A DNA stretch of 64,000 nucleotides from Jatrophihabitans endophyticus (GTDB taxonomy: Bacteria > Actinomycetota > Actinomycetes > Mycobacteriales > Jatrophihabitantaceae). The notes below the pieces were generated by a model that was not told where the DNA came from, did no database searches, and was given only the letters and a program-made list of their open reading frames with translations. Of the stretch, positions 1 through 64,000 are shown one piece after another. Position numbers and translations under genes: made by a program. Each line of letters starts with the position of its first letter. The stretch's first letter is position 1. The stretch lies in assembly GCF_900129455.1 (NCBI RefSeq), contig NZ_FQVU01000002.1, positions 62,001 to 126,000 of the forward strand, written 5' to 3'.

Positions 1-187
1 CGTCGAGCAGGATCTCGCCGGCGTCGGGGTGGTACAGCCCGTAGAGGACGTTCATCAGCGTCGACTTGCCGGCGCCGTTCTCGCCGAGCAGGGCGTGGAT
101 CTCGCCCGGCTCGACGGTGAGGTCGATGGCGTCGTTCGCGACGAGCGAGCCGAACCGCTTCGTGATGCCCCGCAGTTCCAGCTTCAC
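1..187 (-). CDS. ABC transporter ATP-binding protein, sugar/nucleoside type (3' part outside window)
   Basis: Only the first 62 codons are present; the gene runs off the left edge. The reading from a GTG at 187 gives an N-terminal ABC strand, then a Walker A motif (GENGAGKS, about residues 36-43) followed by [17 protein letters not shown]. The wording [16 protein letters not shown] is typical of the ATPases of ribose/nucleoside importers (RbsA or NupO/YufO type). The preceding gene on the same strand encodes a BMP-family binding lipoprotein, the usual partner, so this is probably the energising subunit of a nucleoside or purine-type importer. Walker B and the signature motif lie outside the window. 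The substrate is inferred from context only. Confidence 0.88.
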
Positions 188-281
188 GATCGCCGTTCCG
201 TCCGCCGTGCCGGCGATTCGTCAGTCACCCTGAACACTCAAAACCCTCGTCACCTCGATGTCGAGACCCCCACGGGACGCG

Positions 282-315
282 CGACGGCCCGGGGACGAGT
301 GTCCCCGGGCCGTCG
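282..315 (-). terminator. Hairpin between the BMP lipoprotein gene and the transporter ATPase gene
   Basis: A perfect 15-bp inverted repeat (282-296 and 301-315) with a GAGT loop starts 7 bp after the lipoprotein stop codon. There is no clear T-tract, as is common in high-GC genomes. Sitting inside an apparent operon, it probably stabilises the lipoprotein message or lowers read-through, so that more binding protein than ATPase is made. This role is inferred. Confidence 0.6.
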
Positions 316-321
316 GCGGCG

Positions 322-1428
322 TTACTTGGCGGCCTGCGCGGCGGCGGCGCTGCCGAGCCCGGTGCCGCCCGCGACCGGGAAGATCACGTCGGCACCCTGC
401 TGGATGAAGTTCTGCGTGATCTGCTGGCCCTTGCCCTGGTCGGTGAAGCTGCCGGCGAAGGTGCCCTTCTGCGTGGACTCGTTCCAGCCGAGCACCTGGA
501 CCTTCTTGCTCTTCTGCTTGTTGTAGTACTGCACGCCCTCGTAGAAGCCGTCCATGTAGACCGTCACCGGGGCGATGGCGAGACCGCCGTAGGTCGCGAC
601 CTTGCCGCTCTTGGAGTAGCCCGCGGCGAGGTAGCCGCCGAGGAAGCCCGACTGCGCGGTGTTGATCTGCAGGCCCTGCACGTTGGAGCCGTTGCCGGCG
701 CCGTCGACGAGCGCGAAGTGCAGCTTCGGGTTGGCCTTGGCGGCGTTGTTGATCGCCTCGCCCATCAGGCCGCCGACGCCGACGATGAGCTTGCAGCCCT
801 TGTTCACGAGCGCGCGGATGTTCGGGGCGTAGTCGGCCTGGGTCTTGGACGACACGTACTGCACCTTGGCCTTGCCGGCGGTCTGCGCGGCCTGCATGCC
901 CGACCACGACGCGGCGTTGAAGGACTTGTCGTCGATGCCGCCGGTGTCGGTGACCATGCAGGCCGAGAAGCTGGCGTCCGTCTTGCCGGAGCTCGGCGGG
1001 GTGAGCTCGGTCTTGCCCTTGGGCTGGGCCTTCGAGGTGATGGTGATCTTGCCGGCGATGATGTCGGCCTTGACCTTGTTCACCTCGGACTTCAGGCTGT
1101 CGTCGACCTTGCCGTCGAACTGGTGGTAGGACGCGAGCCCGGTGCCGCCGTTCTTGAGGTCGCCGACGGTGTCGACCTTGGGGAAGATCCCGGCCGAGGC
1201 GTTCTCGACGGCGAGCTGCACGGCCTGCTTGTCGTTCTTCAGCACCGTCGTCAGGAAGACGTTGCAGTACTGCTTGGCGGTCGTGCAGCCGTCGGAGTCC
1301 ACCCACATGACGGCCGGCTTCTGGCTGTCGGACGAGTCGTCCCCGGAGTCGGTCTTCGCACAGGCACTGAGGCCGAGGCTGAGCGCAGACACCGCGGCGA
1401 CGAACGCCACGCAACCCTTGCGAACCAA
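322..1428 (-). CDS. BMP/PnrA-family ABC transporter substrate-binding lipoprotein, circularly permuted
   Basis: A 368-residue exported lipoprotein with a TTG start behind an AAGGGGAA ribosome site. The signal peptide ends in the lipobox LSAC (Cys23). Canonical BMP/PnrA/TmpC proteins begin with a VTD.GGIDDKSFN motif, continue to a VAGGTG motif and finish with a V.WVD.DG ... LT.V.K ... DII.GKI segment. Here that final segment comes first (about residues 37-137), a Pro/Lys linker follows (138-151), and only then the usual N-terminal motif (MVTDTGGIDDKSFN, from about 157). The protein ends just past VAGGTGLG (about 352-359). All parts of the fold are present in cyclically shifted order. It likely binds a nucleoside or similar ligand for the adjacent ABC importer. 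Family assignment is firm; the permutation is read directly from motif order. Confidence 0.93.
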   Translation of the reverse strand: MVRKGCVAFVAAVSALSLGLSACAKTDSGDDSSDSQKPAVMWVDSDGCTTAKQYCNVFLTTVLKNDKQAVQLAVENASAGIFPKVDTVGDLKNGGTGLASYHQFDGKVDDSLKSEVNKVKADIIAGKITITSKAQPKGKTELTPPSSGKTDASFSACMVTDTGGIDDKSFNAASWSGMQAAQTAGKAKVQYVSSKTQADYAPNIRALVNKGCKLIVGVGGLMGEAINNAAKANPKLHFALVDGAGNGSNVQGLQINTAQSGFLGGYLAAGYSKSGKVATYGGLAIAPVTVYMDGFYEGVQYYNKQKSKKVQVLGWNESTQKGTFAGSFTDQGKGQQITQNFIQQGADVIFPVAGGTGLGSAAAAQAAK

Positions 1429-1574
1429 GTCTTTCCCCTTATTTACGGGCAGTCAGGGACCGCCGCGAGCGTGTGATGCCGACACCATAGCCGCGCCCCG
1501 AGCACCACCCGCGGCGCCCGGAGGTCTGAAACCGGATCGTTGCCGACGCCCACGAGCGGCGCACCCATCGGCGC

Positions 1575-2372
1575 TCAGCGCACCGCGGGCCGCACCTCTC
1601 TGCCGACCAATGCGGCGAATTCGGGCAACGGGTAGGAGTCGTCGCCCACGGCGTGCAGGGCGACGTGGGTGGCACCGGCGGCGGCGTAGTCGCCGACCCG
1701 GGCCGCGATCTCGGCGGCCGGGGCACGGTCGGTGACCGTCACGAACACGACGACGTCGGCCGCGGCACGCCCGCTGCGGGCCTGCCCGGCGGCGAGGGGC
1801 TCGGCCGCATCGCGCAACGCCTGCGGCGTGGTGGCGCCGGTGAGGATCACACCATCGCCCACCTCGGTGGCGAGCTCGAGGGTCTTCGGGCCGACCGCGC
1901 CGACGAGCAGCGGCGGGGCCGGGGACGGCGGCCAGTCGAGCGCGACGTCCTCGAGCTGGACGTAGCGCCCGTCGGTCGACACCGTCTCGCCGTGCAGGAG
2001 CGCACGCAGCGCCGTGCCGTACTCGCGCAGCAACGTCATCGGCGACGCCGCCCGAGCACCCACCTGGCCCATCCAGTCGAGCACGCCGTGCCCGATGCCC
2101 GGCACGAACCGCCCCGGGAAGAGCCGCTCGATGGTCGCGATCTCCATGGCGGTCAGCGCGACGTTGCGCAGCGGGACGGGCATGAGCCCGATGCCCACCG
2201 CGATGCGCTGCGTCCAGCCCAGCGCCGCCGCCGCGGCGGCCACCCCGCTCTCGAAGAAGCAGTCCTCCCACAACCAGAGCTGCTCGACGCCCGCGTCGTC
2301 GGCGGCCACGGCCACCTCGCGCAGCTCCTCGGGCGGGCGGCTGGGCGGGAAGATCACGCCGAGAGTCGTCAT
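1575..2372 (-). CDS. LLM-class (luciferase-like) F420-type oxidoreductase
   Basis: A 265-residue TIM-barrel protein of the bacterial luciferase-like superfamily. It has the N-terminal strand TLGVIFPP, an E-x-LWLWED segment, AVGIGLMPVPLRN, and the diagnostic IATIERLFPGRFVPGIGHG, where this group contacts flavin or deazaflavin. The length is typical. The family uses FMN or F420; F420 is favoured because this genome carries an fgd gene at 47528-48532. It starts with ATG at 2372 without a strong ribosome site. The next gene (MFS pump) is upstream on the same strand, so co-transcription is possible. The substrate is unknown. Confidence 0.82.
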   Translation of the reverse strand: MTTLGVIFPPSRPPEELREVAVAADDAGVEQLWLWEDCFFESGVAAAAAALGWTQRIAVGIGLMPVPLRNVALTAMEIATIERLFPGRFVPGIGHGVLDWMGQVGARAASPMTLLREYGTALRALLHGETVSTDGRYVQLEDVALDWPPSPAPPLLVGAVGPKTLELATEVGDGVILTGATTPQALRDAAEPLAAGQARSGRAAADVVVFVTVTDRAPAAEIAARVGDYAAAGATHVALHAVGDDSYPLPEFAALVGREVRPAVR

Positions 2373-2423
2373 GGGGCCATCGTGCCCGCCGCCTACGACA
2401 CCGCGGATCGCGCGCCGGTGACC

Positions 2424-3881
2424 CTAGTGGGGCTCCTCGACGTTGCGGGAGTCGGTGAGCGTGAGCGCCCCCCAGCCGGCCAGGATCCCGACCACGACCG
2501 CGAGCACCGCGAAGATGACGCGCTCGCCGTGGAAGAAGGACCCGACCAGGTGCTCGCTCCACGTCCCGTTCGGCAGCGCCCGCACGACCAGGGTGGCGAT
2601 GAGCGTGCCGACGACCGCGGTGCCGACGCTCGTGCCGACCTCCTGGGCGGCGTCGTTGAGCGCCGCGCCGAGCGAGGTGCGGTTGTGCGGCATCGCGTCC
2701 ACGAGCGCGACCGCGCAGATCGTCATGACGGTGCGCAGCCCGACGGTGAAGGTCACCATGAACACGGCCACGGCGAGGTAGCCGTGCGGGACGGCCCACG
2801 CGAGCCCGGCGAGCGAGCCGGCGAGCAGGGCGGCGCCGACGACACACGCGATGCGGTGGCCGAAGCGCTTGCCGAGGCCCTCCGAGACCGGCGTCGCGGC
2901 GATCATGGTGACGATGAGCGGCAGGTTCGCCAGCCCGGCACGGACGGGGCTCCACCCGTAGGCGTACTGGAAGTGGATGATCAGCGAGAACATCACCCCG
3001 GCCATGGCGATGGCCGTGCCGGCCTGGGCGAGACTGGCGCCCCGGACGGCGCCGCGGCGGAAGACGGCGAGGTCGAGCATCGGCTCGGGCGTACGCCGTT
3101 CGTGCCGGACGAACACGATCAGGGCGGCCACCGCACCGACCCCGGACGCGATGGTCGCCGGTGCGGCCCAGCCGTGGTCGGTGCCGCTGGTGGCGGTGTA
3201 GCAGCCGAGGCCGATCAGGGCGATGCTGGCCAGGGCGCCGGGCAGGTCGAGCCGGTCCCGGGTGAGGCCGTCGGGGTCGTCGGGCGCGACCCCGAAGCGG
3301 ACGCCGACGAAGGCGACGAGCGCGATCGGGGCGTTGACCACCAGCAGCCATTCCCATCGCACGTGCGCCAAGGCGGTGCCGCCGAGAAGCGGGCCGAGGA
3401 TGAAACCGGTCATGCCGACGGTGATCATCACGGTGATGGCGCGCATCCGCAGCGCCTGGTCGTCGAAGAGCCGGAACACCAGCGAGTTGGTGATCGGCGC
3501 CATCATGGCCGCGGCGATGCCGAGCGCGGCACGCAGCGCGATCAGTTGCCCGATCGAGTCGACCCAGACGACGAGGAGGCTGAGCAGGCCGAAGAGCACG
3601 AGTCCCACCTGCAGGACGCGGCGGCGACCGAGCCGGTCCGCGGCCGATCCGGCCGACAGCAGCAGACCGCCGAAGACCAGGGAGTACGCGCCGGTCACCC
3701 ACTGCAGCGCCGTGGTGCTGCCGCCGAGATCGCGGCCGATGGTGGGCAGGGCGATCCCCAGCAGGGTGTTGTCGACCATCTCGACGAAGAACGCCAGGCA
3801 CAGCGCGAAGAGCGGGATCCATGCGGCACGCAGCGACGGATAGGTGCGCGTCGGCGCGGACGCGGTGGTGGTGGCGGCCAT
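2424..3881 (-). CDS. MFS drug efflux transporter, DHA2 (EmrB/QacA, 14-TM) family
   Basis: A 485-residue membrane protein with the family marks ALCLAFFVEMVDNTLLGIALP in the first helix (motif D1-like), WVTGAYSLVFGGLLLSAGSAADRLGRRRVL (loop 2-3 motif A) and a GPLLGG motif near helix 5. Length and hydrophobic pattern fit 14 segments. It probably exports drug-like compounds using the proton gradient. The ATG at 3881 has a strong GAGGAGG site. It diverges from the TetR gene at 3965, and two near-identical operator palindromes lie between them, so repression by that regulator with ligand release is the likely control. Confidence 0.9.
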   Translation of the reverse strand: MAATTTASAPTRTYPSLRAAWIPLFALCLAFFVEMVDNTLLGIALPTIGRDLGGSTTALQWVTGAYSLVFGGLLLSAGSAADRLGRRRVLQVGLVLFGLLSLLVVWVDSIGQLIALRAALGIAAAMMAPITNSLVFRLFDDQALRMRAITVMITVGMTGFILGPLLGGTALAHVRWEWLLVVNAPIALVAFVGVRFGVAPDDPDGLTRDRLDLPGALASIALIGLGCYTATSGTDHGWAAPATIASGVGAVAALIVFVRHERRTPEPMLDLAVFRRGAVRGASLAQAGTAIAMAGVMFSLIIHFQYAYGWSPVRAGLANLPLIVTMIAATPVSEGLGKRFGHRIACVVGAALLAGSLAGLAWAVPHGYLAVAVFMVTFTVGLRTVMTICAVALVDAMPHNRTSLGAALNDAAQEVGTSVGTAVVGTLIATLVVRALPNGTWSEHLVGSFFHGERVIFAVLAVVVGILAGWGALTLTDSRNVEEPH

Positions 3882-3905
3882 GGCCGGCCTCCTCTCGACT
3901 CAGGA

Positions 3906-3944
3906 TGGAACGTCGTTCCACCCTCATGGTGGAACGTCATTCCA
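3906..3944. promoter_or_regulatory. Twin 15-bp operators in the MFS/TetR divergent promoter
   Basis: Two copies of the palindrome TGGAACGTCGTTCCA (3906-3920, perfect) and TGGAACGTCATTCCA (3930-3944, one mismatch), 24 bp centre to centre, sit between the start codons at 3881 and 3965. This layout is typical of a TetR-family protein controlling itself and a divergent pump gene. Confidence 0.85.
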
Positions 3945-3964
3945 GGCTGTGTCAAGATGGCCGG

Positions 3965-4633
3965 GTGGACGCTGCCGTGGGCCGACCGTCGCGACGCGCG
4001 GACGCGCTGTCGCGCGAGCGGATCATCGCGGCCGCGATCACCATCCTCGACACCGAGGGCGAGCGCGCCCTGACGTTCCGCACCCTCGCGGCGACCCTCG
4101 CCACCGGTCCCGGTGCGATCTACTGGCACGTCGCGAACAAGAAGGAGCTGCTCGCGGCGGCGACGGACGCGCTCGTCGCCGAGGCCACCGGAGCCGGCCC
4201 GACGCGGGCCACGCCGCACGAGCGGATCCGCCGGGTCGCGCTCGGTCTCTTCGACACGATCGACGCGCATCCCTGGATCGGCTCGCAGCTCTCCCAGGAG
4301 CCCTGGCAGCTGGCGAGCATGCGCATCGTCGAGGCGCTCGGGCGTCCGCTGGACGATCTCGAGGTGCCGGCGGAACGTCACTTCCACGTGGTGACCGCGC
4401 TGGCGAGCTACGTCCTCGGCGCCGCGGCCCAGAACGCCGCGAACGCCCGGCACGCGCCCCGGGACACGGACCGCGACACGGCGTTGTCCGCCATCGCCCG
4501 GCAGTGGGCCGAGCTCGACGAGGCCGAGTTCCCGTTCGTGCGCCGGATCGCGGCACAGCTTCCCGGCCACGACGACCGCGAACAGTTCCTGGCCGGCATC
4601 GACCTCGTCCTCGGCGGCATCACCCGGGAGTGA
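3965..4633 (+). CDS. TetR-family transcriptional regulator of the adjacent efflux pump
   Basis: A 222-residue protein with an N-terminal TetR helix-turn-helix (SRERIIAAAITILDTEGERALTFRTLA then GAIYWHVANKKELL, about residues 15-60) and a helical C-terminal ligand domain. I chose the GTG at 3965 because the upstream in-frame ATG (3926) falls between the two operator palindromes and the sequence before the GTG does not look like protein. Its own promoter carries the twin operators, so it probably represses itself and the MFS gene until an inducer binds. The inducer is unknown. Confidence 0.87.
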   Translation: MDAAVGRPSRRADALSRERIIAAAITILDTEGERALTFRTLAATLATGPGAIYWHVANKKELLAAATDALVAEATGAGPTRATPHERIRRVALGLFDTIDAHPWIGSQLSQEPWQLASMRIVEALGRPLDDLEVPAERHFHVVTALASYVLGAAAQNAANARHAPRDTDRDTALSAIARQWAELDEAEFPFVRRIAAQLPGHDDREQFLAGIDLVLGGITRE

Positions 4634-4709
4634 GCCGCGCCGGTACCAGCGGGGCGGCAGCCGGCAGCTCAGCCGGGCGACGCGACGGTGACAGCCGGGC
4701 GCGGCCGCG

Positions 4710-5111
4710 TCAGACGCGAACGATCTCCGGGCCGCCGGCGAGTGCGATGACGTCGAAGTCGTCGTCCTGCGTGACGACGTCCATGCCGTTGGCGAGGGCG
4801 ACGGCGGCGATCCACAGGTCGTTCACCTTGGCGCGGCGACCCAGCTCGGCGAGCCGCACCCGTAGCTCCGCCCACCGACGCGCCGCCTCGGCCGTGACGG
4901 GCAACGCCTCGACGGTCATGGCGGCACCGAGGGTCGACAGCCGGCGAGCACGCGTTGCCGTGTCCGGCGCCGCGAGCACGCCGGCCTGCAGTTCACCGAT
5001 GGTGACGACGCAGACGGTCGTGCGGTCGGGCAGCGCGTCGACGTCCAGTGCTCGGCCCGACTCGCGCGCGATCAGCACGCTGGTGTCGAGCACGGCCGGC
5101 GCGGTGCTCAC
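4710..5111 (-). CDS. PIN-domain toxin (VapC family)
   Basis: A 133-residue PIN-domain ribonuclease-like protein. The acidic residues expected for Mg2+ binding are visible: Asp in LDTSVL, Glu in TIGELQAGV, Asp in VNDLWIA and Asp in TQDDDFD. The GTG start at 5111 overlaps the antitoxin stop by 4 bp (GTGA), indicating translational coupling. VapC toxins usually cut tRNA or rRNA when freed from the antitoxin. The longer reading frame upstream lies within the antitoxin gene in another frame and is not used. Confidence 0.9.
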   Translation of the reverse strand: MSTAPAVLDTSVLIARESGRALDVDALPDRTTVCVVTIGELQAGVLAAPDTATRARRLSTLGAAMTVEALPVTAEAARRWAELRVRLAELGRRAKVNDLWIAAVALANGMDVVTQDDDFDVIALAGGPEIVRV

Positions 5112-5365
5112 AGCGCGTCCAGGTCGTCGGTCGTGTCGCCGGCGAGCGCCTCCAGCTCCGCGGTGAGGCCGGCGTCGGCCTGGTGCGCGACGACCAGCGT
5201 CAGCAGGTCGGCCTTGCTGAAGAACTGCGGGCGCAGCGCGCGCACTGGACCGATCTCCGCGACGGGCCGGCCGTTGACGGTGACGGTGACCCGGGTGCCG
5301 TCGGCCACCTGCCGGAGCACCTCGGCCGTGTGGTTGCGCAGGTCCCGCGAGGCCACCGACGTCAT
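5108..5365 (-). CDS. Antitoxin of the Phd/YefM type, partner of the PIN toxin
   Basis: An 85-residue protein beginning TSVASRDLRNHTAEVLRQV, the classic Phd/YefM N-terminal DNA-binding fold, followed by TVTVNGRPVAEIGPV. The C-terminal tail is acidic (LAGDTTDDLDAL), as expected for the toxin-neutralising part. It precedes and overlaps the toxin gene. No Shine-Dalgarno sequence is visible; TACATT lies 7 nt before the ATG, so a leaderless transcript is likely. An inverted repeat overlapping the start codon suggests autoregulation. Confidence 0.9.
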   Translation of the reverse strand: MTSVASRDLRNHTAEVLRQVADGTRVTVTVNGRPVAEIGPVRALRPQFFSKADLLTLVVAHQADAGLTAELEALAGDTTDDLDAL

Positions 5366-5392
5366 GTGGCACAATGTAGCACTATTGCCACA
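5365..5392 (-). promoter_or_regulatory. Toxin-antitoxin autoregulatory inverted repeat overlapping the start codon
   Basis: A 7-bp inverted repeat (TGTGGCA at 5365-5371 and TGCCACA at 5386-5392, 14 bp apart) overlaps the antitoxin start codon and a candidate -10 box (TACATT). Antitoxin or toxin-antitoxin complex bound here would block the promoter. This is inferred from position. Confidence 0.6.
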
Positions 5393-5403
5393 CCGGGATG
5401 CCG

Positions 5404-5676
5404 TCACCGCCGCGACCCGTCCGCCCGGCGCTCGCCCTCGTTCCCCCGGGTCGGGGTCGACCGTGCCCGCAGCGCGCGGACGCCGAGCACGCCGATGATC
5501 GTTCCGAGAGTGAGCGAGACGATCACCAGCACGAGATGGACACCGAAGAACGCCGTCATGCCGTGGTTCCAGGAGCGCTTGTCGACCCAGATGTTCTTGA
5601 GGAACGTCGGCCAGATGATCCAGCTCCACACGCCGAACGCGACGAGGAACCACGCGACCCGTTTCGAGACGACCAC
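5404..5676 (-). CDS. SCO4848-type small membrane protein
   Basis: A 90-residue protein with two transmembrane helices, about residues 7-25 (VAWFLVAFGVWSWIIWPTF) and 43-67, and a basic cytoplasmic tail. The first helix and the following KNIW.D pattern match a family found only in actinobacteria and named after Streptomyces SCO4848. No function is known. Its neighbours give no clear clue. Confidence 0.75.
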   Translation of the reverse strand: MVVSKRVAWFLVAFGVWSWIIWPTFLKNIWVDKRSWNHGMTAFFGVHLVLVIVSLTLGTIIGVLGVRALRARSTPTRGNEGERRADGSRR

Positions 5677-5867
5677 GCGTCCGAGTATGACCGGCGGTCA
5701 CCTCACCCCGGCTGTCAGCCACGTCCTGACGGCGCCTGACAACACCCCGCAGCCCCCGGGACAAGGGGGCTGGCGAGGCTTCGCCGTCCCCTGACGGACG
5801 TCGCCCCTGTCGGACACGGCCGCGGGGACGGGAGGGTCGTCGACGTTCCCGACGCGGAGGTGCTCCC

Positions 5868-6713
5868 ATGACGTCCCTACCCCGAGCCGTGGCCCTCGCC
5901 ATGGCCGCGGCGCTGGTCCCACTACCCGCCGTGGCGGCGAGTGCCGAACCCACGCGCGCCGCGGCGCTGCCGAGCGTCGACATGGCGGCGACGGTCAAGG
6001 CGGCCCAGATCGACCCACGCCGCGCGGACGACACGCTCACCCCGGGCGCGAAGAGCAGTGTGCTGCGCGTCGAGAAGGCGTTGCAGGCGCACCACCTGCT
6101 GGCGGCGAAATGGGTCGACGGCTACTTCGGCACCGAGACCGTCGCCGCGTACACCCGGTACCAGAAGTCGCTCGGCTACACCGGCCTCGGCGCGAACGGC
6201 CTGCCGGGCACGGCGTCGCTCACGAAGCTCGGCAGCGGCCGCTTCACCGTCACCGACAAGGTTGCGCCCGGCAAGCGGGTCGATGCCGGCGACGACATCG
6301 TCGTCGACACCCGCACCGACAAGATGCTCGCCGAGGCCGGCCGGTTGGCCAAGCGCACGCTGACCCTGAGCCAAGGGTCGTACAACCCCGGCGGCGACAC
6401 GACGTCGGCCGGCACGCACGACGGCGGTGGCGTCGTCGACATCTCCGTGACGGGGATGTCCGCGGCCACCCGGACGGCCGTGGCGAAGGCGCTGCGCCAG
6501 GTCGGCTTCGCGGCCTGGGTGCGCGACCCCAGCCAGGGCGACTGGCCGTACCACATCCACGCCGCCGCGATCAGCGACACCGATCTGTCGCCGGCGGCCC
6601 AGCACCAGACCGGTGACTACTACCTCGGCAAGAACGGCCTGGCCAACGGCGCCGCCGACGACGGCCCGAAGGTCCCGATCCGCACCTGGGAGGAGTACCA
6701 GGACGCCCACTGA
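5868..6713 (+). CDS. Exported peptidoglycan-binding / M15-like peptidase
   Basis: A 281-residue secreted protein with a signal peptide ending near AAVAASAEP (about residue 27). A peptidoglycan-binding-like region follows (SSVLRVEKALQAHHLL...YFGTETVAAYTRYQKSLGY, about 63-115). The C-terminal domain has the metallopeptidase pattern HDGGGVVDIS and WPYHIH, resembling the zinc-binding H..D and H.H sites of family M15 (D-Ala-D-Ala carboxypeptidase/endolysin type). A GGAGG site precedes the ATG. It is the first of three consecutive genes for exported cell-wall-type proteins, 46 bp before the next. It probably trims or remodels the wall; the substrate is unproven. Confidence 0.8.
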   Translation: MTSLPRAVALAMAAALVPLPAVAASAEPTRAAALPSVDMAATVKAAQIDPRRADDTLTPGAKSSVLRVEKALQAHHLLAAKWVDGYFGTETVAAYTRYQKSLGYTGLGANGLPGTASLTKLGSGRFTVTDKVAPGKRVDAGDDIVVDTRTDKMLAEAGRLAKRTLTLSQGSYNPGGDTTSAGTHDGGGVVDISVTGMSAATRTAVAKALRQVGFAAWVRDPSQGDWPYHIHAAAISDTDLSPAAQHQTGDYYLGKNGLANGAADDGPKVPIRTWEEYQDAH

Positions 6714-6759
6714 CCGACACCCACCCACCAGCTCGCTCGACACCCCAAGGAGATCGATC

Positions 6760-7617
6760 GTGAATCGGATCAGCAAGCGCGCGGCCGTGGCCGCCACCGC
6801 CGCCGCCCTCGCGGCACCCGCCCTCGTCCTCGCCGACCCGGCCGTCGCCGCGTCCGCCCGCAACGGCACGTGCGACAGCGGGGAGTTCTGCTACTACTAC
6901 AACAGCGACGAGAAGGGCTCGATCTCGGACTTCTCCGGATCGCTCGGCGACTACGGCGCGACCCAGCCCAGCTGCTACGAGTTCAAGGGCGCGGGCAACG
7001 GCAAGGGCAAGTGCGTCAAGAACAACGCCGCCTCGGTGTGGAACCGCACCGGCAAGACCGTGCACGTGTTCTTCAACAGCAACTACGGGGGCGCCTCCCA
7101 GGCCTTCGCCTCGGCGGCCAAGGGCAACCTCAACGCCACGCTGAAGAACAACAACGCCTCGCACCAGGTCGGCACCACCGGGGGCGGTGGCGGGTCGTGC
7201 TCCACGAGCGGGCTCGGCGACCCGAACACGTGCGCGCAGGCCGTCGCGTGGGCGAAGAACCACATCGGCAGCACCTCGCTCGGCGTCGGCACCTGCGACC
7301 ACGTCGTGGGCCTGGCCTACGGCTGGTCCAACAGCGGGTCGCACGACGCGTACGCGCACTGGACCCAGGTGCCCGCCAAGTACAAGCACGCGGGCTCCAA
7401 GACCGTCCCGGCCGGCGGCCTGGCCTTCTTCAAGGGCGGCTCGAAGGGCTACGGGCACGTGATGCTCTCCCTCGGTGGTGGAAAGTTCGCCTCGACCGAC
7501 GTCGGCACCGACGGCCGGTACCACGCCGGCCGCTACGGCACGACCACGATCGCCACGATCGAGTCCAGCTTCGGCGAGTCCTACCTCGGCTGGACCCAGC
7601 CGTGGTTCAACCACTGA
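6760..7617 (+). CDS. Exported I36-module protein with NlpC/P60- or CHAP-like C-terminal domain
   Basis: A 285-residue secreted protein (signal peptide to about residue 30, AVAAS). The GTG start has an AAGGAG site. Residues about 35-135 form a peptidase-inhibitor I36 (SMPI-like) module (GTCDSGEFCYYYNSDEKG, CVKNNAASVWNRTGKTV). After a Gly-rich linker and Cys-rich turn, the C-terminal domain has a Cys in GTCDHVVGLAYG and a His in GYGHVMLSLGGG, the Cys/His arrangement of NlpC/P60 and CHAP hydrolases. The next gene carries a nearly identical I36 module on a different tail. Likely a cell-wall hydrolase whose I36 module binds substrate or protects from proteases; this is inferred. Confidence 0.82.
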   Translation: MNRISKRAAVAATAAALAAPALVLADPAVAASARNGTCDSGEFCYYYNSDEKGSISDFSGSLGDYGATQPSCYEFKGAGNGKGKCVKNNAASVWNRTGKTVHVFFNSNYGGASQAFASAAKGNLNATLKNNNASHQVGTTGGGGGSCSTSGLGDPNTCAQAVAWAKNHIGSTSLGVGTCDHVVGLAYGWSNSGSHDAYAHWTQVPAKYKHAGSKTVPAGGLAFFKGGSKGYGHVMLSLGGGKFASTDVGTDGRYHAGRYGTTTIATIESSFGESYLGWTQPWFNH

Positions 7618-7627
7618 GGGCCGCGTC

Positions 7628-8563
7628 GTGCACAGGCGATCACCACTGATCTCGCTGTTCGCAGCCGCCGCCCTGCTGCTCGGCGCCACCACCGTGCTGG
7701 CCGCGCCGGCCAGCGCGGCGGGGCGTGACGGCACGTGCGACAACGGGGAGTTCTGCTACTACTTCAACAGCGGCGAGAAGGGGTCCGTCTCGGACTTCAC
7801 CGACTCCCTCGACGACTACGGCGCCAAGCAGCCCAGCTGTTACGAGTTCAAGGGCACGGGCAACGGCAAGGGCAAGTGCGTCAAGAACAACGCCGCCGCG
7901 GTGTGGAACCGCACCGGCAAGACCGTGCGCGTCTACTTCAACAGCAACTACGCCGGCGCCCACCAGGACTTCGCGACGGGCGCGAAGGGCAACCTGAACG
8001 CCACCCTCAAGAATCAGAACGCGTCGCACCAGTTGCTCAGCGCGGCGCCGCCGACCGGCTGCAAGACCGACGGCAGCAACACCACGCTGCCGAGCTCGAT
8101 CCTGGTCTACCGCAAGTCGCTCGGGACGGTGCAACGGGTCGCGTTCAAGACCTACGTCAAGAACGTGCTGCCCAACGAGTGGCCGGCCAGTTGGCCGAAG
8201 GAGTCCCTGCGCGCCGGCGCCGTGGCCGTGAAGAGCTACGGCTGGTACTGGGCCCTGCACTCGACGCGCAAGACGTCGAGCGGCCAGTGCTTCGACGTGT
8301 ACGACAACACCAGCAGCCAGGTCTACGAACCCGGCTCGGCGGTGGCGGCCACCAGCGCCGCCGTGGACGACACGTGGAGCACCCGGCTGACCCGCAGCGG
8401 CAACGTGCTGCAGGCGCACTACTGCTCGACCAGCACCGCGTGCCCGGGCTGGGTCGACGGGGACTGGCTGTCGCAGACCGGCTCCCGGGACAAGGCGAAG
8501 GCCGGCACCGGCTACGCCGCCATCCTGCGGTCGTACTACGACGGGGTCACCCTCACCGGCTGA
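7628..8563 (+). CDS. Exported I36-module protein with SpoIID/LytB domain
   Basis: A 311-residue secreted protein with a GTG start 10 bp after the previous stop, so in the same operon. A signal peptide is followed by an I36 module (about residues 33-135) almost identical in protein and DNA to that of the gene before it. The C-terminal part is a SpoIID domain: VQRVAFKTYVKNVLPNEWPASW followed by AGAVAVKSYGWYWAL. In SpoIID the equivalent Glu (here in PNEWP) acts in glycan-strand cleavage. Expected role: lytic transglycosylase-like or amidase-enhancer activity at the wall. The fusion of I36 to SpoIID is unusual. Confidence 0.83.
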   Translation: MHRRSPLISLFAAAALLLGATTVLAAPASAAGRDGTCDNGEFCYYFNSGEKGSVSDFTDSLDDYGAKQPSCYEFKGTGNGKGKCVKNNAAAVWNRTGKTVRVYFNSNYAGAHQDFATGAKGNLNATLKNQNASHQLLSAAPPTGCKTDGSNTTLPSSILVYRKSLGTVQRVAFKTYVKNVLPNEWPASWPKESLRAGAVAVKSYGWYWALHSTRKTSSGQCFDVYDNTSSQVYEPGSAVAATSAAVDDTWSTRLTRSGNVLQAHYCSTSTACPGWVDGDWLSQTGSRDKAKAGTGYAAILRSYYDGVTLTG

Positions 8564-8724
8564 GCCCGTCGCGGACCCGTCGCCCGTCGTCTCCCGTCCT
8601 GCGGGGGCGGCGGGCGATGCCGCGACCGGCACCGGCGCCCGGTATCGGGCGTTTGGTCCCGCTCCCCGGGCGGTAGCCTCCCCCTCGCAGCGCACCGGCT
8701 GCACGGAAGGGAGAGGGCGAGGCT

Positions 8725-9606
8725 GTGGCCGACCAGGCGACGCGGGCAGCGGCGATCGAGGCGTTCGCGGACCGGCTGCGCGAGCTGCGCGCGGGGTCGG
8801 GCAACCCGTCGTTCCGGGAGCTGGCCGGGCGCTCACGCGCCATCTCGCACACCACGCTGCACGAGGCCGCGCAGGGCAACCGGCTGCCCAGCTGGCCCAC
8901 CACCGTCGAGTTCGTCAAGGCCTGCGGCGGCGACCCGGACGCGTACCGGGAGCGGTGGCAGGCCGCCGATCGGGTCGTCAGCGCCACCGACGACGACCCG
9001 GTGACCCCGGCCGATCCGGCGACCCCGGCCGCCGCCGCGCCGGCAGCGGCACGGACGGGTGGGAGCCGCCCGCGCTGGCTGCCCTACGCCGTGGCCGGCG
9101 GCGTCGTCGTGGTCCTCGCCGCCGCCGTCCTGGTCGTGCTCGGGCTGACGAGCGGATCGGACGGCGGGTCGTCCGGCGGCACCGCGACGCGCTACACGGC
9201 GGCGGACTGCTCGGTCCGACAGACCGATCCGCCGTCGGCGCCGCCCGCGCACCAGGGTGACGCCGAGGTCTTCGTCCGCGACGTGTCCTTGACCGACTGC
9301 ACGCATGTCGTCGCCGGCTCGACGGTGAAGAAGGTGTGGCGCTTCCGCAACATCGGCACGGTCACCTGGCGCGGGTACGCGCTGCACCGCATCGACCTGC
9401 CGCAGCGGCGCGGCGACTGCCAGACCATCGCCGACGTCCCGGTGCCCACGACGCTGCCCGGACGGACGGTCGACGTCGCGGTCTCGATCAGCACGCCGAC
9501 GCGCGCGACGTTCTGCTTCGTCCGCTTCAAGATGGTCGACGCCACCGGCCGGACGACCTTCCCGGCGAGCCGACCGGTCAACTTCCAGATCATCGTCGAC
9601 CGGTAG
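8725..9606 (+). CDS. Membrane-anchored HTH protein with extracytoplasmic NBR1-Ig-like domain
   Basis: A 293-residue protein in three parts. Residues about 5-80 form an XRE-like helix-turn-helix region (FADRLRELRAGSG...FRELAGRSRAISHTTLHEAAQGNRLPSW). An Ala/Pro linker leads to one transmembrane helix (about 115-140, PYAVAGGVVVVLAAAVLVVLG). The outside part has the NBR1/FW Ig-like pattern (FVRDVSLTDCTHVVAGSTVKKVWRFRNIGTVTWRGYALHRI ... ATFCFVRFKMVDATGRTTF). The layout suggests an outside sensor linked to a DNA-binding or protein-binding head. The ligand and target are unknown. It lies between cell-wall enzymes, which fits an envelope-sensing role. Confidence 0.8.
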   Translation: MADQATRAAAIEAFADRLRELRAGSGNPSFRELAGRSRAISHTTLHEAAQGNRLPSWPTTVEFVKACGGDPDAYRERWQAADRVVSATDDDPVTPADPATPAAAAPAAARTGGSRPRWLPYAVAGGVVVVLAAAVLVVLGLTSGSDGGSSGGTATRYTAADCSVRQTDPPSAPPAHQGDAEVFVRDVSLTDCTHVVAGSTVKKVWRFRNIGTVTWRGYALHRIDLPQRRGDCQTIADVPVPTTLPGRTVDVAVSISTPTRATFCFVRFKMVDATGRTTFPASRPVNFQIIVDR

Positions 9607-9653
9607 GCATGTCGGTGACCGGCGGGTAACCCGGCGGCACCTACCCTCGTCCG

Positions 9654-10853
9654 GTGCGGGCACGGACGATCACGGCGGCGTTGACGACGGCCCTGCTGAC
9701 CGCCGTGCTCGCGGCCCCCGCGGCGGCCGCCGGGTCGCATTCGGTCCCGCCGGCCGCTCCGAGCCCGACCGACGGCGCGAACTCGCCCGCCGCCCCCGAC
9801 CCGCATCCGCGTCGCGGCGGGATCGGTCCCGACGGCGAGCCGGTCGGCGGGACGCAGCTGCTCGGCCGCGGCGAGGTGCTGCCGGCCGGGACGAAGCGCT
9901 CCGCGCTCCCCGCCGACATCACCGCGCAGGCGTGGATGGTCACCGATCTCGACACCGGTCGCGTCGTCGCCGCTCGCGACCCGCACGGGCGCTACCAGCC
10001 CGCCAGCATCCAGAAGGTCCTCACCACGGTCGCCCTGCTGCCCGTCCTGCCCGGACCCCGCACGGTGACGGTGTCACGCCGTTCGGCCGACACCGAGGGC
10101 TCGCACGCCGGGCTCGTCGCGGGCGGCCGGTACACCGTCGACCAGCTGTTCCGAGGGTTGCTGCTGGTGTCGGGCAACGACTGCGCGGAGGCGCTGGCCG
10201 CGGCGGCCGGGGGGCGTGCGAAGACGGTGGCGCTGATGAACCGCACGGCCCGGGCGCTGGGCGCCTACGACACCTACGTCCAGACGCCGTCGGGACTGGA
10301 CGGCTGGCAGCAGCTCACGAGTGCCTACGACATGACGCTGTTCCTGCGCGCCGCGCTCGCGCAGCCCCGCTTCGCCGCCTACGACCGCGTGGCGAAGTCG
10401 ACGCTGCCGTTCCACGACGTCGTCGGCAAGGTGACGCTGTACAACCAGAACCAGGAGTTCCTGACCACGGTCAAGGGCGCGCTGGTCGCCAAGACCGGCT
10501 ACACCGACGCGGCCCAGCACACCTTCGTCGGCGCGATCGAACGCGGCGGTCACCGCTACGGCGTCGTCCTGCTGCGGGCACAGCGCTGGCCGGTCGACCA
10601 GTGGGTGCAGGCCAAGCGGCTCGTGAGCTGGGCCCGCTCGCTACCCGCCACCGCCCGGGTGGGCACGCTGGCCACCCCGGCCCGCGCCGAGGGCGACGCG
10701 CGGGCACGGGCGACCACCGCCGCGCCCGGCGCGACGGCCGCGGCCGCCCCGACCGGCGGGTCGTCGGTGCCGCTGTGGGCCCAGGCCGCGATCGCGGCCG
10801 TCCTGCTGGCCGGCGTGCTCGGCCTCGCGCAGCGCATGGCCCGTCGGCACTGA
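9654..10853 (+). CDS. D-alanyl-D-alanine carboxypeptidase (PBP5-like, S11)
   Basis: A 399-residue exported penicillin-binding protein. All three active-site motifs are present: S118-I-Q-K121, S173-G-N175 and K280-T-G282. It has an N-terminal signal peptide (Ala-rich, ending near residue 26) and a C-terminal transmembrane anchor (VPLWAQAAIAAVLLAGVLGLAQ) with a basic tail. It removes the terminal D-Ala from peptidoglycan stem peptides and so controls cross-linking. The GTG at 9654 is the start. It is convergent with the BrkB-like gene, with only 7 bp between stops. Confidence 0.92.
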   Translation: MRARTITAALTTALLTAVLAAPAAAAGSHSVPPAAPSPTDGANSPAAPDPHPRRGGIGPDGEPVGGTQLLGRGEVLPAGTKRSALPADITAQAWMVTDLDTGRVVAARDPHGRYQPASIQKVLTTVALLPVLPGPRTVTVSRRSADTEGSHAGLVAGGRYTVDQLFRGLLLVSGNDCAEALAAAAGGRAKTVALMNRTARALGAYDTYVQTPSGLDGWQQLTSAYDMTLFLRAALAQPRFAAYDRVAKSTLPFHDVVGKVTLYNQNQEFLTTVKGALVAKTGYTDAAQHTFVGAIERGGHRYGVVLLRAQRWPVDQWVQAKRLVSWARSLPATARVGTLATPARAEGDARARATTAAPGATAAAAPTGGSSVPLWAQAAIAAVLLAGVLGLAQRMARRH

Positions 10854-10860
10854 CCCGAGC

Positions 10861-11982
10861 TCAGTCCTCGCGGTCGCGGCGATCGCGGGTCGCCGCCCAG
10901 GTCGCGACCGCTCCCGCGATGGCCCCGGCGCCCACGAGCGTCGCGCCGACCGTCGCGGGCCGGACCGCCGACTGCGGGGTGTCCGGCCCGGCCGCGGCCG
11001 TCCCGTCGACCCCGCGCACCGGCATGACCGGCACGCTGTTGGCGGTGCGGGCCGCGGTGTTCACCGTGGCGATCCACGCGCAGGAGAACAGCATCCAGCG
11101 CATGACCAGCTGGATCCACACGAGGACGGCGATGATGCCGGCGAACGGTCCGGCGGTCGCGCTGCCGGCGCTGTGGGCGATGGTGTAGGTGCCGAGGATC
11201 TTGAGGATCTCGAAGCCCACCGAGGCGAGGATCGCGCCGCGCAGCGCGATGCGCTTGTCCACCTCGACGTCGGGCAGCCGGACGAGCAGCCACCAGAAGA
11301 TGACCGAGTCGCCGGCGACCGCGATCGCGATGCCCAGGATCTTCAGCACGATCGTCGAGCCCGGCAGCTCGTCGAGGCCGACGAAGTCGAGGATCTGGTC
11401 GGTGAGCGAGGTGCCCACGACGGTCAGGGCGAGCGAGACGAGGATCCCGACCCCCAGCCCCGCCAGCACCAGCAAATTCGACAGCCGCTCGGCGAGGAAG
11501 TTGCGCTTGGGCTTGGCACGGCCCCAGACCGCGTCGATGGCCTCGCGCAGGTTGCCGATCCATCCCAGCCCGGTGAGCAGGACGCCGAGCAGGCCAACGA
11601 TGCCGACCCCCGTGCGCTTGTCGATGGCGGTCTGGACCGACTCGCTGAGCGTGGTGCCGAACTCGCCCGGCACCTCGTCGGTGATGTGCCGGAACAGGTC
11701 GGCCTCGGCCCCCGGGTGGGACGAGAGCACGAAACCGGTGACCGACACCGCGAGCAGCAGCATCGGGAACAGCGCGAGGAAGCTGAAGTACGTGATCGCC
11801 CCGGCGTACTGATTGCCGTGGTTGCGGGTCAGCAGACCCCACGCGTCGACGACGTGGCGCAGCCAGAGGTGATCCTGTTGGGCTCGTTGCCACCGTCCGG
11901 CGGCGCCGGCCTTGACGCGCGCGAGACGTCCCGGGGCGTCGGCGTCCTGGCCGGCGTCCGGCGGCTGCGCGGTGTCGCTCAC
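10861..11982 (-). CDS. YihY/BrkB-family (YhjD-like) inner membrane protein
   Basis: A 373-residue membrane protein, GTG start. It shows the family hallmark NQYAGAITYFSFLALFPMLLLAVSV near the first helix and about six hydrophobic segments, ending in an Ala-rich basic tail. YihY/BrkB proteins are transporters or envelope proteins of uncertain substrate. Adjacency to trpS matches the arrangement I recall in mycobacteria (yhjD next to trpS). It is 10 bp downstream of the RNA-ligase-like gene, so probably in the trpS operon. Confidence 0.88.
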   Translation of the reverse strand: MSDTAQPPDAGQDADAPGRLARVKAGAAGRWQRAQQDHLWLRHVVDAWGLLTRNHGNQYAGAITYFSFLALFPMLLLAVSVTGFVLSSHPGAEADLFRHITDEVPGEFGTTLSESVQTAIDKRTGVGIVGLLGVLLTGLGWIGNLREAIDAVWGRAKPKRNFLAERLSNLLVLAGLGVGILVSLALTVVGTSLTDQILDFVGLDELPGSTIVLKILGIAIAVAGDSVIFWWLLVRLPDVEVDKRIALRGAILASVGFEILKILGTYTIAHSAGSATAGPFAGIIAVLVWIQLVMRWMLFSCAWIATVNTAARTANSVPVMPVRGVDGTAAAGPDTPQSAVRPATVGATLVGAGAIAGAVATWAATRDRRDRED

Positions 11983-11991
11983 ACGAGCGTG

Positions 11992-12531
11992 TTACCCGGC
12001 GGCGTCGCCCTCCGTACCGCCCAACGGGAACTCCGTGCGCCACGTCCAGCGCCCGCCGTCCTCGCGCGAGAAGAGCACGAAGCTGCCGACGGCGAACCGG
12101 GCGACGAACGTCGAGAGCCCGTCGTAGGCGTCGTCGAGCCCGGCGTCGGGGATGTCGTGCGCGACGGTGACGTGCGGGTGGTACGGGAAGGCCAGCTCGC
12201 GCTCGAGCGGACCGGTGCGGATCGCCCCCTCCAGGGTCTCGCACTGCGACACCCCGGTCGCGACCTGGATGAACACCACCGGCGACAGCGGTCGGAACGT
12301 GCCCGTGCCGGCCAGGTGCATCGAGAACGGCTCGACCTCCTTGGCCGCGACCGCGAGATGGGCCTCGACGTCGTCCATCGCGTCGGCCGGGACGGGCGTC
12401 GGCGGCAGCAGCGTGACGTGCGGGAAGACGAGGTCGGCGGCCGGGTCACCGACGTGCCGCCGCCAGTTCGTCAGCACGGTGGCGTGCGGCTGCGGGATCG
12501 CCACCGCGACCCCGACCACGACCTCACTCAT
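11992..12531 (-). CDS. 2'-5' RNA ligase / cyclic phosphodiesterase superfamily protein
   Basis: A 179-residue protein of the 2H phosphoesterase superfamily. Two H-x-T motifs are present, HVTLL (about residues 38-42) and HVTVA (about 120-124), spaced as in 2'-5' RNA ligases and cyclic nucleotide phosphodiesterases. Its ATG overlaps the trpS stop by 8 bp, indicating coupled translation with trpS. The natural substrate is unknown; RNA ends or ADP-ribose cyclic phosphates are typical of the family. Confidence 0.85.
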   Translation of the reverse strand: MSEVVVGVAVAIPQPHATVLTNWRRHVGDPAADLVFPHVTLLPPTPVPADAMDDVEAHLAVAAKEVEPFSMHLAGTGTFRPLSPVVFIQVATGVSQCETLEGAIRTGPLERELAFPYHPHVTVAHDIPDAGLDDAYDGLSTFVARFAVGSFVLFSREDGGRWTWRTEFPLGGTEGDAAG

Positions 12532-13555
12532 GCCCGAGCGCCACCGGAGCCACGAAGCCGACCCGCTCGTAGACGTCGCGCACCGTCTCGGCGGCGATGG
12601 GCCGGGCGCGCTCGGCGCCGCGGGCCAGGATGCGGTCCAGCTCGGCGGGGTCGTCGAGGTAGCCGGCGAGGCTCCGCGCGAAGGGCTCGGCGAAGGCCAC
12701 GACCGCGTCGGCGACGGCACCCTTCAGCGCGCCGTACCCCTGCCCGGCGAAGCCCGCCGCGACCTGTTCGACCGGCTGGTCGGTGACCGCGGCGAGGATG
12801 GCCACGAGGTTCGACACCCCCGGCTTGGCCGCCGGGTCGTAACGGATCTCGGTCTCGGAGTCGGTGGTGGCGCGCTTGATCTTCTTGGTGAGCACGGCCG
12901 GGGGGTCGGTCAGGTTCAGCGTGCCGGCGTCGGGCAGCGACTTGCTCATCTTCGACGTCGGGTCCTGCAGGTCGAGCACGCGTGCGGTCGCCTTCGGGAT
13001 CAGCGCGTCCGGCACCACGAACGTCTCGCCGTAGCGGCCGTTGAAGCGCTGCGCGAGGTTGCGGGTGAGCTCGACGTGCTGGCGCTGGTCCTCGCCGACC
13101 GGCACGAAGTTGGCCTGGTAGATGAGGATGTCGGCCGCCTGCAGGATCGGGTACGTCAGCAGCCCGACGCTCACCGACTCGCCGCGGCCGGACTTGTCCT
13201 TGAACTGCGTCATCCGGCGGGCCTCACCCTCGCCGGTGAGGCACTCGAGCACCCAGGACAGCTGGGTGTGGCCCTGGACGTGGCTCTGCAGGAAGATCGC
13301 GCTGCGCTCGGGGTCGACACCCGCGGCCAGCAGCTGGGCCGCGGCACCGCGGGACCGCTGCGTCAGCACCGCCGGGTCGGGCGGGTTGAGCGTGATCGCG
13401 TGCAGGTCGGCGAGGAAGTAGAAGACGTCGTACGGCTCGTCCTGCAGCCGGGCCCACTGCTGCAGCGCCCCGAGGTAGTTGCCGAGGTGGTACGACGCGG
13501 ACGTCGGCTGGATGCCGGAGAGCACGCGAGGGCGGGACGAGGATTTCGGCGCCAT
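12524..13555 (-). CDS. trpS: Tryptophanyl-tRNA synthetase
   Basis: A 343-residue class I aminoacyl-tRNA synthetase. The HIGH-type signature appears as SYHLGNYLGALQQW and the KMSKS loop as TSKMSKSLPDAG. GIQPT at the N-terminus and DFYFLADLHA-like text (DVFYFLADLHAIT) are typical of TrpRS. It charges tRNA-Trp with tryptophan in the cytoplasm. The length matches bacterial TrpRS. ATG start; the downstream RNA-ligase-like gene overlaps its stop. Confidence 0.97.
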   Translation of the reverse strand: MAPKSSSRPRVLSGIQPTSASYHLGNYLGALQQWARLQDEPYDVFYFLADLHAITLNPPDPAVLTQRSRGAAAQLLAAGVDPERSAIFLQSHVQGHTQLSWVLECLTGEGEARRMTQFKDKSGRGESVSVGLLTYPILQAADILIYQANFVPVGEDQRQHVELTRNLAQRFNGRYGETFVVPDALIPKATARVLDLQDPTSKMSKSLPDAGTLNLTDPPAVLTKKIKRATTDSETEIRYDPAAKPGVSNLVAILAAVTDQPVEQVAAGFAGQGYGALKGAVADAVVAFAEPFARSLAGYLDDPAELDRILARGAERARPIAAETVRDVYERVGFVAPVALGHE

Positions 13556-13599
13556 GATCCCTCGATTGTCCCACCCGGTCCGCCCTGCCCTCGGGCGGG

Positions 13600-14919
13600 T
13601 CAGCCCGCCTCCGCGGCCACCGGGGCCGCCGCGGCGTCCGGCCGCGGCGACAGGCGGATGCGTGCCGCCCGGCGTCCCTCCACGCGCAGCACCGTGAGCT
13701 GCAGACCCTCGTAGTCGACGGCGTCGCCGGTCTGCGGCAGCCGCCCCAGGGCCGCCATGACGTAGCCGCCGAGCGTCGAGTACGGCCCCTCCGGCAGCTC
13801 GACGTCGACGAGCTCGGCGACCTCGTCCAGGTTGAGCAGGCCGTTGACCTCCAGCTCGCCGCTCGCGAGCCGGCTGGAGTCGTCGGCGTCGGTGTCGTAC
13901 TCGTCGCGGATGTCGCCGATGACCTCCTCGATGAGATCCTCGAGGGTCACGATGCCGTCCGTGCCGCCGTACTCGTCGACGACGATGGCGAGGTGGTGGC
14001 CCTCGCGGCGCATCTCGGACATGGCCGCGAGCACGTGCTTGCTGCCGGGCAGCGCCTTGACCTCGCGCACGAGGCTGGCGACCGTCCGGTCGCGCTCGTG
14101 CCGGACGGAGGGCACCAGCAGGTCGCGGATGTGGATGAAGCCCACGACGTCGTCGTGGCCGCGGCCGACGACGGGGTAGCGCGAGTGCGGCGAGTCGCTG
14201 GCGACCTTGGCGGCCCGGGCGACCGTCATCGTCCCCTCGAGGAAGGTGACCTCGGTGCGCGGCACCATGACCTCGTCCACCGACCGCTCGCCGGCGGCGA
14301 AGACGTCGTCGATCAGCGTCCGCTCGTCGGAGCCGAGCGACTCGTGGGCGGCGACCAGCCCGCGCAGCTCCTCGTCGGTGATGGGGGCGCGACCGGCCTC
14401 CGGGTCGCCGCCGAGGGCGCGGACGATGCCGTTCGTCGCGCGCGACAGCAACCAGATGATGGGCCGGAAGACGGCCGCGATGCGTTCCAGCGGCGGCGCG
14501 AAGAACAGCGCCGCACCCTCGGCCCGCTGCAGGCCCAGCCGTTTCGGCGCGAGCTCGCCCACCACCAGCGTCACGAAGGAGATGACGAGCGTGACGCCCA
14601 CGACGCCGACGACCGAGGCGAGGCCGTCGCTCCAGCCGTGGTCGACGAGGAAGTCGCTGACCTCGTCGGAGATCGTGACGGCGCCGAACGCGGAGGACAG
14701 CAGCGCGGTCGAGGTGACGCCGATCTGGACGGCGGCGAGGAAGCGGTTCGGGTCACCGACGAGACGCGACACGGCCGCGCCGCCGCGCCGGCCGGACTCC
14801 TGCAGCGCGCGCACCTGCCCCTCGCGGAGCGAGACGAGCGCGATCTCGGCGGCGACGAACACGCCCTCGACCAGGATCAGCAGTAGGACGATGCCGATGT
14901 TCACGAACAGCTCGCCCAT
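13600..14919 (-). CDS. CNNM/HlyC-CorC family protein (DUF21, CBS pair, CorC domain)
   Basis: A 439-residue protein. Residues about 1-200 are the membrane DUF21/CNNM domain (LLILVEGVFVAAEIALVSLREGQV; VTLVVGELAPKRLGLQRAE). Then come a CBS pair (EVMVPRTEVTFLEGTM ... RYPVVGRGHDDVVGFIHIRDLL, and VDEYGGTDGIVTLEDLIEEVIGDI) and a C-terminal CorC/HlyC domain (LEVNGLLNLDEVAELV). Such proteins act in Mg2+ or other divalent-ion transport or sensing, with CBS binding ATP-Mg. Substrate not shown here. Confidence 0.93.
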   Translation of the reverse strand: MGELFVNIGIVLLLILVEGVFVAAEIALVSLREGQVRALQESGRRGGAAVSRLVGDPNRFLAAVQIGVTSTALLSSAFGAVTISDEVSDFLVDHGWSDGLASVVGVVGVTLVISFVTLVVGELAPKRLGLQRAEGAALFFAPPLERIAAVFRPIIWLLSRATNGIVRALGGDPEAGRAPITDEELRGLVAAHESLGSDERTLIDDVFAAGERSVDEVMVPRTEVTFLEGTMTVARAAKVASDSPHSRYPVVGRGHDDVVGFIHIRDLLVPSVRHERDRTVASLVREVKALPGSKHVLAAMSEMRREGHHLAIVVDEYGGTDGIVTLEDLIEEVIGDIRDEYDTDADDSSRLASGELEVNGLLNLDEVAELVDVELPEGPYSTLGGYVMAALGRLPQTGDAVDYEGLQLTVLRVEGRRAARIRLSPRPDAAAAPVAAEAG

Positions 14920-14939
14920 GGGGGCCGAGTGTACGAGGG

Positions 14940-15779
14940 TCAGGCGGTGGCGGCGTCCGTCCGACGGCGGGCGGGACGCGCGAGGGGCGCGACCGTCGCG
15001 GCGGGTGCACTGCCGCGCAGCAGCAGGTCGGCGACGCGGCGCGGATCGTCGCTCATCGGGACGTGCCCGACGCCGCGCAGGGTGACGTGCTCGGCCGCCG
15101 GCAGCCGGCGCCGGGCGGTCTCGGCCTGCCAGGCCGGCAGGACGAGGTCGCGGGCCGCCCAGCCGATCGTCACCGGGACGTCGGCGGGGATGGTCGCGGT
15201 GAACGGCTCCGCCGCGGCCAGCAGCGTGGCCAGCGCCGGCCGGGAGCGCAGGAAGCCGCGCAGGTCGCCGACGGCCTGGTCCGGCGACACCCGCCCCGGA
15301 CGGGCGGTGAGCAGGCCGTACATCACCGTGCGGCCCCCGCGGCTACGGGCGAGCAGCTCGGCGCGCGGGCCGAGCCGGGCGGCGAGGACGCAGGCCCGGG
15401 TGAAGATCTGGCGGGTGTAGACGAACTCGGCCGGGGTACGCCAGAAGCCGGCGGGTGAGAGGGCGGTGACCGAGCGCGCGTGGCCGTTCGCGCCGGCGTA
15501 GAGCGCGACCAGGCCGCCGAGGGAGTTCCCGGCGACGTGGGGCCGGACCAGCCCGAGGCCGTCGAGGAACGCCTTGAACTCGTCGCGCAGGACGTCGGGG
15601 ACCGGCCGGCCGGCGGTGACGAGGTCCGGCGACTCGCCGTGGCCGGGCAGGTCGACGAGGACGACCTCCCGGTGCTCGGCGAGCTGGTCCAGCACCGGGT
15701 ACCACGCCTGTCGGCGGTGGGTGACGCCGTGGATCAGCACGAGCGGCTCGCCCGAACCGTGTCGTTCGTGGGCCAGCAT
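14940..15779 (-). CDS. Alpha/beta hydrolase
   Basis: A 279-residue alpha/beta hydrolase. It shows the oxyanion segment LVLIHGVTHRRQAW, the nucleophile elbow GNSLGG (Ser in G-N-S-L-G), an acid in the WAARDLVLP region and a His in GVGHVPMSDDP. I chose the ATG at 15779 because a strong GGGGAAGGA site precedes it; the upstream in-frame region is not protein-like. The Ala/Arg-rich C-terminal tail is extra. Substrate unknown. It diverges from the DUF885 gene across about 160 bp. Confidence 0.88.
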   Translation of the reverse strand: MLAHERHGSGEPLVLIHGVTHRRQAWYPVLDQLAEHREVVLVDLPGHGESPDLVTAGRPVPDVLRDEFKAFLDGLGLVRPHVAGNSLGGLVALYAGANGHARSVTALSPAGFWRTPAEFVYTRQIFTRACVLAARLGPRAELLARSRGGRTVMYGLLTARPGRVSPDQAVGDLRGFLRSRPALATLLAAAEPFTATIPADVPVTIGWAARDLVLPAWQAETARRRLPAAEHVTLRGVGHVPMSDDPRRVADLLLRGSAPAATVAPLARPARRRTDAATA

Positions 15780-15939
15780 CGTCGTCCTTCCCCGTGCGCG
15801 AGTCGGTCGGATCACCGCGACGTTACCCAGACATGTCGTCACAGTCATCGTCTCCAGCCGAATATGACACGTTGTCACGGACAAATCGACACGCGTGGTG
15901 ACGAGGCGCCCCGGCCGGCGGGCGTCCTAGGGTGCAGCC

Positions 15940-17634
15940 ATGAGCACTCCCGCACCGGACGCCGCGCGGCGCCCCACCGCCGTCGACCGGGTGGCCGACG
16001 AGTACCTCGACCGGCAGGCCGCGCTCGACCCCGTCTACGCGACCTTCGCCGGCATCGCCGGGCACGACCACGCGCTGCCCGATCTGAGCCCGGACGGCCT
16101 GGCCGCGGTCGCCGAGCTGCGGCGCGCCACCCTGGCCGCGCTCGCGGCGACCGAGGCGGTCGACGACACCGACCGCGTCACCGCCGCGGCGCTGCGCGAC
16201 CTGCTCGAGACCGAGGACGACCTGCGCGCGATCCGCGCGGACAGCGCGCGACTCAACAACATCGACTCGCCGCTGCAGTTCGTGCGCGACGTCTTCGATC
16301 TCATGCCGACGGCGACCGTCGACGACTGGGCCACGATCGCCGCCCGGCTGGCGGCGGTGCCCGACGCGCTGGGCGGGTACGTCGCCTCGCTGCGCGACGC
16401 CGCGGTCGCCGGCACGGTGCCACCCGTCCGGCAGGTCCGCATCGGCGTCGAGCAGTGCGCGGACAACGTGGGTGACGACGGCTTCTTCGTCTCCCTCGCC
16501 GCGCAGGCGACCGACGCCGACGTGCCCGACTCGGTGCGGGGCGACCTGGACCGCGCGGCCCGGCAGGCAGGGGAGGCGTACGAGCGGCTGGCCGCCTTCC
16601 TGCGCGACGAACTGCTGCCCGCCGCTCCCGAGCGCGACCCGGTCGGCCGGGAGCGGTACGCGGTGCACTCGCGCGCGTTCCTCGGCACCCGGCTCGACCT
16701 GGCGGAGACCTACGAGTGGGGGCAGGCCGAGGTCGCGCGCATCGAGGCGGAGATGGCCGCGACGGCCGAGCGGATCGTCCCCGGCGGCTCGGTGGCGGAC
16801 GCGATCGCCCACCTCGACGCGAGCCCGGCCCATCGGCTCGCCGGCACCGAGGAACTGCAGCGCTGGATGCAGCGCACGTCCGACGAGGCCGTGGCCGCGC
16901 TCGCCGACGTCCACTTCGACATCCCCGAGCCCATCCGGCGCATCGAGTGCCTGATCGCGCCGACGCAGCAGGGCGGCATCTACTACACCGGTCCGAGCGA
17001 GGACCTCACCACGCGTCCGGGCCGGATGTGGTGGTCGGTGCCCAAGGGCGTCGACGACTTCGGCACGTGGCGGGAGCGCACGACCGTCTATCACGAGGGC
17101 GTCCCGGGCCACCACCTGCAGGTCGCGCAGACCGTCTACCGCGCCGCGCTGCTCAACCGGTGGCGCCGGCTGGGGTCGTGGGTGAGCGGGCACGGCGAGG
17201 GGTGGGCGCTCTACGCGGAGCGGTTGATGGCCGACCTCGGCTTCCTCGACGACCCGGCCGACCACCTCGGCATGCTGGACGGGCAGTCGCTGCGCGCGGC
17301 CCGCGTCGTCCTCGACATCGGCATCCACTGCGAGCTCCCCGCACCGGCCGAGGTCGGTGGCGGCGCGTGGGACTACGACAAGGCGTGGCGCTTCCTCACC
17401 GCCCACGCGAACACCGCCGAGGGCTTCCGCCGCTTCGAGCTCGATCGCTACCTCGGCTGGCCGGGACAGGCGCCGTCGTACAAGATCGGCGAACGGTTCT
17501 GGCTGCAGCTGCGCGACGACGCCCGCGCGGCCGCGGGCGACGCCTTCGACGTCAAGGCCTTCCACCGCGGCGCCCTCGACGTCGGCTCCGTCGGCCTGGA
17601 CGTCCTGCGCGCCGCCGTCCTCGGCACGCTCTGA
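15940..17634 (+). CDS. DUF885 family protein, metallopeptidase-like
   Basis: A 564-residue cytoplasmic protein of the DUF885 family. It contains a zinc-peptidase-like HEGVPGHHLQ motif (His385, Glu386, His391-392) and a later GHGEGWALYAE segment that probably gives the third ligand. No signal peptide is seen. Several DUF885 proteins are dipeptidyl carboxypeptidase-like enzymes, but the family is poorly characterised. The gene ends 5 bp before the hairpin that brackets the next gene. Confidence 0.88.
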   Translation: MSTPAPDAARRPTAVDRVADEYLDRQAALDPVYATFAGIAGHDHALPDLSPDGLAAVAELRRATLAALAATEAVDDTDRVTAAALRDLLETEDDLRAIRADSARLNNIDSPLQFVRDVFDLMPTATVDDWATIAARLAAVPDALGGYVASLRDAAVAGTVPPVRQVRIGVEQCADNVGDDGFFVSLAAQATDADVPDSVRGDLDRAARQAGEAYERLAAFLRDELLPAAPERDPVGRERYAVHSRAFLGTRLDLAETYEWGQAEVARIEAEMAATAERIVPGGSVADAIAHLDASPAHRLAGTEELQRWMQRTSDEAVAALADVHFDIPEPIRRIECLIAPTQQGGIYYTGPSEDLTTRPGRMWWSVPKGVDDFGTWRERTTVYHEGVPGHHLQVAQTVYRAALLNRWRRLGSWVSGHGEGWALYAERLMADLGFLDDPADHLGMLDGQSLRAARVVLDIGIHCELPAPAEVGGGAWDYDKAWRFLTAHANTAEGFRRFELDRYLGWPGQAPSYKIGERFWLQLRDDARAAAGDAFDVKAFHRGALDVGSVGLDVLRAAVLGTL

Positions 17635-17639
17635 CAACA

Positions 17640-17677
17640 GCGGTGGGTTGATCCCGCCGGCGGGCACAACCCACCGC
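17640..17677. repeat. Upstream hairpin repeat of AbiEi/DUF559 cassette 1
   Basis: A 38-bp element with perfect 11-bp arms (GCGGTGGGTTG and CAACCCACCGC) around an inner palindrome CCCGCCGGCGGG. A direct copy with 35 of 38 identical bases lies at 18622-18659 on the other side of the gene. It follows the DUF885 stop by 5 bp and may also act as a terminator. Confidence 0.9.
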
Positions 17678-17691
17678 TTTCGCGAAGCAGT

Positions 17692-17708
17692 TGTGGACAA
17701 CGCCGTTC
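17692..17708 (+). promoter_or_regulatory. Shared upstream motif of the two AbiEi/DUF559 genes (copy 1)
   Basis: TGTGGACAACGCCGTTC ends exactly 28 bp before the start codon at 17737. The paralogue at 59920 has the same 17-mer with one change at exactly the same distance (59875-59891). TGTGGACAA is also the reverse complement of the actinobacterial DnaA box TTGTCCACA, which may be chance. Likely a promoter or leader element. Confidence 0.55.
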
Positions 17709-17736
17709 AGGCCGCGCGCTCGGGCAGGCTGGCGCG

Positions 17737-18633
17737 ATGCAGTGGTGGGAGGTCGCGCGCCCGCAGGCGGGCGTGATCTCCCACGCGCAACTGCGGCGCT
17801 GCGGCGTCTCCGCCTCGACCGTCGCCCGGATGACCGCGAGCGGTGAGCTCACCCGGCTCAGTCGCGGCGTGCACGTCCTCGGCGGTGCTCCGCTCACCTG
17901 GCAGGCGCGACTCTGGGCCGCGGTCCTCGCCACCGACGGCGTGCTCGGGTCCTTCACCGCGGGCCGCCTCTGGGGCGTCAGGGATGACCCGGCGGACGGC
18001 GACGCGGTCCACGTGGTGGTGCCCGGTGACCGTCACGTCGTGGCCCCCCAGGGCGTCCGGCTGCGGCGCCACGATCTGCTGGCCGGGCAGACCCGTATCC
18101 GGTCCGGCCTCCCCGTCCTCGACCGTCGCGGCACCGTGGTCGCCCTGCTGCGCGAATTGCCGTTCACGCAGGCCACGCGGCTCGCCGACCGGGCACTGCA
18201 GCGCGGTTGGATCGAGCGTTCGACGTGCACGGCCGCGCTGACGCGGGAACCCCGCATTCGCGGGAACCCGCAGCTGCGCCGGATCGCCGCGCAGCTGGCG
18301 GATGGAGCGGCGGCCGAGTCCGAGCGAGTCCTCCATCGGCTGTTGCGCCGCGCCGGCATCCGAGGATGGACCCCGAACCAGGAGGTGTGGCACGCGGGCG
18401 AACTGCTCGGCGTCGTCGACGTCGCGTTCCCGCTGCACCGACTGGCCGTCGAGGTCGACGGCATGGCGTACCACGTCGATGTCGACCGCTTCCGTCGCGA
18501 CCGGTCGCGACAGAACGGCCTGGTGGCGCTGGGCTGGACGGTACTGCGCTTCACCTGGGCCGACCTGACCGAGCGACCCGGGTACGTCATCGCGTCGATC
18601 CGCGCCATGCTCACGCGAAGCGCGGTGGGTTGA
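17737..18633 (+). CDS. AbiEi-like / DUF559 (Vsr-fold) protein, cassette 1
   Basis: A 298-residue protein. The N-terminal part resembles the AbiEi antitoxin winged helix (QAGVISHAQLRRCGVSASTVARMTASGELTRLSRGVHVL, about 8-50). The C-terminal DUF559 domain has a Vsr/PD-(D/E)xK-like fold (ESERVLHRLLRRAGI; VVDVAFPLHRLAVEVDG; DRFRRDRSRQNGLVALGWTVLRFTWADL, about 190-285) with the Asp and Glu of a nuclease core. No AbiEii toxin gene is adjacent. A paralogue at 59920-60804 is about 70% identical in the C-terminal domain by eye. The stop codon lies inside the downstream hairpin copy. Role unknown; a DNA-binding endonuclease or defence factor is plausible. Confidence 0.85.
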   Translation: MQWWEVARPQAGVISHAQLRRCGVSASTVARMTASGELTRLSRGVHVLGGAPLTWQARLWAAVLATDGVLGSFTAGRLWGVRDDPADGDAVHVVVPGDRHVVAPQGVRLRRHDLLAGQTRIRSGLPVLDRRGTVVALLRELPFTQATRLADRALQRGWIERSTCTAALTREPRIRGNPQLRRIAAQLADGAAAESERVLHRLLRRAGIRGWTPNQEVWHAGELLGVVDVAFPLHRLAVEVDGMAYHVDVDRFRRDRSRQNGLVALGWTVLRFTWADLTERPGYVIASIRAMLTRSAVG

Positions 18634-18659
18634 TCCCGCCAGCGGGCACAACCCGCCGT
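18622..18659. repeat. Downstream hairpin repeat of AbiEi/DUF559 cassette 1
   Basis: A direct copy of the element at 17640-17677 (three differences in 38 bp; one weakens the stem, another the inner palindrome). The TGA stop of the AbiEi/DUF559 gene (18631-18633) is part of the repeat, so the repeat encodes the last residues of the protein. The upstream copy is better preserved as a palindrome. Confidence 0.9.
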
Positions 18660-18666
18660 TTCCCGG

Positions 18667-20577
18667 TCAGAGGTCGGCGAGCTCGCGCTGAATCCTCGCC
18701 TCGTGCTCGGCCTCGGCCCGGCGCGCGGCCCGCGGACTCCACGGGCCGGCCAGCAGGAAGATCAGCGGGATGAACACGAGCTGCCCGCCGACGGCGACCC
18801 AGAAGTAGTGCTGCCACTGCGTCGGCGACTTCTCGGCCGCGTCACCCGCTTCCTTGAGCACGGCGAGGTCCGAGGCGGGCACCTTGCCCAACGCGACGAG
18901 TGACGCCTGCGCGGCCTGCACCTTCGTCCCGCTCTGCGACAGCAGCAGCAGCTGGCCGGTCGGGATCGTGGTGAGCTCGCGCAGCAGCTGCCCGGCCCGC
19001 GCGGGCGTGGTGCCGAGCTTGCTCACCACCTGCGCCACGGCGCGGGCACCCGCGGCACGATCGCTCGGGTTCTGCACGATGGCGCTGCGCGTGGCGGGGT
19101 CGACCACCTGCGCCGCGGCGAGGGCGTCGCGGTGCTCGGCGTTCAGCCGGGCGACGACCCCGACGTCGGCCACGGACACGCCGGACACCTCGCTGACGGC
19201 CCGCAGCTGGGTCGGCACGTCGTTCGGGGTGGCCGCGAGCGCCGCCGACGTCTTCTCGTCGAGCTTCTGGGCGGTTGCGATCTCGCGCGGGTACTTCTCC
19301 TGCAGGGCGACGGCGGCCGGACCCTTCTCGACGAGCGTCGAGACGGTGTCGACCACGTGCGGCACGACGAACACCGACACCGCGATGACGACCCGGATCA
19401 CCAGGCCCCACACCGCCAGCCCGGTCGCGGCGAGCGCGGGATTGCGACGCTCGACGGTCTCGGTGAAGCTCGCCATCCACGGCGCGTACGCGAGGCCGAG
19501 GAAGACCGCCAGCACGCTGAGGACGACCACGAACCAGGTGTAGGACGTGTCCGGTTCCGTGACGTGGCTGAGGAACACGATCGTGCACACGATGGCGCCG
19601 ACCGCGCCGACCACCATGAACGGCTTGCGGACGCGGGCCTTGTCCGACAGGTAGCCGATCAGCAGCAGCGCGCCGGCGTTGCAGGCCCAGATCCAGTTGC
19701 CCAGCGAGTTCGCCTTGGACTGCGTGTAGCCGAAGACGGTCTGGAAGAACGCCGGAAAGAAGCCGACGGCGGTGTAGTAGATGATCAGGAAGACGCTGAT
19801 CGCGAACGCCGAGCCGAGGATGTCCGGCTTGAGCATCTGCCGGAACGGTCGACGCAGCGACGCCTCGACGTCGATGCCCTTCGCCCGCGCCTCGACGAGC
19901 GCGCGGTCGCGCGCGCTCACCATCACCTGATCGCGCAGCCGCGGCGACAGCTCACGCAGGAACAGCGCGGACACCACCGCCAGGACGAGCCCGACGGCGC
20001 CCGCGATCACGTACTGGTCGTGCCACGGGGTGTCGTCGCCGAGGCTGCTGACCTGGATGCTCACGACGAGCGAGCCGATGACCGGGCCGAGCGTCCAGAA
20101 CCCCATCGCCGAGGCCCGCCCCAGCTGCGGGCTGAAGTCCCGGATCAGCGCCGGGGTCGCGACGAGGATGACGCCCTCGACGAGGCCGATGGCGCCGAAC
20201 ACGACCGCGAACCCGATCTTGCTGTCCGCGAGCGGGATGCCGAGCAGGCACAGCAGCGCGACGACGAACAGCCCGGTGGTGATGATGGTGACGCGCCCGT
20301 AGCGGTCGGCCACGCCGGTGACGAACGAGGCGAGCGCCCCGAGGACGTACCCGACCACGGCGATGTTGACGTAGTACACGAAGGACATGTCGTAGTCGAC
20401 GAGGATGCCGTTGCGGCCGTCCGTCCCCGCGGCCACGGCCCCGGCGAGGTAGAACTGGTAGTAGAGGACGACCGTCGCGACGACGACGATCCCCAGGCAG
20501 GCGTAACGCCGCGCGCCCCCGGGATACGTGTCGAGCTCGGTGCGCCTGGTCCGGCGTGGGGTCGTCGCAGTGGTCAC
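18667..20577 (-). CDS. MFS transporter with a large loop before the last helix
   Basis: A 636-residue major facilitator. The motif GVADRYGRV after helix 2 and GYLSDKARVRKP after helix 8 are typical. The first 405 residues hold about eleven helices. Residues about 410-590 form a soluble, Ala/Val-rich helical region that should face outside, then the last helix (about 592-612) and a charged cytoplasmic tail. A standard MFS carrier would be near 430 residues. The GTG at 20577 was chosen because the preceding in-frame sequence is not protein-like. It follows mdh on the same strand after a strong terminator; a dicarboxylate substrate is only a guess. Confidence 0.85.
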   Translation of the reverse strand: MTTATTPRRTRRTELDTYPGGARRYACLGIVVVATVVLYYQFYLAGAVAAGTDGRNGILVDYDMSFVYYVNIAVVGYVLGALASFVTGVADRYGRVTIITTGLFVVALLCLLGIPLADSKIGFAVVFGAIGLVEGVILVATPALIRDFSPQLGRASAMGFWTLGPVIGSLVVSIQVSSLGDDTPWHDQYVIAGAVGLVLAVVSALFLRELSPRLRDQVMVSARDRALVEARAKGIDVEASLRRPFRQMLKPDILGSAFAISVFLIIYYTAVGFFPAFFQTVFGYTQSKANSLGNWIWACNAGALLLIGYLSDKARVRKPFMVVGAVGAIVCTIVFLSHVTEPDTSYTWFVVVLSVLAVFLGLAYAPWMASFTETVERRNPALAATGLAVWGLVIRVVIAVSVFVVPHVVDTVSTLVEKGPAAVALQEKYPREIATAQKLDEKTSAALAATPNDVPTQLRAVSEVSGVSVADVGVVARLNAEHRDALAAAQVVDPATRSAIVQNPSDRAAGARAVAQVVSKLGTTPARAGQLLRELTTIPTGQLLLLSQSGTKVQAAQASLVALGKVPASDLAVLKEAGDAAEKSPTQWQHYFWVAVGGQLVFIPLIFLLAGPWSPRAARRAEAEHEARIQRELADL

Positions 20578-20687
20578 GTCGCGCCGTCGCAATCCCGGTC
20601 GTCGTCGACCGACTGCACCTCGGCGCTGGGCTGCACCGCGGGGACTCAGCCGAGGATCACGCGTATCCGCCGCCGGGTCAACGGCAC

Positions 20688-20722
20688 GGCGCAGGTCCGT
20701 CCGCGACGGACGGGCCTGCGCC
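20688..20722 (-). terminator. Terminator hairpin after mdh
   Basis: A 15-bp stem (20688-20702 and 20708-20722, one G-T pair) with a 5-nt loop, 22 bp beyond the mdh stop codon. It has no T-run. It separates mdh from the MFS gene. Confidence 0.75.
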
Positions 20723-20744
20723 GGTGGTCGTGCGGGGTGTGCCG

Positions 20745-21707
20745 TTACAGGTCGGCGACGTCGGCCTGCTTGGCGCGGACGGCCTCGGCGGCCTCCTTGA
20801 GACCGGCGACCTCGGAGTCGGTGAGGTCGCGCTCGACGACCTTCTTGACGCCCTGGCGGCCGATCTCGGCCTCGACGCCGAGGTACACGCCGTCGATGCC
20901 GTACTCGCCGTCGACCCAGGCGCAGACCGGGATGACCTCGCCGGAGTCCTCGATGACCGCGCGGGCCATACGGGCCGCGGCGGCCGACGGCGCGTAGTAC
21001 GCCGAACCGGTCTTGAGCAGGGCGACGACCTCGGCACCGCCGTTGCGGGTACGGGTGACGAGCTCCTCGATCTTGTCCGCGGGCAGCGTCTCGGCGAGCG
21101 GCTTGCCGTCGACGAAGCACGCCGACGGCACCGGCACCATCGTGTCGCCGTGCGAGCCGAGCGTCAGCGTCTGCACCGACCCGACCGGCACACCGAGCTC
21201 GGTCGCGACGTTGTTGGTGAAGCGCGCAGTGTCGAGCACGCCGGCCTGGCCGAACACCCGGTTCTTGGGGAACTGCGACGCGAGCTGCGCCAGCGCCGTC
21301 ATCTCGTCGAGCGGGTTCGACACGATGATGATCACCGCGTCGGGCGAGTGCTTCGCGACATTCTCGGCGACGCTGCGCACGATCTTGGCGTTGACCTCGA
21401 GCAGGTCCATGCGGCTCATGCCGGGCTTGCGCGGCAGGCCGGCGGTGACGACGACGACGTCCGACCCCGCGGTGGCCTCGTAGCCGCCGCCCTCGGGGGT
21501 GGTGGTCGCACCGACGACGGTGGTCTCGAAGCCCTCGATCGGGCGCGACTGGTTGAGGTCGAGCGCCAGACCCTCGGGCTTGCCCTCGACGATGTCGGTG
21601 AGCACGACGGTCTCGAAGACGTCGTACTCGGCAAGTCGCTGCGCGGTCGTCGAGCCGTAGAAACCGGCGCCCACGACGGTCACCTTGCCACGACGGTTGT
21701 CGGCCAT
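20745..21707 (-). CDS. mdh: Malate dehydrogenase (LDH-like type)
   Basis: A 320-residue NAD-dependent malate dehydrogenase. The Rossmann motif VTVVGAGFYGS, the catalytic loop AGLPRKPGMSRMDLL (Arg for dicarboxylate binding), VSNPLDEMT and the catalytic His in GSHGDTMVP are all present. It oxidises malate to oxaloacetate in the TCA cycle. ATG at 21707 with a GAGGGAGA site. The substrate arginine separates it from lactate dehydrogenase, which has Gln there. It belongs to the LDH-like MDH group rather than the longer cytosolic-type enzyme of mycobacteria. Confidence 0.95.
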   Translation of the reverse strand: MADNRRGKVTVVGAGFYGSTTAQRLAEYDVFETVVLTDIVEGKPEGLALDLNQSRPIEGFETTVVGATTTPEGGGYEATAGSDVVVVTAGLPRKPGMSRMDLLEVNAKIVRSVAENVAKHSPDAVIIIVSNPLDEMTALAQLASQFPKNRVFGQAGVLDTARFTNNVATELGVPVGSVQTLTLGSHGDTMVPVPSACFVDGKPLAETLPADKIEELVTRTRNGGAEVVALLKTGSAYYAPSAAAARMARAVIEDSGEVIPVCAWVDGEYGIDGVYLGVEAEIGRQGVKKVVERDLTDSEVAGLKEAAEAVRAKQADVADL

Positions 21708-21761
21708 TGCGTATCTCCCTCGACGGATGACTGCTTAGTCGCAGGCTAGCCCGGCCGGGCC

Positions 21762-22043
21762 TCAGGGATGCAGGCGGATGTCGACGGCGAGGATCAGCCC
21801 ACCGAGGACGAGGTAGACGACGGTGTCCAGCCACCGGCTGCGGACGGCGAGCAGGCCCACCCGCGCGGTGGGCATCGTCAGCCGGAGCACCCCGGCGACC
21901 AGCACGACGACGCCGAGCGCCATGGTGCCGCGACGCCAGTGGCCGGGCTCGACCAGCAGGTAGCCGAAGGCGGCCACGACCCCGGCCAGGACGATCAGGA
22001 AGGCGAGCTGCTCGCGGATCCAGCGCCAGGAGCGAGCGAGCAC
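21762..22043 (-). CDS. DUF3017 small membrane protein
   Basis: A 93-residue protein with three hydrophobic segments (about 12-30, 39-56, 70-87) and a GTG start 1 bp after the folD stop. A DUF3017 protein directly downstream of folD is a conserved actinobacterial arrangement. The function is unknown. Confidence 0.85.
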   Translation of the reverse strand: MLARSWRWIREQLAFLIVLAGVVAAFGYLLVEPGHWRRGTMALGVVVLVAGVLRLTMPTARVGLLAVRSRWLDTVVYLVLGGLILAVDIRLHP

Positions 22044-22044
22044 G

Positions 22045-22899
22045 TCACGCCCGTTCTGCGAGCCGTCGCTCCGCGGCCTCGACGACGTTGGTGAGCAGCA
22101 TCGCCCGGGTCATCGGGCCGACGCCGCCGGGGTTGGGCGAGAGCCAGCCCGCCACCTCGGCGACCTCGGGTGCGATGTCGCCGGCGATCTTGCCGTCCAC
22201 CCGGCTCACCCCGGCATCGAGCACGGCCGCGCCGGGTTTGACCATGTCGGCGGTGACGAGCGACGCCGACCCGGCGGCGGCGACCACGATGTCCGCGCTG
22301 CGCACGTGGGTGGCGAGGTCGCGGGTGCCGGTGTGGCACACGGTCACGGTCGCGTTCTCGGAGCGGCGCGTGAGCATGAGCGCGAGCGGTCGGCCGACGG
22401 TGATGCCGCGACCCACGATCACGACGTGCGCCCCGGCGATGGGGACCTCGTAACGGCGCAGCAGCTCGATGATGCCGGTGGGCGTGCACGGCAGGGGTGC
22501 ACGCCGGCCGAGGACCAGCGCGCCGAGGTTCACCGGGTGGAGGCCGTCGACGTCCTTGGCCGGGTCGACGGCAGACAGGATCGCGAACTCGTCGAGACCG
22601 GTCGGCTGCTGCACGAGGAACGCGGTGCAGGCCGGGTCGGCGTTGAGCTCGCCGACGAGCGCCTCGACCTCGTCCTGCGTCGCGGTCGCGGGCAGGTCGT
22701 GCCGGATGCTCGCGACGCCGATCTCGGCGCAGTCCTTGTGCTTGGCGTTGACGTACCACCGGCTGCCGGGATCGTCACCGACGAGGACCGTGCCGAGGCC
22801 CGGCCGCGCGCCGCGCTCGGCGAGCGCGGCGACGCGGACCGCGAGCTCGGACTTGATCGCCGCGAGCGTCGCGGCACCGTCGAGGACATTGGCTACCAC
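22045..22899 (-). CDS. folD: Methylenetetrahydrofolate dehydrogenase / methenyltetrahydrofolate cyclohydrolase
   Basis: A 284-residue bifunctional FolD. It shows the catalytic-lysine region [16 protein letters not shown], the [12 protein letters not shown] segment, [14 protein letters not shown] and the NADP site [15 protein letters not shown]. It interconverts 5,10-methylene- and 10-formyl-THF in one-carbon metabolism, which feeds the purN and purH steps encoded a few kilobases upstream. In the family motif YV..K, Tyr and Lys are present. GTG start. Confidence 0.96.
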
Positions 22900-22937
22900 G
22901 GCTGGTCATCTTGCCAGGGACACCCCGGCACGACCGA

Positions 22938-23783
22938 TCAGCCATGCGGCGGGTTGGCCGGCGGCTGCTGCTGGCCGTACCCGGCGGGCGGCTGCTGCTG
23001 GCCGTACCCGGCGGGCGGCTGCTGCTGGCCGTACCCCGCCGGCGGCTGCTGCTGGCCGTACCCCGCCGGCGGCTGCTGCTGCCCGTACCCCGCCGGCGGC
23101 TGCTGCTGCCCGTACCCCGCCGGCGGCTGCTGCCCGCTCGGAGCGGCCGACTGCTTGGACCGCAACACGAGCATCAGGATGCCGGCGACGACGGCGACGA
23201 CGCCGGCAGCAGCGGTCAGCCAGAAGCCGATCTGGGGACCCTGACTCAGCTCGGTGTCGGACGCGCCGGTCTGCGACTTGAACAGCTTGAGCGCCTCGTC
23301 CCAGGAGTACTTCCTCGACCCGTCGGTGAAGGTGTACTGCGAGGGAAGCAGGAAGTAAGTGACGACGACGGCGGCGATGGCCACGACGCCGGCGATGAGG
23401 GCCCCCTTCGCCGCGTTCGCGACCGGGCTCGACGAACCGCGGTGGAAGCGGGTGTTCGATCCGCCGCGCAGCAGGCTCACGACACCGATCGCGAGCAGCA
23501 CCAGCACGATCGGCGCGACGAGGCCGAGCTTGCCTTCCTTCCAGGAGTAGAGGGCGTCGTCCACGGCGTCCGCGGAGCGCGTCGTGCCGCCGATCGTGGC
23601 CGACACCTGCGGCTTGAACCATGGCGTGAATGCCCCGATCACGGCGAGCGCAGCCGCCACCGGCACGAGCCAGGCAACCACGTGCGCCTTCTCCTCGTTC
23701 TCGTGAGGCCGCAACGGAGGGGGCGGCGGGACCGGCGAGCCGGCGGGTCCGGGCGGAGGGGGCGGCGGTGTGGAGGAGGTCAC
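22938..23783 (-). CDS. Four-helix membrane protein with Gln/Pro/Gly/Tyr-rich tail
   Basis: A 281-residue protein. A Pro-rich N-terminus (about 1-27) is followed by hydrophobic segments near 35-53, 86-105, 124-146 and 186-207, a soluble loop with an SWDEALKLF segment, and a C-terminal tail of six QQQPPAGYG repeats. The GTG at 23783 has a GAAAGG site and was chosen because the Pro-rich start is typical of this group of actinobacterial proteins. Resembles in layout the two MTY-type proteins at 28348 and 30169, though the helices differ. Function unknown; tails of this kind often mediate loose protein contacts. Confidence 0.75.
   Translation of the reverse strand: MTSSTPPPPPPGPAGSPVPPPPPLRPHENEEKAHVVAWLVPVAAALAVIGAFTPWFKPQVSATIGGTTRSADAVDDALYSWKEGKLGLVAPIVLVLLAIGVVSLLRGGSNTRFHRGSSSPVANAAKGALIAGVVAIAAVVVTYFLLPSQYTFTDGSRKYSWDEALKLFKSQTGASDTELSQGPQIGFWLTAAAGVVAVVAGILMLVLRSKQSAAPSGQQPPAGYGQQQPPAGYGQQQPPAGYGQQQPPAGYGQQQPPAGYGQQQPPAGYGQQQPPANPPHG
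22959..23130. repeat. 27-bp coding tandem repeat (PPAGYGQQQ)
   Basis: About six 27-bp units encode nine-residue repeats at the C-terminus of the membrane protein on the minus strand. Neighbouring units share third-position choices (CCGGCGGG in two, CCCGCCGG in the others), which suggests expansion by slippage. Confidence 0.85.
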
Positions 23784-23893
23784 GAGGGCCTTTCGCAGTC
23801 GAGGATCGAGCCGAGCCGGACGACCGTAACGGGCCGCGACCGATCTCGGCGAGGTGGAGAACTCCCCGCCGGTCGGGCGCCGGCGGGACGGGG

Positions 23894-24475
23894 TCAGCCC
23901 CGGCGGCGCCGGACGCAGAGCGCGACGATGGAGAAGGCGAGCGCGACGATCATCCCGATCGCGCAGAGCACGGCTCCGATCTGGACCGAACCGGACACGT
24001 CGAAGTCGTCGCGCAGGTTGTTGAGGTCCTTGGCGTCGCTCGCCGGCACGCCGAGCGCCACGAGCGCGATGAAGCCGGCGACGACGCTGACGACGAGCGA
24101 GACGATGCTGACCCACAGCCGCCCCTTGCCGGCGAGGACGAGCAGGCCCGCGAGCAGCACCACGAGGGCGCCGACGAGCACGATCACGCCGCCGTGCCCC
24201 GGCGTCAGGAGGTCCGTGGTGTAGCCCTGCGCGATCTCCTTCGAGCCCGACGTCGACGCCGAGCCGAAGCCGGTGACCGAGTACGAGCCGCCGTGGTACG
24301 TCAGCTTCTCGAAGGGCAGGAAGCTCCCGACCGCGGCGACGAGCGCCCCGAGCACGAGCAGGGCATCGGTCCAGGTGACCGACACCTTCGGGCCCTGGGC
24401 AGCGGGTGCGCCGTACTCGCCGGTCGGCGCGGGAGGGTAGGCGGCCTGGTCGGACGGGCCGGGGGCGACGCTCAC
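23894..24475 (-). CDS. Four-helix membrane protein, function unknown
   Basis: A 193-residue protein with a Pro/Ala-rich cytoplasmic N-terminus (about 1-30), hydrophobic segments near 36-53, 96-115, 121-144 and 165-186, and a short basic end (VRRRRG). A Gly/Ser-rich loop lies between the first two helices. I do not recognise a family. It sits between purH and another four-helix membrane protein on the same strand and may be expressed with them. Confidence 0.7.
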   Translation of the reverse strand: MSVAPGPSDQAAYPPAPTGEYGAPAAQGPKVSVTWTDALLVLGALVAAVGSFLPFEKLTYHGGSYSVTGFGSASTSGSKEIAQGYTTDLLTPGHGGVIVLVGALVVLLAGLLVLAGKGRLWVSIVSLVVSVVAGFIALVALGVPASDAKDLNNLRDDFDVSGSVQIGAVLCAIGMIVALAFSIVALCVRRRRG

Positions 24476-24568
24476 GACGGAACTCCGGTCTCTCGGATGG
24501 GCGTACGGGCGCGGACTTTACGCAACATCAACATCCGCTGCCAAGTCGCCCGGCCGCCGGCGCGCCGC

Positions 24569-26137
24569 TCAGTGCGCGAAGTGCCGCGTCCCGGTGAAGT
24601 ACAGCGTCACGCCGGCCGCCTTCGCCGCCGCGACGACGTCCTCGTCGCGGATCGAGCCGCCGGGTTCGACGATCGCCTTGACGCCCGCGTCCAGCAGCAC
24701 CTGCGCGCCGTCGGCGAACGGGAAGAACGCGTCGGAGGCCGCGACGGCTCCGGCCGCCCGCTCCCCCGCCCGCGCCACGGCGAGGCGGCAGGAGTCGACG
24801 CGGTTGACCTGCCCCATGCCGGCGCCGACGGTGGCGCCGTCGGCGGCCAGCAGGATCGCGTTGGACTTGACGGCCCGGACGGCCCGCCACGCGAAGGCGA
24901 GGTCGGCGAGCGTCGCGGGGTCGGCCGGCTCGCCCGCCTGCAGCGTCCACGCCGCGGGATCGTCGCCGGGCGCGTCGATCCGGTCGGCGGTCTGCAGCAG
25001 CAGCCCACCCGAGACCGGACGCTGCTCGACCACCTCGGCGTCCGGCCGCGGCGCGGCGACGAGCAGGCGCAGGTTCTTCTTGCGTCCGAAGCGTTCCAGC
25101 GCCTCGGGCTCGAAGGACGGCGCGACGACGACCTCGGTGAAGATGTCGGCGAGCTGCTCGGCCAGGGCCAGGGTCGCCGGCCGGTTCGTCGCGACGACAC
25201 CGCCGTAGGCGCTCACCGGGTCGCACGCGTGTGCCTTGCGGTGCGCCTCGGCGATGTCGGCGCCGACGGCGATGCCGCACGGGTTCGCATGCTTGATGAT
25301 CGCCACGCAGGGGTCGGCGAAGTCGTAGGCGGCGCGCCATGCGGCGTCGGCGTCGACGTAGTTGTTGTAGCTCATCTCCTTGCCCTGCAGCTGCTCCGCT
25401 CCGGCCACGCCACCGCCGCCGGGCGTCACGTAGAGCGCGGCCCGCTGGTGCGGGTTCTCGCCGTAGCGCAGCACCGCCGCCCGCTCGTAGTTGCTCGCCA
25501 CCCAGCCGGGGAAGCCGCTCGGCTCGCCGGCGTGCTCGTCGTCCGGGGCGACGACACTGCCCAGCCACGAGGCGACCGCGATGTCGTAGGAGGCCGTGTG
25601 GCGGAACGCCGCCAGCGCGAGCCGCTGCCGCGCCGGCAGGTCGAACCCCCCGGCCGTCACGGCGTCGAGGACGTCGGCGTAGCGGGACGGGTCGGTGACG
25701 ACGGCGACCGAGCCGTGGTTCTTCGCGCTCGCGCGCACCATGGCCGGACCGCCGATGTCGATCTGCTCGATGACCTCGGGCTGCGCGGCACCCGACGCGA
25801 CGGTCTGCGCGAACGGGTAGAGGTTGACGACCAGGAGCTGGAAGGCGTCGATGCCGAGCTCGGTGATCGTCTCGACGTGGGTGTCGTCCGTCTGGTCGGC
25901 GAGCAGGCCGGCGTGGACGTGCGGGTGCAGCGTCTTGACGCGACCGCCGAGGATCTCCGGGAAACCGGTGACCTCGTCGACCGCCGTCACCGGCACGCCC
26001 AGCTCGCGGATGCGCGCCGCGGTCGACCCGGTCGACACGATCTCGACACCGGCGGCGTGCAGGCCGCGCGCGAGCTCGTCGAGGCCGGTCTTGTCGTACA
26101 CGCTGACGAGCGCGCGGCGGACGGCGATCCTGGTCAT
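24569..26137 (-). CDS. purH: Bifunctional AICAR formyltransferase / IMP cyclohydrolase
   Basis: A 522-residue PurH. The N-terminal IMP cyclohydrolase (MGS-like) part has [13 protein letters not shown] and [15 protein letters not shown]. The C-terminal transformylase part has the segments [22 protein letters not shown] and DAFFPFADG. It catalyses the last two steps of purine synthesis. Its ATG overlaps the purN stop by 4 bp, so the two are translationally coupled. Confidence 0.97.
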
Positions 26138-26742
26138 GTGCGGGCGCCTTTCTGGGTCGTGGCGGCGGTCGCGGCCCGCGCGACCAACCCGGTGACGGTA
26201 CGGACGTAGAGCGGTCGTTCGGCGGCCTGCACCCGCGCGCGCAGGGAGTCCTCGTCGTCGCCCGGCTCCACCGGTACGGCGACCTGGGCGAGGATCGGCC
26301 CGGTGTCGACGCCCTCGTCGACCCAGTGCACGGTCACCCCGGTGTGCGACACCCCGGCGGCCAGCGCGTCACGCAGCGCGTGGGCGCCGGGGAAGGCGGG
26401 CAGCAACGCCGGATGGGTGTTGACGATGCGGAACCGCTGCACCACGCCGACGTCGAGGATGCGCATGAACCCCGCGAGCACGACGAGGTCCGGCTCGTGC
26501 GCGGCGATCGCGGCCTCGAGCGCACGATTCCACGCCGCCCGGTCGGGCTGGTCGGGCAGCGCCACGGCGAACGTGTCGACCCCCGCCGCGCGGGCCCGGT
26601 CGACGGCGCGGCACCCCGGTCGGTCGGTGCCGACCGCGACGATGTGCCGACGCAGTTCTGGCGCGTCGAGCAGGGCCTGGACGGTGGTGCCACTGCCCGA
26701 GGCGAGGACGACGATGCGGGAGCGCTCGGGCGTGCTGGGCAC
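26134..26742 (-). CDS. purN: Phosphoribosylglycinamide formyltransferase 1
   Basis: A 202-residue GAR transformylase. It has the N-terminal [17 protein letters not shown], the formyl-folate site segment [13 protein letters not shown] and the catalytic motif [16 protein letters not shown] with a later [10 protein letters not shown]. It formylates GAR using 10-formyl-THF. It is upstream of and overlaps purH (ATGA), and starts 9 bp downstream of the PerM-like gene, so all three are probably one operon. Confidence 0.96.
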
Positions 26743-26751
26743 CGGGCAACA

Positions 26752-28257
26752 CTACCCGGCGAGGTCGCCGCGCCCGCGTCCGCGCGCGGTCCCCTCCCGG
26801 CGCTCGCCCTGGGCCTCGCCGTCGCCGCGGCGCGGCGCGGTCCGGCCGGCCCCGGCGGCGGCCGCCGGGTCGGTGGCGCCGTTCGCATCGTCCTCGTGGT
26901 CGGTGTCGGTGTCGTCGATGTCGTCGATGTCGTCGTCGGAGTCGGCGTCGTCGTACTGCTCGACCGAGGCGAGCGCGGCGAACGTGGCCCGCAGCCCCGG
27001 CCGCTGCGGCCCCTCGTGTCGACGCAGTGCCGCCACCGCGGCCCGGGCGGCGAGCAGCGCGGCCGCGACGGCTCCGGTCCACAGCGCGAGCAGCAGGCCG
27101 AAGCGCAGCGGCGGGACGCCGAGGGTCTGCAACCGGGCGGTCCCGACGCCCCCGCCGGCCAGCCAGGCGACGGCGGCACCGAGGACGGCGACGCCGGCCA
27201 CCGCGCCCGCGGCGTCCCGCCAACGCTGCGACGGCGTGGTCGCGCGGCCGGCGAGGGCGGCGAGGCACGCGCCGGCGGCCAGCGGGGTGACGGCGGCGAG
27301 GATCCAGACGGGCGCGGCGGCACCGTCCCCCGTGGGCAGTGCGCCGAGGACGGGGAATGCGGGCACGAGGCCGGTGGTCGTCCCGGTGAGGCCCGCCGTC
27401 GTCCCGGTGCCGACCGCGAAGCCGGCGCCGGAGAGGTAGCCCGCGCCGGCCACGGTCGCGTTGGGTGCGGCGAGGACGCCGAGCAGGAGCACCGGCACGC
27501 CCGACCAGCCTCCGCCGACCTCGTGTGACAGCGCGGTCACCCGGTCGTGGTGCAGCACCAGGGCGCCGCCCACGAGCAGGGCGCCGGCGCTGAGGTGCAC
27601 GGCGAGCGTCGCGCCGGCGACGCGCGCCGCGGTGATGAGCCACGGCGGGACGACCGCGACCAGCCCGTCGCCGAGCGCGCTGTGACGGAGGAGCGCGGGC
27701 CCCGCGATGACCGCGCTGAGCACGAAGCCGGCGACGAACGCGCCCGGGACGGACGCGCTGCTCGAGCCCAGCGTCGAGGCCGCGGCGAGCAGCGCGCAGG
27801 TGACCGCGAAGCTCCCGCACTGGGTCGCGAGCGCGACCAGCAGCGCGACGGGACGGTTCTCGCCGGCCTCCTCGGCCGCGCCGGCCACCGCGGTGGCCGC
27901 ACGCCAGACGAACACCGCCGCCAGGGCGGTCAGCCCGAGGGGGACGAAGGACGTCGGCAGACCGTCGACCGTCACCCCGCCGTGCACGGCGGCGAGGAAC
28001 GTGAGCGCCCCCGCCCGGATTGCCGATCCGGCACTGCCGGAGCCGCCCGAGGCGGGCAACCAGACCACCGCGACACCGGCGACGACGACGACGGCCGCGA
28101 CGAGCGCGCTCGCGACGCCGGCCCAGGCCGCGGTGAGCGAAAGCGGCCGCGGCGTCGCGTCCCGGCCGGCCGGTCCGAACCGTCCACCCCGACCAGCCCG
28201 ACCGGCGCGATCAGGATGTCGGGTGCCGCGCGGGTCGGACGGGCGCGGGACGGGCAT
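26752..28257 (-). CDS. DUF6350 / PerM-like polytopic membrane protein
   Basis: About 501 residues: a Pro/Arg-rich N-terminus, then ten or more hydrophobic segments, and a strongly acidic tail (DSDDDIDDIDDTDTDHEDD) followed by a basic end. Position between sucD-side membrane proteins and purN matches M. tuberculosis Rv0955 (PerM), a protein linked to divisome stability; this is assigned by synteny and topology. The ATG at 28257 has only a weak ribosome site, and an in-frame upstream start (28335) lies in the hairpin and is less likely. The acidic tail is an unusual feature. Confidence 0.78.
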   Translation of the reverse strand: MPVPRPSDPRGTRHPDRAGRAGRGGRFGPAGRDATPRPLSLTAAWAGVASALVAAVVVVAGVAVVWLPASGGSGSAGSAIRAGALTFLAAVHGGVTVDGLPTSFVPLGLTALAAVFVWRAATAVAGAAEEAGENRPVALLVALATQCGSFAVTCALLAAASTLGSSSASVPGAFVAGFVLSAVIAGPALLRHSALGDGLVAVVPPWLITAARVAGATLAVHLSAGALLVGGALVLHHDRVTALSHEVGGGWSGVPVLLLGVLAAPNATVAGAGYLSGAGFAVGTGTTAGLTGTTTGLVPAFPVLGALPTGDGAAAPVWILAAVTPLAAGACLAALAGRATTPSQRWRDAAGAVAGVAVLGAAVAWLAGGGVGTARLQTLGVPPLRFGLLLALWTGAVAAALLAARAAVAALRRHEGPQRPGLRATFAALASVEQYDDADSDDDIDDIDDTDTDHEDDANGATDPAAAAGAGRTAPRRGDGEAQGERREGTARGRGRGDLAG

Positions 28258-28301
28258 CGTCCCAGGCTGGCAAACGGCACGGGTGAACGGCCGCAGACGC
28301 G

Positions 28302-28338
28302 CCGATGCCGGGACGCGTGTTCCGCGTCCCGGCATCGG
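28302..28338 (-). terminator. Terminator hairpin between the MTY-type protein and the PerM-like gene
   Basis: A perfect 16-bp stem (28302-28317 and 28323-28338) with loop TGTTC, starting 9 bp after the stop of the 28348-29985 gene. It separates that gene from the PerM-purN-purH operon. Confidence 0.75.
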
Positions 28339-28347
28339 TCGGTGGTG

Positions 28348-29985
28348 TCAGCTGCCGTACCCCGGCGGGGGCGGCGGCGGGTTCTGCCCGGGCTGGTGGG
28401 GTCCCTCGTCGTGGCCGCGATCGTACTGGCGGCCCTGGTCGAAGCCCTCCGGTCGCGAGAAGCGGGTCTCGTCGTCGGGAGCGGCGTCGGGGGCGGCGGC
28501 GTCCTGCCCACCGGACGGCGAGATCGCCGACGATCCGGAGCGCTCGCCCGACTCGGCCGACTCGCCGCGGCCGAAATGCTCGCTCGGGCCGAACGACTCG
28601 CTCCCCGGCCGGCTCGCGCCGGGCGAGGGCGGTGCGGCTGCGGCACCGGACTGCTGCGACGAGGAGCCGTAACCCGCCGGCGGTCCCTGCGGCGCCGACT
28701 GCGGCTGGCCGTACCCCGACGGCTGGCCCTGCGCGGCGGAGCCCTGAGTCGAGGAGCCCTGCGGCGGGCCGTAACCCGACGGCGCACCCTGCTGCCCCGG
28801 CGGCGGGCCGTAACCCGACGGCGGGCCCTGCTGCCCCTGCTGCTGCGACGACGATCCCTGCGGGCCAGACGGGGGCGGGCCGTAACCCGAGGGCGGCTGA
28901 CCGTAGCCGCCGCCCTGCTGCGCGGGCTGACCGAAGCCGCCGCCCTGCGAGGACTGGCCGTAACCGCCCTGCTGCGGCTGGCCGTAGCCGCCCTGCTGCG
29001 GCTGGCCGTACCCGGGCTGCTGACCCTGCGGCTGACCCTGCGAGCCGCCGCCGTACCCGCCCTGCGCGCCGTAACCGGGCGGCGGGCCGTAGCCGCTCCC
29101 GCCCGCGCCACCGGCGCCGAGGTCGCCGCTGAGCACCTTGGAGATGTCGCCGCCGGTCTGCTGGAAGCCCAGGAAGGAGACCACCGCGCCGATCACGAGC
29201 AGGGCCAGCACGACCCAGTACGAGAAGCCGTGACCCTCGTCGACGACCTCGTCGTACGCGCCGCCGCCGCCGTTGAGGTCGGGGACGAGGAAGAGCGCCA
29301 GCACGGTGGAGATCACGGCCAGGACGAACGCACCCAGTGCGATCAATCGTGCCGGGACGGGGAGGCGGACGTGCGGGGCGAAGACGGCGACCGCGACGGC
29401 CGCAGCACCCACCAGGGCGAGCAGCACGCCGAACCAGCCGAAGAAGCCGTTCCAGGCACCCTCGGTCTCGCTCTCACCGGAGTAGGAGCCCTTGCCCGAG
29501 TAGGAGTAGTAGGCGAAGAAGGAGAAGATGAAGGCGAGCAGACCCGCGCCGATCGCGGCCCAGTCGAGCGGGTTGACCGCCGCGAGGTCGACACCCCCCG
29601 ACCGCCTCGCCGGCTGGCCGTACCCGCCGCCCTGCTGCGGCTGGCCGTAGCCGCCCTGCTGCGGCTGGCCATAGCCGCCACCCTGCTGCGGCTGGCCATA
29701 GCCGCCCTGCTGCGGCTGGCCATAGCCACCGCCCTGCTGCGGCTGGCCATAGCCGCCCTGCTGCGGCTGGCCATAGCCACCCTGCTGCGGTTGGCCATAG
29801 CCACCGCCCTGCTGCGGCTGGCCATGCCCGCCGCCCTGCTGCGGCGGGCCCTGGGGCGGCTGCCCGTACCCGCCGGGCGGCGACTGCGGCGACTGCGGCG
29901 GCGGGCCGTAGCCGCCCTGCGGCGGGCCGTACCCACCGCCCGACGGCGGGCCGGGGGGCGGGTTGCCGGGGGGACCGTAGGTCAT
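28348..29985 (-). CDS. Pro/Gln/Gly/Tyr-rich membrane protein, 34-kDa antigen-like (DUF5336-like)
   Basis: 545 residues starting MTYGPPGN behind a GAGAGGA site. The N-terminal 130 residues are GYGQPQQGG-type repeats. The middle (about 140-310) is a four-helix membrane domain (NPLDWAAIGAGLLAFIFSFFAYYSYSG ... LPVPARLIALGAFVLAVISTVLALFLVPDL ... HGFSYWVVLALLVIGAVV). The remaining 230 residues are again Gln/Pro/Gly/Tyr/Ser-rich. The membrane domain is clearly homologous to that of 30169-30942. Position next to sucCD and the PerM-like gene matches M. tuberculosis Rv0954, so a DUF5336-type protein is likely. Function unknown; possible phase-separating scaffold at the membrane. Confidence 0.8.
   Translation of the reverse strand: MTYGPPGNPPPGPPSGGGYGPPQGGYGPPPQSPQSPPGGYGQPPQGPPQQGGGHGQPQQGGGYGQPQQGGYGQPQQGGYGQPQQGGGYGQPQQGGYGQPQQGGGYGQPQQGGYGQPQQGGGYGQPARRSGGVDLAAVNPLDWAAIGAGLLAFIFSFFAYYSYSGKGSYSGESETEGAWNGFFGWFGVLLALVGAAAVAVAVFAPHVRLPVPARLIALGAFVLAVISTVLALFLVPDLNGGGGAYDEVVDEGHGFSYWVVLALLVIGAVVSFLGFQQTGGDISKVLSGDLGAGGAGGSGYGPPPGYGAQGGYGGGSQGQPQGQQPGYGQPQQGGYGQPQQGGYGQSSQGGGFGQPAQQGGGYGQPPSGYGPPPSGPQGSSSQQQGQQGPPSGYGPPPGQQGAPSGYGPPQGSSTQGSAAQGQPSGYGQPQSAPQGPPAGYGSSSQQSGAAAAPPSPGASRPGSESFGPSEHFGRGESAESGERSGSSAISPSGGQDAAAPDAAPDDETRFSRPEGFDQGRQYDRGHDEGPHQPGQNPPPPPPGYGS
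29615..29830. repeat. 24/27-bp coding repeats (GYGQPQQGG)
   Basis: Alternating 24- and 27-bp units on the minus strand encode GGYGQPQQ and GGGYGQPQQ. Units are nearly identical in DNA (the block GCGGCTGGCCATAGCC recurs), so copy number probably varies between strains. Confidence 0.85.
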
Positions 29986-30111
29986 CGGACCGGTTCCTCT
30001 CTGCAGCGTGAGAACGCCTGAACACGTTCGACCGACCCTAGGGCAACGGGGCGGACCTGTCCGACTTACCCGTGGGGAGTGGTTCCCACACGCGGCCACA
30101 CGCGCGGAAGA

Positions 30112-30149
30112 CGCGAAGCCGGAGCGCGTGGCGGCGCTCCGGCTTCGCG
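30112..30149 (-). terminator. Terminator hairpin between the two MTY-type genes
   Basis: A perfect 16-bp stem (30112-30127 and 30134-30149) with a 6-nt loop, 20 bp past the stop of the 30169 gene. No T-run. Confidence 0.75.
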
Positions 30150-30168
30150 GACGTTCGGGGAGCCCCGA

Positions 30169-30942
30169 TCAGCGGGGCGGGCCGTATCCCGGCGGGGGCG
30201 GCGGCGGGGTGCCACCGGCAGGCGGGGGCGGGGTGCCCCCCGCGGGCGGCGGCGGGGTGCCACCGCCGGCCGGCGGCCCGTACCCGGACGGGGGCGGCGT
30301 CACGCCACCGGGCGGCGGCGTGGCGGCGCCACCCTGCGGCGGCGTGGCGGTGCCGCCGGCGATGCCGCCCTGCGGTCCGTAGCCGCCGATGTTCGGGACC
30401 CTGCCCTGCAGGTTGGCCGGCAGCTGGCCCCCGGTGGCCTGGAAGCGCATCAGGGCGAGCGCCGTGCCGGCGATCGCGAGGACGAGCGTGGCCCAGTAGC
30501 CGAAACCGTGACCCTCGTCGACGGCTGCGTCGTACCCCGCCCCACCCACACCGGCGTAGTTCGGGACGTAGAACAGCTGGATGACGAGCAGCACCACGGC
30601 CAGCGCGAAGGCGCCAAGCGCGATCAGCCGGCCCGGGACGGGCAGCGACACCTGCGGCGCGAAGAGCACGAGCGCGGTCGCCGCGGTGCCGGCGATGATG
30701 AGCAGGATCGCGAGGAGGCTGACGAACCCGCTCCACGCACTCTCGCTCAACGACTCCCCCAGCCCCGCCTTCGAGGAGTAGGTGAAGAAGCTGATGAACG
30801 AGAAGATGAAGGCGAGCACCCCGGCGCCGATGATCCCCCAGTCGAGCGGGTTCACCGACTTCGGGTCGAACCCGGCCGGCCGGCCGGCGGGCGGGGGCGG
30901 CGGTGTGCCCCCGGGCGGCGGTGGGGGTGACTGGTAGGTCAT
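30169..30942 (-). CDS. Pro/Gly-rich membrane protein, paralogue of the preceding MTY-type protein
   Basis: 257 residues starting MTYQSPPPPPGG. A short Pro-rich N-terminus leads to a four-helix domain (VNPLDWGIIGAGVLAFIFSF ... LPVPGRLIALGAFALAVVLLVI ... DEGHGFGYWATLVLAIAGTALALM, about 30-175) homologous to that of 28348-29985, then a tail of GGTPPPPA repeats. The shared NPLDW, LPVP.RLIALGAF and DEGHGF motifs define the family. The duplication is probably old because the tails have diverged in composition (Pro-rich here, Gln/Tyr-rich there). Function unknown. Confidence 0.8.
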   Translation of the reverse strand: MTYQSPPPPPGGTPPPPPAGRPAGFDPKSVNPLDWGIIGAGVLAFIFSFISFFTYSSKAGLGESLSESAWSGFVSLLAILLIIAGTAATALVLFAPQVSLPVPGRLIALGAFALAVVLLVIQLFYVPNYAGVGGAGYDAAVDEGHGFGYWATLVLAIAGTALALMRFQATGGQLPANLQGRVPNIGGYGPQGGIAGGTATPPQGGAATPPPGGVTPPPSGYGPPAGGGTPPPPAGGTPPPPAGGTPPPPPPGYGPPR

Positions 30943-31093
30943 GACGTTCTCCTCGACGGCGGAACCTGGCGATTTCCTGAACGGAAGCTAGCGCCCCTGA
31001 CCGCCGAACGAAACCGGCCACGCCGCGCCGGGAACGTCCGCGTGGCGAAGTCGCCGATCGCACCGACGGTCGAAGCGGGACGAACCGGGCGAA

Positions 31094-31132
31094 GGCCGCC
31101 GCGGGCCGCCGCGGGCCGCCGCGGGCCGCCGC
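31094..31132. repeat. 10-bp tandem repeat in intergenic DNA
   Basis: Almost four copies of GGCCGCCGCG lie between sucD and the 30169-30942 gene. No coding frame is apparent. It is next to the sucD terminator hairpin. Confidence 0.8.
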
Positions 31133-31147
31133 ACCTCGTCGATCGGC

Positions 31148-31177
31148 CCGGCCCGGCGGCCGGAGCCGCCGGGCCGG
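31148..31177 (-). terminator. Terminator hairpin after sucCD
   Basis: A perfect 13-bp stem (31148-31160 and 31165-31177) with loop CGGA, 5 bp after the sucD stop. It closes the sucC-sucD operon. Confidence 0.8.
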
Positions 31178-31182
31178 ACGGG

Positions 31183-32058
31183 TCAGCCCAGCAGTTCGCG
31201 CATGAGCGCCGCGGTCTCGCTCGGCGTCTTGCCGACCTTGACCCCGGCCGCCTCCAGCGCCTCCTTCTTGGCCGCCGCGGTGCCCGACGAGCCGGAGACG
31301 ATCGCGCCGGCGTGCCCCATCGTCTTGCCCTCGGGCGCGGTGAATCCGGCGACGTAGCCGACGACGGGCTTCGTCACGTGCTCCTTGATGTAGGCCGCGG
31401 CGCGTTCCTCGGCGTCGCCCCCGATCTCGCCGATCATGACGATCGCCTGCGTGTCGGGGTCGTTCTCGAACGCCTCGAGCGCGTCGATGTGCGTGGTGCC
31501 GATGATCGGGTCGCCGCCGATGCCGATGGCGGTCGAGAAGCCGTGGTCCTTCAGCTCGTACATCATCTGGTAGGTCAGCGTGCCGGACTTCGACACGAGG
31601 CCGATGGGGCCCTTGCCCGCGATCGTGTGCGGCGTGATTCCGGCGAGCGACTCGCCGGGCGTGATGATGCCGGGACAGTTCGGGCCGATCATGCGGGTGT
31701 CCTTGCCCTGCAGGTAGGACCACACCTCGGCGGTGTCCTGCACGGGAACGCCCTCGGTGATGACGACGAGCAGGCCGATGCCGGCGTCGATGGCCTCGAT
31801 GCAGGCGTCCTTGGTGAAGGCCGGCGGCACGAAGACGACGGAGACGTCGGCGCCGGTCTCGGCGATCGCCTCCTTCACCGTCCCGTACACCGGCAGGTCC
31901 TTGCCGCCCAGCTCGACGCTCGTGCCGGCCTTGCGCGCATTGACGCCGCCGACGATGTTCGAGCCGGCGTCGAGCATCAGCGTGGTGTGCTTCGAGCCCA
32001 TCCCGCCGGTGATGCCCTGGACGATGATCTTGGAGTCCTTGTTCAGGTAGATCGACAT
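31183..32058 (-). CDS. sucD: Succinate-CoA ligase (ADP-forming) alpha subunit
   Basis: A 291-residue CoA-binding subunit. It starts [24 protein letters not shown] (CoA-binding Rossmann region), contains [12 protein letters not shown], and has the phospho-histidine loop [14 protein letters not shown] near residue 246. It forms the heterotetramer with SucC that makes ATP or GTP from succinyl-CoA. ATG at 32058, 4 bp after the sucC stop. Confidence 0.97.
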
Positions 32059-32062
32059 CGGT

Positions 32063-33229
32063 TCAGCCCTTCGCAGCCAGCTCGGCGGCCTTGTCGGCCG
32101 CGCCGTCCATGGTGTCGACCTGGGTGACGAGCGGATGGTTCAACTCGTCCAGGATGGCCCGGCCCTTGTCGACGTTGTTGCCGTCCAGCCGCACGACGAG
32201 CGGCTTGGTCGCCTGGTCGCCGAGGATCTCCAGCGCGCCCTTGATGCCGTTGGCGACCTCGTCGCAGGCGGTGATGCCGCCGAAGACGTTGACGAAGACG
32301 CTCTTGACCTGCGTGTCGCCGAGGATGACGTCCAGCCCGTCGGCCATCACCTGCGCGTTGGCGCCGCCGCCGATGTCGAGGAAGTTCGCGGGCTTCACCC
32401 CGTCGTGCTTCTCGCCGGCGTACGCGACGACGTCGAGCGTGCTCATGACCAGGCCGGCGCCGTTGCCGATGATGCCGACCGCGCCGTCGAGCTTGACGTA
32501 GTTGAGGTGCTTCTCCTTGGCCTTCAGCTCGAGCGGGTCCGTGGCGCTCAGGTCGGCGAACTCGGTGTTCTTCGGCTGCCGGAAGTCGGCGTTGTCGTCC
32601 AGGCTCACCTTGCCGTCGAGCGCGACGATGCTGCCGTCGCCGACCTTGGCCAGCGGGTTGACCTCGACGAGGGTCGCGTCCTGCTTGACGAAGACGTCCC
32701 ACAGCTTCACGAGCACGTCGGCGACCTGGTCGACGAGCTCGGCGGGGAACTTCGCGGCGCGGGCGATCTCCTGACCCTTGGCGAGGTCGACACCCTGCAG
32801 CGCGTCGACGGGCACCTTGGCGAGCGCGTCCGGCCGCTCGACGGCGAGCTGCTCGATCTCCATGCCGCCCTCGTAGGACGCCATGGCCAGGAAGGTGCGG
32901 TTCGAGCGGTCGAGCAGGTAGGAGACGTAGTACTCCTCCTGGATGTCCGCGCCGGGGTCGACGAGCACCCGGTGCACGGTGTGGCCCTTGATGTCCATGC
33001 CGAGGATCTGCTCGGCGTTGGCGCGTGCGTCGTCGGCGGTCTTCGCGACCTTGACGCCGCCGGCCTTGCCGCGTCCGCCGATCTTCACCTGTGCCTTGAC
33101 GACGGTGACGCCGCCGATGCGCTCGGCGATCGCCTGCGCCTCGTCCGGCGTCGTGGCGACCTCGCCGAGGCTCACGGGTACCCCGTGCTCCTGGAACAAC
33201 TGCTTGGCCTGGTACTCGAACAGATCCAC
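32063..33229 (-). CDS. sucC: Succinate-CoA ligase (ADP-forming) beta subunit
   Basis: A 388-residue ATP-grasp subunit. It shows [18 protein letters not shown], the [16 protein letters not shown] nucleotide site, [11 protein letters not shown] and [19 protein letters not shown] at 33229 with GAGGAC upstream. It works with SucD in the TCA cycle. The pcrA / sucC / sucD order resembles that of M. tuberculosis, but three extra genes lie between here. Confidence 0.97.
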
Positions 33230-33335
33230 GCTGACACGTCCTCATCCACGACAGTCGATATCGAAGCCAACTTTCCGACCCTAGCCACCGCCCGCGAGGC
33301 GGGGTCGGCGGCTGAGACTCGATTCACGCGCCCCG

Positions 33336-33743
33336 TCAGCCGGGCTCCGCCGACACGAGGTTCCGGCGTATCCAGTCGACGACGTCGTCGCGGTCGGCGC
33401 CGCCGGGCACGAACACCGCCGCGGCGCCGGGATCCGCAGGTCCGGCGACGCCCGCGGGGTCGGCGCCGACGAAGACCACCACGTCCTCGGCCCCCTCCTC
33501 GGCGAGCAGCGTGACGATCTCGGCGGGCAGCGACGCCGCGGCGGGCACGGCGAGCCCGAGCGCCGCCGCGTCCTCCTGGATCACGGTGCGCACGATCTGC
33601 GCGGCGGTCTGCCCACCACCGGTGTAGACGACCTCGGTGCCCGCGTCCCGCAGCGCGTGCGCCATGGCCGTCGCCCCGCGATCCTGGTCCTCGGCACCCG
33701 CGTGCGCGACGACGATGCGCAGACGGTGCGCACTGACTGCCAC
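33336..33743 (-). CDS. Cobalamin-binding-domain-like protein with degenerate B12 motif
   Basis: About 135 residues resembling the C-terminal B12-binding domain of methylmalonyl-CoA mutase: RIVVAHAGAEDQDRGATAMAHALRDAGTEVVYTGGGQTAAQIVRTVIQEDAAALGLAV, then VVVFVGADPAGVA and VFVPGG. The canonical L-D-G-H-D-R-G, whose His is the lower cobalt ligand, reads A-E-D-Q-D-R-G, so both Asp and His are changed; the usual Ser/Gly of GLS.LSG is also lost. It probably no longer binds B12 in the base-off/His-on mode. I prefer the GTG at 33743, because an ATG at 33800 would place a 20-bp palindrome within the gene and leave 5 bp to the divergent VWA gene. The start is uncertain. Confidence 0.75.
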   Translation of the reverse strand: MAVSAHRLRIVVAHAGAEDQDRGATAMAHALRDAGTEVVYTGGGQTAAQIVRTVIQEDAAALGLAVPAAASLPAEIVTLLAEEGAEDVVVFVGADPAGVAGPADPGAAAVFVPGGADRDDVVDWIRRNLVSAEPG

Positions 33744-33763
33744 CGCCGCAGCGTATTCCCGCG

Positions 33764-33783
33764 CCCGGGTGACGTCACCCGGG
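33764..33783. promoter_or_regulatory. 20-bp perfect palindrome in a divergent promoter region
   Basis: CCCGGGTGACGTCACCCGGG is its own reverse complement. It lies between the likely start codons of the B12-like gene (33743) and the VWA gene (33806), 22 bp from the latter. It contains a TGACGTCA core. A dimeric regulator could bind it and control both genes. Confidence 0.6.
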
Positions 33784-33805
33784 TCGTCGGGCATGATCAC
33801 CGGCC

Positions 33806-34552
33806 ATGACGATCTCTCTGGAGAAGCGGACGTCGGACGCCGAGGCCTCGCTGATCAGCCTGTTGAAGAAGGAACAGGACCGCGGCACCGACCTGGGCGA
33901 GCTCGTCGCTCAGGTCGAGATCGCGATCGACTTCTCCGGCTCGATGAACAGGCGCTACAAGAACGGCGAGGTGCAGGCCGTCGTCGAGCGCGCTCTGGCG
34001 CTGAGCCTGTCGGGCCTGGACGACGACGGCGTGGTGCCCGTCCACTTCTTCCACAGCAGCGGCTTCCCGCCCGAGCTGGTCGACCGGGACAACTACCAGG
34101 GCTTCGTGGACGCGTGGGCGGGCCGGCACCGGATGGGCGGCACCGCCTACGCCCCGACGATCCGCGCCGTCCTCGACGGCACCGCGAAGAAGAAGCGGCT
34201 GTTCGGCCGCTCCCGCCCGGACACCGACGCGCTGGAGGCGGAGAAGGACGCGCCGCCGAAGTTCGTCCTGTTCGTCACCGACGGCGCGCCGAGCGACCGT
34301 GGCGAGACCACCCGGCTGCTCGTCGAGGCGGCCGGCCGGCCCGTCTTCTGGCAGTTCGTCGGGCTCGGCTACTCGCCCTCGTTCCTGCGAAAGCTCGACG
34401 ACATGGGCAACCGGGTCGTCGACAACGTCGGTCTGACCGAGTACGAGGACACCCTCGAGATGACCGACCAGCAGTTCTTCGACGACATCATCGGCGAGTT
34501 CTTCGGCAGCTGGCTGCCCGAGGCACGGCGGCTCGGCATCACCCGCCGCTGA
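33806..34552 (+). CDS. VWA-domain protein, TerF-like
   Basis: A 248-residue protein with a von Willebrand factor A domain of the TerF type. The metal-site (MIDAS) elements are present: DFSGSM (about 48-53), the Thr in MGGTAYAP and the Asp in FVTDGAPSD. A helical N-terminus with EKRTSDAEASLISLLKKEQ and a C-terminal segment DDIIGEFFGSWLPEARRLGI are family-typical. Such proteins occur in tellurite and stress-response clusters, but no Ter genes are nearby. It is divergent from the B12-like gene. No signal peptide, so it is cytoplasmic. Confidence 0.85.
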   Translation: MTISLEKRTSDAEASLISLLKKEQDRGTDLGELVAQVEIAIDFSGSMNRRYKNGEVQAVVERALALSLSGLDDDGVVPVHFFHSSGFPPELVDRDNYQGFVDAWAGRHRMGGTAYAPTIRAVLDGTAKKKRLFGRSRPDTDALEAEKDAPPKFVLFVTDGAPSDRGETTRLLVEAAGRPVFWQFVGLGYSPSFLRKLDDMGNRVVDNVGLTEYEDTLEMTDQQFFDDIIGEFFGSWLPEARRLGITRR

Positions 34553-34559
34553 GCGCGCG

Positions 34560-35135
34560 TCAGGCCGGCAGCAGCCCCGCGACATCGAGGTCGACGGCGA
34601 ACGGCTCGGTGACGCGTGCGGTCTCGCCGGCCCGCCAGGAGCCGGCCGGTGCGTACACCCCGTCGACCAGCCGGTAGGCGTGCAGCACGAGCGGCGAGGT
34701 CTCGATGCGCCAGAAGTGCGGGATGCCGGCGGCCGCGTACTGCGCGGGCTTGGTGATCCGGTCGGTGGTGACGGAACTCGGCGACTCGACCTCGACGGCG
34801 AGCAGGACGTCGCCCGGCTGCGTCGTGGCGTCGTGGCGGCCGAAGACCCGATCGGCGACGACGGTGACGTCGGTGACGCGGTACGAGCGGCCGATGCCGA
34901 TGCCCACGGCACCGATGGCCCGATGCCCGGCGGGAACCGCCGCACCCAACGCGACGATCAGCTTCGCGACGACGAGCTCGTGGCGCGGCGTCGACTGCGG
35001 GCTCACGAGAAGAACCCCGTCGACGATCTCGAAGCGACGCCAGTCGAGATCGTGGTCGCGCGGCTCGGCGAGCAGCGCGTGCAGGGTCTCGGGCGTCCAC
35101 TCCCGCCGCTCGATGAGGTCGAACACCGCTGACAT
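34560..35135 (-). CDS. Uma2-family (DUF820) putative restriction-like endonuclease
   Basis: A 191-residue protein with the Uma2 pattern FEIVDGVLLVSPQSTPRHELVVAKL, DVTVVADRVFG and the PD-(D/E)xK core LLAVEVESPSSVTTDRITKPAQYAAAGIPHFWRIE. The family is frequent in actinobacteria and cyanobacteria, with predicted nuclease activity and unclear biology. The ATG at 35135 follows a GAAGGGG site by 11 nt; a GTG at 35141 is also possible. It is convergent with the VWA gene, 7 bp between stops. Confidence 0.85.
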   Translation of the reverse strand: MSAVFDLIERREWTPETLHALLAEPRDHDLDWRRFEIVDGVLLVSPQSTPRHELVVAKLIVALGAAVPAGHRAIGAVGIGIGRSYRVTDVTVVADRVFGRHDATTQPGDVLLAVEVESPSSVTTDRITKPAQYAAAGIPHFWRIETSPLVLHAYRLVDGVYAPAGSWRAGETARVTEPFAVDLDVAGLLPA

Positions 35136-35229
35136 GCGCACCACCGCCCCTTCGGCTCCAGTCTGACCGGCACCGCGCCATCCTGGCTACTCCCGGCCGA
35201 TGCCGTAGGAGCCTGTGGACAACCTCGCG

Positions 35230-37557
35230 TCAGAGCTTCTGGACGGGTGCGTAGCGCAGCATCAACCACTTCAGGCCGGTGTCGCCACCGAAGTCGATCT
35301 GGGCCTGCGAGCCCTCACCCGTGCCGCGGGTCGCGACGACGGTGCCCATGCCGAACGAGTCGTGCGTGACCCGGTCGCCGGCGTCGAGCGACGGAATCGC
35401 CCGGTTGCCGACACCGCCACGGGCCCGGCCGGAGGCGGCCAGCTGCTCCTGCGCCGAGGGACGGCGCGGGCGGGCGCGGTAGCCGTGGTCGCCGTACCGC
35501 GACGGGCTCTCCCGCTCGTCGCCGTAGCTGTTGACGAACGGGGCGCGGTCGACGGCGCCGGTCCAGGCAGCGAGCTCGGGGGGCACCTCGTCGAGGAAGC
35601 GCGACGGCGGGTTCCACTGCGGCGCGCCCCACGCCGAGCGCGACAGCGCCCGGGACAGGTACAGCCGCGACTGCGCGCGGGTGATGCCGACGTAGGCGAG
35701 GCGGCGCTCCTCGGCCATCTCGCCCGGGTCGCCGAGCGTGCGCATGTGCGGGAAGACGCCGTCCTCGAGGCCGGTCAGGAACACGACCGGGAACTCGAGC
35801 CCCTTCGCGGTGTGCAGCGTCATCAAGGTGACGACGCCGCCGTCTGCGTCGGGGATGGAGTCGGCGTCGGCGACGAGCGACACCTGCTCCAGGAACGCGT
35901 CGAGGGTGGGCTCCTCGTCAGCCGCCGCGCGCTGCTCCTCGAACTCGCGCGCCACGTTGATGAGCTCGCGCAGGTTGTCGACACGCGACTCGTCCTGGGG
36001 GTCGCGCGACGCCTCGAGCTCGCGCAGGTAGCCCGTGCGGTCGAGCACGGCCTCGAGGATCGCACCGGGGACGCCGTCCGGCCCGGCGGCGATGCCGCGG
36101 AACTCCGTCATGAGCGCCGTGAAGTCCTGGATGGCATTGAGCGAGCGCGGCGCGAGGCCGGGCACGACGTCGGCCCGCTCGAGCGCGGCACCGAACGAGA
36201 TGCGCTCCTGCTCGGCGAAGATCTCGACGCACGCCTCGGCCCGGTCGCCGATGCCACGCCGCGGGGTGTTGAGGATGCGGCGCAACGAGACGACGTCGTC
36301 GGGGTTCGAGATGACCCGCAGGTAGGCCAGCGCGTCGCGGATCTCCTTGCGTTCGTAGAAGCGGACGCCACCGACCACGCGGTACGGCAGGCCGACCCGG
36401 ATGAACACCTCCTCGAACACACGACTTTGCGCGTTGGTGCGATAAAAGACGGCGACGTCCTGCGACTTGGCGTCGCCGGCGTCGGCCAGCTCGTCTATTC
36501 GCTGCGCCACCCACGCGGCCTCGTCGTGCTCGTTCTCGGCGACGTAGCCCGCGATCTTCTCGCCCTGGCCGGCGTCGGACCAGAGGTTCTTCGGCCGCCG
36601 GTCGGCGTTGCGGCTGATGACGGCGTTGGCCGCGTTGAGGATCGTCTGCGTGGAGCGGTAGTTCTGCTCGAGCAGGATCGTCGTGGCCTCGGGGTAGTCG
36701 CGCTCGAACTCGAGGATGTTGCGGATCGACGCGCCACGGAAGGCGTAGATCGACTGGTCGGCGTCACCCACGACGGCGAGCTCGGCCGGCTCGTACGGCG
36801 CCTTCGGCTCGGGCATGGTCAGCTCGCGCACCAACGTGTACTGCGCGTGGTTGGTGTCCTGGTACTCGTCGACGAGCACGTGCCGGAACCGCCGCCGGTA
36901 GTGGTCGGCCACGTCGGGGAAGTTCTGCAGCAGGTGCACCGACGTCATGATCAGGTCGTCGAAGTCCAACGCGTGCGAGTCACGCAACCGGGCCTGATAG
37001 CGGGTGTAGACGTCGGCGAGCACCTTCTCGGTGGCGTTGGTCGCCTTGTCGGCCCAGGCCACGGGCGTGACCAGCTCGTTCTTCAGATTGCTCACCTGCG
37101 CGGCGAGGGAGCGGGCCGGGTAGCGCTTCGTGTCGAGGTCGAGCTCGCGCGCCACCATGGTCATCAGCCGGCGCGAGTCGTCGGCGTCGTAGATGGAGAA
37201 CGACGTCTTGAGCTCGAGATGCCTCGCCTCGGCGCGCAGCAGGCGGACGCACATCGAGTGGAACGTCGACACCCACATCGCCTTCGCGCGGCTGCCGACC
37301 AGCGCCCCCACGCGATGCTTCATCTCCCCTGCGGCCTTGTTGGTGAAGGTGATCGCGAGGATCTGCCCCGGAGTGGCGCCGCGCTCGGCGAGCAGATAGG
37401 CGACGCGGTGGGTGAGGACGCGGGTCTTGCCCGATCCGGCGCCGGCCACGATCAACAGCGGGCCGCCCTCGTGAACGACCGCGGCCCGCTGCTGCGGGTT
37501 GAGGCCGTCGAGCAGGGCACTCGGCTTCGTCGGGGTGAACAGGGCGGGCTGGCTCAT
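35230..37557 (-). CDS. pcrA: ATP-dependent DNA helicase PcrA/UvrD
   Basis: A 775-residue superfamily 1A helicase. It has the Q-motif LNPQQRAAVVHEGGPLLIVAGAGSGKT (Walker A), AITFTNKAAGEM, VDEYQDTN (Walker B), GDADQSIYAFRGA, LEQNYRST, VTLMTLHTAKGLEFPVVFLTGLEDGVFPH and YVGITRA. The C-terminal end binds RNA polymerase in homologues (SYGDERES...DTGLKWLMLRYAPVQKL region resembles the Tudor-like tail). It acts in nucleotide excision repair and replication. ATG at 37557, divergent from the chorismate mutase leader. Confidence 0.96.
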   Translation of the reverse strand: MSQPALFTPTKPSALLDGLNPQQRAAVVHEGGPLLIVAGAGSGKTRVLTHRVAYLLAERGATPGQILAITFTNKAAGEMKHRVGALVGSRAKAMWVSTFHSMCVRLLRAEARHLELKTSFSIYDADDSRRLMTMVARELDLDTKRYPARSLAAQVSNLKNELVTPVAWADKATNATEKVLADVYTRYQARLRDSHALDFDDLIMTSVHLLQNFPDVADHYRRRFRHVLVDEYQDTNHAQYTLVRELTMPEPKAPYEPAELAVVGDADQSIYAFRGASIRNILEFERDYPEATTILLEQNYRSTQTILNAANAVISRNADRRPKNLWSDAGQGEKIAGYVAENEHDEAAWVAQRIDELADAGDAKSQDVAVFYRTNAQSRVFEEVFIRVGLPYRVVGGVRFYERKEIRDALAYLRVISNPDDVVSLRRILNTPRRGIGDRAEACVEIFAEQERISFGAALERADVVPGLAPRSLNAIQDFTALMTEFRGIAAGPDGVPGAILEAVLDRTGYLRELEASRDPQDESRVDNLRELINVAREFEEQRAAADEEPTLDAFLEQVSLVADADSIPDADGGVVTLMTLHTAKGLEFPVVFLTGLEDGVFPHMRTLGDPGEMAEERRLAYVGITRAQSRLYLSRALSRSAWGAPQWNPPSRFLDEVPPELAAWTGAVDRAPFVNSYGDERESPSRYGDHGYRARPRRPSAQEQLAASGRARGGVGNRAIPSLDAGDRVTHDSFGMGTVVATRGTGEGSQAQIDFGGDTGLKWLMLRYAPVQKL

Positions 37558-37633
37558 CGCGTCTCCAGCCTACGGCGGGGCACCGTCAGCGTGCGGCTTG
37601 CCGACCGCCGCGCGCGCGTGTCAGGATGGTCTC

Positions 37634-37696
37634 GTGTCCAGCACCGTCCGATTTTCCTACGGGTACCACCGTCCGGTGCCCGTCGCTGCTGGCTGA
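37634..37696 (+). CDS. Leader peptide of chorismate mutase attenuator
   Basis: A 20-codon reading frame with a GTG start 5 nt after GGATGG. It reads SSTVRFSYGYHRP in its middle, placing Phe at codon 7 and Tyr at codons 9 and 11, then ends with TGA. A 9-bp hairpin overlaps the Tyr codons (37659-37683) and a terminator follows (37713-37736). Its position ahead of a gene for Phe/Tyr precursor synthesis fits a ribosome-stalling leader. Confidence 0.7.
   Translation: MSSTVRFSYGYHRPVPVAAG
37659..37683 (+). promoter_or_regulatory. Leader hairpin (pause or anti-antiterminator)
   Basis: ACGGGTACC (37659-37667) pairs with GGTGCCCGT (37675-37683), nine pairs with one G-T, loop of 7 nt. The 3' arm contains GCCCG (37678-37682), which can instead pair with CGGGC (37718-37722) in the 5' arm of the terminator. 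A ribosome stalled at Tyr9 or Tyr11 would cover the 5' arm and permit that switch. Confidence 0.6.
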
Positions 37697-37712
37697 TCGA
37701 TCGACCAACCGA

Positions 37713-37739
37713 CGCCCCGGGCCCGAGCCCGGGGCGTTT
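37713..37739 (+). terminator. Attenuator terminator upstream of chorismate mutase
   Basis: A perfect 10-bp stem CGCCCCGGGC / GCCCGGGGCG (37713-37722 and 37727-37736) with loop CCGA and a TTT run. It lies after the leader peptide and 43 bp before the chorismate mutase start. Its place upstream of the gene rather than after one supports attenuation. Confidence 0.72.
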
Positions 37740-37781
37740 CGCATGTCCGGGCCGGCCCGCCCACCAGATTAAGGAACACCG

Positions 37782-38054
37782 ATGTCCGTGACCGAGATGA
37801 GCGCCGAGGCCGAGCTCGACACCATCCCCGTGCTGCGCCGCCAGATCGACAGCCTCGACGAGGCCATCATGCGGTTGGTCGCGGAGCGGGCGAAGCTCTC
37901 GACGCGGGTCCAGACCGCTCGCATGAGCGCCGGCGGGACCCGCGTCCAGCTCGGCCGCGAACGCGTGATCATGGACGCCTACCGCACCGGCCTCGGTGCG
38001 CACGGGCCCGAGCTCGCCGACGCCGTCCTGCGCGTCTGCCGCGGCACCCGCTAG
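37782..38054 (+). CDS. Chorismate mutase, AroQ class
   Basis: A 90-residue all-helical AroQ-type chorismate mutase: LRRQIDSLDEAIMRLVAERAKLSTRVQ followed by RVQLGRERVIMDAYR. The catalytic Arg, Lys, Asp and Glu positions are conserved (R-x2-ID in helix 1, K in AKLS). It converts chorismate to prephenate for Phe and Tyr. It is short and stand-alone, like M. tuberculosis Rv0948c, which is activated by DAHP synthase. An AAGGA site precedes the ATG. Preceded by a leader peptide and terminator. Its TAG stop shares CTAG with the convergent response-regulator gene. Confidence 0.92.
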   Translation: MSVTEMSAEAELDTIPVLRRQIDSLDEAIMRLVAERAKLSTRVQTARMSAGGTRVQLGRERVIMDAYRTGLGAHGPELADAVLRVCRGTR

Positions 38055-38689
38055 AGCATCCGGCGGTCCGCAGCCCAGCGCGTGAGCTGGTGACGGTTGC
38101 TGAGCTGCAGCTTGCGCAGGACGTTCGAGGCGTGGGTCTCGACGGTCTTGATCGAGATGAACAGCTCCGCCGCGATCTCCTTGTAGGCGTAACCGCGCGC
38201 GAGCAGGCGGAGCACCTCGCGCTCGCGCGGCGTCAGCTGGTCGATCTCCGGGTCGATCGACGGCGCGACCGGCGCGTCGCGGAAGGCGTCCAGCACGAAT
38301 CCGGCGAGCCGGGGGCTGAAGACGACGTCGCCGTCGGCGACCCGCTCGACCGCGTCGGCGAGCTCGCCGGCCGAGATCGTCTTGGTCACGTACCCGCGGG
38401 CGCCCGCCCGGATCACCGCGATCACGTCCTCGGCCGCGTCGGACACCGACAGCGCCAGGAATCGCGTGGCGGGCGCGGAGTCGCGCACCGCCTCGAGCAC
38501 CGCGAGCCCACCCCCGTCGGGCATGTGGACGTCGAGCAGCACGACGTCGGGACGATGCTGCGCGATGGCTGCCAGCGCCTCGGCCACCGAACCGGCCTCG
38601 CCCAGCACCGAGACGCGTCCACCCAGCTCGGCACGCACCCCGGCGCGGAACATCGCGTGGTCGTCGACCAGCACCACCGTGGCGCTCAT
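38051..38689 (-). CDS. NarL/LuxR-family response regulator (PspC-type system)
   Basis: A 212-residue response regulator. The receiver has DD at 9-10, phospho-acceptor Asp in VVLLDVHMPDGGG (about 53) and Lys in YVTKTIS. The C-terminal LuxR helix-turn-helix (LTPREREVLRLLARGYAYKEIAAELFISIKTVETH) spans about 143-205. Its ATG overlaps the histidine-kinase stop (ATGA), so it is the cognate partner. Probable targets include the divergent PspC/LiaF-like gene. Confidence 0.93.
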   Translation of the reverse strand: MSATVVLVDDHAMFRAGVRAELGGRVSVLGEAGSVAEALAAIAQHRPDVVLLDVHMPDGGGLAVLEAVRDSAPATRFLALSVSDAAEDVIAVIRAGARGYVTKTISAGELADAVERVADGDVVFSPRLAGFVLDAFRDAPVAPSIDPEIDQLTPREREVLRLLARGYAYKEIAAELFISIKTVETHASNVLRKLQLSNRHQLTRWAADRRML

Positions 38690-39918
38690 GAGTCCTCCTC
38701 GTTCCCGACCGGCATCCGGATCACGACCTCGGTACCGGTGCCCTGCACGGATCGCAGCCGCACCGTCCCACCGTGTCGTTCCACCCGGCCGATGATCGAA
38801 CCACGCACGCCCTGCCTGTCCTCGGCGACGTCGGCCATCTCGAAGCCCGAGCCGCGGTCCTTGACGAACACCGCGGCCTCGCGGTCCTCGATCTCGGCGT
38901 ACAGCGACATGCTCTCGACGCCGGAGTGCTTCGCGGCGTTCACGAGCGCCTCGCGCGTCGCGTCGGCCGCGGCCCGCAACCGGTCGTCGAGGCGCACGTC
39001 GCCCACCACCACGACCTCGACCGAGACGGCGTAGGCGTCCTCGACCTCGGCCGCGACCGCGCGCAGCCGCTCGCCGAACTGCCCGTGCGTCGACGGCGAG
39101 TCGTACAGCATCCCCCGCAGGTCGCGCTCCTGGCCCCGCGCGAGCCGGAGCACCTCGCGCGGGGACTCGGCGTTGCGCTGGATCAGGGCGAGGGTCTGCA
39201 ACACCGAGTCGTGCAGCCGCGCGGCGATGTCGGCGCGTTCCTGAGTCCGGATGCGCTCCTCGCGTTCGGTCGAGAGCTGCCCGACGAGCCGCACCCACCA
39301 CGGCCCGGTGATCAGGGCGACGCCCACCACGGTGACGAGGACGGCGATGGTGCCGTCCCGTACCGCGGTGACGTCGGCCCGGGCCAGCACCAGGACGCCA
39401 CCCGCCACGACGAGGCCGGCACCGGCGGCGAGGCGGGCGCGACCCACCCGGTCGCCCGAGCCCGCGACCAGCGAGTGGCGCGACAGCGAGATCATCCGGG
39501 TGCGGTCGGTCTCGGAGGCCTGCCGCCAGATCAGCGCGCCGCCGATGCAGGCCAGCATCACCGGCACCACCACGCCGGCCTGCGGCAGCGACTCGCCGGC
39601 GATGCCCACGCACACCAGGCCGATGACGACCGCGAGGACGTGCTCGAGCCACCGGGCCACGCGCGGCCGGTCGGGCCGGCCCGCCACGGGCAGGACGATG
39701 TAGTAGACGCCGTACAGCGCGACCCCCAGCCCGCCGGCCGGGGCCAGGGCCACGAAGGCCAGCCGGATCGCCCACGTCGGGATGCCGACGTGGTCGGCGA
39801 TCGCGGCGGCGACGCCGAGCACGCGGCCCCCGCCGGGCCGCCGCGTCAGGCGTCGGGCCGGTGGTGCGGCGGCGGTGGTCACCGGACCATGATTGCGGGC
39901 GTGCTCGTGCCCGCGCAT
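38686..39918 (-). CDS. Sensor histidine kinase with N-terminal PspC domain
   Basis: A 410-residue membrane kinase of the NarL-partner (HisKA_3) type. An N-terminal PspC domain (RRPGGGRVLGVAAAIADHVGIPTWAIRLAFVALAPAGG, about 25-75) is followed by several helices, the phospho-His motif AARLHDSVLQTLALIQ, and an ATPase domain (ATREALVNAAKHSG; VFVKDRGSGF). PspC kinases sense envelope stress. Start chosen at ATG 39918; GTG 39882 is possible. Coupled to the regulator gene and divergent from another PspC protein, giving a compact envelope-stress module. Confidence 0.92.
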   Translation of the reverse strand: MRGHEHARNHGPVTTAAAPPARRLTRRPGGGRVLGVAAAIADHVGIPTWAIRLAFVALAPAGGLGVALYGVYYIVLPVAGRPDRPRVARWLEHVLAVVIGLVCVGIAGESLPQAGVVVPVMLACIGGALIWRQASETDRTRMISLSRHSLVAGSGDRVGRARLAAGAGLVVAGGVLVLARADVTAVRDGTIAVLVTVVGVALITGPWWVRLVGQLSTEREERIRTQERADIAARLHDSVLQTLALIQRNAESPREVLRLARGQERDLRGMLYDSPSTHGQFGERLRAVAAEVEDAYAVSVEVVVVGDVRLDDRLRAAADATREALVNAAKHSGVESMSLYAEIEDREAAVFVKDRGSGFEMADVAEDRQGVRGSIIGRVERHGGTVRLRSVQGTGTEVVIRMPVGNEEDS

Positions 39919-40006
39919 CAGGTGACGCCCCCGGGGCCGATTTCAGGGTCGGCGTCAGGGCCGCGCCCGATGCGCACGGCGGCCGCGCCGGGGCAGCCTC
40001 GGTGCC

Positions 40007-41272
40007 ATGACCACGACTGACGTGCCCGAGACCCCGACGACACCGCCGTCGGGACGCGTGCTGCGCCGCAGCCGCGCCGGTCGCGTCGGGGCGGGCGTCG
40101 CCGGCGGGTTGGGCGAGTACTTCGGCGTCGACCCGGTGCTGTTCCGGGTGCTCTTCGCGACGTCCGCCTTCTTCGGCGGCGCGGGGATCCTCGCCTACCT
40201 GCTCGCCTGGGCGGCCATCCCCGAGCAGGGGACCGCACGGGCACCGATCGACGGCATGCTCGCCGAGCTGCGCCGCCGGCGGGTGCCGCCGTGGGCCGTC
40301 GCGGTCGCGATCGGCCTGCTCGTGTGGGCGGTGGCGTTCAGCTGGTGGGCGCCGGGGCCGTTCGTCCCGGTCGTCGCGGTCGTCGTCGTGATCGTCGTGC
40401 TCTTCGGCCGGCGGGACCTGCAGGGCCGGTCGGCTGCCGCCCCGGTCGCCCCGGCCGGTGCCGATCCCGCCGCCGGCGCGACGGTCGACCTGACCAAGCA
40501 CGTCACCGCGGGAGCCGCGGCTCCCGCGAGCCCTGCCACGCCGACGACACCGACCACGCCGCCCGCCACGCCGATGAGCCCGTCGACACCGACCTGGGTG
40601 GGTGACGTCCGGTCGTGGTGGGACGAGTCCCGCGAGGCGTCACGCCGGCGACGGCGCCGGGCGCTGCCGGTGAAGATCGCCGCGCTCGGCGGCCTCGCCG
40701 CGTCCCTCGTCGTCCTCGGCATCGTCGACGCCGCGTCGGGCATCGCCCTGCCCGTCTACTTCTGGACGGCGCTGGGCTTCGTCGGCGCCGGGCTGCTGGT
40801 GGGGGCGGCGTTGCGTCGGGCACCGTGGTCGATCGCCGCGTTGCTGCCGGTCACCGTGGCCGGTCTCGTCGCCTTCGCCGGCAGCCACGCGAGCCTGCAC
40901 GACGGTGCCGGCGACCGGGTCTGGCGTCCCACGGACGTCCCCGTCCGCGAGTACCGGCTCGCCTTCGGGCAGGGCGTGCTGGACCTGCGCTCGCTGCCCG
41001 CCCAGACCACGGCGCGCACGGTGCGCGTCACCGCCGCCGCGGGACGGATCCGGGTGCTCCTCCCCCGCACCGCGAACGTGGAGGTCGTGGCCAACGTCCA
41101 CCTCGGTCGCGTCAGCACGCCCGACGACGGGCGGCGCGACGGCTACTACGACGACGACGTGGAGGGCGTCGGGCTGCGGCAGAGCGTGCTGCCGCCGGCC
41201 GGCGCGACCGGCGCGCGGACCACCGTCGACGTCCACCTCGCCGACGGGCAGGTCGACGTGATTCGGGACTGA
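40007..41272 (+). CDS. PspC-domain membrane protein with LiaF-like C-terminal domain
   Basis: A 421-residue protein. The N-terminal PspC domain (LRRSRAGRVGAGVAGGLGEYFGVDPVLFRVLFATSAFFGGAG, about 19-65) is followed by helices near 95-125, a Pro/Thr-rich cytoplasmic linker (about 150-200), further helices (about 225-295), and a beta-rich end (YRLAFGQGVLDLRSLP ... VEVVANVHLGRVS) like the cell-wall-active antibiotic response (LiaF) domain. Likely a regulator or target of the divergent PspC kinase system. Its TGA stop is the first three bases of a 17-bp tandem repeat. Confidence 0.85.
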   Translation: MTTTDVPETPTTPPSGRVLRRSRAGRVGAGVAGGLGEYFGVDPVLFRVLFATSAFFGGAGILAYLLAWAAIPEQGTARAPIDGMLAELRRRRVPPWAVAVAIGLLVWAVAFSWWAPGPFVPVVAVVVVIVVLFGRRDLQGRSAAAPVAPAGADPAAGATVDLTKHVTAGAAAPASPATPTTPTTPPATPMSPSTPTWVGDVRSWWDESREASRRRRRRALPVKIAALGGLAASLVVLGIVDAASGIALPVYFWTALGFVGAGLLVGAALRRAPWSIAALLPVTVAGLVAFAGSHASLHDGAGDRVWRPTDVPVREYRLAFGQGVLDLRSLPAQTTARTVRVTAAAGRIRVLLPRTANVEVVANVHLGRVSTPDDGRRDGYYDDDVEGVGLRQSVLPPAGATGARTTVDVHLADGQVDVIRD

Positions 41273-41343
41273 TCGTGGTCAGGGACTGATCGTGGTCAGG
41301 GACTGATCGTGGTCAGGGACTGATCGTGGTCAGGGACTGATCG
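41270..41343. repeat. 17-bp tandem repeat array
   Basis: Four perfect copies of TGATCGTGGTCAGGGAC plus a six-base fifth start, beginning at the stop codon of the PspC gene. Each unit holds the near-palindrome CTGATCGTGGTCAG. The nine bases TGATCGTGG are shared with the hairpin at 60802-60850. The array marks the left side of the low-GC island. Confidence 0.95.
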
Positions 41344-41695
41344 CGCCGTCCCCGAACCGAAAGGCCCGTTGCCCGGCACGGAACGGGCGACGTAGCGCCG
41401 GGACCGGTCGACACAACACGTGCGGTGCTGCTCGGAAGGGCGTTGCGCGTGCCCACCAGTCTCAACGACGTCGTCCGGTGGTGGAGCCTGCACGAGACCA
41501 CCGGACGCGACCGCCTTGCCGCCACCCCGGCCGACCCCTCGCGGCGGCCGGAGCGCCGCCGCGAGGATCCGAGGCCGGTCAGCCCGCGCGGGTGAGGACG
41601 GCGCCAGATCGGCGCACCGACCAGCGCCTTCTGCAGGACCATGGCCCACCGTCTACCGCATCTCAAGACCTTGGAACGCACCCACCGCGGCGACG
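41344..41695. other. 352-bp stretch without a supportable gene
   Basis: High-GC sequence between the tandem repeat and the TIR gene. Open frames exist on both strands, but none has a convincing start, length or family resemblance; a short plus-strand reading from 41450 (49 residues, ...VPTSLNDVVRWWSLHETTG) could be a gene remnant. Base composition drops sharply at about 41690, where the TIR gene ends. Confidence 0.6.
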
Positions 41696-42586
41696 TTACG
41701 GATAGAGGCCCTCGCGTCGCAATACGGCGAGAATGTCGCCCGTTCTTGCCAATATCCGCCCCCGCTCAAATGACATATAGACGATTCCCGCTACGTTTGA
41801 GAAATGCTCTACACCTTCTTCTACCATTAGAATTGCCCGGTGGTACCCGAGGCGTCCCTGAAAAAGGCCCGCTTCGTGAATGACGTTCTGCCGAGCCCGG
41901 AATGTATGGTCGGATTGTTCGTCTTCTGCCGTCATTACGAGCAATGCGAAATCAGCTGATTGAAGCATTTCGGAGATTACATCGCGAACCGCGTGCCCTT
42001 CACGCGCACCCGACTCAAAAGCGATTATGTCGATATCGTGTTTGTCGCGAAGATCGGCTTGCAACTCGCGCCAGTCGGGTGCCCCGCCGTGGCCGAGGAA
42101 GATCTTTGACTTCGCGCGCTTCTTCGGAACCTGGCTTCCCGGAAGACGCGCATCGTTATCGAGCGTTTGCAGTAGTCTCAGACCGTGAACCCGTTCGGCG
42201 ACTTCAATATTGACGATTGTAGATGCAGGTCCGATCGACGTCTGCATGACCAATCGAGGAGCGCGGAGACTAAAATCTGGAAGTGATGAACGCCAATATA
42301 GGCCGAATATGTATTGACTGAAGCCGGCCTTATAGGCCGCCACGTACTCGTCGATAGAGTCGTAGTCCCAGTACTCACCGTCTCGGGTCACAGAGAGGTG
42401 GGTATCCAGCTCGGCCTCCTCGCGAAAACTTAGACGTCTTTCACCGCGGGCAGCCTTCTCAAGACCTTCATCTTCCCACCTTCGCATCAAGTCTTGAAAC
42501 TGAACGAATAGGGCCGAAAATATCGAACTAGAAAATCGGATATCCTCGTAGGACTTCTTGACTTCGAGCATCGGCGAGCCTGACAT
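41696..42586 (-). CDS. TIR-like (CAP12/Pycsar effector type) nucleotide-binding protein in low-GC island
   Basis: A 296-residue protein. The C-terminal domain (about 160-290) is the TIR-like family of PF10137: SKIFLGHGGAPDWRELQADLRDKH, IIAFESGAREGHAVRDVISEMLQSADFALLVMTAEDE and ARQNVIHEAGLFQGRLG with the probable catalytic Glu238 of NAD-cleaving TIR enzymes. The N-terminal half (1-150) is a domain I do not recognise (YWDYDSIDEYVAAYKAGFSQYIFGLYW). The gene is visibly richer in A/T than everything around it, so it is probably acquired. No cyclase, ThsA or other partner is adjacent. Likely an abortive-infection effector; ATG 42586 or 42571 may be the start. Confidence 0.8.
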   Translation of the reverse strand: MSGSPMLEVKKSYEDIRFSSSIFSALFVQFQDLMRRWEDEGLEKAARGERRLSFREEAELDTHLSVTRDGEYWDYDSIDEYVAAYKAGFSQYIFGLYWRSSLPDFSLRAPRLVMQTSIGPASTIVNIEVAERVHGLRLLQTLDNDARLPGSQVPKKRAKSKIFLGHGGAPDWRELQADLRDKHDIDIIAFESGAREGHAVRDVISEMLQSADFALLVMTAEDEQSDHTFRARQNVIHEAGLFQGRLGYHRAILMVEEGVEHFSNVAGIVYMSFERGRILARTGDILAVLRREGLYP

Positions 42587-42835
42587 GGGGCAGTCTTACG
42601 CCCCTCCGGGGTTATCAGCAACTCGAGCACGCCGCGGATTTGGAGCTCTGTCCGTAGCTGCCCTGGCTCCACGCTGTCCTTCCTGGCAAGCATTTGCGAC
42701 AGCCTGGCTCCTACGGCTCCTGATAGTCAGTGTCGCACCTCTAACCGCCGAGCTCGGTCGCTAGAAGCGTGCCCTCTAACCGACCAAACCCATAGGGCAA
42801 CGACCACGACCCAAACGTTCGGGCGCGCGCACCCT

Positions 42836-44388
<1,553 letters not shown>

Positions 44389-44397
44389 GGCGGAAGT

Positions 44398-45324
44398 CTA
44401 GGCGGTGGGCCTCGGCCGCCAGTCGTAGCTGTACCCGGTGAGCTCCTCGCTGACGTGCCAGAGGCGGCGCGCCAGGCGCTCGTCGTCCGCGTACGCCGAG
44501 AGCCGCGCCGGCCCGAGCGGCCCGCGGGTCTCGCCCAGGCGCTGCGGGCCGGTGTAGGAACCCGGCTCGGCCACGCAGGACGCGTAGAGGACGGCGCGGG
44601 CACCGGTCGCCGGCGACTGCGTGGTGAGCTTGAGCAGCGGCGGCGCGAGCAGCCGCACCGCCACCTTCGCCCCCATGCCCTGCCGGCTGCTGAACAGCCG
44701 CGTGGCCGCCACGCCCGGATGGGCTGCGGTCGAGGTCACCGACGAGCCGCGGGCGGTGAGCTCGCGGTGCAGCTGCATCGCGAAGAGCAGGTTGGCCAGT
44801 TTCGAGTTCCCGTAGGTGCGCTGCGCGTTGTAGGCGGTGCCGGCGTTGGCGTCGAGCACGCTCTCGTCGCCGGAGTGGTGCGCGACCGACGACACCGTCA
44901 CCACCCGGCCCCCCTCGGCCGCGGCCAAGGCGGGCAGCAGCAGACCGGTGAGCACGAAGTGCCCCAGGTGGTTCGTGCCGAACTGCAGCTCGAAGCCGTC
45001 GGTGGTGGTCGTCGGGCGGGGCGGCGCCATCACGCCGGCGTTGTTCACGAGCAGGTCCAGCGGCCCGCGCCAGCTCTCGGCGAAGGACCGGACCGACGCC
45101 GTCGACGCGAGGTCGAGCTCCGCCGGCCGGACCGTCCCGCGCACCGCGTCGCCGACCCGGGCGGCGGCGTCCCGGACGGCGCTCGGGTTGCGCCCGGCGA
45201 GCACGACCGTCGCACCGTGGCCGGCGAGGGACGTCGCGGTCTGCAGCCCGATGCCCGAGTTGGCACCGGTGACCACGGCGACGCGACCGGCGAGGTCCGG
45301 CAGCGCGTCAGCCGTCCACGACAC
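44398..45324 (-). CDS. Short-chain dehydrogenase/reductase
   Basis: A 308-residue SDR (retinol dehydrogenase/WWOX-like length). The nucleotide motif VVTGANSGIGLQTA, NNAGVM, the catalytic Ser in VVTVSSVAHH, the Tyr/Lys in TYGNSKLANLLF and the HPGVAATRL segment are all present. GTG at 45324 chosen because it immediately precedes the conserved start (WTADALPDLAGRVAVVTG). Substrate unknown. Divergent from corA across 57 bp. Confidence 0.92.
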   Translation of the reverse strand: MSWTADALPDLAGRVAVVTGANSGIGLQTATSLAGHGATVVLAGRNPSAVRDAAARVGDAVRGTVRPAELDLASTASVRSFAESWRGPLDLLVNNAGVMAPPRPTTTTDGFELQFGTNHLGHFVLTGLLLPALAAAEGGRVVTVSSVAHHSGDESVLDANAGTAYNAQRTYGNSKLANLLFAMQLHRELTARGSSVTSTAAHPGVAATRLFSSRQGMGAKVAVRLLAPPLLKLTTQSPATGARAVLYASCVAEPGSYTGPQRLGETRGPLGPARLSAYADDERLARRLWHVSEELTGYSYDWRPRPTA

Positions 45325-45381
45325 GGCATCGACGCTACGCGCGCCTGCAGGCGCAGGCGAGCGGCACGCGACAATGCACAG

Positions 45382-46371
45382 ATGGCACCTCCTCCACCGA
45401 TCCGCACCCGGGTCTGGCGCAACGCCACGCTCGAGCGCGAGGACTTCCCCTTCGAGCAGGTCTCGGACTACCTCGCCGAGCCCGACACCCTCGTGTGGGC
45501 CGATCTCGTCTCGCCCGACTCCGCCACCGTGGGGAGCCTCGCCGAGGAGCTCGGGCTGGACCCGCACGCCGTCGAGGACGCGCTGGCCGAGAGCGAGCGC
45601 CCCAAGGCGACGCGCTACCAGAGCCACCTGTTCCTCACCGCGTACTCGCTGCGGCGCGACGCCGACGGCGACCTCACCGTCGGCCGCATCTCGATCTTCT
45701 TCACGCGGCACGCGCTCGTGACCGTCCGCCTGGACGACGCGATCGACATGACGGCGGTGACGCGACGGTGGGACGAGAACGCCGATCTGCTCAAGTTCGG
45801 CACCCGCGCCCTGCTGCACGGCGTGCTCGACCAGATGGTCGACGACTACTTCGACGCACTGCAGGTGCTCGACGACGAGATCGAGTCGATCGAGGACGTC
45901 CTGTTCGACGAGGACGCCGCCGCGGCGAAGGACGTCTCGCGCACGGTGTACGAGCTGCGCCGCTCGCTGGTGCAGGCGCGGCGGGCGATCCTGCCGATGC
46001 GCGAGGTCGTCGGCACCGTGGTGCGGCGGACACTCGCCGACGACGGCACCGCCGAGCTGCAGCCCTACTACGAGGACCTCTCCGACCACGTCCTGCGCGC
46101 AGTCGACTGGACCGACACGCTGCGCGACGAGATCACGTCCGTCTTCGACACCAACATGCAGCTGTCGGACAACCGCATGAACCAGATCATGAAGAAGCTG
46201 ACCGGCTGGGCCGCCATCATCGCCGTCCCCACGGCGGTGACGGGCTGGTACGGGCAGAACGTCCCCTACCCGGGTTTCGACCAGCCCTGGGGCTTCTGGG
46301 TGAGCGTCATCGTCATCGTGGTGATGGCGGCCGTGCTCTACGTGTCGTTCAAGAAGCGCGACTGGTTGTAG
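45382..46371 (+). CDS. corA: CorA-family divalent cation channel
   Basis: A 329-residue CorA-like protein. A cytoplasmic alpha/beta domain and long helices (about 1-255) are followed by two C-terminal transmembrane helices and a basic end (SFKKRDWL). The selectivity signature reads YGQNVPYPGF instead of the classic YGMNF, a variant often seen in actinobacteria. It probably conducts Mg2+ or another divalent ion. The start is ATG 45382 because the preceding frame is not protein-like. Confidence 0.9.
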   Translation: MAPPPPIRTRVWRNATLEREDFPFEQVSDYLAEPDTLVWADLVSPDSATVGSLAEELGLDPHAVEDALAESERPKATRYQSHLFLTAYSLRRDADGDLTVGRISIFFTRHALVTVRLDDAIDMTAVTRRWDENADLLKFGTRALLHGVLDQMVDDYFDALQVLDDEIESIEDVLFDEDAAAAKDVSRTVYELRRSLVQARRAILPMREVVGTVVRRTLADDGTAELQPYYEDLSDHVLRAVDWTDTLRDEITSVFDTNMQLSDNRMNQIMKKLTGWAAIIAVPTAVTGWYGQNVPYPGFDQPWGFWVSVIVIVVMAAVLYVSFKKRDWL

Positions 46372-46449
46372 CGCGTCGCGGACATCACCCTCGCCGGCGT
46401 GTAACACTGGTGTGAGACCAGTACGCACGACGCCGGGGACGCGGGGGCG

Positions 46450-47400
46450 ATGATTCGGCAGGCGACGGGGCAGCGTTCTGCTGCTGCCCGCAGCGACGGC
46501 CCGGGACGGGCGGTGAGCCCGGCACGGCCCGGGCCGCTCGTGCTGCTGCTCGCGGTCGTGGCCGTCGCCGCCGCCGTGGCCGCCGTGGGCACCCCGGGCT
46601 GGTGGCCGACCGTCGTCGCCGTGGCCGCGGCCGTCGCGGTCACCGTCGTCGCGGCGTGGCGCCTCGGCGCCGCCAGCACGCGGCCCGCGGCGGTGACCAC
46701 GCGTCCCGAGGCCGCGCCGGCGCGCACCGACCTGATCGCCGCGGTGTCGCACGACCTGCGCACCCCGCTCGCGACGATCGGCGCCTACGTGGAACTGCTC
46801 GAGGCCGGCGACGCCGGCGAGCTCAGCGGCGAGCAGCGCCAGATGCTCGACGTCGTGGAGGAGAACGTCCAGCGCGCCTACGCGATCGCCGACGACCTGA
46901 TCGAGCTGCGCGGTGCCGACAGCCACGCCCGCGAGGCCGTCCTGGTCGAGGACGTCCTCGCCCGAGCCGTCCGCTCCATCGGGCCGAGCGCCCGGCGTCG
47001 CGGTCTGACGCTCGCCGTCGACGCGCGGCTCGACGGCGCGCGGGTCACCGGCAACGCCGTCCAGCTCGACCGGGTGCTCACGAACCTGCTCTCGAACGCG
47101 GTCAAGTTCACCCCCGAGGGCGGGTCGGTCACGGTGCACGGCCGTGCCGAGGGCGGCAGCGTCGTCGTCGAGGTCACCGACACCGGCGCGGGCATCCCGG
47201 CCCGCGAGCAGCACCGCATCTTCGAGCGCTACTACCGGGCCGACGCCGCCCGCGCCGGTCGTGTCCCGGGCAGTGGCCTGGGCCTCGCCATCGTCCGCGA
47301 GCTCGTCGCCCAGCACGGCGGAGCCGTCGACGTCCGCTCGCGGCCGGGGCAGGGCGCGACGTTCACGCTCACCCTGCCCGCCCTCGCCGTCGCCGCCTGA
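46450..47400 (+). CDS. Sensor histidine kinase, orphan
   Basis: A 316-residue membrane kinase. Two N-terminal helices (about 29-46 and 52-69) with almost no outside loop, then the HisKA motif AAVSHDLRTPLATIGAYVELLE and an HATPase domain (VLTNLLSNAVKFTPEGG; VTDTGAGIPAREQHRIFERYYRAD; GSGLGLAIVRELVAQHGG). No HAMP domain. No response regulator is adjacent. Lack of an outside sensor suggests it detects a membrane or cytoplasmic signal. Confidence 0.92.
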   Translation: MIRQATGQRSAAARSDGPGRAVSPARPGPLVLLLAVVAVAAAVAAVGTPGWWPTVVAVAAAVAVTVVAAWRLGAASTRPAAVTTRPEAAPARTDLIAAVSHDLRTPLATIGAYVELLEAGDAGELSGEQRQMLDVVEENVQRAYAIADDLIELRGADSHAREAVLVEDVLARAVRSIGPSARRRGLTLAVDARLDGARVTGNAVQLDRVLTNLLSNAVKFTPEGGSVTVHGRAEGGSVVVEVTDTGAGIPAREQHRIFERYYRADAARAGRVPGSGLGLAIVRELVAQHGGAVDVRSRPGQGATFTLTLPALAVAA

Positions 47401-47408
47401 GCCTCTCG

Positions 47409-47503
47409 GGTTGGCCCCATCCCCGCGCGGTGGGAACGCGTCGACAGCCGCGCTCGCATGGGGCCAACCGACGCAGTAGGCACGCGCACCTGGGGCCGAC
47501 CGA
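47409..47503. repeat. Inverted repeat between convergent genes with an extra half-site
   Basis: GGTTGGCCCCAT (47409-47420) and ATGGGGCCAACC (47458-47469) form a perfect 12-bp inverted repeat around a 37-nt loop that can extend the stem (GCGCGG/CCGCGC). A third half, TGGGGCCGACCGA at 47491-47503, repeats the right arm with one change. It lies between the stops of the kinase and fgd genes and may end transcription both ways. Confidence 0.75.
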
Positions 47504-47527
47504 CCCCGCGCTTCGCGCCGGCGAGAC

Positions 47528-48532
47528 CTACAGCGCGCGGAGCCGGGGCAGGATCTCCTTGCCGTAGAGCTCGAGGAACGTCGCTTGGTCCGGGCCGGGC
47601 GCGTGGAAGACCAGGTGGTTGAAGCCCAGGTCGAGGTAGGTCTTGATCTTCTCGACGTGCTCGTCGGGGTCGGTCGAGACGATGAAGCGCTTCGCGGTCT
47701 GCTCGACGGACAGGTCGTCGGCGAGGCGCTGCATCTCGACCGGGTCCTCGACACCGGACTTCTGCTCGGCCGTGAGCCCCAGCGCACCCCAGAACCGGGT
47801 CGCGTCCATGGCCTTGTCGCGGTCGTGGTCGAAGGACACCTTGACCTCGATCATCATGTCGATGTCGCCGACGTCGCGACCGGCCTTCTCCGCGCCCTCG
47901 GCGATCGCCGGCATGAGGGTGTCGGTGTAGAGCTCCGGGTCCTTGCCCGAGGTGGTGATCCAGCCGTCGCCCTGCCGTCCGGCGAAGCGGGTGGCCGCCG
48001 GGCCCGAGGACGCCAGCCAGATCGGGACGTCCTGCTCGGGCCGGTCGTAGATCGTCGCCTTGTCCGTGGAGTAGAAGTCACCCTCGAACGTCACGCGCTC
48101 GCCGTTCCAGAGCTCGCGGATGAGCTTCACGGCCTCGCGGAAGCGGGCGAAGCGCTCCTTGCCGTCGGGCCACTCGACCCCGAGCGGCACCTCGTTCATC
48201 GACTCGCCCGATCCCATGCCGAGCACGACCCGGCCCGGGTAGAGGCAGCCCAGCGTGGCGAACGCCTGCGCGACGATCGCCGGGTGGTAGCGGAACGTCG
48301 GGGTGAGCACGGACGTCCCGATCGTGATCCGCTCGGTGCTCGCGCCGAGCGCGCCCAGCCACGTCATCGCGAACGGCGCGTGCCCGCCGTCGTGACGCCA
48401 CGGCTGCAGGTGGTCGGACACGAAGACCGAGTCGAACCCGTTCTGCTCGGCCAGCACGCCGTAGCGCAGCAGCTCCTGCGGCGGGAACTGCTCGTTCGAC
48501 GCCTTGTACCCCAGCTTGAGTTCCCTGCTCAC
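47528..48532 (-). CDS. fgd: F420-dependent glucose-6-phosphate dehydrogenase-like enzyme
   Basis: A 334-residue LLM-family protein closely matching Fgd1: LKLGYKASNEQFPPQELL, VSDHLQPWRHDGGHAPF, GTSVLTPTFRYHPAIVAQAFATLGCLYPGRVVLGMGSGE, ERFARFREAVKLIRELW and DDLSVEQTAKRFIVSTDPDEHVEK. The SDH..PWRH and TSVLTPT segments contact F420 in Fgd. It reduces F420 with glucose-6-phosphate. The GTG at 48532 lies 8 bp after the guaB3 stop, so the two are probably co-transcribed. Some close relatives use other sugar phosphates or alcohols. Confidence 0.88.
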   Translation of the reverse strand: MSRELKLGYKASNEQFPPQELLRYGVLAEQNGFDSVFVSDHLQPWRHDGGHAPFAMTWLGALGASTERITIGTSVLTPTFRYHPAIVAQAFATLGCLYPGRVVLGMGSGESMNEVPLGVEWPDGKERFARFREAVKLIRELWNGERVTFEGDFYSTDKATIYDRPEQDVPIWLASSGPAATRFAGRQGDGWITTSGKDPELYTDTLMPAIAEGAEKAGRDVGDIDMMIEVKVSFDHDRDKAMDATRFWGALGLTAEQKSGVEDPVEMQRLADDLSVEQTAKRFIVSTDPDEHVEKIKTYLDLGFNHLVFHAPGPDQATFLELYGKEILPRLRAL

Positions 48533-48540
48533 GATGCGCT

Positions 48541-49665
48541 TCAGCGCTCCCCTGTGACGATCAGCTCGGCCTTCTGGAATTCCTTGAGGGTGGAGTACCC
48601 GCACTTGCCCATGACCCTGCGCACCGCGCCGAAGAGGTTCCGTTCGCCGGACGGGTCGGCGGTGGGGCCGAGCAGCAGCTCCTCGAGCGTCGGGCGGCGC
48701 TCGTCGTCGCCGTCGAACGCGAGCTCGGTGACGCGGGAGCGGGGCACGCGCGGGTGGGCCGCCGTGGCGTCCCAGTAGCGCCCCCGGCCGGGGGCGTCGG
48801 ACGCCACCGCGAGCGGTTCGCCGAGCATGACCGCGTCGGCGCCGCACGCCAGCGCCTTGGCGATGTCGCCGCCGGTCGCGAGATCGCCGTAGGCGACCAG
48901 GTGGACGTAGCGACCGCCGGTCTCGTCCAGGTAGTCGCGTCGCGCGGCCGCGGCGTCGATCAGCGCCGTGGCCATGGGGACGTCGATGCCGAGCACGGAG
49001 TGCGTCGTCGAGCCGAGGTGCGCGCCGTAGCCGATGATCACGCCGGCCGCGCCGGTGCGCATCAGGTGCAACGCGGTCTGGTAGTTCGACACCCCGCCGA
49101 CGAGGACGGGCACGTCGAGGTCGGCGATGAACGTCTTGAGGTTCAACCCGGGGACGTCCTCGGCGAGCACGTGCTCGGCGGAGATGACGGTCCCCTGGAT
49201 GACCAGCAGGTCGACGCCCTCGGCGAGCGCGTGCGGGGCGAGCTCGGCGGTGTGCTGCGGCGAGAGCCGCACCGCGACCCGCCCGCCCCCGGCGCGCAGC
49301 TCCTTGATGCGCGCGCGCAGCAGCTCCGGGACGACCGGCGCGGCGTAGACCCGCTGCAGGTCCGTGGTCTCGCTGTCGAGCCGGTCGAGCTCGACCGCGG
49401 CGTCCTCGTACCGCGTCCACAGCCCCTCGCCGTCGAGGACCGCCAGCCCGCCCAGCCGCTCGATCTCGGCGGCCGTCCCGGGTGAGACGACGGCGTCGGA
49501 CGGGGCGGCGACGAACGGCAGGTCGAAGGAGTGGGCGTCCATCTGCCAGGCGGTCGACACCATCGCCGACCCGCGGGTGCGCCGCGTCGGCACGAGGGCG
49601 ATCTCGCCCAGGTGGAAGCCGCGCCGGGCGCTGCGACCCAGGCCTATCTCGACTGTCTCGGGCAT
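48541..49665 (-). CDS. guaB3: GuaB3-family IMP dehydrogenase-related protein
   Basis: A 374-residue barrel protein of the GuaB3 group: ARRGFHLGEIALVPTRRTR, ALVGGVSNYQTALHLMRTGAAGVIIGYGAH and the conserved end GKCGYSTLKEFQKAELIV. There are no CBS domains. The loop that carries the catalytic Cys in true IMPDH (GSICTTR) is GYGAHLGSTTHS here, without Cys, as in mycobacterial GuaB3. Work on the cyanobacterial protein indicates GMP reductase-type activity; activity here is unproven. It is upstream of fgd. Confidence 0.92.
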   Translation of the reverse strand: MPETVEIGLGRSARRGFHLGEIALVPTRRTRGSAMVSTAWQMDAHSFDLPFVAAPSDAVVSPGTAAEIERLGGLAVLDGEGLWTRYEDAAVELDRLDSETTDLQRVYAAPVVPELLRARIKELRAGGGRVAVRLSPQHTAELAPHALAEGVDLLVIQGTVISAEHVLAEDVPGLNLKTFIADLDVPVLVGGVSNYQTALHLMRTGAAGVIIGYGAHLGSTTHSVLGIDVPMATALIDAAAARRDYLDETGGRYVHLVAYGDLATGGDIAKALACGADAVMLGEPLAVASDAPGRGRYWDATAAHPRVPRSRVTELAFDGDDERRPTLEELLLGPTADPSGERNLFGAVRRVMGKCGYSTLKEFQKAELIVTGER

Positions 49666-49857
49666 GACGTCGAGTCTGCCCCACCCCCCGCGTCCCGCCG
49701 AGCCACCGCCCCGTCCCGCGGCCGGCGTGCCCCCGACGCAATCCGTGCGAGTGTCCGAATCGACAGCAGGTACGCGGCTTGGCTACTTTCGTACTGCACC
49801 CGGGCCCCGCCGCACCGTCGTCGCCGTGCCCGACGTTCCACGAAAGGGTTCGAGCCC

Positions 49858-50529
49858 ATGACGGCAGCGGAGACGCCCGCGTCGATCACCCGCATCTTCC
49901 TGCTCGACGACCACGAGATCGTCCGCCGCGGGCTGGCCGAACTGCTCAACGGCGTGGAGGACTTCGACGTGGTCGGCGAGGCCGGCACCGTGGCCGAGGC
50001 GCTGCGTCGCATCCCCGCCGTCAACCCCGACGTCGCCATCCTGGACGGTCGCCTCCCCGACGGCAGCGGCATCGAGGTGTGCCGGGTCGTGCGCGAGGAG
50101 CAGCCGCACGTCCGCTGCCTGATCCTGACCTCCTACGACGACGACGAGGCGATCTTCGCCGCCGTCCTCGCCGGCGCGGCCGGGTACGTGCTCAAGCAGA
50201 TCCGCGGCTCGAACCTGATCGACGCCGTCCGGCAGGTCGCGGCCGGGCAGTCGCTGCTGGACCCGTCGGTGACCGACCGCGTCCTGCGCCGCATCCGCGA
50301 GGGCAAGCAGGAGGACGCCCGCCTCGCCTCCCTCAACGCCCAGGAGCGCAAGATCCTCGCACTCATCGCCGAGGGGCTCACCAACCGCCAGATCGGCGAG
50401 CGGCTCTTCCTCGCCGAGAAGACGGTCAAGAACAACGTGTCGAGCCTGCTCGCCAAGCTCGGCATGCAGCGCCGCACCCAGGCCGCCGTCTTCGGCGCCA
50501 ACCTGCGCGACGACGGCGACTCGTTCTAG
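49858..50529 (+). CDS. LuxR/NarL-family response regulator (DevR-like), orphan
   Basis: A 223-residue response regulator. Receiver: FLLDDHEIVRRGLAELLN, phospho-acceptor Asp in VAILDGRLPDGSG and Lys in YVLKQIRG. LuxR domain: LNAQERKILALIAEGLTNRQIGERLFLAEKTVKNNVSSLLAKLG. The K-N-N-V-S-S-L-L-A-K-L pattern resembles DevR/DosR. ATG at 49858 after CGAAAGG. No kinase gene is adjacent; it lies between the convergent guaB and divergent guaB3 genes. Confidence 0.9.
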   Translation: MTAAETPASITRIFLLDDHEIVRRGLAELLNGVEDFDVVGEAGTVAEALRRIPAVNPDVAILDGRLPDGSGIEVCRVVREEQPHVRCLILTSYDDDEAIFAAVLAGAAGYVLKQIRGSNLIDAVRQVAAGQSLLDPSVTDRVLRRIREGKQEDARLASLNAQERKILALIAEGLTNRQIGERLFLAEKTVKNNVSSLLAKLGMQRRTQAAVFGANLRDDGDSF

Positions 50530-50578
50530 CCCGCACCGCCCGTCGGTTGCCGCGCAGGAAGATCCACGCGGGCCGGCG

Positions 50579-52999
<2,421 letters not shown>

Positions 53000-53003
<4 letters not shown>

Positions 53004-55537
53004 ACGCCATGCGTACGGTGGCCGTCCGCAACCTGCGGTCCCACAAGGTCCGGCTGCTGCTGACCCTCGTCTCGGTGCTGCTCGGCACCGCGTTCGTGAG
53101 CGGCTCGTTCGTGTTCACCGACACCCTGAAGCGCAGCTTCGACGCCATCTTCGCGACGAGCGACGAGGGCATCGACGCCCGGGTGCAGCCGCGCGAGGAC
53201 TTCACCGCCGGCGTGCCCACGGACCTCGTCCGCCGCATCGCCCGCGTGCCCGGTGTCGCCGCGGTCCAGCCGCAGATCGGCGCGCAGGTCGCGGTCGTCG
53301 ACGCCCACGGGACGCGGATCAGCACCGGGGGTGCCCCCAGCCAGGGCGGTGCCTGGCAGGACCGTCGCACGGTGCAGGACCCGCCGGAACTCGTGCGCGG
53401 CGCCGCACCGACCGCGACGGGCCAGGTCGCGGTCAACGAGTCGGCCGCGACCAGGTACCACCTCGCGGTCGGCGACCGCATCACCGTGGTCGCCCCCAAC
53501 GCCGCGGTCACCACCGCGCGGGTCGTCGGGCTGTACCGCGTCGCGTTCGACACCGGCGGCTACCTGGGCGCGCTGTTCCCGCCGCGGCAGGCCCTGACGT
53601 TGTTCACCGACGGGCGGCACTACACGACGATCGACGTCAGCGCGCGCGCCGGCGTCACGCAGGCCACGCTCGCCGCCCGGATCGAGCGGGTCCTGCCGGC
53701 CGACCTGGAGGCGCGGACCGGACGGCAGGTGCGCGACGACGACACCCAGGACGTCGCCGACGCGCTGTCGTTCATCACCGTCATCCTGCTCGGCTTCGGG
53801 ATCGTGGCGCTGCTCGTCGGCACCTTCATCATCTACAACACGTTCTCGATGATCGTCGCCCAGCGGCAGCGCGAGCTCGCGCTGCTGCGCGCGGTGGGGG
53901 CCAGTCGCCGGCAGGTGCAGCGTTCCGTGGTCTTCGAGTCCCTCGTCACGGGCCTCGTCGGCAGCGCGCTGGGGCTCGCGGGCGGCATCGGTCTCGCGTA
54001 CGGGCTCCGCGCGCTGCTCGACGCGCTCGACGTCGGCCTGCCCGCCGGCGAGCTCGTGCTGCTGGTGCGCACGGTCGTGGTCTCGATCCTGCTCGGGACG
54101 GCGGTGACCGTGGTCGCCGCGTGGAGCCCGGCCCGGCGCGCCTCGCGAATCGCGCCGGTGGCCGCGATGCGCGAGGAGTTCGCGACGCCGACGGCGGCGG
54201 GCCTGCGACGGCGTACGGCGCTCGGGGCGACCGTCGCCGCGCTCGCCGTGCTGGGGACGATCCTCGGCCTGGTCGCCGGCGATGCCGGATCGGCCGCGTC
54301 GTTCACCGGCCTCGGCCTGCTCGCGGCGGTGATCGCCACCATGTTGCTGTCGCCGGTGCTCGCGCGGTGGGTGATCCATCCGCTCGGGCGGGTGGTGGGC
54401 CGCCCGTTCGGTGTGCTCGGCCGGCTCGCGCGCACCAACGCGGTGCGCAACCCCCGCCGCACCGCGGCGACCGGTTTCGCGCTGACGCTCGGGATGCTGC
54501 TCGTCACGGGCATCGCGGTCGTGGGGGCGTCGGCCAAGGCCAGTATCGGCGAGCTGTTCTCCAACGGCGACGTGCGGGCCGACTACATCCTGACCTCGGA
54601 CGCCGGCCCGCTCCCGGTGCGGGCCGCCGCCGCCGCGGGGCAGGTGGCCGGCGTGGGGTCGACGACCGAGCTGCATCCGATGGTGGTGACCGTCGCCGGC
54701 GACCAGGTGACCGGTACCGCCGTCGACGGGCCGCTCGAACGCGTGCTGCCGGTGACGATGACCGTGGGGCGGGAGTCCTACGGCGGCACCGACATGATCG
54801 TGTCCGAGACCTACGCCGCCGACCACGGCTGGCGGCCCGGCACGACGCACCGCTTCACCGGCGCCGGGGGCACCGGCCCCGCGGTGACGGTGCGGGTCAC
54901 CGGCGTCTACCGCGACGCCGACCTCGTCGGGCCCTGGGTGGTCTCCGGCACCACGTATCGGACGCTCACCCCGCACAACCGGTGGGGCGACGACGTCGCC
55001 CTCGTGACCGTGGCGGCGGGCGCGGACGCGGGCGCGGTCCGCGCCGGGCTCGAGCGGGCCGTCAACGACTTCTACGTCGTGGACGTCCGGGACCGCGACG
55101 AGTTCCGCGGGTACGTCGCCGGCCAGGTGGACGGGTTGCTCGGCCTGCTCTACGGCCTGTTGGCGCTGGCGATCGTCATCGCGATCCTCGGCATCGTCAA
55201 CACGCAGGCGCTGTCGGTCGTGGAACGGCGGCGCGAGCTCGGCATGCTGCGCGCCGTCGGGATGCAGCGCGCCCAGGTGCGCCGCACCGTGTACCTCGAG
55301 TCACTGCTCATCGCGGTGTTCGGCGCCTTCCTGGGGGTCGTGCTCGGGGTCGCCTACGGGTCGTTGTTCACGCGCACGCTGCACGACGAGGGCCTGCGGG
55401 TGATCAGCGTGCCGTGGGTGCAGGCGGTCGTCTTCCTCGTCCTCGCGGCCGTCGTCGGCGTGCTCGCCGCCCTCTGGCCCGGCTGGCGGGCGGCCCGCAC
55501 GCCACCGCTCGACGCCGTGAGCGGCGCGGCGGCGTGA
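53000..55537 (+). CDS. ABC transporter permease with two FtsX domains
   Basis: An 845-residue FtsX/MacB-like permease. An N-terminal helix (about 17-40) is followed by a large outside domain, then the first FtsX domain (FGIVALLVGTFIIYNTFSMIVAQRQRELALLRAVGASRRQV; about 250-370). A second helix/periplasmic-type domain precedes the second FtsX domain (ALAIVIAILGIVNTQALSVVERRRELGMLRAVGMQRAQV; about 710-835). The RELALLRAVGA and RELGMLRAVGM signatures are diagnostic. GTG 53000 overlaps the ATPase stop; ATG 53009 is the alternative. Confidence 0.92.
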
Positions 55538-55617
55538 GCGGCCGGCGCGACCTCGGTTGGCGCGAAGGCCGCGATGCCAATTACCGTGGTCGACGTGACC
55601 GAAGCAGCGGGTACGCG

Positions 55618-55998
55618 ATGAACCTCGACGACGGCCCTGTCGATCCGTTCCTCGGCGATCCGGACGATCCGGCGGCACTGTTCGACGACGACGAGCCGCC
55701 GGCCCCGCTGAGCGACGACGAGCGGGCCGACGTGCTCGCCGACCTCGCCGAGCTTGAGGCGTTCCGGGCCGCGCTCGAGTCCCACGGCGTCCACGGCATC
55801 GTCGTCGACTGCGGGGACTGCGGCGACCAGCACTACTTCGGCTGGGACCTCATGGCCGGCAATCTGCGCTCGCTGCTCGGCGAGGGCCGCACCCACGTCC
55901 ACGAACCGGCCTTCTCGCCCGACCCCGACGCCTTCGTGAGCTGGGACTACGCCCGCGGCTGGACCGACGCCGTCGCCGCCCTCGCCAAGCGCCGCTAG
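55618..55998 (+). CDS. DUF5319 protein
   Basis: A 126-residue acidic protein. The N-terminus is Asp/Pro-rich (DDGPVDPFLGDPDDPAALFDDDEPPAPLSDDER). The core has a CGDCGDQHYFGWDLMAGNLRSLL motif with two Cys close together, possibly metal-binding. This family is confined to actinobacteria and is usually found near guaB and whiB, as here (M. tuberculosis Rv3412). Function unknown. Confidence 0.87.
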   Translation: MNLDDGPVDPFLGDPDDPAALFDDDEPPAPLSDDERADVLADLAELEAFRAALESHGVHGIVVDCGDCGDQHYFGWDLMAGNLRSLLGEGRTHVHEPAFSPDPDAFVSWDYARGWTDAVAALAKRR

Positions 55999-56191
55999 CA
56001 CCCGGACCCACCGCTTCTCCGGTCCCCGGGTCGACTTACGGCCCCGGATTTCGCCCCCCAGGCTGGGGAGACGGCAGATTTGGGGCGTGTGATGTGGTGA
56101 AGCTCGCGTCACCTTTTCGCGTCTCGTTCTTTGGACCTCGAAAGGCCGGCCTGCCAGGTGCCGGCGCGACGGGTCACCGGAGGACACCGCC

Positions 56192-56473
56192 ATGGGCGAG
56201 ATTCGACGACTCCCCGAACTGCGGGAGGGCGACTGGGACTGGCAGATGTCCGCCGCGTGCCGCGGGCAGGACACCGCCACCTTCTACCACCCCGAGAACG
56301 AGCGCGGGCCGTCCCGCGCCCGCCGCGAGATGCAGGCCAAGGCCGTCTGCTCGGGGTGCCCGGTCGTGCAGAGCTGCCTGCGCTGGGCGCTCGCCGCGCG
56401 CGAACCGTACGGCGTGTGGGGCGGGCTGTCGGTCGAGGAGCGCGAACGGTTGATCACGGCTCGTTCGGCCTGA
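56192..56473 (+). CDS. WhiB-family iron-sulfur regulator (WhiB3/WhiD-like)
   Basis: A 93-residue Wbl protein. The four cluster-binding cysteines are in SAACRG (Cys23), VCSGCPVVQSC (Cys53, Cys56, Cys62). The GVWGG beta-turn (75-79) and a short C-terminal region follow. Spacing matches the WhiB family; the D-x-FYHPENERG segment resembles WhiB3/WhiD. Such proteins bind [4Fe-4S] and partner the primary sigma factor. A GGAGG site precedes the ATG. Its position beside groEL1 parallels M. tuberculosis whiB3. Confidence 0.92.
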   Translation: MGEIRRLPELREGDWDWQMSAACRGQDTATFYHPENERGPSRARREMQAKAVCSGCPVVQSCLRWALAAREPYGVWGGLSVEERERLITARSA

Positions 56474-56497
56474 AGGGACTCGCGCCCCCCGCGTTAG

Positions 56498-56516
56498 AGT
56501 GATCAGTCCGATCACT
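56498..56516 (+). promoter_or_regulatory. Inverted repeat and -10 box before the CDF transporter
   Basis: AGTGATC (56498-56504) and GATCACT (56510-56516) form a perfect 7-bp inverted repeat with 5-bp spacer. It overlaps a candidate -10 box TAGAGT (56495-56500) and ends 26 bp before the proposed CDF start. The layout fits a metal-responsive repressor site. No regulator gene is next to it. Confidence 0.5.
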
Positions 56517-56541
56517 GCCGCGCGGCGGACGGAGGCGCGCC

Positions 56542-57570
56542 ATCCCCGCTGACCACGACCGGTGCGGCGCCCCGGACACCGGTGGGCCGGACACCGGCCA
56601 CCAGCACACCGGCCACCAGCACACCGGTGGGCCGCACACCGGCCACCAGCACACCGGTCACCAGCACACCGGCCACCAGCACACCGTGGGCGCCGACGCC
56701 GACCGTCGTTATCTCGGCCTGGCGTTGGGGCTGCTGAGCGCGTTCCTCGTCGCCGAGGTCGTCGTCGCGCTCGCGGCCGACTCGCTCGCGCTGCTGTCCG
56801 ACGCCGGCCACATGCTCTCCGACGTCGGCGCGCTCGCGGCGTCGCTGTGGGCCATGCGCCTCGCGGCGCAACCGGCCGCGGGCTCGTGGACCTACGGCCT
56901 CAAGCGCGCGGAGATCCTCACCGCGGCCGGCAACGGCATCACGCTGCTGGTCGTCGGCGCCCTCGTGGCCTTCGAGGCCATCCGCCGCCTGGCGCATCCG
57001 CCCGAGGTCGAGGGGCTCGCCGTCCTCGTCGTCGCGATCGTGGGTGTCGCGGTGAACGTGGCCGCGACGGCCGTGCTCGCCCGCGCGAACCGCGCCAGCC
57101 TGAACGTCGAGGGCGCCTTCCAGCACATCGTCACCGATCTCTACGCGTTCCTCGGGACGGTCGTCGCCGGCGTCGTCATCCTCGCCACGGGCTACGTCCG
57201 GGCCGACTCCATCGCCTCCCTGCTCGTGGTCGCGCTCATGGTGAAGGCCGCCTGGGGGCTGCTGCGCGAGTCCGGCCGCGTTCTGCTCGAGGCGGCGCCC
57301 GAGGGCGTCGACCTCGACGAGATCCGGCGACACCTGCTGGGCACGCACCACGTCCTCGACGTCCACGACCTGCACGTCTGGACCGTCACGTCCACCCTCC
57401 CGGCCCTCTCGGCGCACGTGGTCGTCGAGCAGGAGTGCTTCAACGACGGGCACGCGCCGCAGATCCTGGACCGGCTGCAGACCTGCCTCACCGGTCACTT
57501 CGACGTCGAGCACTCCACCTTCCAGCTGGAGCCGGCCGGGCACGTCGACCACGAGGCCGAGATGCACTGA
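56542..57570 (+). CDS. Cation diffusion facilitator with His-rich N-terminal repeat; non-standard start likely
   Basis: A CDF-family zinc/cobalt-type exporter with six helices. Metal-site motifs: SLALLSDAGHMLSDVGALA in helix 2 and FQHIVTDLYAF in helix 5 (H-x3-D). A cytoplasmic metal-chaperone-like end holds HHVLDVHDLHVW. A GTG at 56686 could start the core but has no ribosome site. In frame upstream lie seven 15-bp repeats (56581-56685), five of which encode GHQHT, a His-rich tail typical of CDF proteins. The frame is open to 56503 but has no ATG, GTG or TTG. A perfect GGAGG (56531-56535) sits 6 nt before an ATC at 56542, taken as start (342 residues). Confidence 0.78.
   Translation: MPADHDRCGAPDTGGPDTGHQHTGHQHTGGPHTGHQHTGHQHTGHQHTVGADADRRYLGLALGLLSAFLVAEVVVALAADSLALLSDAGHMLSDVGALAASLWAMRLAAQPAAGSWTYGLKRAEILTAAGNGITLLVVGALVAFEAIRRLAHPPEVEGLAVLVVAIVGVAVNVAATAVLARANRASLNVEGAFQHIVTDLYAFLGTVVAGVVILATGYVRADSIASLLVVALMVKAAWGLLRESGRVLLEAAPEGVDLDEIRRHLLGTHHVLDVHDLHVWTVTSTLPALSAHVVVEQECFNDGHAPQILDRLQTCLTGHFDVEHSTFQLEPAGHVDHEAEMH
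56581..56685 (+). repeat. 15-bp tandem repeat encoding GHQHT units
   Basis: Seven 15-bp units, five GHQHT-type and two GGP(D/H)T-type, exactly in frame with the downstream CDF core. The His content is what is expected of a metal-binding N-terminus, supporting that this stretch is translated. Confidence 0.9.
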
Positions 57571-57587
57571 CCACGCGCCGTCACGCG

Positions 57588-57624
57588 CGACGGCCCCGCA
57601 GCACGCTGTGCTGCGGGGCCGTCG
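57588..57624. terminator. Bidirectional terminator between the CDF and groEL genes
   Basis: A perfect 17-bp stem (57588-57604 and 57608-57624) with loop GCT, midway between the stops of the convergent CDF and groEL genes. Confidence 0.85.
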
Positions 57625-57653
57625 TGCGGTGCGTCGTGGCGCGTCGGTGAGCG

Positions 57654-59363
<1,710 letters not shown>

Positions 59364-59669
59364 CTACTTCTCGATGATCGCGAGGACGTCGCGGGCCGAC
59401 AGGACGAGGTAGTCCTCGCCGGCGTAGCGGACCTCGGTGCCCCCGTACTTGCTGTAGAGGACGACGTCGCCGACGGCGACGTCGAGCGGGACGCGGTTGC
59501 CGTTGTCGTCGATGCGGCCGGGGCCGACGGCGAGGACGGTGCCCTCCTGCGGCTTCTCCTTGGCGGTGTCCGGGATGACGATGCCCGAGGCGGTGGTGGT
59601 CTCGGCCTCGTTGGTCTGGACGACGATGCGGTCCTCGAGCGGCTTGATGCTGACCTTGGTGGCGGTCAC
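59364..59669 (-). CDS. groES: Co-chaperonin GroES
   Basis: A 101-residue Gro[48 protein letters not shown] (mobile loop included) and [31 protein letters not shown]. It caps the GroEL ring. First gene of the groES-groEL1 operon, with a CIRCE element 82 bp upstream, so heat-shock repression by HrcA is expected (hrcA is not in this window). Confidence 0.97.
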
Positions 59670-59750
59670 TGGATGACTCCCCTTTGCGTCACTGGGTGCG
59701 AGTTCAGTTCTGGGGGGCGGCTGCCGTCGCGGGGGTCAACCTCCTCCGAC

Positions 59751-59777
59751 TTGGCACTCTAACGCGGCGAGTGCCAA
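59751..59777 (-). promoter_or_regulatory. CIRCE element (HrcA operator) upstream of groES-groEL1
   Basis: TTGGCACTC - 9 bp - GAGTGCCAA, a perfect 9-bp inverted repeat with 9-bp spacer (59751-59759, 59769-59777). It matches the CIRCE consensus TTAGCACTC-N9-GAGTGCTAA with one change per arm. Confidence 0.92.
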
Positions 59778-59805
59778 GGTGTCGACGCTGGGGCCCCGCT
59801 CCGGC

Positions 59806-59854
59806 CGATCGTGGACCGAATCGATCGGTGCGGCGGCGTGTCGGTCCACGATCG
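59806..59854. repeat. Upstream hairpin repeat of AbiEi/DUF559 cassette 2
   Basis: A 49-bp element with arms CGATCGTGGACCGA and TCGGTCCACGATCG; two flanking base pairs extend the stem to 16 bp (59804-59856) around a 21-nt spacer. A related 49-bp element lies beyond the gene at 60802-60850. The right halves (GGCGGCGTGTCGGTCCACGATC) are identical; the left loop halves differ. Confidence 0.9.
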
Positions 59855-59874
59855 GCGGAAGGCCGGACCGGGTC

Positions 59875-59891
59875 TGTGGACAACGCCGATC
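59875..59891 (+). promoter_or_regulatory. Shared upstream motif of the two AbiEi/DUF559 genes (copy 2)
   Basis: TGTGGACAACGCCGATC ends 28 bp before the GTG at 59920. The same motif with one change occurs at the same distance before the paralogue (17692-17708), although the sequence between motif and start is not conserved. Confidence 0.55.
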
Positions 59892-59919
59892 GGGGTGGCG
59901 CCGACGCCATGCTGGCCGG

Positions 59920-60804
59920 GTGACATGGGCGGCGACGGCGCGCAGCCAGGACGGCGTGATCGGCCGGGCGCAGCTGCGTGGGCACGGCCTGTCGGACCCG
60001 GCGGTGTCGCGGCTCGTCGAGGCGCAGGCGCTGCACCCGATCGGTCACGGCGTGTTCCTCGTCCGCGGGGCACCGCTGACGTACCGGGCGACGTTGTGGT
60101 CCGCGGTCGTGGCGAGCGACGGCGTGCTGGCCTTCGGCACCGCAGCGCACCTGTGGGGTGTCGTCGCCGAGGCACCGGCCCGCGTCGACGTGCTCATCGC
60201 CCGGCACCGCCGGGTGAGACCGACGCCGCAGCTGCGACCCCACCGGATCACCGTCGCACCGTCGGTCGAGGTCCGGCTGGACGGCCTGCCGGTCACGTCA
60301 CGCACGCACACCCTGCTCGACTACCTCGGCCGGCAGCGACCGGGCTCGGCCCAGCGGCTCGCCGACCGGGCGCTGCAGCGCGGCTGGCTGCGTCCCGACG
60401 ATCTCGCCGCGCGGCTCCGGGACAGCCCGGGCCGGACCGGCAACACGATGCTGCGCACCCTGCTCGAACGGTGCGGCGACGGCGCTGCCGCCGAGTCCGA
60501 ACGGGTGCTGCACCGGTTGCTGCGGCGTGCGGGCATCAGCCGTTGGGTCCCCAACTACCCGCTCTGGGTGGACGGCGAGCTGGCTGCGGTGCTCGACGTC
60601 GCTCTCCCGGATCAGCGACTGGCGATCGAGGTCGACGGCTGGGCGTTCCACAGCGACGTGGATCGCTTCCAGCGCGATCGCACCCGGCAGAACCGGCTCG
60701 TCGCCCTGGGCTGGACGGTGCTGCGCTTCACCTGGGCCGACCTCGTGGAGCGCCCGGGCTCCGTGGTCGCGACCATCCGTCGGCAGGTGACGGCCGCCGG
60801 GTGA
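59920..60804 (+). CDS. AbiEi-like / DUF559 (Vsr-fold) protein, cassette 2
   Basis: A 294-residue paralogue of 17737-18633. The N-terminal winged-helix part (SQDGVIGRAQLRGHGLSDPAVSRLVEAQALHPIGHGVFLV) is more diverged. The C-terminal DUF559 domain (AAESERVLHRLLRRAGI; VLDVALPDQRLAIEVDGWAFH; DRTRQNRLVALGWTVLRFTWADL) keeps the nuclease-core Asp and Glu. The GTG at 59920 sits as far from the shared upstream motif as the ATG of its paralogue. The TGA stop is the first three bases of the downstream hairpin. No partner toxin gene is present. Confidence 0.84.
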   Translation: MTWAATARSQDGVIGRAQLRGHGLSDPAVSRLVEAQALHPIGHGVFLVRGAPLTYRATLWSAVVASDGVLAFGTAAHLWGVVAEAPARVDVLIARHRRVRPTPQLRPHRITVAPSVEVRLDGLPVTSRTHTLLDYLGRQRPGSAQRLADRALQRGWLRPDDLAARLRDSPGRTGNTMLRTLLERCGDGAAAESERVLHRLLRRAGISRWVPNYPLWVDGELAAVLDVALPDQRLAIEVDGWAFHSDVDRFQRDRTRQNRLVALGWTVLRFTWADLVERPGSVVATIRRQVTAAG

Positions 60805-60850
60805 TCGTGGACCCGTCTGCTCGCCGTGGCGGCGTGTCGGTCCACGATCA
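60802..60850. repeat. Downstream hairpin repeat of cassette 2; gives stop codons on both strands
   Basis: A 49-bp element with perfect 12-bp arms TGATCGTGGACC and GGTCCACGATCA. The first TGA (60802-60804) ends the AbiEi/DUF559 gene; the mirror TGA (60850-60848 on the minus strand) ends the propeller gene. It probably also terminates transcription both ways. Confidence 0.92.
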
Positions 60851-62302
60851 GCCGAAACGGACCGCCGACCAGCTCCGACCGGCGTCGGCGGTGGTGAAGA
60901 CCGTCCGGCCGTCGGCGGCGATGGCGTGGCCGGCGGTGGCCGACCCGAACCCCAGGTAGGACGCCGACCCGGGGGTGCCGGCCGCGCCCAGCCGGTCGAA
61001 GCTGCGCCCGCCGTCGGTCGAGCGATAGGTCTCGTCCGAGCTCACCAGCACCGTGTCGGCCGAGGCCGCGGCGAGGGCGCGGATCCCGCCGGCGCCGAGC
61101 ACCGCTTTGCCGGCGCGGAAGCTCGCGCCGCCGTCGGTCGACACCGCCACCGCCTGCGTGCCGCTCCCACGGACGCGGCAGGCGACCACCACCGAGCCGT
61201 CCGCCGCGGTGGCGAGCGTCCGGGAGTCGACCTCGCCGCCACGCTGGGGGCAGGGCTCGCCCCGATCGGTCCAGCTGCGCCCGTCGTCGGACGAGGTCCA
61301 CAGCGTGGAGCCCGAGCCCGGGGCCAGCAGGTAGGCGTGGGTGCCGCTGCGGGAGAGGACGGCGTCGTCCCCCGGCGTCGCCGAACCGGGCAGCGACACC
61401 GTGCGCCAGGTCGTCGCGCCCACTCCGGCGTACTGCACGGTGCCGCGGCACGCCGGCGGGCAGGTCGCCTGGTCGGAACGGACCCGGATCACGTTGCCGT
61501 CGAGCGTCTCCATCGCGACCGCGCCGCCGACCAGTCGCGTCCAGCTCCTCGCGCCGTCCCGGGTGAGGAAGAGCGCGTTCGGACCGAAGGCGTAGCCGAT
61601 GTCGTCGGTGGCGAAGCGGACGTGCTCGACGCAGGGCGCCGAGCAGTCGTTGACGCCGGCGACGTGGAACGGGGTGTTGGGGCGGCTCTGCCAGACCTTG
61701 CCGCCGTCGGTGGTGCGCAGCAACGCGGTGCAGCGCCCGGACGTGCGCAGGCAGTCGGCCGAGGCGATGCCCCACCCGTCGTCCGGGCCGGTGAAGGTGA
61801 TGTCGACGACCCGGACCCCCGACAGCGTGGGCACCCGGACGATGCGCGACCCCGACGACTGCGGGCTCTTGTCCTCGGACGCGCTGGACGAGCGGGGCCC
61901 AGGCGTCGGTGTCGAGGTCACGGGCGAGCTGGACGCCGGGCTCGACGAGGCCGGCGGCGTCGGCGTGGCGATCGTCGTCTGCCCGGCCTGGTCGTGGTCG
62001 GGCGACGGGTCGTACTGCGCCACCGCGACCCCGACGCCGGCCACCGCGGCGACGGCGGCGGCGACGGCCACCAGCCGCCCCCACGGCGGTCGCCCCCCGG
62101 CCACGGAACGGGTGCCGCCGCGCGGCAGCGAGCGGGCCGCGTGCTCGGCCTCGGCACGGGCGATGACGCGCTCGGCGAGCGGCTCGCCGGACGGCGCCTG
62201 CCGGGCCTGCTCGGCGAGCCGGCGGCGCAGCGTGGCCTCGTGGTCGGCGGCCGCCCCGGTGTCGGGGCCGGCGCCGGGCCGGCGCGCGAACGGGTTCCTC
62301 AT
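60848..62302 (-). CDS. Membrane-anchored BNR/Asp-box beta-propeller protein coupled to a sigma factor
   Basis: A 484-residue protein. A charged cytoplasmic N-terminus (about 1-75) leads to one helix (about 80-99, WGRLVAVAAAVAAVAGVGVAVAQ), a Pro/Ser/Thr-rich stalk (about 100-160), and a propeller domain with at least six Asp-box repeats (TTDGGKVW, TRDGARSW, SSDDGRSW, STDGGASF, STDGGRSF, TADAGRSW). The ATG has a GGGGAGGA site and overlaps the sigma-factor stop (ATGA). Position and topology suggest a membrane sensor controlling the sigma factor. The zinc anti-sigma motif H-x3-C-x2-C is absent from the cytoplasmic part. Confidence 0.82.
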   Translation of the reverse strand: MRNPFARRPGAGPDTGAAADHEATLRRRLAEQARQAPSGEPLAERVIARAEAEHAARSLPRGGTRSVAGGRPPWGRLVAVAAAVAAVAGVGVAVAQYDPSPDHDQAGQTTIATPTPPASSSPASSSPVTSTPTPGPRSSSASEDKSPQSSGSRIVRVPTLSGVRVVDITFTGPDDGWGIASADCLRTSGRCTALLRTTDGGKVWQSRPNTPFHVAGVNDCSAPCVEHVRFATDDIGYAFGPNALFLTRDGARSWTRLVGGAVAMETLDGNVIRVRSDQATCPPACRGTVQYAGVGATTWRTVSLPGSATPGDDAVLSRSGTHAYLLAPGSGSTLWTSSDDGRSWTDRGEPCPQRGGEVDSRTLATAADGSVVVACRVRGSGTQAVAVSTDGGASFRAGKAVLGAGGIRALAAASADTVLVSSDETYRSTDGGRSFDRLGAAGTPGSASYLGFGSATAGHAIAADGRTVFTTADAGRSWSAVRFG

Positions 62303-62883
62303 GATGTCCTCCCCGCGGTGGGCGGGTCGAGGCGGTCTCGCAACGTGGCGAGGCCGCGGCTGATCAGGCTGCGGACGGTGCCGACGCGGCACCCCAGCGC
62401 GTCCGCGGTGTCGGCGTCGTCGAGGTCTTCGAAGAAGCGCAGGACGAGCGCGGCCCGCTGCCGGTCGGGCAGCCCCGCCAGCACGTCGCGCAGCTGGTCA
62501 CGGTCGGCCAACCGGCCGATCGCGTCGTACTCGTCGACCGACTCGGGCACCTCGGCGTAGGCGTACTCGCGGCGCGACGCGCGACGGCGGTCGTTGACGT
62601 ACGCGTTGGACAGCGAGCGCCGGACGTAGGCCAGCGGCACGTCCGCCGCCGCGACCCGATCCCACTTCGGGTACAGCCGCACCAGCGTGTCCTGGACGAG
62701 CTCCTCGGCCCCGAGCGCGCTGCCGGTGAGCAGGTAGGCGGTGCGCGTCAGCGCCGGGACGTGTTCGCGCACGAACGCGGCGAACTCCACCTGGGCGCGG
62801 GCCGCGGCGTCGCCGTACCCGCTCGACGACGTGCTCACCGGGGTGCTCCCCGCCGCGCGGCGGCGACCGACCTCGCTGCTCAC
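62299..62883 (-). CDS. SigE-family (ECF-type) RNA polymerase sigma factor
   Basis: A 194-residue sigma-70 factor of the actinobacterial SigE/SigM-like group. Region 2: FAAFVREHVPALTRTAYLLTGSALGAEELVQDTLVRLYPKW and YVRRSLSNAYVNDRRRASRRE. Region 4: LAGLPDRQRAALVLRFFEDLDDADTADALGCRVGTVRSLISRGLATLRD. I chose the GTG at 62883 because GGAGG lies 6 nt upstream; a start nearer region 2 (62838) is possible. Translationally coupled to the propeller protein. Confidence 0.92.
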   Translation of the reverse strand: MSSEVGRRRAAGSTPVSTSSSGYGDAAARAQVEFAAFVREHVPALTRTAYLLTGSALGAEELVQDTLVRLYPKWDRVAAADVPLAYVRRSLSNAYVNDRRRASRREYAYAEVPESVDEYDAIGRLADRDQLRDVLAGLPDRQRAALVLRFFEDLDDADTADALGCRVGTVRSLISRGLATLRDRLDPPTAGRTS

Positions 62884-62947
62884 CAGTACCTCCACCCCCG
62901 GTAGACAGCGCCGGGCGGCGATCCGTTGCACGACCGGGGAAGGTCGT

Positions 62948-64000
62948 TCAGGTGACCTGCTCGTAGTGGACGTCGTCGGCCGCCAGCGCCCACACCCGGC
63001 GCCCGCGTCCGGGGCGCGGCACCCCCTTGGCCTGCAGCGTGCGCCAGTGCGGCCGGTGCCACGTCGTCAGCGGGATGGTGGGGACGACCTGGACGTAGCG
63101 CGGCCGCATCACCACCGGCAGCTTGTCGAGCACGCGGTCGAGGTCGGCGGCGGTGAGTGCCTCGGCGTCCTCGCGCAACGTGACCGCGGCGACCAGCACG
63201 TCCGACCCGCGGTCGGCGTCGTGGACGCCGTAGGCCACGACGAGGTCGACGGCCGGGATCGAGCCGAGGGCGAACCGCGCCCCGGACGGGATCGCGGGTC
63301 CCGCGGCGGTGTGCACGACCTCGGCCACCGCCCCGCCGAGCCACAGGTCGCCGTTCTCGTCACGCAGGAAGAGGTCACCGGTGGAACGCCACGCGTCGCC
63401 GGCCTCGAAGACCCCGCGCAACGGCACCCCGGCGAACGAGTCGCGCGGGTCCACCCGCGCCAGCAGCAGGCCCAGCTCGTCGACCTCGGCCTCGCGCCCC
63501 AGCCCGTTCTCGTCGCGCTGCAACCGGTTGGCCTGCAGGTCGAAGCCCGCGACGCGGACCTCGGCGGTGCCGGGCAGGGAGCGTCCCATCGAACCGGGGG
63601 TGCGGCCGGTCACGTTGGCGAGGATGGCCTCGCCCTCGGCCGAGGCGTAGAACTCGAGCACCGTGACGGTCGGGAAGCGCTCGGTGGCCCGGCGCCAGAG
63701 GTTGCGAGGCATGCCCGAGCCGATGAACATCCGGACGGGGTGGTGGTGCTCGGCCGGGTTCGGCGGGGCGTTGACGACCGTGCGCAGCGAGGTCCAGGTG
63801 TAGGAGACGTGCGTCGCGCCGTAGCGCCGGACCTCCTGCCAGAACGTGTCCGGGTCGTCGGCGCTCGCGATGGCGAAGCGGGCGCCCCCGGCGACGGCGC
63901 CGCCGATCGTCATCAGCAGCGCCGACGAGTGGTGGATCGGCGTCGTCGAGAAGATCGTGTCCCCGGGGCGCAGCGACGCCGCCGAGGCCGTCCCCAGCGC
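62948..64000 (-). CDS. Acyl-CoA synthetase / AMP-binding-like protein (5' part outside window)
   Basis: The C-terminal 350 residues of an ANL-family protein; the frame is open to the right edge. Recognisable parts: STTPIHHSSALLMTIGGAVAGGARFAIAS, FIGSGMPRNLWRRATERFPTVTVLEFYASAEG, STGDLFLRDENGDLWLGG and the small C-terminal domain. The usual catalytic Lys motif (P.T.TGK) reads IPLTTWHRPHWRTLQAKG, without Lys at that position, so full thioester-forming activity is doubtful. The N-terminal P-loop lies outside. Such TTW-x-RP proteins occur in several actinobacteria; the role is unknown. Confidence 0.82.
   Translation of the reverse strand, partial: ALGTASAASLRPGDTIFSTTPIHHSSALLMTIGGAVAGGARFAIASADDPDTFWQEVRRYGATHVSYTWTSLRTVVNAPPNPAEHHHPVRMFIGSGMPRNLWRRATERFPTVTVLEFYASAEGEAILANVTGRTPGSMGRSLPGTAEVRVAGFDLQANRLQRDENGLGREAEVDELGLLLARVDPRDSFAGVPLRGVFEAGDAWRSTGDLFLRDENGDLWLGGAVAEVVHTAAGPAIPSGARFALGSIPAVDLVVAYGVHDADRGSDVLVAAVTLREDAEALTAADLDRVLDKLPVVMRPRYVQVVPTIPLTTWHRPHWRTLQAKGVPRPGRGRRVWALAADDVHYEQVT

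Follow-up and report, generated by a model that had tools for sequence, protein, structure and literature searches.

The open reading frame at positions 322–1428 (minus strand) of the window, i.e., the entire 64,000-nucleotide stretch of DNA analyzed here, very probably encodes the substrate-binding lipoprotein of a nucleoside ABC importer of the PnrA/BMP type, circularly permuted by a natural event in this lineage. We consider the permutation itself highly likely to be real and, somewhat less firmly, the permuted protein likely to be functional; the rearrangement looks like a natural and fairly young event. The initial annotation had proposed a cyclically shifted BMP lipoprotein, and this is borne out: the last third of the protein comes first, the key residues are apparently kept, and the relatives, the trees of the two blocks and the operon all agree with this reading.

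Layout of the gene and order of its blocks

The translated product comprises 368 amino acids, and all its features lie on the minus strand. It begins at a TTG codon preceded by GGGGAAAG, with a signal peptide (residues 1–22; 1363..1428) that leads into the lipobox LSAC and shares the start MVRKG with the canonical relative L009. The lipobox Cys23 and the 14-residue linker A (residues 24–37, AKTDSGDDSSDSQK; 1318..1362) follow, lipoboxes such as LSAC/LTAC occupying the equivalent position in relatives. Next comes the moved C-terminal block, hereafter C-block (residues 38–137; 1018..1317), which reads PAVMWVDSDG...DIIAGKITITSKAQPK, ends in SKAQPK, contains the predicted ribose contacts Asp44 and Lys64 and aligns to residues 232–320 of the solved BMP protein 7x0r. 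It is joined to the N-terminal block (N-block) by linker B (residues 138–153, GKTELTPPSSGKTDAS; 970..1017), which connects the former C- and N-termini and is absent from the C-termini of relatives, in accordance with the earlier proposal that a new linker at about residues 138–151 joins the old ends. The N-block (residues 154–368; 325..969) reads FSACMVTDTGGIDDKSFN...VAGGTGLGSAAAAQAAK, includes VTDTGGIDDKSFN and VAGGTGLG, corresponds to positions 3–203 of the Pfam Bmp profile and closes with SAAAAQAAK. The stop codon (322..324) falls, by comparison with relatives, at the point where their C-block starts, and a perfect 15-bp hairpin (282..315) lies 3' of it, a position at which relatives carry hairpins that differ in sequence. 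The seam peptides of the window gene are SQKPAVMWVDSDG and SKAQPKGKTELTPPSSGKTDASFSACMVTD. A perfect 16-nt direct repeat encoding GGTGL occurs once in each block (354–369 and 1134–1149), away from the seams.

Profile and pairwise comparisons show the exchange of the blocks directly. The Pfam Bmp domain (PF02608) covers only residues 156–365, equivalent to profile positions 3–203 of 301 (132.6 bits versus a cut-off of 24.1), whereas in the orthologue from G012, the closest canonical relative, it extends as a single piece over positions 4–291 of 301. On 7x0r, the order of the blocks was reversed and not collinear: with phmmer, residues 153–362 matched chain positions 24–222 and residues 41–134 matched positions 232–320, the latter match being weak when taken alone. 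In tblastn searches against relatives, the C-block matched mostly with 35–58% identity and E values down to 1e-34. With regard to membership in PF02608, the score of the N-block alone exceeds the cut-off, both domain halves are present, as are the lipobox and the ABC importer neighbors, and the collinear N-then-C order, common to all relatives examined, is missing, family descent being independent of order. The best NCBIfam match, NF047927 (putative B6 ABC substrate-binding protein), was rejected, with 45.6 bits versus an equivalog cut-off of 400.

The columns conserved in at least 90% of cases among 32 relatives are retained almost completely, namely 63/63 in the N-block and 16/17 in the C-block, so that the combination of permuted order and preserved conserved columns is far beyond chance.

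Relatives, seams and divergence of the moved block

Comparison of block order in related genomes, which the initial annotation had called for, yielded canonical proteins throughout, with none permuted among the approximately 53 distinct relatives. In tblastn searches with the 2 blocks, all 65 relative loci having both (~53 distinct genes) displayed the N-then-C order, and among the fetched loci the C-then-N order was confined to the window gene. With the window protein (P0001) as the query, no second permuted protein was found in overlapping sets of 61 relative, 24 family, 399 order, 395 class and 396 phylum genomes, and the window gene was the sole match covering residues 1–368 in all these searches. 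Several matches starting early in the query (residues 72–118) were fetched and all proved canonical; for strong matches that were not fetched, the order was judged by match coordinates only. For one distant locus, L088, the search detected no C-block. A search of the window genome revealed no second, close copy of the binding protein, and no close copy of the operon was found in 2 genomes of the same genus (76%–79% complete); thus, there is no independent copy, and the permutation is seen in one assembly. DNA matches of 27–38 bases in one of the same-genus genomes, G002, were rejected as belonging to unrelated genes.

The seams of the rearrangement can be read against the canonical relatives. 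In the latter, GLGSAAIAKSGGK is followed by the C-block with nothing between, and the protein ends in ...KITIKSKSQPK at the stop codon. The moved block of the window gene terminates in SKAQPK, whereas the protein itself stops after ...AAAAQAAK, where the moved block formerly began. All 3 seams are in frame and located exactly at the block edges. Linkers A and B total approximately 31 residues, a length within the 18–41 observed for the lipoprotein linkers of relatives. From the sequences, the simplest description would be that the C-block was lifted from the 3' end and inserted midway along the former lipoprotein linker; the hairpin after the stop codon, as in relatives, indicates that the 3' side has otherwise kept its arrangement. 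The rearrangement could have originated by excision and re-insertion or by tandem duplication followed by deletions. We searched the seams for a long repeat that might have driven the rearrangement, and none was present. Each block edge ends with a Lys AAG codon, which would be compatible with 3-base microhomology, but may have arisen by chance.

The 2 blocks share their ancestry but differ in divergence. Both fall into the L006–L009 clade (support of 0.85 for the N-block and 0.94 for the C-block), which argues against a chimera of unrelated genes, and the GC content at third codon positions (GC3) in the 2 blocks is 1.0 and 0.99. The identity to the same-operon canonical orthologue, the nearest relative, is 74% for the N-block and approximately 55% for the C-block. 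On a fixed tree, the branch leading to the window gene has a length of 0.64 for the C-block and 0.16 for the N-block; no other of the 22 tips has a higher ratio, although one short-branched tip comes close. Consistently, the likelihood-ratio test for acceleration of the C-block gave a 2dlnL of 18.6 for one extra parameter, the next highest value of ten tips being 8.8. We read the fast change of the C-block as an adjustment after the move, and relaxed constraint could also account for it.

Predicted structure, nucleoside site and operon

The structure of the permuted protein was predicted, as had been recommended, with AlphaFold, using an input alignment (A3) of fragment rows of relatives in which row sets were tested for proper alignment. 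One acceptable model resulted (pLDDT 79.5, pTM 0.78), the other 4 reaching pLDDT values of 58–72; it is weaker than the canonical control (pLDDT 91.8, pTM 0.88), a gap that may partly stem from a poorer, unpaired alignment. The control model matched solved structures from end to end (Z 41.1, 295 residues, 1.5 Å), whereas the permuted model aligned to canonical BMP structures over residues ~148–368 only (Z 13.5–16.8), and its N part superimposed on 7x0r at 3.8 Å over 204 residues, compared with 1.5 Å over 295 residues for the control. The model supports, short of proof, a compact two-lobe fold.

The new ends had been placed in the segment connecting the lobes, which turned out to be wrong: structural mapping equates residue 368 with residue 216 of BmpD, whose C-terminal domain spans residues 116–242 and 270–323 (PMC7093131), and thus the new ends are located inside the C-lobe rather than in the lobe connector. 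As modeled, the cut falls between a helix and a strand of the C-lobe, in a loop that precedes the hinge by about 25 residues.

The nucleoside contacts of BmpA, Phe27, Asp225 and Lys242 (PMC13325309), correspond to Phe170, Asp44 and Lys64 of the window protein, based on the 7x0r alignment and motif spacing, and are predicted contacts. Because Asp44 and Lys64 reside in the moved block, the site forms only if this block refolds into its old place. The genomic neighborhood is that of an importer. The ATPase gene starts at 1..187 (minus strand) and runs beyond the window (L003:10613–12187), and further downstream are genes for an 829-aa double permease, thymidine phosphorylase and adenosine deaminase; the canonical operon of G012 has an identical gene order except for one extra ORF. 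The presence of thymidine phosphorylase and adenosine deaminase in the operon, together with the known PnrA, BmpD and BmpA proteins, suggests by analogy that the ligands are nucleosides. The earlier supposition that the protein is probably used is indirectly supported by the intact lipobox, the conserved residues, the operon position and the intact frame.

Several other features of the locus are worth recording. The permease (L003:8127–10616, minus strand, outside the window) consists of 2 importer permeases fused into 829 aa with 2 BPD_transp_2 domains; the fusion is a single open frame also in G012, G011 and G019, the 2 permeases being separate in G297. A long hairpin between the binding-protein and ATPase genes is kept in L006–L013, L052 and L053 with a different sequence each time, which suggests a conserved RNA structure (3 relatives were folded). 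L003:6235–6452, situated between the gene for thymidine phosphorylase and that for adenosine deaminase, contains tandem ~19-nt units (CGACTGGCGACGTCGGGGC-like) followed by an apparent reverse-complement run.

Alternative explanations and relation to known binding proteins

That the permutation is known from one assembly only, and that both blocks contain the same perfect 16-nt repeat, could point to a local assembly error, in which the assembler swapped 2 segments of an ordinary collinear gene. We consider this unlikely, since the repeat is at no junction, the 3 junctions are in frame and at exact domain edges, there is no second copy elsewhere in the genome, and the gene is embedded in a 1.04 Mb contig of a 10-contig genome. 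Furthermore, acceleration specific to the C-block is not an effect that misassembly causes. Marginally less probable still is that the rearrangement is real but its product is decaying or non-functional, a possibility with which the faster evolution of the C-block and the structure prediction, weaker than that of the canonical relative, would be compatible. However, the frame and the lipobox are intact, nearly all conserved residues are kept, including the predicted ribose contacts, GC3 is near 1, and no further close copy of the protein that might replace it is found in the genome. The different identities of the N-block (74%) and the C-block (~55%) to the nearest relative might also be explained by a fusion of the 2 blocks from different BMP paralogues, which we regard as very improbable, given that both block trees recover one family clade and that in most relatives, too, the C-block evolves faster than the N-block.

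The preferred reading thus remains a natural permutation. The protein would fold as the usual two-lobe clamp, with the moved segment re-forming the final portion of the C-lobe sheet, the portion of the N-lobe that returns through the hinge and the C-terminal portion of the C-lobe. Linker B would span the old ends and thereby connect the lobes a fourth time, the residues Asp44 and Lys64 would return to the cleft beside the Phe170 motif, and the nucleoside would still be bound and passed to the fused permease, while the lipid anchor would be attached to a segment of the C-lobe and no longer to the N-lobe. In sum, we think it probable that this is a lineage-specific permutation, with canonical orthologues in the same operon place in sister genera, that shifted the tether off the N-lobe and onto the C-lobe, added a fourth connection independently of TpMglB-2 and was followed by fast evolution of the moved block.

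Solved PnrA/TmpC/BmpD-type lipoproteins (PF02608; 7x0r, 2fqw, 6shu and 6y9u) are homologous to the window protein over both blocks and possess the same binding motifs, and, as for these proteins, the window gene is adjacent to a sugar-type double ATPase and a BPD_transp_2 permease. Unlike in these proteins, the blocks are exchanged, an extra linker is found at the old termini, and the anchor is attached to a C-lobe segment. The closest known parallel is TpMglB-2 (Tp0684), a naturally circularly permuted glucose-binding lipoprotein of "Type Ic / Cluster Bc", in which a fourth inter-lobe crossing is present, the first 3 N-lobe strands are at the C-terminus, and the permuted part shares only about 13% identity with its counterpart; this permuted form is widespread (PMC4990184). 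Both are lipid-anchored, circularly permuted type I binding proteins with a fourth crossing, predicted in the case of the window protein, but TpMglB-2 belongs to the MglB family, binds sugars and is cut in the N-lobe, whereas the window protein is cut in the C-lobe and is found in one genome only. Indeed, the 3 N-lobe strands that mark the C-terminus of "Type Ic" proteins are not located there, the N-block being whole and the cut at BmpD 216. In structural re-alignment, TpMglB-2 (6bgc) was the sole match spanning residues 35–368 among the matches listed (242 residues, Z 13.2, 10% identity); given the similarity of the lobes and the different cuts, the full-length match may pair opposite lobes. 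The earlier remark that permuted BMP proteins are not known to have been described stands insofar as the literature searched contained none, but a permutant from another family, TpMglB-2, had been reported (PMC4990184). A permuted type I binding protein is therefore known, and what differs here is the family and the cut.

Natural circular permutations usually become visible only after long divergence, and their origin and accommodation are rarely seen. Here, canonical orthologues still occupy the same operon position, which suggests a fairly young event; all seams are readable, with the C-block and N-block still 55% and 74% identical, respectively, to the same-operon canonical orthologue, and it can be measured how the moved block responded to the permutation. 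The window gene also makes it possible to ask directly whether a binding protein can work when its membrane tether is attached to the opposite lobe, a question relevant to importer docking and biosensor design.
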